A stretch of 64,000 nt of DNA from Pyrus communis (taxonomy: Eukaryota; Streptophyta; Magnoliopsida; Rosales; Rosaceae): positions 15,363,100-15,427,099 of the forward strand of contig NC_084816.1 in assembly GCF_963583255.1 (NCBI RefSeq), written 5' to 3'. Positions 1 to 64,000 of the stretch are shown here, piece by piece. Both the position numbers and the translations under genes were made by a program. The notes under the pieces were generated by a model. It was not told the DNA's origin, ran no database searches, and saw only the letters and a list, made by a program, of their open reading frames with translations. Position 1 is the first letter of the stretch, and each line of letters opens with the position of its first letter.

Positions 1-376
1 TCCTAATTAATCCATTAATCACCAATTAAATCACCCATTATACCAATTAATCATCCATTACACAAATTATCACCCATTACACACCAAAAATACCCCAAAG
101 GGCCGGCCACCTTTTCTCCAAAGGGGACCGGCCATGCTCTATATATTGAACCCCATTTTTTCTCTAAAAAACTAGGTCCTTACTCTTGCTAAAATTCTCC
201 AAAACTCTCAAACACTTTTCTCTCTAAATTCTAACTTTGGCATCGAAGGTTCTTCGGCCAAAGCCCCCCCTCAATTCATCGTGGGCGCCTGAGGCTCTTG
301 GCCTTGACCTAAGGTGTTATTTGTTTTGTAGGTGCAATTTTGTCCAAGATCAAGGAGGAAGAAATTTGCATCCACA
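1..376 (+). mobile_element. LTR-retrotransposon LTR, 3' part (cut by window edge)
   Basis: This stretch resembles 15800-16076: both contain a GGCCGGCC-like stretch, a TATA-like segment, CT-rich leader, the phrase TTCTTCGGCCAAA/TTCTTTGGCCAAA, a GTGTTATT segment and an end in CATCCACA. I read both as LTRs of one family, with this copy truncated on the left by the window. It ends at CACA (376) and is joined directly to copia RNase H sequence with no flank between them. Family assignment is by similarity between the two copies only. Confidence 0.55.
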
Positions 377-669
377 TATGGGAAATTGTGTACAAAATTG
401 ACAAACCATTGAAGCTATTTTGTGACAATAAAGCAGTTGTATTTTTCTCGAAAAAGAACAAGAGATCTTTGGCAAATAGGCTGATGGACATGAAGTATTT
501 GAATGTGAGAGATGAAAGTAAGAAGGGGACCATCAACATTCAACATATAAGCATGACTCTTATGGTGGATGATCCCATGACTAAAGCCTTACCAGTGGGA
601 GTATTCAAGAATCATGTTTTCAAAATGGGTGTTAGAGAGACTTATGAATCAGTTAATGAGTGGGAGTAA
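377..669 (+). pseudogene. Ty1-copia RNase H C-terminal fragment
   Basis: The translation has the end of a copia polyprotein: LFCDNKAVVFFSKKNKRS (target-site loop of RNase H), then KYLNVRDESKKGTINIQHIS and DPMTKALPVGVFKNHV, which match the usual 'DxKAA...HIDVK...VADPLTKAL' C-terminal pattern. No upstream RT or integrase is present, so it is a 5'-truncated remnant. The open frame starts inside the preceding LTR (ATG at 340), so its first dozen codons are not copia. It ends with a stop after NEWE. Downstream 670-1048 is untranslated tail. Confidence 0.75.
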
Positions 670-1035
670 GCACTAGATTAACTGTGATAGTCATGCTTGA
701 ATATGTTTATTTTGTTAGTCAGTACTCTAGTTATTTCTGTTCAATTAGTAGCTAATATGTTTTTATATTTTCATTCATATTTTATCTTAACAGCTAATGT
801 GCTTATTTTGTGAACCATTGTTTTGGTTAATGGTTCTTGATATCATGACTTTGACGGCAACATTGTGCTTTAAGTTAAATGTGCATGTAATCATAGAGTG
901 CAACCGACTTGTTCTTTGTTTTCTTTGGTTCGACATTCAATTTTTAGTGACACGTTGTCAAGAGAAGTTGGTTGCAAATTTTTAAGGCTCAGTGATCACC
1001 ATGAGTCCTTGTGATTTGAGATTTCTCATTGACAT

Positions 1036-1485
1036 TCAAGTGGGAGAATGTAAAGTCCTAGTGAATGACAATGAGTGTTAGTTGATATTACTTGGATAAC
1101 AGCTAACTTGATTCTTAAGTTATTTGTGGTACAGTGGTATAGTTAATCTCTACTTTGTAAGGACTATGGAGTCTTAATTCCATGCAACTAACTTAAAGAA
1201 ATCCTGATAAGATTGAATGCAAAGATATTGAATCATGATAGAAATCATTCATTATTAAGGTGATAAGGATACACAATTGTTAATAGGTCGGTTGTGTAAC
1301 CTTGGCAGTATATATATGAAGTTATAGTCCCTGCTCCCATGCGTGAAAAACCCTAAGATATTACTGAGACCTATTTACACAGTCAGGGAGCTATTAAGTA
1401 GTAGGAGTAGAAGATTGACTTGCATCTCATCCATGGTGTCGAATACAAGTAGGTGTTTATATAATCAATTTCTAATATACACAGT
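1036..1485 (+). mobile_element. Copia polypurine tract and 3' LTR
   Basis: The purine-rich AAGTGGGAGAATG just before 1049 is a typical copia polypurine tract, and TGTAAAGTCC at 1049 looks like an LTR start. A TATATATA box lies near 1308 followed by a leader-like segment. The 3' end of the LTR is not certain; it may lie near the ACACA at about 1475-1490. It belongs to the RNase H fragment just upstream. No 5' LTR is visible in the window. Confidence 0.55.
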
Positions 1486-1642
1486 ATTACACTCGGTATG
1501 AATAAATTGTATTGTAATCCTAGTACCTAGTTGATATAGTTCCGACTTATGAGTTTCATTGAACTGCTTGCAACCTTGCCAAAATAGATTGGTGTATGTG
1601 CACACTCCATGCTTAGGTAATTTGATAGTTTTGTTAGTCAAT

Positions 1643-1906
1643 CTAACCCAACCCTAAATCGTTCTTACCATTGGAGTTCAGTCTTAGGTTAAGTTTTATT
1701 AGGTTGCAAACAAATGGAATGTTGTTATCTACTAGAGAAGTTATGTAGGTCTTCTGCAACTTGTCAATTTTGATATTCTGTGAGGTATTCAATATCTGAT
1801 CCATGGTGGGATGGGTTCTAGCATTGGGAGCATTGTTGTTCCCTAAGATGGCCAAGGTGTCAAGGACCTGATTGCTCATACTGAGAGTAGTAGAGATGGT
1901 GGGCAA
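1643..1906 (-). pseudogene. Possible gag-like fragment, unrecognised
   Basis: An 87-codon open frame begins at 1906 directly downstream (on the minus strand) of an LTR-like segment. That is where a gag ORF would begin. Its sequence (MPTISTTLSMSNQVLDTLAI, then NAPNARTHPTMDQILNTSQN) is not one I recognise. The assignment rests on position only. Confidence 0.25.
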
Positions 1907-2029
1907 TGGATTGTTCTTCGTTGTGATGTTAATGCCAGTGTTAACTGAACTTTCTTATGCAGACATAATTGTGGTAGATTGATTTGGTCCGAGGTATATG
2001 AGTTCACTCTCAATGAAAGCATCAATTAT

Positions 2030-2640
2030 TGAAACGAAATTCGCGCACCACTGTAGAGGGAAAAGATGCACAAACTCAACTAAGTGTGAAACAATGAACA
2101 AACTGTAAAGTAACCTTGGCACGGTGGGGTGTTGGCCAAAGGCTCTCCGATGTTCAAGTTTGTAAGCAATAAATGAGACTCAAGCAGCAAGTAAGAGAAT
2201 AGAGTATGCAATTATTGCATTACTAGAGATGAATCTTAGAATGGCGTATTTATACCAGTCGAGGGAGGGCCCTTTTAGGATACAGAATCCATATCAAACC
2301 GGAAGAATCCCAAATGATATCTAAGAGTAGATATTGCATCATCTTAATAGTGTGATTACTTGTGGCGCACGCAAAATGCCTATATTGTAGGAATATTCAA
2401 GAATATAAGAAACATGGTTGAATCTATACCGGATTAGATTTTTGTATCTTTCAAAATAAGAATGGTCAATCTCGGTGAAGTTGACTGACTTTGCTCACTT
2501 ATCCAGATCAGGATGATGGTGGCATAGCTAATTCGTCTCTGCAAATTTGTGATAGAAGTCGTTGAGTCTATGACCAGACTACTAATTAAAAGTATTCCGA
2601 TCCTTCTTACTTTGGGCCCCTAGAAAATCGTGGTCCCACA
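2030..2640 (-). mobile_element. LTR-like segment, minus orientation
   Basis: Read on the minus strand, this segment starts TGTGGGACCACGATTTTC at 2640, a typical LTR 5' end. It continues through a TATA-like TATAAATACG region (about 2245-2255) into a CACA-containing end near 2030. A short part (2510-2600, GATGATGGTGGCAT to the GTATTCCGATCC segment) recurs degenerately at 41030-41120, so the family has at least one more fragment here. No second LTR of this element was found. Confidence 0.4.
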
Positions 2641-3150
2641 AGTTAGATTCGCAAGCCTAAATTCCTTTCTAACCCTAATTTTCCCAAATTTCTCGCCACA
2701 ATTCACATGCAGTCTAATAAATGTTGTAATCAACCAAAATCCCACGTAAGTTCTATGTCGTAAAGCATGTGGCTTATCTCTACCAGTGTCAAAAATGAAA
2801 TGTCCACACTACCCTTTGATTTAACATCTATTTAACGGAATGGATAAAAATGGGGTGAACTAAGACTAAATGAGTCGAAAATAACAGTTTCAGTGGGGAA
2901 AATAAGATAAAATCAGTTTAAGAGAGTAAAATGAAACTAAATTACAATTTCAAAGAGAAGATCAATAAATAAGCATTAAATCAACCATCGTTAAATGGGG
3001 AAAAACAATAATATACCTAGACATTGAAAATGAAACCTATCTACTATAATGGTGTGTTTACCAAACGGGACAAGAGTAGGGAGAAACATAATTGTACTAC
3101 TTTTGACGCATTCTAGTGTTTACTAACATTTGGGGAGTAAAAATAAGAGA
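2641..3150. other. AT-rich intergenic DNA
   Basis: No open frame with family features and no clear repeat was seen. The segment from about 3040 (GGTGTGTTTACCAAACGGG) resembles the edge of a non-autonomous DNA element, but I found no matching terminal repeat. Confidence 0.4.
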
Positions 3151-3300
3151 ATTTTAATGAAAAGCTCTCGATACTGTTCACTTTAACGAAAAACCATATT
3201 TTTACACTAAAAAGTCAATACTAGTACTATTCACTTTACCTTTATTTTGTCTTTATCATTAAAACTCAAAGTTTTCAAGTCCTTTTCATTAGTTTTCCTT
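3151..3300. mobile_element. Short MITE-like repeat, about 150 bp
   Basis: The left end has TTTTAATGAAAAGC and the right end has CCTTTTCATTAGTTTT, which are inverted with respect to each other. The interior (TACTGTTCACTTTAACG, then ACTATTCACTTTACC) is a pattern I associate with a very common short repeat of apple and pear genomes. No coding capacity. Confidence 0.55.
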
Positions 3301-3559
3301 AAAAAAAAAAATGGGTGAGGTCTACCTAATATGCGGAATTGGATTACCGAGATATGGGTGGTATTTGGATTATAGGGAGAAGGCTTTATCCGGAATCAAA
3401 CTTTTCTTTCCAAAATACCCTTCCATCTCGTTGCCTTCTACCATCGTATCCAGCAGCTTTCTGTTCCTCTTGTTGTCATCATCTTTCACAATCGACGCCC
3501 TTCACTGACTCCAACTTCAACAAGAAGTTATAAGGCTTTGTTTTGAAATCTACCATCTC

Positions 3560-3790
3560 CCCCTTCGAAATCTGCTTCTCGATCTCACCGACCTCACTCT
3601 GATGGTGGCAATCTTCCTCATGCTTTTCCTCACCAAGAACCCCCTGAACGCCTTCTGGATTTTCAGTGCAGAATCCAATCGCCTAAACTCCTACCTGACG
3701 TAGTGGACCAGGACCAAAATCACCTCCTCCAACGAGCCCTCTAAGAGTTGGGCCGAGAATTGCCAAGCTATGGGGGTAGGGGGTGAGGAA
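3560..3790 (+). pseudogene. Unrecognised coding-like fragment with in-frame stop
   Basis: In the frame of ATG 3602 the translation is protein-like across about 75 codons: a hydrophobic segment (LMVAIFLMLFLTKNPLNAFW), then AESNRLNSYLT, an in-frame stop, then WTRTKITSSNEPSKSWAENC. The upstream frame is also open (RNLLLDLTDLT). It looks like one exon or processed piece of a membrane protein gene, but I cannot name the family. It could also be chance. Confidence 0.3.
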
Positions 3791-5139
3791 GACCGCGGTG
3801 GTAGGAAGGTTGCGTGGCTAGGAAAAAAAAAGATAAAGGATGAAAATAGGGGCGCGGGGAAGAGATAGAGACGGGGCAAATGTAATCATCTTTTAATATA
3901 AAAAAAAGGGAGTCTTTAATTAATTTTATATAGATGGATTTAATGATATAAAATTTAATTTTATTAATTAACATGAAATAATTTTTTGAATAAAGGTAAT
4001 TTAGTAATTAGACTAAAATTCTGATTCAAGTGAATTAGTAAGTAACTTATATGGAACCAACATCATTCTTTCTACGATTCCAAATAGATTAGTAAAAAAC
4101 TTAACAAAAATCTAATTTTGTTTCCTCCTCAATTCAATTCCCCTCAATTTATTTACATATTAGTAAATGAGCCATAAAAGAATTCAATTCCCACTTGGGG
4201 TTTATAATATTTACTTTTGTTTTAAAAAAAAAAATGAAAAAGAACATTTTGGTGGAGCACCTTCTTGTTGATGAAATTCTAAAAGCCTCATACTTGAAAC
4301 CTCATACCAAATAGATACATCATAGGTACTGTCCTCCTAGTTTCCCAAACAAAGAATTCTCTCCCATCAAAATGTTAGTCAATTCTATTATGCTCCAGGG
4401 TATCCTACAATCCAGGGTTTTTGGCCATTACATTCTAACAAAACTACCAAATAATATTTGCCAAATCAAAAGAGCACCTGAGAAATATAGACAACAATTC
4501 CAACCTCCCTTGTTTTTTTAACCTTTCCCCTCACAGGCTTTTTCATGGATCTTAACAGTTGCAAACCTTGTATACCTAAAGCTGGGTTTAGGGTTAAGTT
4601 TTTGGATACCCGGTATAGCTTCTCTTCAAGATGTGATTCGCGGTAGGTAAGACGTCAATCGTGGTGGTCGATGAACACCTGATGGACAACTAGTGTCCGC
4701 AGAAGAACTAGCAGACATGAATCGTTTGCACCTTGGCAAGGAATTTGATACCCATTCAAAACACATCTACAGCTGAGTTTTGGTCTTCATGCTACAATTA
4801 AATTTTCACAACCATTATAAACTAAACAGATTAAGGCAACAATAACTAGCTTTTGCAAAAATTAAAACAAATAAAACTTGGTCTTTCCTTGTCTTAAAAA
4901 AATTAAAAATGCATAAGTTTGGGAAGATTATAGTTGAAAAGCCTTTTAATTGACATTTTACAGCTCCTAGTTTTTCTTTTTTCATGCAATTACATCAAAA
5001 ATAAATTACTCTTATTCATAGTTATGGGGAAAAAATTAAGTCATTTCATAAGCCTGCCAACAAAGGAATCTTTATCTTTTTAAACATCATTTAATTTCAA
5101 ATAATGCTATTTTGAAAAAAAAAAAAAAAGAATGTAGGT
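3791..5139. other. 3' flank of the CDPK gene, AT-rich
   Basis: No further gene is visible. The part nearest 5139 is presumably the CDPK 3' UTR, but no poly(A) signal could be chosen with confidence. Short poly(A)/poly(T) tracts occur at about 4225, 4230 and 5117-5128. Confidence 0.4.
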
Positions 5140-8373
<3,234 letters not shown>

Positions 8374-9130
8374 GAAATCAAACCCTAAAAATTTTCACAA
8401 ATTCCAATCTTTTCTCAAGATTTCTTAAGGACCTAATTGAGCAGAAAGGTCAATAAATTGAAATCTGAAATGGCAAATTAGGAAAAAAAAAATCAGAGAA
8501 AATTAATGGCAAATTCCACATTTGGGTTCCATAACATTTCCAGCTCCAAGATTTTTAGTTTTGGCAGAAACCAAATTTATAAATGTGGAATATTCATGCA
8601 GAAACAAATAAGAAATCCTTGATTCTTAATATAGAAACACAAAACAAAACAAAAACAATCAAAAGATGGGAAAATGTAATAGAAGAAGAAAACCTACCTA
8701 CGGTTTTTTCAAATTTTGGGATTTTGAAGGAGACCCAGATGAGATTTCAAGGTAAATTAATGCAAGAAACCAAAGATTTGGGAAGGGGAAGAAGAATATG
8801 AAAGGAGTAGGAATTGAAGGTGTGAAAATGCCATGGATTTGCAGAGAGAGAGAGAGTCAAAGCTCTTTCACAGAGGCCTTTGTTTCTCTCTCTAAAAATC
8901 CTTGTTTCTTTCTTCTTCCTTCTCTTCGTTTTCTTTGTTTCTCTTTAAATTCAAAAAAAAAAAAAGAAAACAGAAAACAAACCTCCTCTTTCTTTTTCTC
9001 TTTCCGTTTTTCTTTTTATTTTGTCTTTGCTCAAAATATGCAATACAACCTTGCAAGTCACAGCCCACAACTCACAGCTCCCTTTTTGTTTTCGTTTTTG
9101 CTAATTTTCTTGCCTTGTTACCGTTAGATC
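8374..9130 (-). promoter_or_regulatory. CDPK leader and proximal promoter region
   Basis: Upstream of the CDPK start codon the minus strand carries A/T-rich leader-like sequence, then a short GA/CT microsatellite at about 8847-8858 and long CT/T-rich tracts at 8885-9020. CT-rich tracts near transcription starts are common in plant 5' leaders. No TATA box or splice sites for a leader intron could be chosen firmly. Confidence 0.35.
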
Positions 9131-10005
9131 AGTTATCCACAATTTTCCAACTAATATTTATACTATTTCATATTTGCATAAAAATATTTTTTGTTATAAT
9201 TAAACAAATTATTGTTAGTGTAAAATAATTAAAAATTAATCTATATTTATACAGTTTATTGACAAAACTTTTCTTTTTAACCAAGAGAGGGTGAAAATAC
9301 CAAATTAAACCCTACCAAAAAAACTAAAAAATGACCAAAATAAAAGTTATAAACGATATAGTAAATTGAACACAAAATAATTTTATTGCTTCTTTTCATA
9401 GCCTCACAACCAAGTAACCATATTAGTTCCGCTCATTTTCTCTTCCACGTTTTTCTCCTAAATAAAATAAACTTTTGGTGACGAAATAGTTATTTGGAAA
9501 CAGTCGCCAAAGATATGAACAACCTCTTCAGTGATGAAAAATCATTTGAAGATCGTCACCCAAAATCTTTGGCAACCATTTCATGGTTTCTCTCTTTGTA
9601 AAATTTATTTTCAAAATTTATAAACAAATGCATGGCATATGATTGTTAGTGTATAAAGGCAAAAAGGTTGAGTCATTCGTAATTTAAAAAATATCCCTCC
9701 CTAGTTACGTTTTTAAAATAAGTAAAGTCAGAAGGCAAAAAGAGTGAATCATTCATAATTCCAAACATATACCTATCTAATTAGGATTTAAAATAAAAGA
9801 ATTTAATTTTTTTTTAATTCAAACTAATAGAATAAAATTACTCTTGCAGTGGGCAGCTTTTTTTCCATTATTTCTATAATTTTTAAATAAAAAATAATTT
9901 AAAAAAGTTTAAAAATTACAAGTAAAGAATAGCATGTAAAAAGGAAACTACAACACGCGTGAGCATGTGATAAAATGCTAGTTATCTATTCTATTAAGAG
10001 AAGAG
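9131..10005. other. AT-rich intergenic DNA with transposon-like traces
   Basis: The segment 9475-9590 contains GACGAAATAG and GAAGATCGTCACC motifs like the subterminal GACGAAA repeats of some plant DNA transposons. A second region of this type is at 20860-21010. No terminal repeats or coding capacity were identified. Confidence 0.3.
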
Positions 10006-10008
10006 GGA

Positions 10009-10275
10009 TTGTCAACTTTTTGCCCCATTTTCTTCCAATTTTGACCTCACTTTTGAATATACAATGTTGACATGAGGAGGGCAAAATAGTAGTTTTGTAT
10101 CTTTTGAACTTTTTCCCCTTTTCTTCCAATTTTGCCCTCACTTTTGAGTACACAATATTGACATGAGGAGGGCAAAATAGTAATTTTGTATCTTTTGAAC
10201 TTTTTCCCCTTTTTTTTCCTATTTTGCCCTCACTTTTGATACACAATATTTACATAAGGAGGGAAAAATTATAAT
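10009..10275. repeat. Tandem repeat, about 91 bp unit, three copies
   Basis: The landmark CATGAGGAGG occurs at 10071 and 10162, and a degenerate CATAAGGAGG at 10253, all 91 bp apart. The intervening sequence repeats too (TTTTGCCCTCACTTTTGA, then GTATCTTTTGAACTTTTT). The third copy is the most diverged. Any open frame across it is a by-product of the repeat. Confidence 0.85.
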
Positions 10276-11334
10276 TTTATATCGAAATATTTACATAAGA
10301 TAAAAAATATGCACTTATTAAGAGAAATTATCTCACCATCATTTTTTCATACACGTAAGTGAAATCATGATGTTTTTTGGATAGTTTGAATGAACTGAAG
10401 CAGTTGTGCTTAAGGAGAATGTGGGAGGAGGTGGACGGTTGAAGAGGTTTTAATTTGTACATTTTGACAAAATGACAATCATATCCCTATTTTTCCTATT
10501 TTACCCTCATTTTTTTTTAAAATGACAATCATATACCTATTTTGTTCATACACACAAAGTGTGTGCTATCTGGTAGTGTATAAAATAACAAGAAAAAAAG
10601 AATGTAAAAGAAAGCTAATTAATTTTATTCCAAATAAAAACTATTTTTTGCTATTTTGATAGTTAAATAATTGTTGGTCTAAATAAAAAAAATAGTTAAA
10701 TAATTGTTAGTTTATTTTATTTTTAGCACTTGAGTTTTTACCCAACAGTTAAACTAAAGTTGGTTGTGGTTTCTAAAAACAAAAATAAAATCAACCTTTC
10801 CATAGTATTTAGTAAAGCATAGTTGTATTATGGAGATATGGATCATGTCTTAACCAATCCTTTTGCAAATCTATCTAACTTGACAAGTTTCTGGTCAGAA
10901 ATTTATAATATTATGTTGTATTCAATATAATGTAAAATAAACGAGTAAGATATTGAAAAATTAGATCACGTATATGTATCCCTTTCATCTACCTCTATTA
11001 ATATTTTGTTACACTTTAAAGTTACAAAATATTGTAGCCACACTTCATAATATGTTCATTGACAATAATTACACAAGAATCATTCTATGCTCGTACAGTT
11101 CTTGTATAAAATATCCAGAAAACATAAAAGGAAAAAGAAAGTATTTTGGTGGAGCCTTTCGACTTTCATGCCTTTGTGTATTGGGTTATTGAACAACGGC
11201 TCCTAACGAACTTCTGCATACTCTAAAAAGAAGGTGATCCGCCCGCACCTTCATATACGACTGCCTTCTTACATTTTCATTACAATTGTTAGCGTAACTC
11301 TACGTACGGTTTGGATTGTCTTTCTTGCAATTAA
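10276..11334. other. AT-rich intergenic DNA
   Basis: No gene was recognised. The phrase AAAATGACAATCATA is repeated at 10463 and 10520. This may be part of the same repetitive element as the 91 bp repeats. Confidence 0.35.
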
Positions 11335-11538
11335 TGACACATCCCGGTCCGGGCTCCCACCACATCCCGAACTCGACTCCACCCTAGCACAAAGCCTTTT
11401 GAGAGCTCACTAGCTTCGGGCTCCATAGGAGCTCCGAAGTTAAGCGAGTTCGCGCAAAAGCATTCCCAAGATGGGTGACCTACTGGAAAGTTCTCGTGTG
11501 AGTTCCCCAGAAACAAAATCGTGAAGGCATGGTCAAAC
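11335..11538 (+). mobile_element. Cassandra-type TRIM LTR fragment with 5S rRNA-like domain
   Basis: The part from about 11395 to 11507 reads like a degenerate 5S rRNA gene on the plus strand. CTCCGAAGTTAAGCGAG (11432-11448) matches the A-box side, and AGATGGGTGACCTACTGG (about 11469-11486) the C-box, of the internal RNA polymerase III promoter. The flanks (TGACACATCCCGGTCCGGG at 11335) are LTR-like rather than rDNA spacer. 5S-bearing LTRs define the Cassandra TRIM family, which is known from Rosaceae. The copy is partial and diverged, so it is unlikely to give functional 5S rRNA. Confidence 0.6.
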
Positions 11539-11948
11539 TGACACACCCGACCAAAATCAAGGCGTGCTGGCCGTCACGTAAGTGTGACGTAGCCATGTGC
11601 GCAGTGCGGAAATGATAATGATATAAAAAAATGTGAATAACTAAGAACCAAGCTAGCTAATTTACACTAAGCAAATATAAGTGCAATCCCAATATTTAAG
11701 TGTGATACACCATAATCAGAGCATAGGTAGCCTAAATGCAGTCCAACACCGGGGTGTAGGTTATGAGCTATAGATACATCTCAGCATAATCATGCAACTC
11801 ACATCCACAATCTATAAACTCATCTGGAACTTACTTGAGCAATCGCAGTGTCAAACATAATTATGTGCAACTACTAAATGGATATTCTAAATATAAAACA
11901 TTTGGCATGGCATTTTAAAGCACAAGTCCATTTAAACACATTTTCTGG

Positions 11949-12000
<52 letters not shown>

Positions 12001-12424
12001 TGAAAACCAAAAGCCCACTCACTAATATGTGGCAGGGTCGTAACCCCCGAGCCTCGCCTGACTGCGCTCGTCCTCTGGAAACGTCTCACCTATATGCGAA
12101 ACAACTATTTTAACGTTATTTTTAAGCACATATACAAAATTAGGTAATTACTTCTCATATGTTGCTCAATTGGGGTATTTGAATATACCATTGTGGCTTA
12201 CTCAACCCCACGAACATCCCGATATTTTTAGAAAAAAATTTCGATGTCCCACGCGATGTCATGCGCCGCCCAAGGCACGGCATCATGAGCGGCCACGTGC
12301 AGGCACATGCTTGGCACACTGGACAGAATCCCTAACGGTGTGCCAGGCACGTGCCTGCCCGTGTGGCCGTGCCTTGGCCGGCACGTAACGCCCAGCACGC
12401 CTTGGTTTTGGTCGAGGTGTGTCA
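11539..12424 (-). mobile_element. LTR-derived element bounded by about 42 bp inverted repeats
   Basis: The left end (TGACACACCCGACCAAAATC at 11539) is the near-perfect inverted copy of the right end (GGTTTTGGTCGAGGTGTGTC, ending at 12424). The body at 12000-12230, read on the minus strand, matches 59480-59700 of the solo LTR at 58731-60758: same order of GTTGTTTCGCATATAGGTGA, the GTTACGACCCT segment and AGTGAGTGGGCTTTTGGTTT. It is therefore a shorter relative of that LTR, lying in the opposite orientation, with its 5' part replaced by an inverted copy of its 3' end. An (AT)n tract lies inside. Confidence 0.65.
11951..11999. repeat. (AT)n microsatellite
   Basis: About 24 AT dinucleotide units without interruption, inside the LTR-derived element. 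Confidence 0.95.
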
Positions 12425-13730
12425 GTTAATGTAGCGCCTTCACACTTCCAAAGGGAGAAAAATATCAGCGAGAATAGTTTTGAAAGGAAGTACTCGAGTT
12501 TTTCCAATAACTAAAGAGTATATTATTCAGAGTTGAATTTCATTTTTTATTTTTATTATAGGAAGAGGAGGAGAGAGAGTCTGAATCTAGGATGCAATGA
12601 GTTAAAAAAAAAAAAAAAAAAACCCTAAGATTGGCGGAGAAGGAAGTCCTTAGGCGGTGAATGGCTTTTCCCTAGCCACTCATAGATGAATTCAAGGGAT
12701 GCATGGATTTTCCCTGGCCACTCCTGTTGGATGAGTCATGGTCCCTCTTCTGTTGTCCGCACCTACTAAAAAGAGCTTTCGTACACACTCCCTTGACATT
12801 AGGGATCAAATGTTCGAAGCATACTTTGAAGCTTCAAATGATTGTGGCTTGCAATTGACATGGTATGCTTAGGCTCATAACAACAAAATTTTCTTCTATA
12901 GTACGCATTATTTAGTAGTTTAAAAAGTCAATGGTTTTATCTTGCATATAGGGATATAATGAATTTTTGCAACAGTCAGATTTTGGATAAAATTCGTACC
13001 ACTGAGTGAAACGTATTTGAATTGATCTTCTGCCTTACAAAAATTATAAAGGAAATGACATATTTCATTTATAGAAAGAGAAATGCTTACAATCAGATGA
13101 ATAATATGAACTGACGTATTTTATATTCTAAAAAGTAAAATAATAATCACAAATGTTGCAATTTCTGAAAGAGAAGAAAGATGTATAAAAACCAATATAA
13201 CCAATGCTAGAGATCATTTGAGAGATAAAAACTCTCAAACAATTAATCGTGGGAAAGAAAAAACGCTATCCTTCTCTCCAGTTCCCTCGTCATCCCAATG
13301 ATCCAATACTGCAAGATATTGTGCTTATATCTGAAACAACATCGCTTTGGAGTTTTAGAGTTTTTTAGAGTCAGGTTTGATATTTTGAAATTTATACTAC
13401 GAAGAGAAAGTTAATAAAAGTATAACTGACATAATATTTTCCAGACATTTGCTTTCTAAGAATCAATACCAACATAATACTCACAACAAAAATCACAAAT
13501 CTAGAGCACGTTCAGTTCCATATATGGTCATCGACTTCTTTGCTTCTCTAATTAATAGTAATTACTGTTGCACATTTATGGTTTTAAGATGATTACAAGT
13601 AAGCACAGAACTAATTTTCCCTTTCTCTATGTGAATTATTCTCACACAAACTTAAACCAGAACCTGTGTATAAGCTGAGCTGAAAGGCGATTCAGCGCAT
13701 CTGTCTTGAGCATAAATTTCTGGTTGCAGA
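12425..13730. other. Intergenic DNA, no gene seen
   Basis: AT-rich sequence with an A-run at 12603-12620. The segments 12650-12680 and 12700-12725 share the phrase TTTTCCCT(A/G)GCCACTC. It ends in the presumed 3' UTR of the plastid protein gene. Confidence 0.4.
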
Positions 13731-14762
13731 TCAAAACTGGTCCTTTAGGATTTCTCTTTGAACAACTGTGTATGGAGCTGCCCCCGGTCCATCTATGGCT
13801 GGTTTTATAACAGTGTAAAACAGCACATTATAGAAGACGGTGAAAGCAAAGACTGCAGCAGCCGCGATTGTGAAGAACGATCCTGAAAATTCTTCAACTT
13901 GCTCATCTTTTGTTCGATCTCTTGTAAAAGTCACATCCGGTGCTGCAATCAGTGAAAAAAAGTTCTTGTCGTCAACATCCGTTTAATTTGTTTCATTTCC
14001 ATTTCCTAATAAGACCCTATGAAACTGCAAATGCTATAGTTCCTTCACATAATAGCAAGATTATAATAAAGACCATATGCTTTGCAGATTTAGGTGCTCA
14101 AGTCCCTGATTAAACTATATCAGAAAATGCAGTTTTGACAAAATAAAACGCCCTTGTAATTGTAATATAACAATGCGGTTTTAATGCAAAACATATGAAG
14201 GGTGGAAGCAAATAATGGTCTAGAACCCCGAGCCCTCTAACGTGGGCTTGTAACTAAGCAAGACAGGAAAGTGAATGGTCGTATGGAGAATTAAGTCATG
14301 GGGGTGAGAGATTCATTATCACCTCACGCTGAAGCCACATTAAGCACGCCCCAAGCCCTTGAGTTAGTAGGATAGGGTATACCCTGCCTCTAATGGGTGG
14401 GTAGCAAATCAAAACTTGTTTCTCAAGTTTAATTAACCAAAAAATTCATGGTCTAGAACAGAAAAGTTGTGGCAACTTAATCTAATTGCATGCAAGTTTA
14501 GTTTGTTTTTTCACTTTATCGTCAGAAATTCCAAATTAGATCACACTAGGATTGTTGGTACCAATACAAGTATTTGAATAATTCAGATATCAGAAATCAC
14601 AAATTATATTAGATGCAGGTTGTATAGCAGCTAGGTTCTGGTGGAAATTCCCAAATTAATTTGCTACTCGAAAGCCATATTCAAACTCCAAGTACTAATT
14701 GAGCAATATCTATCCCACATAAACACTCACATCAGTTGCATCCAAAGTGCTTGTAGTTCTGT

Positions 14763-14796
<34 letters not shown>

Positions 14797-15112
14797 CCTT
14801 TTCCTTTGGAGGACGGAATTTAGTTTGGGAGCGGGATTGAAGTTGCTGGTCAAGATTTTTAAGAGCTTCTCTGGCCTTATCCGGGTCTACCTCAAACCGC
14901 TGCGACTCGTTCTCCACTGCACAAACAATACAGGAAGAGGAGGAAGAAGAAGAATTATGGTGATATGGGTTTGTGTTCTTCTTCCTGAAAACGCCATAGC
15001 CAGGCTCTAGCAATTCAGAAATGCATGTTTTAAGCTTATAACTTGTGGGAGAAAATGGTTGCGGTGACAATGGTGGTTTACCGTGAAGTGAAGGAGAATA
15101 CAGAGGAAGCAT
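13731..15112 (-). CDS. Plastid-targeted single-helix membrane protein, function unknown
   Basis: Exon 1 is 15112-14797 and exon 2 is 13942-13731. The intron of 854 bp has a GT donor (14796) and a TTGCAG acceptor, and the protein is 175 residues. I chose ATG 15112 because the N-terminus (MLPLYSPSLHGKPPLSPQPF) is Ser/Pro/Leu-rich and then Ser/Lys-rich up to a CIVCAVE motif, as in a chloroplast transit peptide. An upstream in-frame ATG (15208) would add 32 residues. The mature part has an acidic/amphipathic stretch (VDPDKAREALKNLDQQLQS, about 75-95), then one membrane helix at about 129-152 followed by IKPAIDGPG. I recall similar small plant plastid proteins with this layout but cannot name the function. 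A thylakoid or envelope location is inferred. A GA microsatellite starts a few bases inside the intron. Confidence 0.8.
14766..14793. repeat. (GA)n microsatellite at an intron donor
   Basis: About 13 GA units. On the gene strand it reads GTACTCTCTCTC, so the repeat starts at intron position 4 of the plastid protein gene. Confidence 0.9.
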
Positions 15113-15509
15113 TGATTTGAATGAGATAAATGAAAGCACAGCCACTACTCCTAAAGATGTTAACGGTACTTTTATCCATTGATCAACTTGAACCGAAAAC
15201 TGAACCAAACCGGTTCATCTTCAAATTTCGCAGGCCAGACCAGATCAAACCGAGTATAAGAAACAAAGAAAACCGGCTTCACTGGATCGGTCAAACTAGA
15301 ACCGAACTATGTGGACTGATTCCTGCGTGATACTGGGACTGAAACCAAAAGAGTCCAAATTAGGGATGAACAAAATACTCATGAGTGTGGGTAACTGTGG
15401 TTATTAACCTATTTAAATTTAATAGTTACGGTTGTAAGTAACCGTTTAAATAAATATATAATTATGGATATAACTGTTTACTTGTAAAATATAAATGGGT
15501 GAACATGGG

Positions 15510-16076
15510 TGATGTGGAGTAAAAAATAATCTAAAAAATCATGAAAGCGATATGTGAATTTTTAGGTGAAAAGGACGAGATTACCCTCAAGGCACACCAA
15601 GATTTCCACGCGCATGCAACGGATAATGACGGCTCAATCAAGGAAGAGATAAAGGTGGTCTTTAAGGAATTTATTCAAATTCCTCTCATCACTCCTCATC
15701 AATCCTTATTGATTTTATTTAAAATGTAACTCCCAAAACTTCTTATTTAAATTAGAAATAATTACCATGTTAATTGCAAGATATTATTTCACATAATATC
15801 TTGCAATTATTCTCACATCACCACCATAAAGGGCAAGCCACTCCCCTCTCCCTAAGGACCGGCCACCCTCCTATAAATACTCATCTCATCCCACTAAAAT
15901 GCTAAGTAATTTGCTACTCACAAACTTCTAAATACATTCTTTTCAGAATCCTAATTTTAGCATAAAAAATTCTTTGGCCAAAACTCCCGTTCATTGTGGG
16001 AGTTTAAAACTTTTGCCCTTAATCAAATGTGTTATTATTTTGTTAAAGATAGAGACAACGAAAATTTACATCCACA
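15510..16076 (+). mobile_element. Solo LTR nested in the hAT element
   Basis: This copy is fuller than the related LTR at 1-376. It runs from about TGATGTGGAG (15510) through a promoter-like CTATAAATAC (15872) to the CATCCACA end (16076). The exact 5' boundary is uncertain; starting at 15513 would leave GGTGA before and GGTGT after, a four-of-five match to a target duplication. No internal domain or second LTR is present, which suggests a solo LTR. Confidence 0.55.
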
Positions 16077-16681
16077 GGTGTTACACGCGAGTACAAACGG
16101 AGTAACCATTTAACCATTTGTATTATTTGTAAAATTTAAAAAAACAAAAGTTAAAAACCTTAACTGTTCAAAGTCCACGAAGCCCTTCCCATCGCCGCCC
16201 CTTTCTCATCGCCACCCCACTCTCATCGTAAGCAGAAATATTTTATTTGTCGTAGACGGCGGAGCAGGTGTTTCTGGTGCTGGCACAGTCCACCGTAAAA
16301 ACTAATTAACAAAGCAGGTGCTTTCGTTTCAAAATGTGAAAACTTGCCTTGAATTTGTATCTATTTCGTACCGAAATGTGAAAACATTCCACTTTGGTAC
16401 GATTTATATGTATTGGGTGAAATGGAAAATCGAAGCTGTTAGGACTGTAATAATTCTTTGCTTCAAAAGGCTCCGATTTGATTTAGACTTTTCAGTATGA
16501 AACTGATTAGAACTTGAATTTTTTTTTTGCTAATTTGATAGTATAGTTATAAATGTGGACCTTTTTTTTTTTTTTTTTTTTTATTTATTTATATATTATT
16601 ATTGGGATTTGCATATTAGCCCGCCTTTTTATTTACTTTCATTGATAATAGTTAAAAATATGGATCAGAGACTATTATTTA

Positions 16682-17474
16682 AAGGGGAATTTTATTTAAA
16701 CTTGTGTAATCCTTTTTACACCCAACTTACTTTTTGCACCTATTTGATTTTGTAATTAAACTATCAATATCTCTTTAAACCCAAATTTACTACCTAAAAT
16801 ACCCTTACAAGCCTAATTCAATATTCAAATTTATCTTTACACCCATTAGCGTCTTCAAGCATTGATCTGAGCTAGCCGCTAATTAAATCGTATTGGGCTC
16901 GTGTTGTATGCATGCACGGGTGAATGTAAATCGTATTGGAGGGCATGTGAACACAGGACATCAGCAACCATACCTGTACCAACAGCAGCAGTAGAAATCG
17001 TATTGGAGGGTGTTTTGGTGTAGACAGACACCGGGAGAGTGTCTGCAACAATTTGTTGTTGCAGCAAGTTTAACAAAGGGTACTATGCGGGATTGATGGA
17101 AAAATATTGAAACCCAAATACTCATCTTCTAAACTCTAAAAAAAAGTTAAATCAAACGAATAAAATATGCATAAATCGAGTCATACCTTAATTGAATGAT
17201 TTAAAACTTCAAAATCACCATCTATCAATAAAAAAAATGTTTGTTTTACTCTATAAGAGCTATTAGGGTTTTAGCTGGAATGAATGTAGGATAAACAAAG
17301 AATGATGCTAAGGTTTAATCATAGTGTGTGGGTTTATTGATAAATTTGAGTTTTATTATTAATTTTATTTGGTGCTTAATAGTAATTATGTAATATAGTA
17401 AAATAGACAATTAACATTTAAATTTTAAGTTGGGTGTAGAAAGAGGTTACATGGGTTTAAATAAAATTTCCCTT
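16682..17474. mobile_element. TIR element (793 bp) nested in the hAT element
   Basis: The left end AAGGGGAATTTTATTTAAAC and the right end (reverse complement AAGGGAAATTTTATTTAAAC) form terminal inverted repeats that extend about 48 bp, to the ACACCCAACTTA segment. ATTTA flanks both ends (16677-16681 and 17475-17479) as a possible 5 bp target duplication. The middle contains AATCGTATTGG three times (about 16886, 16928 and 16995). No transposase is encoded, so it is a large MITE-like element. Confidence 0.75.
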
Positions 17475-17978
17475 ATTTAAATTTTGAAAATAGTATGAGG
17501 ACTTAGAATATTGGAATAGAGAAATGCATGTTAAATGTAAATATAATGACGTTCAATTATCAGAAAAAGAAAAATATGACAATTTTTTTTTTAATTTTCA
17601 ACATGTTAAAAGAAAAAAAAAGTAATTCTAGAGAGACTAAATTTGTAGATAAAATTTGTAAACTAATAGATGTGTCACCAAATATGAATGAACATGTTTA
17701 TCAACATTTAAGTAATAAACCAATAATTAACTTCAATGTCCTTTAGTTTTCAAAATTTTGTCTATAAATTTAATTAGTCTCCCTAATGCAACTACAGTTA
17801 TATGGGTACACGGTTATAGGTAGGGTTAACCATTTATGGATAGGGTAACCATTGCAAACGGTTATGAGTATGGATATACCTATTTGTGTAATTACCCAAC
17901 GTGTAAACAATTATGCAACTAAGAGCTTAAATGGTTACCCGCCCTCCATAATCTTGCCCATCGATCCCTAGTCCAAAC

Positions 17979-19271
17979 GTGACCATGCCAAGTAATAAAA
18001 TGAAAAATCTAGTGCACCAAAATCGATCAAACTTGAACCGAAATGGAACTTAACCGTGTAGACCGATTCTTCAATTTTTGAACCAAAATTTTGATATGGT
18101 CAAGCCTAGCCAAGTTAAAAAAATTGAGTTCGAGTGGCTTTGGTACCGGGCAGAGGGGAAGTTCTAAATACCTTTCCATACTTTGTGTTTGGAGTGCTTC
18201 ACTTTATTTTCTACGCAGTATTGGGCCTTGGCAGTATTTATCATGCACTTCAGGGACCCGTGAATCAAGATAATTGTTCGTTTCGGTATAAATAGTCAGT
18301 ATTTGTTCTTTCAAGACTAAGATTAGTTGATGAAACAAGAAGAATATATCCGGGATAACAAGAGAAAGGTTTCCCATTTATTAGCCAAAAAGATATGTGA
18401 CCATAAAACAGAGATTAAGAAGAACAAAATTGACTGGGCGGTGCGAAATCTTGTTGCATTAACCAATGAGGCCCTAGTTCTCAACAACACCCACCCCACC
18501 CCATGGTAGCCTCTCTCTATGGTACCGAAATCAAGAGAACCAACCAACCAAGGGTTGGAGACTAAATCTAACTATGGTGATAGTTTAGGGATAGGAATCT
18601 AAATAAGAGTGAGAGTTTAGGAATCTAATCTACACTATGGTGAAAGTTCATCGGCCTACATTTTACTCTAAAGTGTAAATTTTAGAATTTGTTTTTATAG
18701 AATCTAGTTATATACGTGTTATGTAAGCAAGTTGACAGAAAGTTTAACAGAAATTAATGGAAGGGACCAATGCTCTATATTTTGTAAAATTTAAGGACCA
18801 TAATTAATGGATTTTTATTTCAATAACCAATTCTAAGTTCTAACTGGGTTGAAAGTTCAATGATCAATTCATTTTCATGAAATGAGGTCCAATGTTTGAT
18901 TCATGCCGCTAGATGCACATTGTTCAAATACCATAAACTTACACTTAGACACCCGTTTGCATCGAACAAAGAATTTGCGAGGGCATCGACAACAAAGATT
19001 TCTTTCATACATTGTACTATTGTATGCGAGATCATCAATACTATTCATGTATCTGGGTTTAATGTCTATATCTTGCAAAAGAAAATGAACACAAAAAATG
19101 GATTTGAATAACAGGAAGGAAGCAAGAGTCTTTAGGGTAAATTACCAATATATTTTTTCATTCATTACGAGTTGCAACTCGACGAAGTAATACTAACATC
19201 ATCATGAGAAAACCAGCAAAAAAGTAAAAGGAAAAGAAAATTCTGCAAGTAATTTCACAGCATTTTTTAGA
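17979..19271. other. Intergenic DNA
   Basis: No gene was recognised. The end nearest 19271 is the presumed 3' UTR of the GDU-like gene. Segment 18020-18110 (GATCAAACTTGAACCGAAAT) resembles 15180-15300, on the other side of the hAT element. Confidence 0.4.
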
Positions 19272-19547
19272 TTAGTGAGAGGAATTAGGGAGGGGTTTTG
19301 CCAAGCATGTTGGTGTTTCCTCTCCAGGCATTACGACAACAACACTTGGCTCTGCAGAGTCTGCTCCTACTCTTTCTCTTGCATCACTACTGCTGCTTGA
19401 GATGGACACAAATTTCTGACAGGCACAGGTTAAAACCAGCAGCACTAACCCAACAAGTGCCGCGACTAGGGCAGCACCGAGGCACGCCATCGCCTGTCCG
19501 AAGCGACCGCTCTCCGTGGTGGCGGGGTAAAATGTTGCAGGGAACAT
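19272..19547 (-). CDS. GDU: GLUTAMINE DUMPER-like membrane protein
   Basis: An intronless ORF of 91 residues. It has a short N-terminus, one strong membrane helix at about 20-42, a Ser-rich spacer, and a C-terminal motif VVVVMPGEETPTCLAKP (69-85). This layout is that of plant GLUTAMINE DUMPER (GDU) proteins, small one-helix proteins whose overexpression increases amino-acid export and whose conserved C-terminal signature is VIMAG followed by (E/D)xPTFLAxP. Here the VIMAG block reads VVMPG, with proline for alanine, and F is replaced by C. GDU genes are usually intronless, which fits. The family is assigned on motif and layout. A degenerate copy of its upstream region may lie at 21190-21330. 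Confidence 0.75.
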   Translation of the reverse strand: MFPATFYPATTESGRFGQAMACLGAALVAALVGLVLLVLTCACQKFVSISSSSSDARERVGADSAEPSVVVVMPGEETPTCLAKPLPNSSH

Positions 19548-21530
19548 TGCTCTGTCACACTCTCTAGCTAGCTTATTCGATCGGATGAGAACAAATAATT
19601 AAGTTTGATTATTGATCTATAAAGTTATAAACATGGACTCGTTTTGTACAAAGGGTGTTGCATTTTTAGTGCTATTGCTAGTTAGGTTTCTAATTTCGTA
19701 TATTAGCTAAATGATAATGCGAGGGAGGCTAAATTTTTAATCTAAATTTGTAAATCAAATAATGTGTCATCAATAAAAAATAAGCACGTAATTCAATCAT
19801 CACCATTCATATTATTTGGTTTAGAAATTTGGTCTCCCTAACATTACTCTTAGCCAAAAGTGTTTGAGCTTTCATCAATTAGGTAGGAGTATATGGTGCC
19901 CACCATGTGTTAGGTGATAGTTTGCATATTTGGAAGATTTTACTGAAGCACGGAAATTGATAAAAATAGCTAAAATTAACTCGTCATCAATTATGTAGGA
20001 AAATATCCAAATTATATTCATTGGGATTTTATCGTCTTTAAATAGGTTTCTTTTAGTTTATAAAATTATAGAGTACAGATAACCACATAAAGAAAATGGT
20101 AAGGTATCAGTCTGGATTTTTCACGAATGAAGTTCAGTCCTTGCTAACCTCTTTCACCAGCAACTGAACACGTTGATGGGAAGAGTTGACACTTATTTCA
20201 GAGGTATCTCTACATTTGCTGATGGACGGGTAGGACAGAAAGGCAAAGAGATACGTGCTTAGGAGGGGGTCGGGTTTGGGACCTTAGGGCATCTTCTACG
20301 TCTAGCTCTCAGACTCCAAGAGGGACGTCTTTCAGACTGCAACATTTGGAGATGGAGTTATTAGCCTTACTAACGAGAAAAAGAATCTTGGAAAGAAGCA
20401 TCGCACCAACGAGAGGAGGAGTTTCGGTGTTACATTGCTGGCAAGGCAGTTTCGGTGTTACATTGCTGGCAAGGCCCATGCAATGGCAGCCTTTGGCACT
20501 CGCCTTCCTGATCCTCCAAGCCACCTTCAGTCGTCGTCCCACCAACAACCCTAGGAGTAGTTAGTTTAGGATTATTTGCATACATTTGTACAAATATTTT
20601 AGTTTTAATAATTAAATATATGTTTTAAATATTACGATTTCTTTTGGAATGAATATAATTAAATTTATTTAAATTAAATGTAATAAATTACGAATTTAAA
20701 AAGAATAAAAACTTGTGGCCGACAAAAGCAGGTATTTTGTGTTGTTTTATTTTAATTTTTTAAACTAATTGCCCAACGAATATTTTTAAATATTTTATGT
20801 CCAGAAACCCAATGAAATAATGGTGTCAAGAAAGTTTGTTTCATTGGGTCAAGTTAGTCAATGCACTTTACTCGACGAAATATTTCCGTCGAATAGACCA
20901 TATTTGCATGACGAATGCTAGAATTTTATCAGACAAATATTTGAATGATGGCGTTTATCTGAGTAAAATTGCCCAAAGAATTTCTTCGAGCAAAAAGTTA
21001 AAGCAACGAAACCTTATTTGGCCCGTCTATTTGCGTCACTACTGCTTATTCTTTCTTGAGTTGAATTATGTTTTGTGAAAGTAGCGAGTCGAGCAATGCT
21101 ACCAAAACCTGTCCAAACATGAGGCGTACAGAAGGCACTAGGATTCGGAATTTGAACCTCTCCGGCCGAACTCAGCGCTCTCCGTGTCACCACCACTAAC
21201 CGTGGAACCGTGGTGGCGGAATTTGGACATTGTCCGGCTAGCTAAACTAGTGTGTTTAGCTAGTTTATTTGATCTCATGAGAAGATATAAAATTTGACTG
21301 ACCTAAAACATTAGGTATATGGACTTGGTTTCAAACAGAGTAATCGAGTTATTAATGCAGTAAAAATTTGTAACTTGAGCGTAACATCCAGTCATTAAAA
21401 AAAAAAAAAAAAAGGTCTTTAGTATGCACATGAGCGTGTGCATATAGGCTGTACAAATTAAAACAACTCCCTCTTGGATTTGGTTTTTGCACCGAAAAAT
21501 GCCTAAAGAAAAGAAATATAAAGAAACAAG
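19548..21530. other. Intergenic DNA with small repeats and a transposon-like trace
   Basis: No convincing gene. A 28 bp tandem duplication is at 20421-20476. Segment 20860-21010 has repeated CGACGAAATATTT-like motifs seen in subterminal parts of plant DNA transposons. Segment 21190-21330 resembles the upstream side of the GDU-like gene. Confidence 0.4.
20421..20476. repeat. 28 bp tandem duplication
   Basis: GTTTCGGTGTTACATTGCTG followed by GCAAGGC(A/C) occurs twice in direct succession, starting at 20421 and 20449. Confidence 0.95.
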
Positions 21531-21539
21531 AACGTAAAC

Positions 21540-22720
21540 GGAGGCAGGGCGGCTGCAGTCTTTGACGAAGAACAAAAAGGAGGAACTGCTTTAGCATCAC
21601 GATAGTCTGGCTACAAAGCGTTGTTGACACATTGGGCATCTCCTCCCAAAAACATAACCCTTCCCGCTCAAAGCATTGTTGACGCGTTTACGCATTCACG
21701 CATAACAAAAGTGAATCAGCTGAAAGGAAAACATATTGTTAAGCCGTAAGGAGACAGCAGCAAAACAATTACATGGGTTCAAGAAAACAAATAGACACGT
21801 GAACTATGACAACTCACATATGAATTTCGGAAGAACCAACTGTCAAAAGCACGCCGTCTTAAGTCATAAGAGTACATGTGGGTTGGCATCCCAAAACCAG
21901 AACGATCATAACTCCATTTACCAATCGGCTTGTTCCTATCTCTTATCCTGTAAATCATATATAATAAAGCATATGCCACAATGAACTGGAAAGTAAATTA
22001 CCAATAACATCTCGGCTGAATCAGCGCGCTCCCAAAACATCCATGTGTTGTGCCTTGGCCCGTTCGTTAGTGCGGAACCGAGATTCAGATTACAACCTCA
22101 CCAAAATCACACACAGTTGAACAAAATAAAATACAAGAAATAAAGACACCGAGAAATTTACGAGGTTCGGCAAAAACCTGCCTACGTCCTCGGAGAGATA
22201 TTGCTCTTCACTATGAGAATAACAGTATAAGTATACATGAGTTAAATCGACATAACCCAATCCCATATCCCTTGTACACCCACTCACAGAATTTTCCCAA
22301 GAGCCTCACTCTACCCCAAGAGTTCTTTCACAAGAGATCTTTCACTCTAGCTCTCTTGATTTCTCTCACCCATGCCCATGGTAGAGCCAAATGCTCACAC
22401 CATGTCTTTTGGATGCTTTCCTTCACTTCATCCGTATCCTTGTTTTGCCAAATGCTCTCTTTTTATGCTTTTCTTAATCCAAGCCTTCTCCCACAAAACA
22501 TGGCTTTGAAAAAGCCACAAAACATGGCTTTAAAAAAGCCACAAAACATGGAGCAATTTAAGCCACAAAACAAGCCACAAAACAAGGAAACATTTGGCCA
22601 TTATCCAACACCATGTATTTTACAAATTCATATTTAATGACAAGCTAGTTAACTCTAAATGTATCGAGATGGCAGCACTGCAATAGCGAAAGTATCACAT
22701 CAAGTGACTTGCAACTTTCC
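21540..22720 (-). pseudogene. Copy A relic of the unrecognised small two-exon gene
   Basis: This is homologous to the intact two-exon genes at 29986-30597 and 33531-34085. The terminal exon still reads GGDAQCVNNAL, then a stop, then PDYRDAKAV and CSSSKTAAALPP. The upstream exon retains FQFIVAYALLYMIYRIRD and ends FFRNSY before a GTGAGT donor. It is split by the solo LTR at 22046-22610. With the internal stop and the insertion, it is a pseudogene. Confidence 0.6.
22046..22610 (-). mobile_element. Solo LTR with perfect 5 bp target duplication
   Basis: The element runs TGTTGTGCC to ATCCAACA and is flanked by CCATG on both sides (22041-22045 and 22611-22615). Read on the minus strand it begins TGTTGGATAATGGCC, a typical copia-like LTR start, so I assign the minus strand. 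The paralogous copies B and C lack it and read straight through CATCCATGTATTATAC (C: CATCCATATATTATAC), which proves insertion. Near its right end, GCCACAAAACATGGCTTT-type units are repeated several times. Confidence 0.85.
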
Positions 22721-23202
22721 CCGTTACTAAATCATAAACATTGAACTTATCAGGCGCTGAGTAAGTTCATATGAAGGAACTTATGGGCAACATCTATCCT
22801 TTAATTCTTCAATCAGTTAAACTTCACCAAGTGTTTTGTGTATTACTATAGAAACGATGGGCAATTCAATTAACGAAATGCAAAGGCTCTGTAAAGTTCT
22901 ACAGTTCAGCGAACAGACAAACGCAATCACATGCAATAATGATAAGTTGAACTCACATTTAAACAAAGAAAATCTGTTACCACTTAATTTTTATGCAAAA
23001 CAAACCCATAGCATAAGTAACAAAACATAATCGAACAAACTTTTAGTTGCAGTATCTGTAGAGATTGGCGGTTAAACATAAGATATAAGTTTGACAAATG
23101 CAATATATTAATCGCATTTACCTACAAAAACATCAGCTTCCATAAATAAAATAGTGAATATAAAAACAATAGAAGAGAAGTGTATCTTTAAGTGTAATTT
23201 AT
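22721..23202. other. Spacer of duplicated unit A
   Basis: AT-rich sequence similar to the corresponding spacers of copies B (31260-31600) and C (34300-34570). It probably includes the 3' flank of the F-box pseudogene. No gene was seen. Confidence 0.45.
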
Positions 23203-24045
23203 TTACCTTTCCACTTCTCATTTTGCAACATCATAAAGTGAAACAAAGGATGGACTGTAAGCAACTGCATGCAAAAATTCCTGGGTGTGATCAGTAACTG
23301 TAGTTCAGCTGAAAGTTTTTGCTTCTTGATTGAAACAACCAACAAGCCGGCTGCCACTGCCGTTGTTTTGTTCTTCCACGTATGCTATTAGGATTTCTCC
23401 ATTACTCAAAAACATAATTGGCATGTACCCGAAACATCTTGGGGACAAGTTATCAATGACAAGAATTTTAGTCCAATTCCTTCATAACCCACAACTCTAA
23501 TTTGGTAGACGGTTTATCATGCACACATAGAAGGAGACAACCTTCTAACTTTCCCAATTGTAAATACTTTGAATACCACTTCTGCATTTCTTCCAACAGC
23601 CCAGGTGAGAGTGTAGGCACGGGTAGCAATCGAAATTGTTCTCTTTCAAAATTGAAAGAATATATAGAAAACTCTGACAAGTCATATGGGGCCCAACGTT
23701 GAGCTCCGTGCAGAAAACCTTCAAACGGTAACTGAATTGCTTCATCTCTATATCTCTTAAGTATAGTTTGCGGCACACTTCCAATGCTTCTCCAAACTCC
23801 TGTGCCAAGGGTGTATATCTCAGCCTCATTCTCGCTATCCAATCATTATCAAGGTGCCATTCCTTCATCAAGATCCCAATGGGTGATCTCAAAAGATGGA
23901 GACGAGCAAATTGGGGGTCAGAAATTATAGAAAGCCACTCTTTGCAAACGCATTTGCAGTTCAAGACGGTCTTGACGCAGACTATCCTTGAGAGAATGTC
24001 CACCACCAAACCCTGCGGAAGATGTTGAAATTTGCTGCTCATCAC
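23203..24045 (-). pseudogene. F-box/FBA gene copy A, broken by deletions
   Basis: This is the minus-strand relative of the intact gene at 34572-35822. The F-box is preserved: FQHLPQGLVVDILSRIVC followed by NCKCVCKEWLSIISDPQFAR. After ILMKEW the sequence jumps over about 120 codons present in copy C and resumes out of frame at the AEIYTLGTGVWRSIGS segment. A second deletion of 17 bp after WVMKE shifts the frame again and causes a stop. The FBA half therefore cannot be translated in frame with the F-box. Confidence 0.85.
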
Positions 24046-24650
24046 TGCTCAGTTTGTATTTTGTTTCCTTGGATTCTGACTAGGTTTTCCTTGATTTCCT
24101 CTCAGCACTGCGCCTTCCAAGTTCCAGAGAGAGAAGAAATAAACAGATCAAAGATTCAAAACCGAAGGTACACAATAAGAATACCCGATGATCGGTTTCT
24201 TAGACTTTTGATTTAGGGTTTATATCTCAAATCACACTTCATCTCCTATATCCTATTCAAACTTTCAAGCAAATTCGCAACTGAAATTCCAAACAAATTT
24301 TGAATAAAAATTCTTATAACGTCTAAACTATGAAGGTTTGGCATATAATCGTTCGATAAATAAACAACAAAAAAACATAGAAAAGCAAAGGAATTTTATG
24401 CATCAGAAAGACGATAGGTAGGGATTGATCACCAGCGATTTCGAAATGGCTTCGATCTTGGGTCTGGTAGCTTTGTGCTTCTCGAGAGAGATAGAGACAG
24501 TGAGGAGAGAGAAAGGACGTACAGAAATACGCAGGTACCGTGGTGGTGAGTCGGGGAAGCAGCTGAGGTTTTGACTCAGGGAATGGAGGAGGAGGGTCTT
24601 CGGTTAGTCTTCAGCGATCCCGGCCTTGAACGACTTCTAGAACTATTTAT
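24046..24650 (-). promoter_or_regulatory. Leader and promoter-side DNA of F-box copy A
   Basis: This segment matches the regions upstream of copies C (38130-38470) and D (62878-63140): a CAACGTCTAAACT-like block (ATAACGTCTAAACT here), then ACCAGCGATTTCGA, then AGAGACAGTGAGGAGAGAG. In the paralogue a splice donor (CTG/GTGAGC) lies in the GCGATTTCG block, so this was probably a 5' UTR exon plus intron. In copy A the donor reads GGTGAT, a weaker form. Confidence 0.55.
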
Positions 24651-25096
24651 AGGCTTGCAAAAGTTTGGGTTTCATCCAATTATTAATTGAGCAAGGCCTA
24701 GAAAACGATCATCATGTCGTCGTTGTCTTGTAACTACTTCACTTGCATGTTAGGTATCTTAAGCTCGATTGTCAATAAAAATGAATTTAAATCATACTAT
24801 TATTAGATTATTGAAAAGATAAATTCATCCCTTCAACGTAAAAAATATTATTTGCTAAAAAAAAAAAATATTCACATAGCGATCCCATATACCAACACGG
24901 CACCGAGCGGAACAAAGGGAATCACAGATGCTATGGGTGCTGAATGGAATAAAGGGATAGAAGATAAGTGATCTAAGTATGTTAAATGCTAAAATGAGAG
25001 CGTAGAAATTATTTTCCAGTAATAACAGAAATTCACTGCACTAAAAATCAAGAGGCAAGAGCAAAAATCACTCTCATGCAACATAAATAAATAAGA
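24651..25096. other. Intergenic DNA
   Basis: AT-rich. No gene or clear repeat was recognised. Confidence 0.35.
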
Positions 25097-25463
25097 GGTA
25101 TTTCCCCCAAACTTTAATTGGCGATCATCCTTCTAAACTTTTATAATTGGGCAATTTTCTGCTGAACTTTAACTTTAGCCGATTACTTCGAAAATTTTAT
25201 AAATAGTCAATTTCCCCAACGATTAGATTTTAAAATTTTCATCCATCCATTTTTTCATTCTTTTTGTTCCATATAGTTGTCATGTGTTGTCTGACTAATC
25301 AAAATTGATGAAAAACTGGGTGAAATTTTTTAAAATCTAGCGTCAGAGGGAGAATTGGCTATTTATAAAAGTTCAGGAGGTAGTCGACTAAAATTGAAGT
25401 TTAAGAGAGAAATTGGCTAATTAATAAATTTTTGAGAAAAATTGACATCTCTATACGAGTTCG
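25097..25463. mobile_element. Fold-back (long inverted repeat) element
   Basis: The left arm (TTTATAAATAGTCAATTTCC near 25195-25215, preceded by CTTTAACTTTAGCCGA) is the inverted relative of the right arm (GAGAATTGGCTATTTATAAA near 25352, then CGACTAAAATTGAAGTTTAA). The arms pair over roughly 150 bp with scattered mismatches around a short loop. This is typical of fold-back/Mutator-like MITEs. Confidence 0.65.
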
Positions 25464-25715
25464 GGGACAAATCGATATAAATGCCATAAAACAAAGCAAA
25501 TCAAGCTCGGTTGAAGTAATCCTAAAAAAAAACCCTACGTGAAAGCTACTTAAGAAGACGTTCACGAAATGTTTTTATAAATCCCAATGGAGGCAGGGCA
25601 GTTCATATACTGTTTGCTTTCCTCTTCTCATTCACTTTTGTTGCAAATCTTTATTTTTGCTCATGCTAGCCTTTGGCTACAATGCGCTTTGTGGTACATG
25701 TTCATCTTTGCTAGA

Positions 25716-26072
25716 TGTAGGGCTGGTTAAGTATTGATGTGCTTTGAATAAAAGCTATTTTTGTTGTGCTGTGAGAATAAGCAGCTGTGAAATAAAGCAG
25801 CAGAGTATTTGATAAACTTTTTTGTAAAAGTGCTTTTGAAAAAAAAAAAAAAAAGCAGTATTATAGTGTTTGGTAAACATTTATGTAAAACAGATGTGAA
25901 AAAAAGCCGGTTTTTCAAATCTGGATTTTGCAGTTTCTTATTTTTGGCTTTTTTTTCACCCAAAACTGTGAAAAAAAGCTGAAGCTGAATGTTTACCAAA
26001 CACAAAAATAGCTTTCAGCTTTTTTTTATACCAGCTTTTTTCAAAATCACCTCAGTACCAAACTAGGCCGTA
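25716..26072. mobile_element. hAT-like MITE, about 355 bp
   Basis: The left end TAGGGCTGGTTAAGTATTG and the right end (reverse complement TACGGCCTAGTTTGGTACTG) resemble the widespread TAGGGCTGGTTTGGTA type of plant MITE. The interior is rich in AGCTG/AAAAAGC motifs. No exact 8 bp target duplication was seen. It encodes nothing. Confidence 0.55.
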
Positions 26073-26422
26073 GTAGATTCTATGGTTGCCCGGCTTCGAC
26101 TTCTGGTGGTTAAGATTGTAAATTGGCTCATAAAGCTTGTGAGTGGCACATAATTTATTACGAGCCAGCTCGAGCAAGCCTTGAACTCGAATCGGTTTAT
26201 AATGGGAGTCTTACGAATTCTCGTCCTATTCCACTAGTCTCTTGGATTTAATCCAGATACATCTCGTACAAAGTTCTGTTCCAAATTGTTAGATGCCTTG
26301 CCAGAGGGGTTTGTAGATGAGACCTACCAAGTAGGTACTAACTAAACTGAGAGGGAAGCCATTGACAAACCAGAAAAGCTTCAAGAACTTATTAGTATTC
26401 GAAGAAAACAGAAAGAGAAAGC

Positions 26423-26425
<3 letters not shown>
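26073..26425. other. Intergenic DNA
   Basis: Nothing recognised beyond unique-looking sequence. Confidence 0.3.

Positions 26426-26488
<63 letters not shown>
26426..26488. repeat. (GA)n microsatellite
   Basis: About 30 uninterrupted GA units. Confidence 0.95.
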
Positions 26489-26494
<6 letters not shown>

Positions 26495-26619
26495 GAATTC
26501 CTGAATGAAAAATGAAAAGTATTACATGCTTTATAACGGTAACAAAGCCAACTAATCCTAACTAACTAAAGTTGATGTGGCAATTCACTTGTTTCTAACT
26601 AACGCCATATTGCCACTTA

Positions 26620-26779
26620 GTACTACGGTCTATTGGTATTACTCGTCACTTGTACATAAGAGGTCTTAGGTTCAATTCTCACCAAAAGCGAATTTGAACC
26701 GCATTATTGCTAGCCCATTGTGAGGCTTAGCCCATCTCCTTCCTCTTAGTGTAGATAATATCGTTTGTTAAAAAAAAAA
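26620..26779 (+). mobile_element. tRNA-derived SINE
   Basis: The sequence has a B-box-like GGTTCAATTCTC (about 26669-26680), with a plausible A-box around TATTGGTATTACTCG (26631-26645). A conserved tail (CTAGCCCATTGTGAGGCTTA, then TAGTGTAGATAATATCG) leads to a 3' poly(A) of about 10 A. I recognise this as a common plant tRNA-derived SINE layout. The exact 5' end and target duplication are not clear. Confidence 0.65.
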
Positions 26780-26960
26780 TATTCATATTACAACCAATCC
26801 AATCCACTCTTAATTGATCCAATGAACAAATGACATGTGGATATTCCATTTTATTAGCTATTAGTAGGGAGTAGCAAATCTCTCTCATATATATCATATA
26901 TGCTTATGTAATGTTCATGAAGGGTTTTTCTAATCTATATTGCATTTTCTGGTCCACTCC

Positions 26961-27173
26961 TTAATATACGTTGGCAGCAATCCCTTGAAACTTGGAAAAT
27001 CTGCTTCCAAACATAGCCTTGAAGAGTACCGTCTCCAGAGGCCTCAATTTCGACAGACTTATTCCCATCGTTTCCAATGTCTGGACAAAGATAATATGTG
27101 AAGAATTGGCCAGGTCGACGAGGACCCTACACACTTTTTTAGCTGCAATTCTGGCTAGCTCGCACTCCTGCAT
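26961..27173 (-). pseudogene. Ty3-gypsy protease-region fragment
   Basis: The translation RVLVDLANSSHIIFVQTLET, then MGISLSKLRPLETVLF, follows the pattern of gypsy aspartic proteases (VLVDxGSSxxIL...M(G/N)I...SxLRP). The catalytic DTG/DSG triad is replaced by DLANSS, so it is inactive. No adjacent RT or LTR was seen, so this is an isolated remnant. Confidence 0.55.
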
Positions 27174-27809
27174 CTTCCTCTCTGTAGATGATAGGTCCTC
27201 TGCTCAAGTTGCATTGCTTTTGCTGCCATCTCTTCCATCGTACCTGGTTGATCAAAACCTAACGTACAAACTAGCACTGAAGATCGAAGGTTAGGAACAT
27301 ACATCATAATTTCATTTTTCTTGGGCTGTTTTAATTTTTAGTCTGCTAATCCAACTCTTTAATTTGATCTTCATACAGTGGAGGCACTAAAACAGCTACC
27401 ATGTTGTGTTAAAAGGCTTAGTTTATATATATATATATATATAAACATATATCTATATTTTTATGAAATTTTTTTCGATATAATTAAGCCCCTTAAACTT
27501 ATTGTTAATGTCACTCATGTCTTATAAATTGCGTATTATACTAACACTGTCCCTTTAAACTTATTTTTAGTGTCATTGATGTCTTATAATAATAAACTTA
27601 TTTTTAGTGTCATTGATGTCTTATAATAACGCTCTTAAACTTCCCACCACCCCTTGATTCCCCTGGAGAATTCCCTCTCACATGTTCATCAATGTCCAGA
27701 CAATCAGGCTTCCCTAACCTGCCCCCTCCCCCCTTGACGACAACTGGCAACATTGATCCTACTCCGGAGCTCTAATTTCATCAGCGATTTCAATGGTTTC
27801 CTCTGCCCC
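27174..27809. other. Intergenic DNA with a short tandem duplication
   Basis: A TATATA tract lies at 27425-27442. A 37 bp unit containing TTTTTAGTGTCATTGATGTC is duplicated in tandem from 27557. No gene. Confidence 0.5.
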
Positions 27810-28230
27810 CAGGTCTGGTGAAAGTTAATTTTGACCCGGCTTGGTCCTCAACAGATGCAGACGCAGTTATTGGTGCTACTGCAAGAGATTGTCATGGAAA
27901 GGTGCTCGCGAGCAGTAGCATTTGCAGGACTTCCTCTCTACTGGAAGCTGAACCTCGAGCTGCTTCACTGGCCATGACTGACCACCTCTCAGTAAAAATT
28001 TAGCCTCTGAATTGGCGCCTCAATCCCTCATACTCATACAGCAGAATTTCCAAAAGGCATGCAGCTTTCCACTCGATTTCCTGGTGTTGGAATCCTCGTG
28101 AAGCAAATCAAGCAGCTGATTTGGTTGCCTCACTAGCCTGGAAGAAGATGAGCGATGATCTATGGGTCTCACGTCCCCCATCTTCTTTGGGCATGTCCTC
28201 TCAAGAGACGCATGTGGGCGACACAATTCC
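27810..28230 (+). pseudogene. RNase H-like (RVT_3) domain fragment of a LINE-type retroelement
   Basis: The frame reads KVNFDPAWSSTDADAVIGAT, then ARDCHGKVLASSSICR and LLEAEPRAASLAMT. This is the KVNFDGA...GAV.RD..G..L.A...EAEA.A pattern of the plant RVT_3 RNase H domain. After a stop and frame change comes FHSISWCWNPREANQAADLV and SLAWKKMSDDLWVSRPPSSL, the normal C-terminal part. With the stop, the missing middle and no reverse transcriptase next to it, this is a broken fragment. RVT_3 domains also occur as stand-alone host genes, but the breaks argue against function. Confidence 0.7.
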
Positions 28231-29600
28231 CCCTACGAGAGTGTTAGCTACTCTTGTCAGTTTAAAATGCCTTTGTAACTCCATCATGCTCTTGTAAATT
28301 AGTTATTTGTTGTATCATGCATGCCTCTGTTGAATATTGAGCAATGTTGTTTATTGGAATGTAAACTTGCACCGCAAGTAAACCGCGCACCGCACTTTGG
28401 AATTTTGTTTGTAAATCTATATGAATTTGAGATGAACACAACGAAAATAAAGAGCATAAACGTATTTGGAATTTGTATTTGAGGGTGCAAAAGCGTAGTT
28501 GCCTTTCTCTCATTCATTCATCTTCAAATCTTACTACAAAAACACCGGCAGAGCCATATTAAGGGCTACCCTGGGCTGTAGCCCAGGTAGCTTTTGGTAG
28601 AAAATAAAATTTTACATGTAGTTTTTACTGATTTTCGAATGTAGCGCACCATATATTTAGTTACTAATTCAAACTCTATTGGTTTAATTATATAATATAG
28701 TTTACAAACCATCTTTTTTTCTCACATCTTTTTTCTCATCGCTTCTTGTAAATGTACAAGTTTGAATTTGTTTGAATAACGAAAATTCTTGGTTCATCTT
28801 GTGAAAATTTTCTTAAGTTAGCTGATACTGTGAAAAATTTTCTTTGTTTATAAAGATTTAAATCTTTAAGCTAGCCCATCTGGTAAAAAATTTCTAGCTC
28901 TGTCATTGTACAAAAACTTCATTCTCATCTGCACATAAGCATAAGTACAAAGCTTCCAAGGCTACAGTGGTGGAAACAATCCTAGCCCTTCATTTGTTTT
29001 AATCTAGAGCTTACACATGTCCTAGAAGACTCAGTCACAACTACTATTCTCAACTTTAAAACAAAAACTAGCCGTTATACTTCAAACCTCATCAGGTCAT
29101 GCCTGGGAATTCTTAAGAGTGAAACGACTTATATTTCAACAACCTCTTGTATAGGAATTGAATGTGACACTAAAGTTCAGAGTGAATCCAATTCCCTCTT
29201 GTATAAATGAAAGGTTGAGGGGTCATTTGACTTTTTTGCAAGATTGCATTAATTTCTGAGTTGGCAAAGAAGCATAGGGTTGAAGTCTTGAAGACCTTGT
29301 ACTTCACGTCTCATTATGCGACAAGTTTGATTTGCCTCGCTGCATATTTCAGTGCTATTCTTTGAAGAGTCGGCTAATCCAACATACAAAATGGCGCTGG
29401 AGATCGAAGGTTAGTGGCATACGTTATTCTTTTATGCCAATTCTCTCTCTTAACAAGGGGGTCCTATATACAACTGGTTTATTTCTACGGAGAGGCTACT
29501 GCCCCATAGAACTGGATTATTTCTATGGAGAAGCTACTGCGCCATAGAAACGGATGAATTACAAAGAAAGAAACAAGAGGAACATTTAAAAAAATATAGA
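28231..29600. other. Intergenic DNA with minor repeats
   Basis: Segment 28550-28900 (CTACCCTGGGCTGTAGCCCA start) looks like a degenerate DNA element but no matching end was established. A 38 bp tandem duplication is at 29473-29549. The phrase GAGATCGAAGGTTAG at 29400 resembles GAAGATCGAAGGTTAG at about 27278. No gene. Confidence 0.4.
29473..29549. repeat. 38 bp tandem duplication
   Basis: ACTGGTTTATTTCTACGGAG... and ACTGGATTATTTCTATGGAG... start at 29473 and 29511 and continue alike through CTACTGC(C/G)CCATAGAA. Confidence 0.9.
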
Positions 29601-29898
29601 GTAATGTTATTCATACCATGTTTTTATACCACATTTCTATCTATGCCACCTTAGGTGACATCTAATGTAGACAGCCACATCATTTGAAAAATTTGTAAAA
29701 CCCAAGGAAAGGAAGGAGAAAGACTTCTCGTATACCACAATCATCATTTAATTAACTAGTTTTTCTTAATTATTAATTTAGTAAATAATGAGTTAACTTT
29801 AAAAATCTAATTAATTCAAATAATGTGGATGTCCACATCAAATGTCACCTAATGTAGTATGAAAACGTGGTACAAAAATATGGTATGAATAACATTAC
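29601..29898. mobile_element. MITE with about 32 bp terminal inverted repeats (298 bp)
   Basis: The left end GTAATGTTATTCATACCATG and the right end (reverse complement GTAATGTTATTCATACCATA) are near-perfect inverted repeats, continuing to GTACCAC. The subterminal parts are also inverted (GGTGACATCTAATGTAGACA versus TGTGGATGTCCACATC/CACCTAATGTAGT). A TA or TAA target duplication is possible but falls inside the repeat. Confidence 0.8.
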
Positions 29899-29985
29899 TA
29901 AAAAAAAATGATGAAATTACTAGAAGATTGTACTAAACAAGTAACCAAAAACCCCCTTCGCAAAACTTACTTAAAAAGGATAAGG
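29899..29985. other. Start of duplicated unit B
   Basis: The sequence CTAAACAAGTAACCAAAAA followed by ACTTACTTAAAAAGGATAAG also occurs at 33476-33530, marking the common left edge of units B and C. Confidence 0.6.
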
Positions 29986-30597
29986 TTAGACGTCCGCAAA
30001 ATGTTTCCTAGAACAAGTTATCACTTGCAGTCTGGATCTCAATGGAGGGAACGCAGCTGCAGTCTTTGACGAGGAACATAGGGAAATAACTGATTCAGCA
30101 TCGCGATAATCTTGTGACAAAACGTTGTAGGCACATTGAGAATCACCTGCCTCACACTGAAAGTAGTGATAACGAATTACGCATTCACCCCTCCAAAAAA
30201 TGAATCATCTGGAAGGAAATTATATTGTTCAGACAGCACCGAAATCAATTACATGGATTCAAGAAAACAGAAAACATATAAAACACATAAACTATTGACA
30301 ACTCACATAGGAATTTCGCTCGAACCACATATCAAAAGCATGCAATCTGTAATCAAGTTCTCTGGGCTTCGATTTACCAATGTGCTTCTTAGATTTCTTC
30401 CTGCCTCTTATCCGCAAATCAAATATAGGTAAAGCATATGCCACAATGAATTGGGAAAAACCAATTATCAATGATTTCTCATCTGAATCAGCTCCCTCCC
30501 AAAACATCCATGTATTATACAAATCCATAGTTAATAACAAGCTAGTTAACTCTAAATGCATCGAGAAGGCATCACTTTGATAGCCGAAGGATTGCAT
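29986..30597 (-). CDS. Unrecognised small two-exon membrane-like gene, copy B
   Basis: Exon 1 is 30597-30307 and exon 2 is 30156-29986. The 150 bp intron has donor TAT/GTGAGT and acceptor TTTCAG, and the predicted protein is 153 residues. A hydrophobic stretch (SLIIGFSQFIVAYALPIFD, about 42-60) is followed by a basic stretch (RIRGRKKSKKHIGKSK). Exon 2 has two Cys (CEAGDSQC), DYRDAESV and a Ser/Ala-rich CSSSKTAAAFPPLRSR. I do not recognise the family. The open frame, the splice sites and the exon 2 length (171 bp) are shared with copy C, which supports a real gene or the 3' exons of a longer one. The start codon is the first in the open frame and may not be the true one. It lies about 1 kb downstream of F-box copy B on the same strand. 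Confidence 0.45.
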
Positions 30598-30776
30598 TCT
30601 GAGTAAACGACGTGCAACTTTCCTTGTACCACTAAATCAGAGACATTGAACTTACTACCGTTGCTTTAAAAAAATAAAAAAATAAAAAAATAAAACAAAA
30701 AACAAGAGAGAGAGAGATTGAACATGTTAGGTGTTGAGTCAGTTCATATGAAGGAACTTAAGAGCATTTGCTTTCA
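30598..30776. other. Spacer of unit B
   Basis: Contains a (AAAATAAA)n-like run at 30663-30695 and a short GA run. The corresponding spacer in C is 34161-34300. Confidence 0.5.
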
Positions 30777-31231
30777 CTGTTCTAAAATCTCTGCATAGGC
30801 GCTAGGCAGCTGGTTAGCTTTCCGACTAATCCCTACGCGTTTGAAAATCAAGAAATGGCGCCTAAACCGGCTTAGGCGCCCACCTAAGTCGCAATTCTCA
30901 TTTATACAAAAAATAGATAACTTTCATTTTGCATTTTATTTTTCAATAAAATGTAAGAGACTTGTTGAATATTTGAATAAACACTCATTATAATTATATA
31001 TTTGTCCCCATGTTTTCAATATGTTTTAGTACTTTATAATTTATGTCATTTTATTTCACAATTTATGTATCATAATATAATTGTGTATTTTTATAAGTAT
31101 AAATAGACATTTATTTATATGATATATAATAAATTTATTTAAATCCGCCTAGTTCTCGTAGGCCCCTCCTAGCCACTTAGGCGCTAGGCCACGGCCCGCC
31201 GCCCGACTAGCGCCTAACATTTTTTAGAACC
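30777..31231. mobile_element. MITE (about 455 bp) inserted in unit B
   Basis: The ends GTTCTAAAATCTCTGCATAG and (reverse complement) GGTTCTAAAAAATGTTAGGC are inverted, followed on both sides by GGCGCTAG. Unit C lacks the element and reads GCATTTGTTTTGTCGAC at the same place. In B, TTTGCTTTC (30767-30775) precedes and TTTGTTTTG (31232-31240) follows, a 9 bp duplication with two mismatches. That length suggests a Mutator-type origin. Confidence 0.75.
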
Positions 31232-31610
31232 TTTGTTTTGTTGACAAAGTTCTAATAAGGAACATACTTTAATTCTTGAATCAGACTTCAACAAGTGTTT
31301 TGAGTATTACAATAGCAACGAGGGGCAATTCAATTACCGAAACTCAAAGCCAAAGGCTCGGTAATGTTCTGCAGTTCAGCGAACAAACAAACACACGTAA
31401 ATCTGTTACCACTTGTTTTTTATGTAAAAGAAACCCAGCATTTATGTAACAAAACATAATCGAACAAACGTTCACATGTGGAGATTGACAGTTAAGATAT
31501 GATATTATTTTGACAAATGCAATAAATTAAAGGCAATTGACTACAAGAAAAGAAAAATCAGCTTACATAAATAAAAAGTGGTTATAAAAACAACAGGAGA
31601 GAAGTGTAAT

Positions 31611-32586
31611 TTAAGTACCTTTCCACTTCTTCTCCTTTTGCAACATCGTAGAGTGAAACAAAGGATGGACTGTAAGCAATTGCATGAAAAATTCTTGGGT
31701 GTGATCAGTAACTGTAGTTCGCCTGAAAGTTTTTGCTCCTTGATTGTAACAACCAACAAGCCGGCTGCCACTACGGTTGTTTTGTTCTTCCACGTATGCT
31801 ATTAGGATTTCTCCATTACTCAAAAACATCATTGGCATGTACCCGAAACATAGTGGGGACAAGTTTTCGATGACAAGAATTTTAGTCCAGGACTGTTGAA
31901 CCCCATAATCCTTCATAACCCAGAACTCTAATTTCGTTGACAGTTTATCATGCACACATAGAAGGAGACAACCTCCTAACTGTCCCAACTGTAAATAATT
32001 TGAATACCGCTCATGCATTGCTTCCACGATCCCAGGTGAGAGTGTAGGTGTGGGTAGCGATTGAAATTGTTCTCTTTCAAAATTGAAAGAATATATAGAA
32101 AACTCTGACAAGTCATATGGAGCCCAATGTTGAGCTCCGTGCAGAAAAGCGTCAAACGGTAACTGAATTGCTTCGTCTCTGTTTCTCTTAAGTATAGTTT
32201 GAGGAACACTTCCAATGCTTCTCCAAACTCATGTGCCAAGGGTGTATATCTCAGCCTCACGCTCACCATAGAATTCGTTGTTAGATGAGGTCGTTTGCAA
32301 CACCTTGTACTCATCGGTTCCAATGCTATAACCAAGTGCAATAAAACCGCAGCGACGCCTACCGTTACTATTAGGTGGAATTGTGATGCACTCACCCAAC
32401 ATATGGTTGCACACATACAGGCCTTGAGAGAATATCCACCACCAAAACCTTCGGAAGATATTGGAATTTGCAAGGATCATTGGATTTCCATTCTTCTTTC
32501 TCTTTGTTTTTGCTGCTCGTCACTTCTTTGTTTGGATCTCGTTTCTTTAGATTCTTAGGGTTTCCTTGATTTCCTCTCGGCGGCAT
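31611..32586 (-). pseudogene. F-box/FBA gene copy B, deleted and with a nonsense codon
   Basis: It starts MPPRGNQGNPKN (32586) and keeps the first half of the F-box (CKFQYLPKVLVVDILSR). A deletion then removes the rest of the F-box and the N-terminal part of the FBA domain and joins to GLYVCNHMLGECITIPPNSN. The frame then stops where copy C has GTGVW (GGA changed to TGA). Downstream FBA sequence from LSEFSIYSFNFEREQF to the C-terminus is still open. It cannot encode a complete protein. Confidence 0.85.
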
Positions 32587-33530
32587 TGTGCCTGTAAATT
32601 TTATGCTCCAGAGAGAAGGGGAAATAAATAGATTAAAACCGAAGGGGATTCTGTTGCGTATTCACAAAAGAAAACACGGTGGTTGGTTTAGACTATAGGG
32701 TTTATATATCAAATCACAATAAAATAAAAATTAGACTTTCTTTTTTTTTTTTAATGGAAATTACAAATCACACATTTTTTAGATCGATACCGTGGTCCTT
32801 GAGTAGGAGTTCTTATTCAAATTGTTTGTTGCCGATTTACAGAACATCTTGTTTATAATTAATTATAACCGTTTATATTATAAATCGCTTTATAAAAATC
32901 GTCTACAAATAGTCAATTAAAATTAAGATTGTTTAGTCATCGAATTGTGTAAAAACACAACATAATTAATAAAAGCATTACGAACTGCTTATGAATTTGC
33001 TACAATAGATTGACTAAACGACCTTAGTTTTAATTCATTTTTTATTGAGATGTTGATTCATAATATGAACTGTTTTGATCATAAGCAAAGAGCTCTGTGA
33101 TTCGAACACAAAGAGTTTTGAGTAGGAGTTCTTACTCATCCTTAAGTTGCCAAGCATTATCCTTCCGAAAAAGAATCGATGAGGATAAAATCAACAATTG
33201 AGTGCACAAAAATGACCATTTTCCACCATTACAATAAATCACCATTTGAAAAATCTCAAATCATACCTTATCTCGTCTATGTCATCCAAACTTCAAATTT
33301 GGAATTGAAATTCTAATAAACTCTAAGCTGTGAATTTAACGAATGAAATTTTTAAGTGAGGGGTTTTAGGTCTAGTGGTTTTCTTCTTTCAATTGTAAGT
33401 AAAAGGTCTTAGGTTTAGTGGTTTTCTTCTTTCACTTACATCCATGCTGCAATGATGAAATTAAGAGAAGATTGTACTAAACAAGTAACCAAAAAGCCCC
33501 CTTGGCAAAACTTACTTAAAAAGGATAAGG
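32587..33530. other. Spacer between units B and C
   Basis: Leader-like sequence of copy B lies at 32587-32720. The phrase TTGAGTAGGAGTTCTTA appears at 32801 and 33119 and brackets a segment with weakly inverted parts (GATTGTTTAGTCAT and TTGACTAAACGACC), possibly a small transposon. A 48 bp-scale tandem duplication (TAGTGGTTTTCTTCTTTCA) is at 33362-33440. No gene. Confidence 0.45.
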
Positions 33531-34085
33531 TTAGACATCGACAAAATGTTTCCTAAACCGAGTTATCTCTTGCAGCCTGGATCTCAATAGAGGGAGGGCA
33601 GCTGCAGTCTTTGACGAGGAACAAAAGGAAACAACTGATTCAGCATCGCGATAGTCTTGTGACAAAGCATTGTTGGCACATTGAGAATCACCTTCCTCCC
33701 ACTGAAACTAGTGTTAACACATTACGCATTCACCCATCCAAAAAGTAAATCTCCTGGAAGGAAATCATATTGTTCAGCCATTAGGAGACAGCACCGAAAT
33801 CAATTACATGGATTCAAGGAAACAGAAAACATATAAACACATAACCTATTGACAACTCACATAGGAATTTCGCTCGAACCACATATCAAAAGCATGCAAT
33901 TTGAAGTCCAGTTCTGTGGGCTTCGATTTACCAATGTGCTTCTTAGATTTCTTCCTGTCTCTTATCCTGCAAATCAAATATAGGGTAAAGCATATGGTTA
34001 CAATGAATTGGAAAAAACCAATTAGCAATGATTTCTCAGCTGAATCAGCTCCCTCCCAAAACATCCATATATTATACAAATCCAT
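33531..34085 (-). CDS. Unrecognised small two-exon membrane-like gene, copy C
   Basis: Exon 1 is 34085-33861 and exon 2 is 33701-33531, with donor TAT/GTGAGT and acceptor TTTCAG, giving 131 residues. Compared with copy B a stop just upstream of ATG 34085 shortens the N-terminus. It keeps the hydrophobic stretch (LLIGFFQFIVTICFTLYLI), the basic RDRKKSKKHIGKSK stretch, HAFDMWFERNSY at the exon end, and exon 2 WEEGDSQCANNALSQDYRDA with a terminal HFVDV. The conserved splice sites and the substitutions relative to copy B look like those of a coding region. No known family was recognised. It lies 0.5 kb downstream of the intact F-box gene on the same strand. Confidence 0.45.
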
Positions 34086-34160
34086 AGTTCATGGCAAGCT
34101 AGTTAACTCTAAATGTATCAAGATGGCATCACTGCGATGGCAGAAGGATTGCATTCTGAG

Positions 34161-34571
34161 TAAACGAGGTGCAACTTTCCTTGTACCACTAAATCAGAGA
34201 CGTTGAACTTACTACCGTTGCTTTAAAAAAAAATAAAAAAAATAAAAAAGAAAAAGAAAAAGAGATATTGAACTTGTTGGGTGTTGAGTCAGTTAGCATT
34301 TGTTTTGTCGACGAAGTTCTAATAATGAACAACAAACTTCAATTCTTGAATCAGTTAAACTTCAACAAGCGTTTCAAGTATTACAATAGCAACAAGGGGC
34401 AATTCAATTACCGAAACTCAAAAATGTTCTGCAGTTCAGCGAACACAAACACGCATACATGCAGTACTGATGAGCTGAACTCATATTTAAACAAAGAAAT
34501 CTGTTACCACTTGTTTTTTATGTAAAAGAAACCCATCACTTATGTAACAAAACATAGAAGAGAAGTGTATC
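34161..34571. other. Spacer and 3' flank of F-box copy C
   Basis: AT-rich sequence shared with units A and B, with an A-rich run at 34224-34262. Likely includes the F-box 3' UTR. Confidence 0.45.
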
Positions 34572-35822
34572 TTAAGTGTAATTTAAGTACCTTTTGACTT
34601 CTTCTCCTTTTGCAACATCATTGAGTGAAACAAAGGATGGACTGTAAGCAATTGCATGAAAAAATTCTTGGGTGAGATCAGTAACTGTAGTTCGCCTGAA
34701 AGTTTTTGCTTCTTGATTGTAACAACCAACAAGCCGGCTGCCGCTACAGTTGTTTTGCTTTTCCACGTATGCTATTAGGATTTCTCCATTACTCAAAAAC
34801 ATAATTGGCATGTACCCAAAACATCTTGGGGACAAGTTATCAATGACAAGAATTTTAGTCCAAGACTGTTGGACCCCATATTCCTTCATAACCCAGAACT
34901 CTAATTTGGTAGACGGTTTATCATGCACACATAGAAGGAGACAACCTCCTAACTGTCCCAACTGTAAATAATCTGAATACCGCTCATGCATTGCTTCCAC
35001 GATCCCAGGTGAGAGTGTAGGTGTGGGTAGCGATTGAAATTGTTCTCTTTCAAAATTGAAAGAATATATAGAAAACTCTGACAAGTCATATGGAGCCCAA
35101 TGTTGAGCTCCGTGCAGAAAAGCGTCAAACGGTAACTGAATTGCTTCGTCTGTAGATCTATCAAGTATAGTTTGAGGAACACTTCCAAGGCTTCTCCAAA
35201 CTCCTGTGCCAATGGTGTATATCTCAGCCTCACGCTCACCATAGAATTCGTTATTAGATGAGGTTGTTTGCAACACCTTGTATTCATTGGTCCCAATGTT
35301 ATAACCAAGTGCAACAAAACCGCAGCGACGCCTACCATTATTAATAGGTGGAATTGCGATGCACTCGCCCAACACAGGGTTGCACACATACAGACCATCA
35401 GTTTCCGGTCCATACAAACAAAGTAAACCATCACAAGAGTTTATCAACTCGAACTCGAAACTGGGCAGTCTATTTTTGGAAGTGAAAATCATTTCTTTGA
35501 CCCCAAAACCAGTACCAGCAGCACTTTCTACTATCTGGGCCAAATCAAGTTTTTTCACTGGAGAATGAGATTGCCAAACGTTCACCAATATCCCAATGGG
35601 TGATCTCGGAAGATGGAGACGAGCAAATCGAGGGTCAGAAATTATAGAAAGCCACTCTTTGCAAACGCACTTGCAGTTCAAGACGGTCTTGAAGCAGACT
35701 ATCCTTGAGAGAATGTCCACCATCAAACCCCGCGGCAGATATTGAAATTTGCTCCTCATCACTGCTCTGTTTGTATTCTGTTCCAATGGATTATTAGGGT
35801 TTCTTTGATTTGCTCTCGGCAT
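34572..35822 (-). CDS. F-box protein with FBA-type C-terminus (At3g07870-like), intact copy C
   Basis: The ORF from ATG 35822 encodes 416 residues. F-box proteins act as the substrate-binding subunit of SCF ubiquitin ligases, binding SKP1 through the F-box. Here the F-box runs from FQYLPRGLMVDILSRIVC through NCKCVCKEWLSIISDPRFAR (about residues 28-70). The C-terminal part has F-box-associated features: LINSCDGLLCLYGP, VCNPVLGE, LGYNIGTNEYKV, EAEIYTIGTGVWRSLG, FLHGAQHW, GGCLLLCVHD and FEFWVMKEYGV-type blocks. I chose ATG 35822 because copy B starts at the same place; the longer frame (to 35996) adds 58 residues made entirely of transposon sequence. A hAT element abuts the start codon directly. 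Substrate unknown. This is the only copy of four without breaks. It is not of the S-locus SFBB type. Confidence 0.85.
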   Translation of the reverse strand: MPRANQRNPNNPLEQNTNRAVMRSKFQYLPRGLMVDILSRIVCFKTVLNCKCVCKEWLSIISDPRFARLHLPRSPIGILVNVWQSHSPVKKLDLAQIVESAAGTGFGVKEMIFTSKNRLPSFEFELINSCDGLLCLYGPETDGLYVCNPVLGECIAIPPINNGRRRCGFVALGYNIGTNEYKVLQTTSSNNEFYGEREAEIYTIGTGVWRSLGSVPQTILDRSTDEAIQLPFDAFLHGAQHWAPYDLSEFSIYSFNFEREQFQSLPTPTLSPGIVEAMHERYSDYLQLGQLGGCLLLCVHDKPSTKLEFWVMKEYGVQQSWTKILVIDNLSPRCFGYMPIMFLSNGEILIAYVEKQNNCSGSRLVGCYNQEAKTFRRTTVTDLTQEFFHAIAYSPSFVSLNDVAKGEEVKRYLNYT

Positions 35823-35999
35823 TAGGGCTGGGCAAACGGGGCCTGGACCCGCGGTTCGGGGCGGGTACGGGGCGGGTCCTGTTTTTAAAATTCTAAAACG
35901 GGGCGGGGCGGGTCGGGTCCATGTCATTTGCGGGGCGGGACGGGTCCTAATTGCTGAGGAAACGGGTCCCCGACCCGAACCGTTTCCACCTTCCAAAGA

Positions 36000-37200
36000 T
36001 GCGTTGATTTAATCTGATCACTCTGTCTCTGCCTGCCAGACTCCCACACCCACAGTCGACTGACTCAACTTGACACCCCACTCCCCAAATCTCGTCTCCT
36101 CTCTCGTCTCAGACCTCGCTCGATCGTCTCAGAGTCAGACCTCACTCCGTCCAGATCCAACCCTCCGTTTCCTTCTCTCCCCTCTCGATTCTGCATGTTC
36201 CGCCTCCTTAGCTTCTGTTTGGTTTCCGAGAATCTGTTTTCCCGAGAAATTTTTTGATTTTGTTGTTTGTGTTGAGCTGTGCGTTTGGGACCTGGTTTTG
36301 TTTTGTTTGTCCTGGAATTTGTATAGCGTGATTGTTTAATTTAAATTTTCTTTTGGTTTTTTTGGAGATGATTAATTCTGTGCTTTTAAAAAATTGTAGG
36401 GCGGAAGAGATGGATCGTTACCAGAGAGTGGAGAAGCCGAGAGTGGAGACGCCTATCGATGAGAACGAGATTAGGATTACCAGTCAGGGCAGGATGCGCA
36501 AACATCACCTACGCCATGACCCTGCTTCAGGTCTCTCTCTCCCTCTCCTCTATTTTTTTTCTTCCATTTTTTGTGTTTAATTTCTGCTTTCGGATGCATA
36601 GAATTGAAAAAAAAAATTGAAAATAATGAAATTTTGTTGTGTATTATGATGAAACAAATTCAAACCCTGATGTTAATCTTGTGTGTTTACCTGCTGCTGT
36701 TGATTTTCTGCTCGTATGCGATTATATGGTAGTATATAATGCGTATGGAAGTTTGAGAATGCGTAGGGATGAATGAATAAAGATTGAATAGAGATTTCGG
36801 ATTTATGTTAGGTTTTGATAAACCTATATTACTTGATACAGCACCTTAGATTTTGCTTATCCAAGAGACTTCGGATGTAATTTAGGTTATTTTAGACCTA
36901 TATTAGTTATTACAATACCTTAGGTTTTCTTTATCTGCTTGTGCTGCATCCTTGCAGGAAAAAGGATCGGATGAAGTTGTGTTCAAGGCCATGGGAAGAG
37001 CCATCAACAAGACTGTAATGATTGTGGAGTTAATCAAGGTTATGTGTCTTGTTCTGAATCGTTATATATTGTTTGTGAGATGTTTGTTTCCGTTCTTGGA
37101 TTAGGCTGACAAGATATTCTTATTACTGTTGTTTCAGAGAAGAATTGTTGGTCTTCATCAGAACACTACAATTGGGCTAAGAAATTATAGCAGAATAGTT
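36000..37200 (+). pseudogene. Captured Alba-family gene fragment inside the hAT element
   Basis: ATG 36410 begins MDRYQRVEKPRVETPIDENE, then IRITSQGRMR, the N-terminus of plant Alba DNA/RNA-binding proteins. Exon 1 ends at 36530 before GTCTCTC. Exon 2 is 36958-37038 (EKGSDEVVFKAMGRAINKTV, then MIVELIK), between a TTGCAG acceptor and a GT donor. Exon 3 begins at 37139 (RRIVGLHQNTTIG) and then diverges. A CT-rich 5' UTR and a leader intron (acceptor TTGTAG at about 36400) lie upstream. Introns are kept, so genomic DNA was captured. A 2 bp loss near the end of exon 1 (the family's RNYITYAM reads RKHHLRH) shifts the frame, and the C-terminal half is missing. Non-functional as a protein. Confidence 0.88.
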
Positions 37201-37275
37201 GTATATGTTGTTACAGTCTGCAAGTATAAGTTGCTTGCTTTCATGTCGAAAATGAAACTCTGGTAAGCGCTCCCC

Positions 37276-37491
37276 AAGGCTCGTGAAGAGAAATACCAGT
37301 CAAGAATCAGAGTACTTGAAACACTTGCATCCGGAACCAGTGAGGAAAGTGAGGTATGAAACATTTTTCGAAAAATTAGATCAGGAGTTGACAGCTTCTC
37401 GTAAACATGTTTCAATGTGGAACCAATGTCTTATTTTCAAAGTGAAAATTTTCTGTTACAGCTTATCATGAACCATCTTCAGCAAATAAAG
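37276..37491 (+). pseudogene. Captured kinesin-14 coiled-coil fragment inside the hAT element
   Basis: Exon-like segment 37276-37353 translates KAREEKYQSRIRVLETLASG, then TSEESE, and ends at a GT donor. After an intron of 108 bp ending in TTACAG, 37462-37491 reads LIMNHLQQIK before another GT. This matches my memory of the region between the CH domain and the motor in plant kinesin-14 proteins, where EEKYQSRIRVLE... is followed by MNQLQQIK. Only about 36 codons are present, without any motor domain. It lies on the same strand as the Alba fragment and directly after it, from a different locus. Confidence 0.75.
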
Positions 37492-38121
37492 GTATATTTC
37501 GCAGACAATGAAAAAACATATTGCTGGTGTTTAGCAGTCAAAGAATACGTATAATTTTACTTGTAAACTGCGGTTGTTCAAGTTTAATAAGGTCTATGGT
37601 TCAGATGTAACTCAATGCAAAATACTTAGTTCTTGATTTAGTTGAAGTTTAGCCAGTGCTCCCGGGGAATAAGTTTAACCTACTCATTTAATAGATTCTT
37701 TACTTCATAACACGATTATGTATATCAGTGTAGGAAGTTGTTTATGGCTCTAATTGATTATATGATTATGGACTACTGCGATATAATTGCATAAGCTTTT
37801 TGATTGATTATTTGTACAATCTGTGAAGCTGTACAATTTTTTTTTTTTCTTTCAAACATAATTGCATAAGCTTTTTGATTGATTATTTGCAATCTGTGAA
37901 TCTGTACAATTTTTTTTTTCTTTCAAACAACCAAAAAAAAAAAAAAAAAAAAAGGGACCCGTGGACCCGGCCCGAACCGGCCCGTTTCAACCGGGCCGGG
38001 TAATGTCCGGTTCTTATATTAAAAAATGTAATCCCCGGCCCGGCCCGCCCCGTTCCCTTTGAACCTAGGTCCGGTCCGGTCCCTTCAAAATTGGGCCCGG
38101 CCCGGCCCGTGCCCAGCCCTA

Positions 38122-38470
38122 CTCGGCATTGTGTCTTTCGAGTTCCAGGTATCGAATCACACTATCTAGTCCAAAATTTCAAGCAAATTCGGATCTGAAA
38201 TTCCCAACAAACTTTGAATTCAAATTCTAACAACGTCTAAACTGTGGAATTTTGAATATAATCGTTCCAGAAATAAACAATTCAACGAGAAAAGCGTAGT
38301 AATTTAACGAATCGAAAAGACGAGCTCACCAGCGATTTCGATATGGTTTTGATATTGGGTCTGGTAACTTGATGCTTCTAGAGAGAAAAAGAGACAGTGA
38401 GGAGAGAGAGAAGCCCTACAGAAACACGCAGGTGAGTCAGGGAAGCGGCTGAGGTTTTCGCTCAGGGAAG
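38122..38470 (-). promoter_or_regulatory. Displaced leader and promoter-side DNA of F-box copy C
   Basis: It continues the F-box upstream sequence after the second copy of the target duplication. A GCGATTTCG block with a splice donor CTG/GTGAGC (exon end at 38330) and an AGAGACAGTGAGGAGAGAG tract match copies A and D, so it probably holds a 5' UTR exon and the start of a leader intron. The hAT element now separates this from the coding region by 2.3 kb. Confidence 0.6.
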
Positions 38471-38929
38471 GGCGGAGGGTCGAGTTCTAGTTAAGCTATC
38501 ACGCACTTCAGTGATTCTGAAACTCAAACCCTTCCCTATTTTTGGACGAGGAAATAACTTGAAATTTGGATAAAAATCAGAATTTATAAATTATATTTAC
38601 CAATTCTTTTGTTTGCATTCATAAATATAGAAATTTAAAATTTCCGTCTGGAAAAAGAACTTGAAATTTGAGACCTCCAATTTTCAAGTTTAAATCTATA
38701 TAAATATGTGTCATTTCTCAATTTTTAGGAATGAAAATTTAAAAATAACAAATTCCGTATTCAAATTTCATTATTCTTTTAAATTAACCAAATAAGAAAA
38801 CTCATAAATTTAAGAAAATAAAATTCCATCGTTCAATTGTCTTAACCTCGCACACTAGCAATGGGAATGGTGAAATTATTGGGCTTTTCATCATTGCCTC
38901 TTGAATTAGATATCATTTTATAGAAGAGA
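38471..38929. other. AT-rich intergenic DNA
   Basis: Repeated AAATTT/GAAATTT motifs; no gene recognised. Confidence 0.35.
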
Positions 38930-39290
38930 TACAACGTATCTTCCCATCAATTCTCTCTACAATAACTCATGAGCGTGGCATTCATGAGAGAGACAATTAA
39001 GTGGGGTGTATTGTCAAACACCTTGCGAGCATGACTGAGTGACTCGTATAAAGTACGCCGATTAGGCTCCATGCCCTCACTCAACATTGCATTTAAATAC
39101 CTCTGCCATCATATATTGGTTGTAGTGCATAATGTCATTAAATATAGCCACATAGGACTTGAAACTTTCATGTACACCAAATTCCTTCATGCTATAAAAC
39201 AACTTAAGATAGTTTTGAATAATGACAGTCCTATGGTAGCCTTCCTTAACGATGTCGTTCTATGTTTTTATAGTTCAGGACCAAAATGAC
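38930..39290 (-). pseudogene. Possible pentatricopeptide-repeat (PPR) gene fragment
   Basis: On the minus strand one frame reads NAMLSEGMEPNRRTLYESLS, HARKVFDNTPHLIVSLMNAT, LMSYCREN, stop, WEDTLYLFYKM. That resembles PPR repeats (MxxxGxxPNxxT..., ARKVFDxMPxxNVVSxNAxIxGYC..., ALxLFYKM). The frame has a stop and is broken further upstream. The match is by eye only; chance or another helical-repeat gene is possible. Confidence 0.35.
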
Positions 39291-41141
39291 GTCGTTTTAG
39301 TCTGGGTATTTAAAAAAATAAAATGCATAAAAAGTAGTGAAGCATAAGAACAAATGCGGCAAAGTAGCGCAACAGTTTCAGTGACAATTCAAAGGGGCTA
39401 AATCTTCACTCTCAATGACAATTTCTGACAATTAAAGGGGCGAACGCCCCTCCTGTCTCCATGTAGCTTTGCCATGGCTATGGTCACTAACTATTGGCTA
39501 GCTATACCTTAGTCCTCCATTTATATACCCAATACTAGTCGTCCATTTATATACCCAATACTAAAAAGTAAAAAATATCTAGGTTGTGTTTGTTATACTG
39601 GACTATCTCAGACTGGACTAACTTCATGAATTAAGTTAGATTAGCTTGACATGAACTTAGCATTATAAGAATAATGAAGTGTTTAGTATAGTACCTAACT
39701 AATCTACAAACAAAAATAGTTTTTAGGCCTAAATTTAAATTCTATTTCATTTAAACAAACAAATAAAATAAAATAAAAAACAAATATGATATTAATTTTC
39801 ACCCCAACCATTTTCCTTCCGTTAATCTCTAGATGATTTTGTTTTCTGGTCAGACTCTAACTCTCTTATCTCTCACTCTCTCCCCCTTCACTTCCTCTCA
39901 CGGACTCCATGATTTTCTGGTCAGAGGCTGCGGTGCAGGCGTCGGATGATGGAGATGAGGCATCATGTTGCTCAGGTTCGTTAGAGAGGGAAACTTGGGT
40001 TCTAGGTTCGTCAGTTCTCATAAGAGGGAGAGATATCAATTTGAAGCAAAGAGGAGGTTGGGTTTGCAGAATGGTAGAGATCGGCGAGAGCCGTTTCTAA
40101 TCTGTTGATCACTTGTTTGTACCAAAATTGCATAATTGGTCTGTGCAATCAAGGTTGTTGAGTGGACATAACTCCCAACTGTTGGATGGAAAAGTAAAGC
40201 TAATTTTGTTATTAATAAAGGATAATATTATGGTTTTTATCATAATAATTATCTTTTAATATGATTCATCTTGACATTTTCTGATACGGAGTAAATAGCT
40301 AGGATTCAAATTATCTCCACTCTAGAAGCAATAACAGAGTTCAAGTTAACTTGGGTTTGCTAGCAGGGGACGCTTAGATTGGAATAGCTTGGAGTAGGAG
40401 ATTAGCACAAAGATTTTAAAGATGGGGTTATTGGTCAAAAAGATTGGGTTGCATTTGCATGCAGCGTGAGGCCATGGAGACTAATTCCATGCAATTAAGC
40501 AATTAAGAGTCCAATTTGAAGAAATTACCAATGTGAGTGGTGTTTGATTAATGTCGTGCATGTCCCTGATGCGCTATTGGTTTAGTTATAACAACAAGAT
40601 GGTCGGAGATAAAGTTGGGATTGTATGTGGTCTTGATTTCACAAACAAGTTCGAGAGGTTGGCAATCTTTGAAGTTATTAAAGATAATACTATGAGGAAT
40701 ATTATTTTTTATTGCTTTGGTGCCGCGGCAAATCATCATTCAACATGGCCGCAAAGTGAGGTGTTATTAGGTTACTTAATATGAACTAGCAGTCTTGTCT
40801 TCAGGCTCTAGAACCCAAAGGCCGAGACGTGTTCTTTCCTCGGCCACAGTTGTAAGATCAAGAAGTCAGCAGCGCGTCCAACACCACATCAACACTCATT
40901 CACTCCCCGGCCGAGCTCGGTCGACGAGTTGGCACGCCCCGCATTCGACCTAATAACGTAGTTAGCTTATTCGGCCTACGCGCCACGTAGGCTAGGTTGT
41001 TTTAGGATCAACATCACTGCTCCAAAACGAGATGATGGTGGCATCGTTGCTCCATCTATGCAGCTCCGTTGTAGAAGCTGTTGAGTCCATGACCAAACTT
41101 CTAAGATATTCGTATTCCGATCCACCTTACTCTACCCATAT
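39291..41141. other. Intergenic DNA
   Basis: No supported gene. Segment 40800-41120 has a G+C-rich block (CCGGCCGAGCTCGGTCGACG) and then a degenerate match to the LTR at 2510-2600, so it is probably an LTR remnant. Confidence 0.4.
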
Positions 41142-41400
41142 ATCGTTGATTTCAAGGATGATATACGACGACATTGCTTGTCCATTTTATAGCATTTGGT
41201 CATTATATCATCCTTGTCTGTTGGCATAATCTCAATACTATATCTACACTAAATTTATTCACATAGATCGTTGGGTTTCAAGGATGAGATATAACAACAA
41301 CATTACTTGTACAGCCCCTTATATCACGTGGTTGTTATATCATCCTTGTATGTTGGCATAATCTCAATATAAAGTCTACGTATCGTTATATCATCCTTAT
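41142..41400. repeat. Tandem duplication, about 130 bp unit
   Basis: The landmarks TTTCAAGGATGA(T/G)ATA, ATATCATCCTTGT and GTTGGCATAATCTCAATA each occur twice, spaced about 127-132 bp. A third partial TATATCATCCTTATG follows at about 41387. Confidence 0.8.
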
Positions 41401-41574
41401 GTGGTCGTTGTATCATTCTTCTTGGTTGACATTATCATTATATATCATATGCCATTGATATATAATTTGTACATCGTCATCTATCCCGCAATTTTATGTA
41501 TATTGTTGCATCCAAATATACCCCTCTATTATCAATCAGCCGTTAGTTCCAACATTATAACGCAAAAGACAGGA

Positions 41575-44217
41575 TGTTTATTAGACGATATAGGGTGACT
41601 AATGCTGCATATGGATATTAGACGATATGAGGTGATTAATGCTGCCAGATTTTATGTTCCCTTCTTCCATGGGATTCTCTATTAAGTCTAATCCCTTAAT
41701 TTGACAAAGATTGACATCTAGATGACTTGTTGATAGTTGTGTGCTAGCTACTTCATGCACTCCTTTAATTTAAGGAGTGACAACTTTAGGGTTTACTGGG
41801 TTAGTAGGATTTGCCAAGGTAGGGTTGCTTCTAACCTTCTACCTCATTATATATCCCCCCTTGTACATTCAATCAATATATTAAAAATACATTCAAACAA
41901 ATGTTATCATCATATTACTAACAAGATGCTTGTGTCTAGGAATGTAAGATTTGAGGAAACAGACACCTATTTCTCCAAGGAGGCTACTCACTCCCAAGAA
42001 GGGGAGCTAATGTGTGATTTATTTCCCTTGCTTGCGTGCATTGATCACTCAGTGCACTTGGATCCATAAGCCACTAGCAATCATGAATAAGCAGAGATTG
42101 TGAGTGAAACTACTGATGTGTCTTCTCAACCAAGAAACCTGGAGGATAGTACTGAGTATGCTCAAGATGAAAGTCACAAAGAGGCTCCCATTTTACCTCC
42201 TACAAGGCATAATCATGTGCGTGCTCGACAACCTCTAACAAGGCTTCGAGATTATGTCACCTTCGCTTCCAAGCACCCCATCACTGAGGTGCTGAGTTAT
42301 AGTCGTGTTCACCCCAATCATGCCATATTCCTGGCTGAAATCGCTCATCACATTGAACCACGAACCTTTCAAGAGGTTCAACTAATTCCTGAGTGGAGAA
42401 ATGTGATGAAGGATGAACTTCATGCCTTGGAAAACAATCAAACATGGAGCATTGTGAAGTTGCCCCCAGGAAAGAAGGCTGTTGGGAGTAGATGGATCTC
42501 TAAAACAAAGTTCAAGGTTGATGGATCAATTGAACGTCACAAGGCTAAATTTGTTGCACGTGGTTTCACTCAAATTTTTGGGGTACACTACAAGGAGACT
42601 TTTGCTCCAGTAGTCAAAATGAACTTTATTAGGGTTCTTCTTTCAATGGTTGTGAATTGTGGCTAGCCATTGTATCAAATGGATGTAAAAAATGTGTTCC
42701 TTCATGGGGATTTACAAGAGGAAGTATTTATGCAACTTCCACCAGGTTCTTCTCAAGGTAAAAATGATATGGTGTGTCGATTGCACAAAGCAATCTATGG
42801 TTTGAATCAATCTCCACGTGCATGGTATGCCAAGTTGAGTTTAGTGTTGGAAGCTGCTAGTTTTGTTCGAAGTAATGTGGATTCATCCTTGTTCACTGGT
42901 AAAGGATCAGCTAGTATATTAGTGGTTATCATCTATGTGGACGCTCTCATCATCACAGGTGAAAATGAAGTTGAAATTGAAGCTCTCAAGAAATCTCTCA
43001 ATCACATATTTTCCATAAAGGACCTGGGGAGACTAAAATACTTCCTTGGCATTGAATGGCAACATCTCAAAAGGGTTTGTTTTTAAATCAGCGCAAGTAT
43101 GTTGTGGATCTTCTCATTGAGGCCGAATTACTTGATTGCAAGCCTGCTATCAATCCCCTTAATAGTAAGCTAAAGCTTGAGATGGATGGAAAACCTCTCA
43201 CCGATGTGAGTCACTACCAAAGGTTAGTTGGAAAGCTTATATACCTTACCATAACCAGACCGGATATCACCTATGTTGTGAGCCTGGTTAGCCAATTCAT
43301 GCATGCACCATCTGTGAAACATCTTCTCATTATCAAAAGAATTCTACGCTACCTCAAAGGCTCTATTAGTAGAGGTATTCTTATGAAGAACAACCAATCC
43401 ACTCAAATCAGTGGCTACACCGGTGCAGATTGGGCCGGAAATGCAATTGATAGGAAGTCTACCACTGGCTATTGTAGGTTTGTTGGAGGAAACATCGTCA
43501 CATGGAAAAGCAAAAAACACCAGGTTATTGCACGTTCTAGTGCGAAGGCTGAATATTGTGCAATGGCATTGACAACATGTGAGTTAATTTGGCTCAAGGG
43601 GTTACTTTTAGACTTAGGATTCTCTAGTTCTACTCTAATGTCACTCATATGTGACAATCAAGTCGCCATGCATATCGCTACTAACCCCGTGTTCCATGAA
43701 AAGACCAAACATATTGAGGTGGACTGTCACTACATTAGGGCACAAGTTCAATCCCAAGTTATTCAAACCATCTATACTCGCAATCATGATCAACTGGCAA
43801 ATGTATTCACAAAAGCACTTCCCTCTGTTCCTTTTCAGCGTCTCCTTGACAAGCTTAGCTCGATCAATCTCCTCGATCCAGCTTGAGCGGGAGTAATAGA
43901 CGATGTAGGGTGACTGATGCTGCATATGGATATTAGACGATATGAGGTGACTGATGCTGCCAGATTTTATGTTCACTCTTTCCATGGGATTCTCTATTAA
44001 GTCTAATCCCTTAATTTGAGGAAGATTGACATCTAGATGACTTGTTGATAATTGTGTGCTAGCTACTTCTTGCACTCCCTTAATTTAAGGAGTGACAACT
44101 TTAGAGTTTACCGAGTTAGTAAGATTTGCCAAGGTAGGGGTGCTTGTAACCTTCTACCTCATTCTATATCCCCCCCCCTTGTACATTCCATCAATCTATG
44201 AAAAATACATTCAAACA
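41575..44217 (+). mobile_element. Internally deleted Ty1-copia retrotransposon
   Basis: The 5' LTR (about 41575-41899) and 3' LTR (about 43893-44217) share ATTAGACGATATGAGGTGA, GACATCTAGATGACTTGTTG, TTTAATTTAAGGAGTGACAA and a TTCAAACA end. The polypurine tract TTGAGCGGGAG precedes the 3' LTR. Between the 5' LTR and about 41930 there is no recognisable primer-binding site, gag or protease. The internal part begins near the end of integrase (MLVSRNVRFEETDTYFSKE). No matching 5 bp target duplication was found. Confidence 0.8.
41920..43886 (+). pseudogene. Copia reverse transcriptase-RNase H, broken
   Basis: Segments in order: integrase tail (RNVRFEETDTYF); RVT_2 reverse transcriptase from EWRNVMKDELHALENNQTWS through VGSRWISKTKFKVDG; a stop where the family has W (42664, TAG); YQMDVKNVFLHGDLQEEVFM; IYVDALIITG; then a 1 bp loss near 43055 that shifts the frame before MATSQKGLFLNQRKYVVDLL; RNase H with GADWAG, RKSTTGYC, SSAKAEYCA and ADVFTKAL-type NVFTKALPS. 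The catalytic YVDD box reads YVDA. The stop, frameshift and active-site change make it inactive. Confidence 0.9.
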
Positions 44218-44546
44218 AACTTAAAATTTCCACACTGTTAGTTGTTGTATGTCAAATAACTCTGATTATCTGCCATGCGAAGCCACCAAAAGCTTGTTGG
44301 CTTTAACAATGGTGACCAAATACTTACTTTTGGATCTGAAATTTCTGTGCAAAACTATTTCTAAAATTGGATAAATTATGAAAGAGGAAATAAAAAAGAC
44401 AGGAGAAATCCCAAATCAAGTTTGCGGGGGGAAGATGGAGTGGGCGGTTGGAACTAAGCCATCACTTGAATTAAAGGCGCACTTTTTTTTTTCAAGTTTT
44501 ATTTTTGGATCTGAATTTTAGCGCCTTTAGCTCATCTTGTTTTGTC

Positions 44547-44597
<51 letters not shown>

Positions 44598-44619
44598 TTA
44601 ATTTTTTGCAATTGCTTCA
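44218..44619. other. Spacer with long T tract
   Basis: T-rich tract at 44552-44599 broken by single C residues. No gene. The left boundary of the adjoining gypsy LTR is not sharply defined. Confidence 0.5.
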
Positions 44620-44624
44620 GTTTC

Positions 44625-45271
44625 TAGAATTTTATTCAAACAACCGAAGAAGGGACTGGAATAGAAAAGTGTCAATACAAATTTCCGCCGTCTTCAATCA
44701 TGATGATAATGCACCTGTAAAACAATCAACACCTTTGATCAAAGATCTAAGCCTCACACACCCGCGAGGTGGGGGGGTTAGGTCAAAGGATCTCTGATGC
44801 CTAAGTTAGTTTATCTGAGAGAGTAAAGTGTTTAAGGCTTTTTAGGGTTGCAAAAACCCTCCAAAATTGGTAGAATATGGGGTATTTATGCGGCTAGGGG
44901 CAGCCATATAGTGTTTAATGGAGAGATATTCTCTAAATATTCCCAAGATATTAAATAGGAAATAATATCTTGAGATAATGCTATAATTATCCCTAATTTA
45001 TTTAAATTAGGATTACTTACTTGATTGGAGTTATTCTTCAAGTATGAATGTATTAAAGATAGGATTTGGGTAATTAATCCTTATCTTTAATTCCTTGCCC
45101 AGGGCAGGTGAGCTGTGGGTAGTTGTGTTCAGCTGCTAAGTCCTTCAAGGATGTGAGCTGCACATGGGAGCATCTGAGAAGCCTGCCCATTTATTTAGGG
45201 CAATCTTGTCATTCTTGAATAAAAGTCCACGTGTCGCCTCTAGAATTTTTGGGATTATTTTAGGCTCCACA
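44625..45271 (-). repeat. 3' LTR of the gypsy element
   Basis: On the minus strand it starts TGTGGAGCCTAAAATAATCC at 45271, preceded by the polypurine GGGGGTATTT. It includes CAGCTCACCTGCCC and AATATTATTTCC-like blocks, and CGGCGGAAATTTG near the far end. The far end is approximate. Confidence 0.8.
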
Positions 45272-45837
45272 AATACCCCCACACCTATTGTGCCGCACGC
45301 AGGAAAATGATTGTAGGTGTAGGAATCCCAAGCTGCTCAGGCTTGTAGAATTGTTCTCAATTTGAACTTGATCTTCTTTCTTGATTTAGAGATAGACTTC
45401 TTTTAAGAAAAGGAAAATAATTGCCCCCAATACCTATTTAATTCTGCCTTAAGCAGGGAATTAAATAAATTTAGAGAACGATCATTATTTCAACAAGGAA
45501 GAGAAGCCAGAGGATATTTTTTTTCTTCCCCCTCCCCTAGTGTTCTTCTTTTCTTGCCTTTGCGAAGAGTTGTTTCTCGTTGTTCTTCTTTTTTTCCACG
45601 CCGCACCAAGGTAAAGAAAATTTGAATTTTTTAAGAGCCTTGGGGCTTGAAAAATTGGCTTCGTGGGTGCCAAGGATGTATGAATGGTGTGGCAGGGAGG
45701 CCACAGGCTGCATGTGGCGTGGCAAGGGTGTTGGCCGGTGTGGGGAAACCAGCTCGAGCCGGGTCTCCATGGCTACTGGCCTGGAGCCTGGGCAGGCCTG
45801 GGTTGCTTCTTGGGCATATATATAAATATACATATAT

Positions 45838-45889
<52 letters not shown>

Positions 45890-45939
45890 AAGCTATCTTC
45901 TAAATATTTTTCCTTCGTGCTTTTTGCAGAGAATTTGAG
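45272..45939. other. Leader of the antisense ORF, with poly(T) tract
   Basis: Contains an uninterrupted run of 45 T (45843-45887). Open frames crossing it are artefacts. Probably the 5' region of the plus-strand antisense gene. Confidence 0.5.
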
Positions 45940-48323
45940 ATGTTTTCTTCTAATCACAAAAGTGACGAATACCCTTCACCTTTGTACCGTCCAGGTGGTT
46001 CTTCTGGCAAGGTGGGTTACTTCAAGGCTACCCACGTCAAGATTAATTCCGACGAACTGTTTCGGGATTTTTTTTAGGCGTACAAGCATGCAATTCCATC
46101 AGGGGTTTGCGTCAAGCGGGTGCAGGATGATAGCGGCTGTGAACCATGTGGCGAGGGTGCCTTTGCTAGGATGAGGGCCATCAAATTCCATCCGTATTAC
46201 TTCGTGTTGGGATTCACCTTTCCCATGCCGCGTCTTTTCCAATAGATGATCTGTTTCATGAAATGAGCGCCTGCTCAGTTCTCCCCAAATGCAATTCGTG
46301 CGATGGTGGGGTTCTCAAACTTGAGCAAGTTCTTTGAGCTTGGCTTGACCATAAATGAGTTTTGGTACTTCTTTAAGATTAGCCACAAGGAAAGTGTGGA
46401 GCAGCTAAGGTCTCATCATAAGATGTTTGATGCTTCCAGCAAAGGCGATCATAAGTGGGCGAGAGATACCTTGGAGGTGAACGGAGAGTAGGAGTCTAAC
46501 TCTTCTCCTGAGTTGTATGTTCCGACTACCTTTATATGTGGTAAGTCAATTGTTTCATTCTTGTCCTGCTTGAATTTTTCGTTGAGCTACTTCATGACTT
46601 CAATTTATTGATTGTCTTTCTTACTTTTGCGTAGATTCGGAGTTTGGCTCAACCCCCAGGACTTCGGTAGATATAAAGAAATTACACATCGCTTTGGGCA
46701 TTCTTGCCGAGTACCGTGAGTGGTGCTGGCTGCTCAGCCCTCTTTATCAGGAGAAGGGTGGCCTGCCTCTGAAGGAATAGATAAAGCGGATAAAGGATGA
46801 TATGTTGGCTCACCCGATCGCTGCTGTAGAGCCTGCTGCCAATAGTGGTGGAAAGAAGAGCTCTTCTTCACCTATTTATGAGCCTTCAGTTGAGAAGAAG
46901 CCAAAGACTTCTTCTGCTGCTTGTGGGAGCTCGTTCGCTGCCTAGAAACTTATCATTGATCTAACATCCCCTAAAGAGGCGAAGATGACTATTGGGCCTA
47001 AGCCTATGAAACCTACTACTCTAAAGATGACCGTATCCATTGCTGAGAGACTTGCTCAGCAGAAGAGTTCAGTGGTGCCTCTGGTGTATGGGTTTGTATG
47101 GAAATGTTTGTTGGGAGCTAAGTCTGGCTCTGCTTCTGAGAGGCTCATCACTATGAAGAGCAAGAAAGTGGATTATGCTGCTAAGGTGGCGTTAGGGCCT
47201 ACTCCTCATTCTGTCGTGACTAACTCGTCTATTGAGAAGGGGAAATTTGCTCGCACGGGCAGTTATGAGAGATCCACCGAGTCTAAGACTGGAGAGTTTC
47301 CTGAAGTTTATACATTGCTGAAGGCTGACCTGCTTGAGGACGTCAATGCATGCGCCAAGTTTGTCGACAATGTTGGGAAAGTTGTCATCCTCTCAAATTC
47401 CTTTGCGTAGCGTCCTGCCTACTCGATGAGGTCCTCCCTAATTGCTACAATGCATAAGACTTTGATCCTGGCAGTTGAGTCTATGCATATTGATCAGGAT
47501 ACTGTCAAGTGTGCTAAGGAAACCGAAGTGGCTTTGGTGGCTTAGCTTCACTCGGTTGAAAAGATCGAGAAGCTCGAATTTGAACTCGCCGTTTTAAAGG
47601 GGTCTGATCTCTCTTCTCCCACTTCTTTGCAACTAGAGATCGCTAATCAAGAAATCACTCATCAAGAGATCCCCCATTTGAATGCTAGGCTTCGTGCGAC
47701 TCAAGCAATGTTGGAAGCTGCAGAGAATGAAATCAGTCGTGTTTCTTTGGTGGTCGAGGACCTTGAGCATATCAATTCAGAGCTACGAACTGCTTGTTTT
47801 TTCAAAGACGAGAAGTTTTTCCAAGGACGAGGAGCTTATCTTCATGCATGTTGAAGTGTCTTGTCTCAAGGAAGTTGTCAGTAAGCTTGAGTCCAATGAG
47901 ATGGATCTATAAGGTGCACTGTATGTTAGCAAGAACCTGAAAAAAGAATTGGATGGGTTGCAGGGTGCTCACACTGGACTTGTTGAGAAGAATGTGCATC
48001 TGAAGAATGAGAAAGCAGGCCACGAAGTAGCGTTTGCTTATTGTCATGTCGATTTCTACAAGTTTGGCTATGTAGACCATATTTAGGGTAGGTCATTGGA
48101 TTATGAGTTTTCTGAGAAGAACTTCAAGACTTTTTCTAGTTCTCCAGTTGATCTGCTTGATTTCTCGTTTGAGGCTGCCTTTGGTGGAGTAATTAAGCGT
48201 CAAGCAGTCCAGGCAGGGGCAGCTGAGGATGAGCTGATAAAAGTTTTGGCTGCTAGGAATGGCACGGCTACTCAAGGCGTAGCAGTCGAGGAACCAGTGG
48301 TTGCGCAAACTGCTATGGAATAG
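45940..48323 (+). pseudogene. Antisense ORF (aORF) protein of the gypsy element, spliced, decayed
   Basis: From ATG 45940 the frame reads MFSSNHKSDEYPSPLYRPGG, a stop at about 46076, then AYKHAIPSGVCVKRV, RMRAIKFHPYYFVLGFTFPM, NAIRAMVGFSNLSKFFELGL and TINEFWYFFKI. An intron of 94 bp (46541-46634, donor GTAAGT, acceptor GCGTAG) follows. The frame then continues with FGSTPRTSVDIKKLHIALGI, a Lys/Ser-rich linker, and a coiled-coil C-terminal half (LNARLRATQAMLEAAENEIS). This N-terminal domain is the 'putative plant transposon protein' type found in antisense in gypsy elements. At least six stops or shifts are present. Its biological role is unknown. Confidence 0.75.
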
Positions 48324-48689
48324 TTTTTTTGCTTAAACTTAGGAGTTTTCTTATTTTCCTTTTTGTTATGCTTTGCTTGAATGTTGTTGACCTTCGAGCC
48401 GGTTTATCAATTTGTTAGAAATTTAATAAGCAGCTTTCCTTGTTTTTGCTTCATCGTTCCATTTCGCCATGTCATTTGCGAAACTTTACTGTAGGACGGG
48501 TAGCTGGGTGAGCTGCTTCAACAAAGCAGTTGATCCCACGTCATCACTTAAGTTTTAGTTTCGGCTTTGGGGCTTCAGGAGCCTTGCCTACTTGAGGCGT
48601 TTTGCAAAACTTTGTCGTAGGACGGGCGGTTGAGTGGGCTACTCCAATAAAGCAATTAACTCACATAGTCACTTTTGGCTTCAGTTTTG

Positions 48690-49110
48690 GCTTTGGGTAG
48701 CTTCGTGAGCTTTAGCCCTTCTGGGGCGTACTGCAAGATTTTTGACTTATTGAGTCGTCGGCCAAACTCGCGCTTCTCGTAGGAAGCAGAAGAGGTCCGC
48801 GTAGCTGTCATAGTCGTGACACTCAACTTTGTGGCTTCTTGAGCTTTGGTCTTCCAGGGGCATGTTGCGAGATTTTTTACTTATAAAGCTATCAGCCAGA
48901 CTATTGCTTCTTGTAGGAAGCAGAGGAAGTCCACATAGCTACTATAGTCATGACACTCGACTTTGTGGCTTCTTGAGCTTTGGCCCTCCCAGGGCACGTT
49001 GCGAGATTTTTAACTTATAAAGTCATCGACCGAACTCGTGCTTCTCGTAGGAAGCAGAGGAAATCCACGTAGCTGCTATAGTCGTGACACTTGACTTTGT
49101 CCCAGCAAAA
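48690..49110. repeat. Tandem repeat, 134 bp unit, about three copies
   Basis: GTAGGAAGCAGA starts at 48779, 48913 and 49047, exactly 134 bp apart. TGACACTC(A/G)ACTTTGTGGC and TTGCGAGATTTTT(T/A)ACTTAT repeat with it. A partial copy precedes the first. Confidence 0.9.
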
Positions 49111-49660
49111 CTTAAACCATAGATCATCGACTGGAAGTACTGCTTGTAAGTAAATAGGCAAGTCAGCGTAATCATAGCAGGTATAAGTCTCGGCTTACTT
49201 ACAGAAGCAAATGACCCGCATGACCACTTCAGGAGTCATCCCTAGTTCTCGGAGCAATTTTTTGGCTTAAGGTGTAGGCGAAGTCACTCCTCAGGGACCA
49301 TATCCTTTTGGGTCGCAGCTTTGATCTCACAGGTCGCTTAACTGGTATTACAACACTTTGAAATCAAGCCACTTCATAAAGATTTGCACGTTGATGACAG
49401 ACCGTCTTGTTCACGCGACATCTTTCATGGGTAAGGGTCCTGAATTGAATTGACTCTTCAGGTTAGATGCCTAGGTCCCGCGGAATTGAATCTTTCAATT
49501 GGCTAATTCTATTCTCGTGGAAGGACTATTTTGGCCAATTATGGGAATTTTCCGGCTCAGGTAGTCGCTGACATCAAGGGAAACTGAACAATCGTATTAC
49601 CCATCCACGTCTGGATATTCTGGATACGGCATGTCTGAACGTGCAGCGGACGTCTTCTGC

Positions 49661-49860
49661 TTGTCACAGGGGTGGTTGTGCCACATCTGTTGGGCAGCGA
49701 GCATCTTACGCCATGTTTGCGGGGTAGCCGGCGTCTTGCACCATGTCTGCCGAGCAGTGGGCATCATACACCATGTCTGCAGGGCAGCGAGTGTCTTGTA
49801 CCATGTCTGTCGAGTAACGGGTGTTTTACACCGTATCTGCGGGGCAAGGGGTGTCTTCTG
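49661..49860. repeat. Minisatellite, 36 bp unit, about five to six copies
   Basis: CACCATGTCTGC(C/A)G(A/G)GCAG-type units recur every 36 bp. In one forward frame they give a 12-residue repeat (HVCGVAGVLH, HVCRAVGIIH, HVCRAASVLY and so on), but the reading frame is incidental. Confidence 0.85.
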
Positions 49861-50059
49861 CTTAACGCAAGGGTTGGTCAGTTTGTTTATTCATTGAGCC
49901 CAGGATTGCGAATAATTCCTTCAATCTCTATTGAAACTAAAGGCTTTTATTAACTTTGCTAATAGGCAATAATGTCTTAACAACTGATAATCCTCGGCAT
50001 GCGAGGTTTCTCTTTGTCGAGCTACTTAAGTCTTTGAACTTTTTTTTCTTGAACAGGGT

Positions 50060-50826
50060 TCAAGAAGTGGTGGGAGGTCACACGTAGTACTTCCTCAGGT
50101 TGTAGGCATTCCACAGCTTGTTGATTTCTTTGTCGCTCATAGTGGTGAGGGTGTAGCTGCCCTTTCCGCCTACTCGGTTGATTTTGTACGATCCTTCCCA
50201 GATGGGAGCCATATTTTTTGGAGCCTTCCCGTTAGGAGGTGATGAAGGCTTTTCTAAGGACTAAGTTTTCTGGCTAGAACTGCCAGATTTTTGCCCTTTT
50301 GTTGTAGCTGGAGAGGAGATGTTACTGATAGGCCGCAATGTGGGTGATAACCTTCTCGTGTTCTTTCTCTGCTAGGTCTAAGTTAGTGGCCATCTCCTTT
50401 TTATTCTGCTAGAGGTTTGGCAATACAATGTTGATCCTTGGCACTACGACATTAGGAGAAATGATTGCCTCAGAACCATACACCCGGAATGTATTGATGC
50501 ATGGTTGGGAGGAATAATTGCCACATAATCCTTGGCATCTTGATGCATGGTTGGGCAATAATAGCTAGCGTTGAGAGCTTTTTGCGCCAAAGATCCAGAG
50601 TAGTTTCCACATACGCCTTCGTGGATTGAGCTAAGAATCTTCAGGTCGTCGGATGGCGATAGACAGTGAAGATGTGGTCCTGAAAATGATCTTCAAGCAA
50701 GCATGCCGCTCCACATATAGTAGCGTGCCGCCTTCATTTGAAGCTTTCTGGACTCCAGTCGGTCTGCAGGGAATGTTCCATTGACTATGTAGTCAATGAT
50801 GGGATCTTACCAACTTGGGATTGTGC
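50060..50826 (-). pseudogene. Gypsy integrase remnant, core deleted
   Basis: The minus strand gives the integrase zinc-binding side (ILSSIHEGVCGNYSGSLAQK, then YYCPTMHQDAKDYV). It then lacks the catalytic core (the DDE domain) and resumes with the C-terminal domain (SYNKRAKIWQF, ENLVLRKAFITS, LHPHHYERQRNQQAVECLQP in a shifted frame). Multiple stops. Inactive. Confidence 0.75.
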
Positions 50827-51201
50827 TTATCTGACTGCTGGTTCCTCATATATGCTTTCCAAGTACTCGACTGGAATAGAGCGTTTGAACTGATGGTCTA
50901 ACGCAGAGCCTAGGCTTGTTAATGCATCTGCGTGGGTAGTTTTTGCTTGTGAAACCTGAGTGAGTGTGTACGCCTGGAATGTCGTTTGTTGCTCTCGTAC
51001 CTTCTCAATGTATCGGGCCATCCTTGGCTGCTTTGCTGCGTACTCCCCTGAGGTTTGGTTTGTGATCAGCTGGGAATAGGAATAAATCATGAGCTTCTTC
51101 ACCGCTAAGTCTTTTGCCAATTGAAGACCTGCTAGTAGGGCTTCATACTCTGCTTTATTGTTTGATGCTTTGAAGCTTAGAGTAGTCGCCTGCTCGAGCA
51201 T
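50827..51201 (-). pseudogene. Second (archaeal-type) RNase H domain of the gypsy element
   Basis: The 124-codon open frame has SFKASNNKAEYEALLAGLQL, the NNxAEYEALxxGL signature of the additional RNase H found in Tat-group elements, then VKKLMIYSYSQLITNQTSGE, where the usual DS is YS, and ARYIEKVREQQTTFQAYTL. The substitution at an acidic active-site position suggests loss of activity. Confidence 0.8.
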
Positions 51202-51469
51202 CGAGCCGTTTGGGGTAGTGAGAGCTAGGCCTGCCCCAAATCCTTAATGGTTGGATGATCCATCGACTTGCAAATGCCAAAAATCTCCATCAAGTAGGGT
51301 AGGTACGACTATGGGGTGCTCGGCTGCCTCCGAGGCGTTTTCGGGCCGTGTTGCTGCATCTTTTAGGCTTGGGGTGAATTTTGCTATGAAGTCTACCAGT
51401 GCCTAGGCTTTTATCGATGTGTGAGGTTGGTATGCTAGAACGTATCGACCAAGTTCCAACGTTCACTTC

Positions 51470-51760
51470 ATCACTCGTTGAGAAACGTCTGGATTGTGCA
51501 AAACTAATTGCAGTGGGTATTAAGTCATGATGATGACCGGATGCCCTTGAAAGTAGGGTATGAGCTTCCGAGCTACAACAACTAGCGCCAAAATTAGTTT
51601 TTCAATCTTCAGGTATCTGGTTTCCGCATCGAGGAGAGCTTTAGATGTGTAAAATACAGGCAGTTGGCCTCCCAACTCTTTTCGTATAAGGGCAGAGCTT
51701 ACTGCTACTTCTGATACTGCCAAATAGATGTATAGGTTCTCCGTTGCTTCCGTTTTGGAT
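51470..51760 (-). pseudogene. Gypsy RNase H domain
   Basis: The open frame 51520-51723 reads AVSEVAVSSALIRKELGGQL, then PVFYTSKALLDAETRYLKIE and LALVVVARKLIPYFQGHPVI, the standard gypsy RNase H start (AVSxxLxxE...PVYYxSKxLxxAExRY). Stops occur on both sides. Confidence 0.8.
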
Positions 51761-51859
51761 AGTAGTGGAGGTGATGTTAGGTACTGCTTCAGGTCCTGAA
51801 ATGTTTTCTCTCACTCATTGTCTCATTTGTCCTTTTGTGCCTTTTTTATTGCCTTGAAT

Positions 51860-52810
51860 AAGGGCTTACATCAGTCAGTGGATCGCGAAAGGAAACGATT
51901 GAGTGCGGCTGCTCGTCCGATCAGACTTTGGATCTCTTTTAGAGTTGTGGGTGATTTCATGTACATAATTACTTTGATCTGCCTTAGATGAGCCTCGATT
52001 CTTTGTTGGGTTACAAGGTACCCTAAGAATTGGCTCGAGGAGACGCTGAATGTGCACTTCACTGGGTTAAGCTTCATGTTGTATTCTCGGAGAATGGCAA
52101 AAGTTTTTGCCAAGTTGCGAATGTGGTCTGACTGCTGCTTACCTTTCACCATGATGTCGTCGACGTAGACTTCCATGGTGACTATGATCTGCTTCTTGAA
52201 CATCGTGTTTACGAGTCATTTGTAGGTTGTTCCTGCGTTCTTGAGGCTAAATGGCATAACCTTATAGTAGTATGTGCCTCGCTAGATCACGAATGCGGTC
52301 TTTTCTTTGTCAGGCTTGTGCATGGCAATCTGATTGTAGCCTGAGTACGCATCTAAGAAGCTGAGCAACTAGTTCTCGGATGTTGAGTCAATGAGCAGAT
52401 CAATTCGGGGAACCGAGAAATTATCTTTAGGGCATGCCTTGTTAAGATCGGTGTAATCCACGTACACTCTCCATTTGCCCTTCTCTTTTTTCATCACTAA
52501 CACGACATTGGCTAGCCATGCTTAATGTGCCACTTCCTCAATGAACCCGGCCTCCAGTAACTTATTGATTTCTGCCTCAATGATTGATACTCGCTCGGGT
52601 GCGAAGTGTCGCCTTTTCTAGATCACAGGTTTGGCAGCGGGATCAACGTGCAGCTTATGACAAGCTATCGTTAGGTCAATGCCAGGCATGTCAAAGGGTG
52701 ACTATGCAAAGACATCGCAGTTTTCCCTAAGGAAAGCCGTAAGTTCTTCTTTCTCTGCTGGGCTTAAACGTGAGTCGATTCTAGCCGTCTTTTCCGGCTG
52801 ATAGGGGTCA
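51860..52810 (-). pseudogene. Gypsy reverse transcriptase
   Basis: The largest open part, 51871-52203, contains EVYVDDIMVKGKQQSDH with an intact YVDD box, LNPVKCTFSVSSSQFLGYLV and IGRAAALNRFLSRSTD. Upstream RT motifs (GLTNAYSGYNQIAMHKPDKE-like and FSVPRIDLLIDS-like) are readable at 52300-52440 but broken by stops. Confidence 0.85.
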
Positions 52811-53076
52811 AGAATGATGTTTTTGGCGTCCTCTTTGGATTTCCATCCTGATTCATCTTCCAGGGCATTGTCGACCTTGACGCCATCTTCTCGACCTACC
52901 TGCTGTAATTGCTATTTGGAAAAGGTAAAGTCGTCTTTCTACACTTCAGCTGCTACTACGAGGGCGAAAGATTTCTTCTTCGACTTCTTGAGAACTTGTA
53001 TAGTGCATCGCTTGGACATTGCCTGGTCGTCTTTGATCTCTCCGACTGTTCTTCCCAGTATGCAGAATCGAATTTT

Positions 53077-53391
53077 CTAATACTCGATCGATGTCACAAC
53101 TCCAATGTTCACTAGACAGAGACGACCCAATATCCCATTGTGAGGAGATGGATCACTGATGATCATGAAGGTATATGATAAGACAATCGATGGCCTGGTT
53201 ACATTGAGTGTGATAATGCCAATAGCAGTTGAGGTGAGTTCGTTGAATCCGGTCAAGACCTCTACTTTGCGTTGGATCTTGCTTTCCAAGCTCATCTTCT
53301 GGATGACTAACAGTTGTAGGAGGTTGACTGAGCTGTCATTGTCCACCATGACTCTATCAACGATAGAGTGGGCCAGTTGTACAGAAATCAC
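53077..53391 (-). pseudogene. Gypsy aspartic protease
   Basis: The 104-codon frame reads AHSIVDRVMVDNDSSVNLLQ, GFNELTSTAIGIITLNV and YTFMIISDPSPHNGILGRLC. The DTGSS active site is DNDSS here, so it is inactive. The SPYNAILGR motif is still recognisable as SPHNGILGR. Confidence 0.8.
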
Positions 53392-53849
53392 CAGGGCGTC
53401 GTTGTGAGGAAAGTCTACTCCCTCAGCGTCCTGCTTGGTGAAGCCGACGATTGGTCCAAGTACAACATCTATGGCTTGAACCTGATTGACTGATCTGGCC
53501 TGCTGGATCTTCCTCTTCTTGGAGTTATTGGTGGCCCTAAAATGCTCAGATTCGGTAAAGATTCCATTAATTCAGATTATCTTGGTTGTGGGTTCGGCAT
53601 CGGCATCTGCTTCTCACCTTGCTCGGGCAGTTAGTATATCGATATACTGGTCGCACTTGTCTTCCTTCACAAGCTACTCAAGGTATCGTTTCCATGTGGT
53701 GCAATCATTGGTTGTGTGCCCAAGACTTTGGTGGAACGCACAATACTTGGTCTGGTCCATCTTAGAATTGTTACCCCTTAAAGGTGGCAGGGGCATAAAC
53801 CATGGTTTATCCTGGAGGTTGTGAAGGATCTAGCTAATCAGGACTAAGA

Positions 53850-55826
53850 ACTTGGTGTATGCCTTGGGTGATGCACCTTCCTTTGCTGGGGTCCAGTCCC
53901 TGCGTTTGTCTTCTGGCTTGCTTTTGTTGTTAAGCGGTTTGTCGCTCACCTTTTTTTGAGTCGATTCCGCGTCTTTCTTTTCTGTGGCTACTCAAGCAAC
54001 TTTTGGGAACGTTTTTCTTCATCCCAGAAGGAGTGCTTTTCTGCCAAATCATAAGAGTTTGCCAAGGACAGGTTCTCGCCTATAATCAATTCTCCGAAAA
54101 GTGGGTGATATGCTAAGAACCCCTTTTGGAAAGCTAAGCATGCAATGTTTTAATCGCATCCAACAATTTTTGCCTTCTCCGCGTTGAATCTCTTGACATA
54201 AGTGCGGAATGACTCATTCGGGTCCTTCTTCATGCTGAAAAGGTGGTCAGACTTCTTCTTAATCTAGCGGCAGGACGAATATTCCTAAGCGAAAACCAAG
54301 GAAAGTCTGTCAAAGTTCCAGATTAAACATGGTGGCATGGTGTAGAACCAGTCTTGCGCCTCACCTTGGAGCGTCATGGCAAAGATCTTGCACATGAGAA
54401 CGTCATCGTTGGCGTAGAGTGTCAGGCACTTCGGTAGTGCATCAAGTGTTTGTTCGGATCTTCATTTCCCTTAAATAAAGTGAAATGTGGCAGGCTAAAC
54501 TTCCGCAGTGGCTTCGGCTGCTCAATTTCGTCTGTAAAGGGTGGCCTGCTCAGGTTGGCCACATCTCTACGAAGGCCATCGTCGGTAGTGTCAATCTGTG
54601 CAATTGCTCTACTACGAGTCTTTGTACCTCTTCCTGGATTTGCGCCTGGTGAGGCAGTGGAGCCTCCAGCTGCCCCCGTTGTTCTACTACGAGTCTTTGT
54701 ACCTCCTCCTGTCTTTGTTGCTCTTCGGCTCATCCTGCTTGTCATTTGCAGTACACGTGGTTCGCCTTGCGCTGCTTCCGTCGCTCTGGGCGGGGGCTGC
54801 CAGTGAAACTTGAACTGGAATGCTCACGTGCTATTCTCTATGCGTCATGCTGCTGACTACTCTGTTGCCTCGTAGGAGGATATCCTTGTAGACATAGCCT
54901 CGTGTGGACATTTCTTCTGAAATGTCTTGAGTGCTCATCGGAGTGTGGACCCAACCTTGAAAGCACACTGAGTCATGAGCTGAGTTAGGAATGTACTCTT
55001 CTCTGCGTATCTAGGAAGGAGAAAACATTTCCCCGACGGTCCAAACGAGAGCCCACACTATCAGAACACACGGTTCTTGGTGGGCTAAGCGGCTCTTTAT
55101 CGGGACGTTGCTAGAATAAGTCAAGTTCTTCTCCCCTTGTTCTGTTTCGGGACACCTCATCTGGGGCGCACTACATTTAGATGCGCTCAAAGAGCTGGTT
55201 CACCAAGGTCGTCTGCTGCGCGAGGGCGTTTGTCAATAGATTGGAAGAGCTTGGGTGATGGGCATCTCCATGTGTGGTGGAAGTATAATGGACTACAAGT
55301 ACAAAACTTGAGCCCATAACGGGCAGTCCTACAGAAAAGTGGGATGTAAGTAACCTTGAGTCGATTGCGGGACCTGTGGTCGGAATCTGGATTGTTAGAA
55401 GTGGCCTCGGAATAGATTGGGTCGCAGGGCGCGTTGGACCGGCACCTGCTCGCCTTGGCTCTGCATGGCCCTGGGCCCTCCTAGTCGTTGGGCTGCCACA
55501 TCTTGGCCTGTTGGCTGAGTGGCTTGGTTTTGGGCCAGTTAAGCTGCCTGGTTAGCAGCAGTTGCCGAATTCTGGGCTCGAATTCAAGCCTGCTGTGTAA
55601 CAAGGCATGCTGTTGCATTAGGCTGGGCCTCCTGCCCAAGGCTTGCTGTGGCAGCTGCCAAGTTCTGGGCCTCCTACCCATGGGCTTAGAAGTAGACCTG
55701 GGCCTCCTGCCTAGGGTTTAGTATGAGTGGTGTCGTAGCTGCTGGGTCACCGTAGCGATAGTGGTGGCACGGCTCAGCTGCGGTAGGGCTCATTCTGCCG
55801 TCATGTTGAGCCTTGAGGATCACCAT
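53850..55826 (-). pseudogene. Gypsy gag region
   Basis: ATG 55826 starts MVILKAQHDGRMSPTAAEP, followed by a Gln/Ala-rich low-complexity segment (QNLAAATASLGQEAQPNATA) with stops. Later open part 54422-54745 has LRRDVANLSRPPFTDEI, LPHFTLFKGNEDPNKHLMHY and then, after a shift, LMCKIFAMTLQGEAQDWFYT and LFSMKKDPNESFRTYVKRFN, typical of the plant retrotransposon gag domain. Numerous stops. Confidence 0.75.
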
Positions 55827-56019
55827 CGTGGGGTTATGTCCTCGTCTCCACTCTTCGGTCCAAATCCTTCCACGTATGGGGTTTCGTTCGTCGTAGTTTT
55901 TTAATTTCCTACCATTGTATCCTTTCTCCAGAGATTGATCAAGAAACTTTTCTAGGAAAAATTACTTGATACGATGTGTGAGAAATTCAACGTTACAGAA
56001 AATTCAAGAAACTAATGTG

Positions 56020-56670
56020 AGAGGCTTCTTCGAGTATTTTGAATCAGCTATCAATGAAAACACTAATTTGTCGATGCAAATTTCCGCCGTCTTCAGTCTT
56101 GATGAAAATGCACCTGCAAAACAATCAACACCTTTGATCAAAGCCCTAAACCTCACGCGCCCACGAGGTGGGGGGTGTTAGGTCAAAGGATCTCCAATGC
56201 CTAAGTTAGTTTATCTGAGAGAGTAAAGTGTTTAAGGCTTTTTAGGGTTGTAAAAGCTCTCCAAAATTGGTAGAATATGGGGTATTTATAGGGATAGAGC
56301 CGGCCATATAGTGTTTAATGGAGAGATATTCTCTAAATATTTCCAAGATATTAAATAGGAAATAATATCTTGAGATAATAGTGTAATTATCCCTAATTTA
56401 TTTAAATTAGGATTACTTACTTGATTGGAGTTATTCTTCAAGTAGGAATGTATTAAAGATAGGATTTGGGTAATTAATCTTTATCTTTAATTCCCTGCCA
56501 AGGGCAGGTGAGCTGTGAGCAGTTGTGTTCAGCTGCTAAGTCCTTTAGGGATGTGAGCTGCGGGTGGGAGCATCTGAGAAGCCTACCCATTTATTGAGGG
56601 CAATCTTGTCCTTCTTGAATAAAAGTTCACGTGTCGCCTCTAGAATTTTTGGATTATTTTAGGCTCCACA
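56020..56670 (-). repeat. 5' LTR of the gypsy element
   Basis: A direct copy of the 44625-45271 LTR, starting TGTGGAGCCTAAAATAATCC at 56670 on the minus strand. CCTACTTGAAGAATAACTCC and GAATATCTCTCCATTAAACA occur in both apart from single differences. Adjacent internal DNA lies to its left (lower coordinates). Confidence 0.85.
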
Positions 56671-58730
56671 AAAAGCAAAAAAAGGAACATGAGCATACGC
56701 AGAAAGAAGGGGACAGAAAAATACTTTCCCGCAGCAACAAAGCTGAGCATACAATTGGAAGGTAGTAATGTGTACACCCGAGCCGTAGCTCTAAACACCT
56801 TCCTATAAATCCTCAAAATAAGGGTGGAGACATGGTTACAGATCTTGAGATTTGTGAGAACAATGGAGGGTGGAAGTGTATTAGAAAATGGATGAATTAA
56901 AGTCAAGGAGGTGGAAAAACTGGAGGGAGAAGAAGAAAAATGAAGGTTGGAATTGGGACATTTCGATTGAGCCAATGAATGGTTAGATAGGAGGCAATAG
57001 GGGATCAATTACATAGAAAAATGGGTCAAAAAACATGGAGAAAACCAGGCGTACAGAGGTGGGAAGAGGCAAAAAAAGATGAAAAAGGGATGCTACCGAC
57101 TATGGCCATTGTTAGGGCCGGCTACTGAGCAAGCCAACGAAATTGGGAGCACTCACACACCAGTGAGAAAGCCTCTCACTCAGAGAAGGTCTCTCACGCA
57201 AAGAAAAAAAAAAATCCCTGTTTGGAAGGTTTTGGGTCGCAAGAAATCTCTAATGGTTACTTTATTTTTCTCATGTCTTGCTTCCAAACCATACGGCCAA
57301 TCATGTCTTGTTTCCCTTGCTCAAAACATACAATATTTCAAATTAATAAAGCATCTACAAATTTCTCCATGGCCAAATAGCATAGCCCAGTGGCAGAGAA
57401 TAAAGTTTGCTAACCTTAAAAACATGGTGGGCTTGGCCCTCGAAGTGTACAAAATTTTATCATTGCCACCTTGGCTAAATTAAGATGAAAACTTAACGCA
57501 AAATCGAGCATAATTACGTTTAGAATTTATACAGCCGACTCTACTTAATGGAATAAAGTTTTATTGTTATTGTAAATAACTAGGGTACAATGAGTTATTA
57601 GGAAATATCTTCATAATAAAAATTTCCTAAAAGTAAATGCTAAGCCTACAGATTCTATGGTTTGGAAAGGTATATCCTAAAATAAAAAGTCGTATTCAAG
57701 AGGAAGTCGCAGGAGCAGTAACCACAGTTTAACATCATTAATGGAATGCACAATTTTCCTAGAGAATTAAGTCTATTGTTGAAGACATCATTCACCTCAA
57801 GAGTAATTTTTTGCAAGTGTCATTGAATTCAAACATTTTCTGGGAAGACGGCAGATCTAATGGCTGATCTTGGACATCAATATACTCATAACTGTATACT
57901 ACACCAAGAAATGTAGCAGAGCTAATAACCATGAAGGTGATGGCTTGATTGCAAAAAGAATGTGGGGAAAGTGACAGAGCTTTTAAGAGTCTCTGCTGGG
58001 AGTTTGTAGAGCTAATAACTATGAAGGTGATGGCTTGCTTGCAAAAGGAATGTGGGAAAAGTGACAGAGCTTTTAAGGGTTTTACTGGGAGTTTTTAGAT
58101 GAGTTGAGTGTCATTTTCCACTGATTCTACTGCCCTTGTATAGAGTCTTTATCCATGTAGATTACCCCTTCTTTTTCTAGCTTGAGCCATTTCTTTGTCA
58201 AGTGGTTGATGTGACTATATTCAGCAAGGGTGAGTTCACACCTGATCCTTCCTTATTTATGAGTTTTTACCATCAAAAAACACTTTCCTCCTGCAAAACC
58301 TTCTCTGCAAAATTCTCCCTAGCCTGATCATCGTAGGCTTTGCTGCCCATGGCTGCCACGTCATAATATTTAAAAACATTAGGCCCACAGCTTTCCAAAA
58401 TCAAATACCAAATAAGGGGATGTCTGGGCCTAATCAAATCAAGGCCGAATAATTATCAGTCCAAATAGGGTTAGTTATAGTTCAATTCAGGGTTTTGGTT
58501 GTTTTAAATTAGGCCTAAATGTCATAATAGTCTATGTGTTAGCTAATTAAGGACATTTTATTTAATCTCTTTTTTAAAATTCATATGAAAAATAATTACC
58601 TTTTCTCTTTACAAAAAAATGCATATCAACGATTACACGTATAAGAAATAAAACTTTCAATCTAAAAAATGATTAAGGTTGTGACATAGAAAAGAGAGGG
58701 GGTAATGTTAGGGAGGAAGTAGAGTTGGGT
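56671..58730. other. Intergenic DNA with one tandem duplication
   Basis: No recognisable gene. A 90 bp unit is duplicated in tandem at 57921-58100 (GCTAATAACCATGAAGGTGA and GCTAATAACTATGAAGGTGA starts). An open frame at 57079-57483 has no family features. Confidence 0.45.
57921..58100. repeat. 90 bp tandem duplication
   Basis: GCTAATAAC(C/T)ATGAAGGTGA occurs at 57921 and 58011; AAGTGACAGAGCTTTTAAG follows in both copies. Confidence 0.9.
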
Positions 58731-60758
58731 TGTGACAGCCCGTCCCGGACTTTTCGTACCATAGGGGTGAAATGACGTTTTTGCCCCTAGCATGGTTATT
58801 TCGTTGTGTGGTTGTTTTTGGATTTTGTTGGAAGGTTTTGGACCACACACACACTCCCACACCCCCTCACTTTTTCCTCTACCTGCACCCTTGTCCCGAG
58901 TCCCCTCTCTCTCCCATTTCTATCCAATATGTACGGACACAACCAAAAACCATCCAAACCTTCACAGATCGAGGAAACAAATTACATATTCGTGCTCGTG
59001 AGGTTCGTAGGAGTTCAACCATACCCATTTCAAGTAAGTATACCTTCGTTTTCACGTCGAACTCGGGATACCCCGATTTGGTCACTGTTCATGCACACGT
59101 TAATCCTTGTGTTTTTGGGAATTTCAAGCTTGTAAGAAGCTTGGTGAGGTCCTTAGGAGGCTCGGGGTGGTTCGTTTGAAGGTTTTGGACGTCGGGATCA
59201 TGAGTTTCAAGGTTGGCTGGAGTTGGTGGTGTTTTCCCGACGAGATTCCGTGGATTTTAGTGCTTGAAAGTGGTATGGATTTGTTCCTCTTGTTGTAAGC
59301 TTCATTTTGGTACCAATTTTGTGAAATTTGGTTGAAAAACGAAGAAGATACGAAGTTTTAAAAATTTCCCGGTTTTCCGGCGCCAGAGCTTTGCCGGAGA
59401 AGACGACGGAATATTCCTAACGGCGCTAACGGAATCCGTTAAAGTTAACAGAAAATTTTTCTAAAAATATGGGGATATTCCTGAGGTTGAGTAGATCACG
59501 TTGGTGTATTCATACACCCCATTTGAGCATTGTATGAGAAGTTATTTCGTAAGGTTGGTTATGTGCTTTAAAATTAACGTTTTTATAGTTGTTTCGCATA
59601 TAGGTGAGACCTATCCCGAGGACGAGCGCGGTTACTCGAGGCAAAGGGGTTACGACCCTTCTACATACCAGTGAGTGGGCTTTTGGTTTTCCGTATATAC
59701 CTAGATACTTATACTTTTCCCAGAAAGTGACATGAAATATTATACGTTTATATACCATGTTTATTGTTCGCCATTTATTTACACATTATTAGTCGCATAT
59801 GTATATATATGTTTGGTGCTGTGGACGCACAGGTAAGTTTCAGGTGAGTTGTGATTTATGTTAAGTTCAGTAGTGATTTGAGATATATAGAGAGCTCATA
59901 ACCTGCACCCTCGGTGTTAGTGCTCCCGCCCAGAGTTGGGCACAGTCCTTCACGTAATGTTCACCTCCCGCACCACACGCTCATCTTGGATCCAAGTTAG
60001 GTGCACAGTCCTGTTGTACAGACCACTTTAGGTGGTTCCGACTCGTAGGTGACCCGCGATTAGTCGCCTAGCCTTCACGTGATCGTAGCACTTGAGCGTA
60101 TATATATGACACCCAATCCTGTCGTACAAACCACTTTAGGTGGTTCCGACTCGTGTGCAGGTATAGTTAGTGTGATGGAGATTTGAGCTCTAGATTCAGC
60201 CGTGCAGGTCACGTTAGGTGACTCCGGCTGACAGCTTACATAGCATTGATTTGACATTCCCGAGCACTTGCATTATATTTAAAGACATTTGGCATGACAT
60301 ATTTCCGAGCACGACTTGTATATATGTATATTCTATTTTTCTGGGAAGTATACAGGTTTTACGGCGAAGGGTTAGAATCTTGTTTTTGAATTGGTTTTTG
60401 AAAAGCTTGGTTTTTGCCCACTCACACTTTTGTTTTGCGCCCCTCCAAGTTCTAGTTGGCTAGCATTGTTGGTGGCTCCCCAGAGGATTTTCCCGGCATA
60501 TCTGACAGATTATCACCAGTGTATGACCACTTTCGAGTATGTTTATGTAGTGTCGTTTCTCCCGGACTGCATTAGGTCTTCGTGCTCTGAACTTTGTTTT
60601 CACACTTTCGCTTGCACATGTATGTTCTTACTTTGTGTAAAGCTGGTTTTTATTTATTCGTACTTTTATTATTATTGTATTAGCTTCCGTACTGTGCACA
60701 TGGTTACGTCACTTCCACGTGACGGCCAGCATGCCCTGATCTTGATCGGGGTGTGTCA
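58731..60758 (+). mobile_element. Solo LTR-like element, about 2 kb
   Basis: It starts TGTGACAGCCCGTCCCGG and ends GATCGGGGTGTGTCA, with short inverted ends (TGACA...TGTCA). I recall TGTGACAGCCCGTCC as the start of large plant LTRs. No internal domain or partner LTR is in the window, hence solo LTR or partial. The phrase CCACTTTAGGTGGTTCCGAC occurs twice (60024 and 60129), with a third related CACGTTAGGTGACTCCGGC at about 60208. No clear 5 bp target duplication. A shorter relative lies inverted at 11539-12424. Confidence 0.65.
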
Positions 60759-61399
60759 GTTAGGAGGAGAATCATTTTTCTTTTAATTTTTAATTTATTT
60801 CATTTAAAATATTTTAAATCAAATAAATTAAAATTTTTTTTTTTTTACATAAATTAGATGAAAATATCCTTAGTTGGATAACGGAGATGAACACATGGAC
60901 CAAATTGGCCAAATTGAAAACACAGGGATTAAATTGACCCAATGATTAAAACATTGACCATTTTAACATTTAAGCCTTTTATGAGGGTTTTTATTCTAGT
61001 TATGCAAGATTTTGATTACTAAATTTATTTTCCAAACCTGAAAACTTATATGGTAACTATTTTTAGTTTCACTTTTTAAAAATATAACTTTTTCGAGTTT
61101 ACAAAATTTAGCTTCAGCTTTCATATTTTTGTTCTCGCTAGAAATAAAAACTAAAAGTAATTACCAAATAAGTTTTCCGATGTTTGGACAAAAAATATAT
61201 TTGAAGAACCTGGTCGACAAACACCCTACAAACACATTGTCAGTGTCACAAAGTGATGACTTCAAAATTTAAGAAAAACTAATCAACTGGGCTTCAAAAA
61301 AAGTTATTAAAAGAATATCAGTTCTTATCAAAGAAATCAGGTATAGCTAACAATTAGTCGTGCAAATATCACGCGTTTCACAAAACAAGTTATCACTTG
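60759..61399. other. AT-rich intergenic DNA
   Basis: No gene recognised; ends at the left edge of duplicated unit D. Confidence 0.35.
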
Positions 61400-61600
61400 C
61401 ACTCTGGTCTCAACGGAGGCGGGCAGCTGCAGTGTTTGACGAGGGCAAAAGGAAAGAACTGCTTTAGAATCACGATAGCCTGGTGGCGACAGTATTTGTT
61501 GACACATTCGGAATCCACCCTCCCCGAAACCATAACCCTTCACGCTGAAAGCTTGCTGACACATCGCGCATTCAATCATAACAATAGTGAATTAGCTGAA
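61400..61600 (-). pseudogene. Copy D relic of the small two-exon gene, terminal exon only
   Basis: The nucleotide sequence matches exon 2 of copies B and C (CAGCTGCAGT(C/G)TTTGACGAGG, then CTATCGTGATTCTAAAGCAG on the minus strand). Small indels disrupt the frame and the upstream exon is absent. Confidence 0.6.
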
Positions 61601-61789
61601 AAGAAAACATATTGTTCAGCCGTAAAGAGACAGCAGCAAAACAATTGGATGGATTCAAAAGAAAAAAATGACAGATGTACTAAATGTAAGTTGACAAATG
61701 CAATATATCAATAGTATTTTCCTACAAAAACATCAGCTTCCATAAATAAAAAAGGGAGTATAAAAACAATAGAAGAGAAGCATATCTTA
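61601..61789. other. Spacer of unit D
   Basis: Shared with unit A at 21710-21790 and 23090-23200, joined here by a deletion of the intervening part. Confidence 0.4.
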
Positions 61790-62877
61790 AGTGTAATTCA
61801 AGTACTTTTCAGCTTCTCCTTTTGCAACATCGTAGAGTGAAACAAAGGATGGACTGTAGGCAATTGCATGAAAAAAAATTTGGGTGCGATTAGTAACTAT
61901 AGCGCCTGAAAGTTTTTGCTTCTAGATTGCAACAACCATCAAGCCGGCTGCCGCTACGGTTGTTTTGCTCTTCCACGTATGCTATTAGGATTTCTCCATT
62001 ACTCAAAAACATAATTGGCATGTACCCGAAACATCTTGGGGACAAGTTCTCAATGACAAGAATTTGAGTCCAAGACTGTTGGACCCCATATTCCTTCATA
62101 ACCCAGAACTCTAATTTGGCAGACGGTTTACCATGCACACATAGAAGGAGACAACCTCCTAACTGTCCCAACTGTAAATAATCTGAATACCACTCATGCA
62201 TTGCTTCCACGAACCCAGGTGAGAGTGTAGGTGCGGGTAGCGATCGAAATTGTTCGCTTTCAAAATTGAAAGCATATATAGAAAACTCTGACAAGTCATA
62301 TGGAGCCCAATGTTGAGCTCCGTGCAGAAAAGCGTCAAACGGTAACTGAATTGCTTCGTCTCTGTTTCTCTTAAGTATAGTTTGAGGAACACTTCCAATG
62401 CTTCTCCAAACAGGGTGTATATCTCAGCCTCACGCTCACCATACAATTCGTTGTTAGATGAGGTTGTTTGCAAGACCTTGTATTCATTGGTCCCAATGTT
62501 ATATCCAAGTGCAATAAAACCGCATCGACGCCTACCATTATCATTAGGTGGAATTGAGATCCACTCACCCAACACAGGGTTGCACACATACATACCGTCA
62601 GTTTCCGGTCCATACAAAGAAAGTAAACCATCACAAGAGTTTATCAACTCGAACTTGAAATTGGGCAGGCTATTTTTGGCAGTGAAAATCATTTTTTCGA
62701 CCCCAAAATCATTACCAGCAGCAGTCTCTACTATCTGGGCCAAATAAAGTTTTTTCACTGACGAATAAGATCCCAATGGGTGAACTTGGAAGATGGAGAC
62801 GAGCAAATTGAGGGTCAGAAATTATAGAAAGCCACTCTTTGCAAACGCACTTGAAGTTCAAGAAGGTCTTGAAGCAG
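61790..62877 (-). pseudogene. F-box/FBA gene copy D, F-box truncated and frameshifted
   Basis: The FBA part is well conserved (LYLAQIVETAAGNDFGVEKM, LINSCDGLLSLYGPETDGMY, VCNPVLGEWISIPPNDNGRR). The first half of the F-box is missing: sequence breaks off after the FLNFKCVCKEWLSIISDP part, at 62877, into leader DNA. A deletion of about 11 bp at AEIYTL shifts the frame before FGEALEVF, and a 2 bp deletion near 61904 shifts it again at the RRTTVTD position. Non-functional. Confidence 0.88.
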
Positions 62878-63140
62878 AATTACAATTCTAACAACGTCTA
62901 AACTGTGAAATTTCGCAAATAGATGTGTTCCATAAATAAACAATGAAAAGAGAAAAGCGTAGTAATTTTATGAATCGAAAAGACGAGCTCACCGGCGATT
63001 TCGATATGGTTTTTATAGCTTTCTGGTTTTAGAGAGAGACAGAGACAGAGAGGAAAGAGAAAAGACGTACCGAAACACGAAGGTCCCGTCGTGAGTCGGG
63101 GAAACCGGCTCAGGGAAGGGAGGGTCTTGAGTGACTTCTG
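62878..63140 (-). promoter_or_regulatory. Leader and promoter-side DNA of F-box copy D
   Basis: Matches 38220-38460 of copy C: TCTAACAACGTCTAAACTGT, then GACGAGCTCACC(G/A)GCGATTTCG with the GT donor kept, then the AGAGACAG tract. It is joined directly to the truncated F-box by a deletion. Confidence 0.6.
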
Positions 63141-63266
63141 GAACTCAAATCCTAAATGCAGTTACAATTTTAACGATCGTGCTAGAATTTATTGTATGAA
63201 CCAACAACTAATAAATTTACAATTATAATCTTTAATATATAACTACAAAAATTGTGAGAAAAGAAA

Positions 63267-63297
<31 letters not shown>

Positions 63298-64000
63298 AGA
63301 ATTCGAAGGAGATGGCACGATGGTTCTTTCAGCCACTAACATGCTTGCTGATGATGATACGTTCTCAATGGGGCATATAATTAATGTCACAGGACATTTT
63401 CTCTGTTTAATCCCTAAGCAATGAGAGATTTTTCAGTGTGACCGATACATAGGGTGGTACATCACGTGTCATTATACAAATGATGGGATATGTGTGCCAA
63501 AAAGTTAATAACTTAAAAAATAAAATTCTCCACCACTTCTATTAAAACACGTGGTGTAACATTTGTATTCCCGTCACAACTAAAAATTTCTCCTAAACAA
63601 GAGTTCTCCATTTCTCCCTACCAGAAAAGGGGCCAATAAAGTGGCTCATCGATTTGCACGTTTGAGACTTTCAAGTGAGCAATGAAGAGTGTGGTTTGAA
63701 GAACTCGTGAGATCATTTGAGATCCCTTTATGGAAAATAGTTTATCTTTGTAACTAAATGTGTGACGCTCTTTTTTTCTTCGATTGGGTTGATATCCCAA
63801 CAAGATTTTGTCGAGGCCCTTTATTTTGCACTATATTCTTCATGTACTGTACAAATTTCAAATTCCTTTACAAATGAATATCATACTTTGAACTAAAAAA
63901 AGAGGAACATTAAAGTAATTTTGAACAAACAATTTTTTACCTTCTTTTTTTTTAAACCTTACAGTCATGTCACGCCATTGCATTCTAAACTCTCTCTCTC
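63141..64000. other. Intergenic DNA to window end
   Basis: Contains a 28-base A run (63268-63295), the MITE at 63423-63593 and a short CT repeat at the very end. No gene recognised. Confidence 0.4.
63423..63593. mobile_element. Short MITE, about 170 bp
   Basis: The left end GAGAGATTTTTCAGTGTGAC and the right end (reverse complement GGAGAAATTTTTAGTTGTGA) are inverted repeats, and CACGTGT/ACACGTG segments are also inverted further in. I associate this end sequence with a common Rosaceae MITE. No coding capacity. Confidence 0.6.

Follow-up and report, generated by a model that had tools for sequence, protein, structure and literature searches.

Positions 35823–38121 of the 64-kb window, by which we mean the whole stretch of DNA analysed, are occupied by a transposable element of the hAT type. 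The element lies in the 5′ untranslated region (UTR) of an F-box gene and contains, on the plus strand, sequence homologous to the 5′ part of an Alba gene and, further to the right, sequence homologous to an internal part of a kinesin-14 gene. It is bounded by a perfect 12-bp terminal inverted repeat (TIR), TAGGGCTGGGCA, and a perfect 8-bp target-site duplication (TSD), CTCGGCAT; an 8-bp TSD and a short TIR, like subterminal repeats near both ends, are features of hAT elements. The left TIR is located at 35823–35834 (plus strand) and the right TIR at 38110–38121 (minus strand), where 12 of 12 bases form the exact reverse complement of the left copy. The TSD at 35815–35822 is repeated exactly at 38122–38129. 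The left hAT end (35823–35987, plus strand, 165 bp) and the right hAT end (37954–38121, minus strand, 168 bp), whose inner borders are approximate, both have a GC content of 0.65, and the GGGGCGGGTC-type subterminal repeats of the left end are inverted in the right end. The GC content falls to 0.37 in the 1,966-bp AT-rich cargo between them.

With no mismatch allowed, the 12-mer occurs in the window at the two element termini only. Allowing up to two mismatches, there are four occurrences in the window, compared with a mean of 2.88 in shuffled sequences, 36 of 100 of which reached four; the loose TIR motif alone is therefore no proof, because the shuffles yield equally many matches. An 8-bp duplication combined with 12 matching terminal bases was found at 16 places, 15 of which are low-complexity runs and the other the element itself. 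In 20 first-order Markov simulations, an 8-bp duplication with 8 matching terminal bases appeared in 0–2 pairs per simulated window. The subterminal motif GGGGCGGGTC (one mismatch or fewer) occurs nine times in the window, every time within the two ends, and none of 100 shuffles reached this count. Beyond the TIR, the two ends match in 102 of 116 gap-free columns of an alignment with many gaps, with a score of 69.5 against a shuffle maximum of 66.5 (n = 200). Because this alignment is loose past the TIR, the ends have motifs in common but no long inverted repeat. The assignment to hAT is based on the TSD length, the TIR and the end style, which probably resembles that of named hAT families, and not on a transposase. 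A Pfam scan of 10 of the element's open reading frames (ORFs) gave no match to a transposase domain; within these 10 ORFs, the element thus has no transposase of its own, in keeping with the definition of a Pack-TYPE element. No further copies of the ends or of the cargo (cargo searched at E 1e-3) were found in the 64-kb window. The TIR string tagggctgggc is present in 18 papers, none of which, judged by title, concerns a plant DNA transposon; one of them, again by its title, deals with LTR-retrotransposon-related RNAs of triticale (PMC7765848).

The F-box/FBA_1 gene that received the element has an open frame on the minus strand at 34572–35759, with its ATG at 35759, and the frame stays open upstream to 35822. 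This ATG is kept in a tandem paralogue at about 24 kb, and the element is located 63 nt upstream of it. The paralogue (22961–24592) aligns with 34572–35822 and also with the sequence past the element (38172–38478 against 24258–24592, 76%). Positions 38130–38500 (minus strand), aligned with the paralogue at 24.2–24.6 kb, represent the displaced promoter-side part of the same gene's 5′ region. When the flanks are joined, CTGGAACTCGAAAGACACAATGCCGAGAGCAAATCAAAG stands opposite CTGGAACTTGGAAGGCGCAGTGCTGAGAGGAAATCAAGG of the paralogue, which has one target copy and no element; it also has approximately 100 extra bases upstream of the aligned stretch. The insertion is real, because the tandem paralogue shows this empty site. 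Together with the exact 12-bp TIR and the two copies of the TSD, it bears out the first-pass annotation of the DNA, which had described hAT ends with a perfect 8-bp duplication. The element would most simply have inserted into the 5′ UTR after the duplication of the F-box cluster. The element is likewise missing from the paralogue at 61.7–63.1 kb, although the start region of this copy is deleted, and the one at 31.4–32.6 kb aligns up to the insertion site (79% over 35748–35820) and weakly beyond it.

The F-box promoter and the first part of the UTR are now 2.3 kb from the start codon, and the element contributes 23 ATGs on the F-box strand. A candidate F-box start codon within the TSD (ATGCCGAG) was dropped, because the 24-kb paralogue shares the next in-frame ATG (35759) but not the one in the TSD, where it has GTGCTGAG. 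Read on the minus strand, the left TIR gives TTTGCCCAG and then CCCTA, and this is a putative splice acceptor just upstream of the F-box UTR. The F-box/FBA cluster comprises copies at 22961–24592, 31389–32581, 34489–35822 and 61681–63084, all on the minus strand; six pairwise alignments over 650 bp are 86–94% identical, and some copies look truncated or rearranged. An FBA-type cluster brings an S locus to mind; SFBB sequences, however, do not seem to fit this F-box protein.

Other repeats are present to the right of the element. An ORF at 42091–42666 contains an RVT_2 (PF07727) reverse transcriptase domain and lies between direct repeats at 41579–41901 and 43894–44219 (92%). The interval 41579–44219 may therefore be an internally deleted LTR retrotransposon, presumably of the Copia type. 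Two further direct repeats of approximately 605 bp (44670–45273 and 56069–56672; 92.7% alike and 11.4 kb apart) surround a GC-richer part of the window and are possibly the LTRs of another retroelement.

Next to the left end, the cargo begins with a putative Alba 5′ region (35988–36409, plus strand), which appears to consist of a pyrimidine-rich UTR and a leader intron with a plausible acceptor AG at 36398–36399. It is followed on the same strand by coding exon 1 with the ATG (36410–36530, 121 nt), intron 1 (36531–36957, 427 nt, GT-AG), exon 2 (36958–37038, 81 nt, EKGSDEVVFKAMGRAINKTVMIVELIK), intron 2 (37039–37137, 99 nt, GT-AG) and the start of exon 3 (37138–37176, RRIVGLHQNTTIG). The third exon is cut in its middle, and the Alba homology stops there, after ...HQNTTIG. 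The translated exons match the Alba family in Pfam (PF01918, E 6.5e-15). For the search of relatives, the frame was read across a two-base gap in exon 1; 120 of 219 matches were listed, and the best was a Malus baccata protein (P0001) with 98% identity over 80 aa. The 41 residues encoded by exon 1 in the relatives require 123 nt, two more than are present. Exon 1 is therefore frameshifted and not intact; after splicing, the frame that begins at the Alba ATG meets a stop in exon 2 after 45 aa. The first-pass annotation had described two full Alba exons and part of a third. Its exon 2, partial exon 3, two coding-region introns and family identity hold, but exon 1 is not full.

The borders of the Alba introns can be read from predicted proteins that continue into them. 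Among the 120 relatives listed of 219, 52 predicted proteins run by pattern into V directly after LLQ, while 17 join LLQ to EKG; at the second border, six read on after ELIK, while 19 join ELIK to RR. Four proteins (P0095, P0096, P0102 and P0107) translate intron 2 right to RRIVGL and thus show both of its borders. In a second set of 41 further Alba relatives, 39 read on after ELIK, a count that is biased because the query itself held ELIKV.... Because predicted relatives read into the same introns, the exon-intron borders of the element agree with those of the host gene family. Before exon 2, a Malus baccata protein (P0041) has LRFSLSVCVTSFQ where the element has LRFSLSACAASLQ, with 9 of 13 intron 1 residues identical; at least there, the two introns therefore look homologous. 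Intron 1 also contains a diverged 72-bp tandem duplication (36790–36861 and 36864–36935, 78%), which perhaps came from the donor. One predicted protein, P0241, derives from a 626-bp ENA contig and corresponds to intron 1, exon 2 and intron 2 of the element, with TAG read as Q. It has a 2-base difference from the element in exon 2, and the joint between the Alba and kinesin pieces lies beyond its reach. P0241 may stem from a second copy, from an allele, or from the same sequence with an error in it. The entry is probably plant DNA to which a public protein set applied an alternative genetic code.

The kinesin-14 piece, also on the plus strand, consists of a coiled-coil exon encoding AREEKYQSRIRVLETLASGTSEESE (37279–37353, 75 nt, or 78 nt with a shared K codon), an intron (37354–37461, 108 nt, GT-AG) and a micro-exon encoding LIMNHLQQIK (37462–37491, 30 nt), which is followed by GT. 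All 35 of the 35 residues encoded by the two exons are identical in a Pyrus protein (P0121) and a Malus domestica protein (P0122), two of the 120 relatives listed of 127 matches. Both proteins contain the kinesin motor domain (PF00225) and PF00307, which we take to be the calponin-homology (CH) domain, and the database entry names give the type as KIN-14P. A Malus sylvestris protein (P0125) differs at two residues in the kinesin exons, and a M. baccata protein (P0219) lacks the whole 10-residue micro-exon. Exactly these 10 residues are skipped in 14 of the 120 listed relatives, 12 of which are from Brassicaceae by name. This skipping supports a separate 30-nt exon, with the intron border matched by the exon-skipping isoforms; therefore, the 108-nt intron sits where the host kinesin family has one. 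The two coiled-coil exons and the intron that the first-pass annotation had proposed are thus corroborated. The family names Alba and kinesin-14, which it had based on conserved motifs, agree with the Pfam match, the 98% match in Malus and the identical kinesin stretch in Pyrus and Malus. A comparison of the kinesin piece with solved structures gave 13 chains of armadillo-repeat or similar type, in none of which a single stretch passed by itself; they were rejected as spurious.

The kinesin piece had been placed directly after the Alba piece. The order and the strand are as described, but the kinesin homology is certain only from 37279 (or from 37276 with the shared K codon), whereas the Alba homology ends at 37176. 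The 102 bases at the joint (37177–37278, plus strand), possibly the 3′ end of a kinesin intron, and the 462 bases of the remaining cargo (37492–37953, plus strand), perhaps part of the next one, likely derive from kinesin introns. The latter stretch contains an A-run and, near the right end of the cargo, a 75-bp tandem duplication (37783–37858 and 37858–37929, 93% identity). None of eight hAT-end motifs tested was found in the cargo, including the joint, and self-comparison revealed no internal copy of either element end.

Based on these features, we consider it highly probable that the element is a non-autonomous Pack-hAT that contains an Alba 5′ part and an internal KIN-14P piece on the same strand, with their introns kept, and that both were copied as genomic DNA. 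An mRNA source is disfavoured because the introns are retained. Intact relatives of both cargo genes are represented at the protein level by full-length Malus and Pyrus Alba and KIN-14 proteins. Based on the best protein matches, the host genome would belong to the Malus/Pyrus group, in the apple/pear tribe. The reading of the first-pass annotation, a Pack-type hAT with genomic DNA of two unrelated genes, is upheld by the exact ends, by exon-intron borders like those of the host families and by the 10 ORFs without a transposase match.

In the mechanism we propose, two GC-rich hAT ends of approximately 165 bp enclose genomic DNA from two unrelated host genes, and the element would be mobilized in trans by a hAT transposase recognizing nothing but these ends. 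The cargo pieces would have been added as DNA, most likely via the repair of an excision gap inside or beside the element, and the gap repair would have switched its template to two ectopic loci, an Alba gene and the gene of a CH-domain kinesin-14. The present copy then entered the 5′ UTR of the F-box gene, with a stagger of 8 bp. Gap repair with template switching is our preferred route over element fusion; the evidence does not separate the two.

Under the fusion model, two adjacent Pack elements, one with Alba cargo and the other with kinesin cargo, would have become a single unit through the use of the outer ends by the transposase and the loss of the inner ends. A fusion (local-hopping) model of this kind, put forward for Pack-CACTA and other Pack-TYPE elements, has been argued with examples of Pack-PIF and Pack-Mariner, and those of CACTA and hAT were called similar (PMC8903248). 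In the present element, the eight motifs tested in the cargo and the self-comparison gave no relic of inner ends. Nothing in the cargo thus points positively to the fusion of two elements, although the loss of both inner ends would look alike, and we regard fusion as rather improbable while still giving it some weight. Prior adjacency of the two pieces, in which a single capture would have taken up a host region where an older pseudogenic rearrangement had already set Alba and kinesin fragments side by side, would be compatible with their common strand and the 102 or fewer bases between them. However, the Malus and Pyrus entries have Alba and kinesin as separate proteins, and we judge such a capture to be unlikely. 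An error of the assembly is scarcely credible as the cause of the layout. One assembly is the sole source of the joint structure, but the exact TIR and TSD stand at the borders and the paralogue presents a clean empty site; moreover, the separately derived ENA entry P0241 has the same order of intron 1, exon 2 and intron 2, although it stops short of the joint.

The remaining alternative is that the chimera is expressed and functional, either as a new gene or as a source of small RNAs, by exon shuffling. If exon 3 were skipped, Alba exon 2 and the two kinesin exons would be joined in one open frame (...VELIKAREEKYQ..., frame 1), and the Alba promoter may be part of the captured piece. However, translation from the Alba ATG would be thrown out of frame in exon 1 and meet a stop in exon 2. 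An Alba-kinesin fusion protein starting from this ATG is excluded, because the spliced frame ends after 45 aa, and a functional chimera of either kind appears very unlikely to us. We return to the Pack-hAT with two captured gene pieces and regard the element as non-coding, a clear but fairly ordinary case of the known shuffling of genes by transposons.

The cargo looks pseudogenic from its sequence. Since the captured Alba ATG leads to a truncated peptide of 45 residues, the element may plausibly act through RNA, as a source of small RNAs that target Alba and KIN-14P, or affect the F-box gene with its displaced promoter. A more far-reaching proposal, to which we attach a very low probability, is that the captured Alba 5′ region may act as a promoter in both directions. 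Rightward transcription would produce a chimeric Alba-KIN-14P RNA and, from it, small RNAs acting in trans on both genes, and leftward transcription would drive the F-box gene from a point approximately 230 bp before the start codon, a distance made up of 63 nt of UTR and the 165-bp left end. If this were true, one hAT insertion would link three otherwise unrelated genes as a single regulatory unit.

The general picture of gene shuffling in plant genomes is unchanged by this element. Its value lies in the combination of a structurally complete two-gene Pack-hAT and a nearby paralogous empty site, which makes the element useful as a worked example. Both donors (one Alba and one KIN-14P gene) look identifiable; therefore, their breakpoints could tell template switching from element fusion. 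The position in the F-box 5′ UTR offers a simple expression test.

Among the literature matches listed, judged by titles and the starts of abstracts, we found no report of a Pack-hAT in Maleae (apple/pear). Gene capture by hAT elements has been called a rare feature in a study of maize, which also cites the suggestion that capture occurs during the repair of excision breaks and describes gene fragments in two Ds2 and nine Ds-l4 elements (PMC3260210). Two of the maize elements, Ds2-22 and Ds-l4-354, resemble the present one in that they are hAT elements with an 8-bp TSD, a short TIR and host-gene DNA that includes an intron; however, each contains a single gene instead of two unrelated genes, and the TIR and end sequences differ (PMC3260210). 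A survey of Pack-hAT elements in maize and rice likewise reported captured coding DNA within hAT elements with an 8-nt TSD, and one of these lengthens an exon of a maize gene and supplies a splice donor there (PMC8903248). The families surveyed are from monocots, however, its two-gene series is a Pack-PIF cluster, and the word intron is absent from its main text (PMC8903248).

Closer in host, the grapevine family Hatvine-6 is a eudicot hAT family with a variable region that often matches introns and exons of genes (PMC2528002). Hatvine-6 has a common transposase coding sequence (PMC2528002), in contrast to the present element, for which the 10 ORFs scanned gave none. In animals, Pack-TIR duplicates such as Pack-hAT-N8_XT also represent the capture of genic DNA by hAT elements, for which models of repair and template switching have been put forward, with gap filling and fork switching argued as the routes (PMC8277862). 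Pack-hAT-N8_XT differs in its animal host and in carrying a 291-bp 5′ UTR piece from a single gene (PMC8277862). Gene-bearing hAT elements with introns have thus already been published for maize (PMC3260210) and grapevine (PMC2528002), and the present element joins them with pieces of two unrelated genes between one pair of ends.
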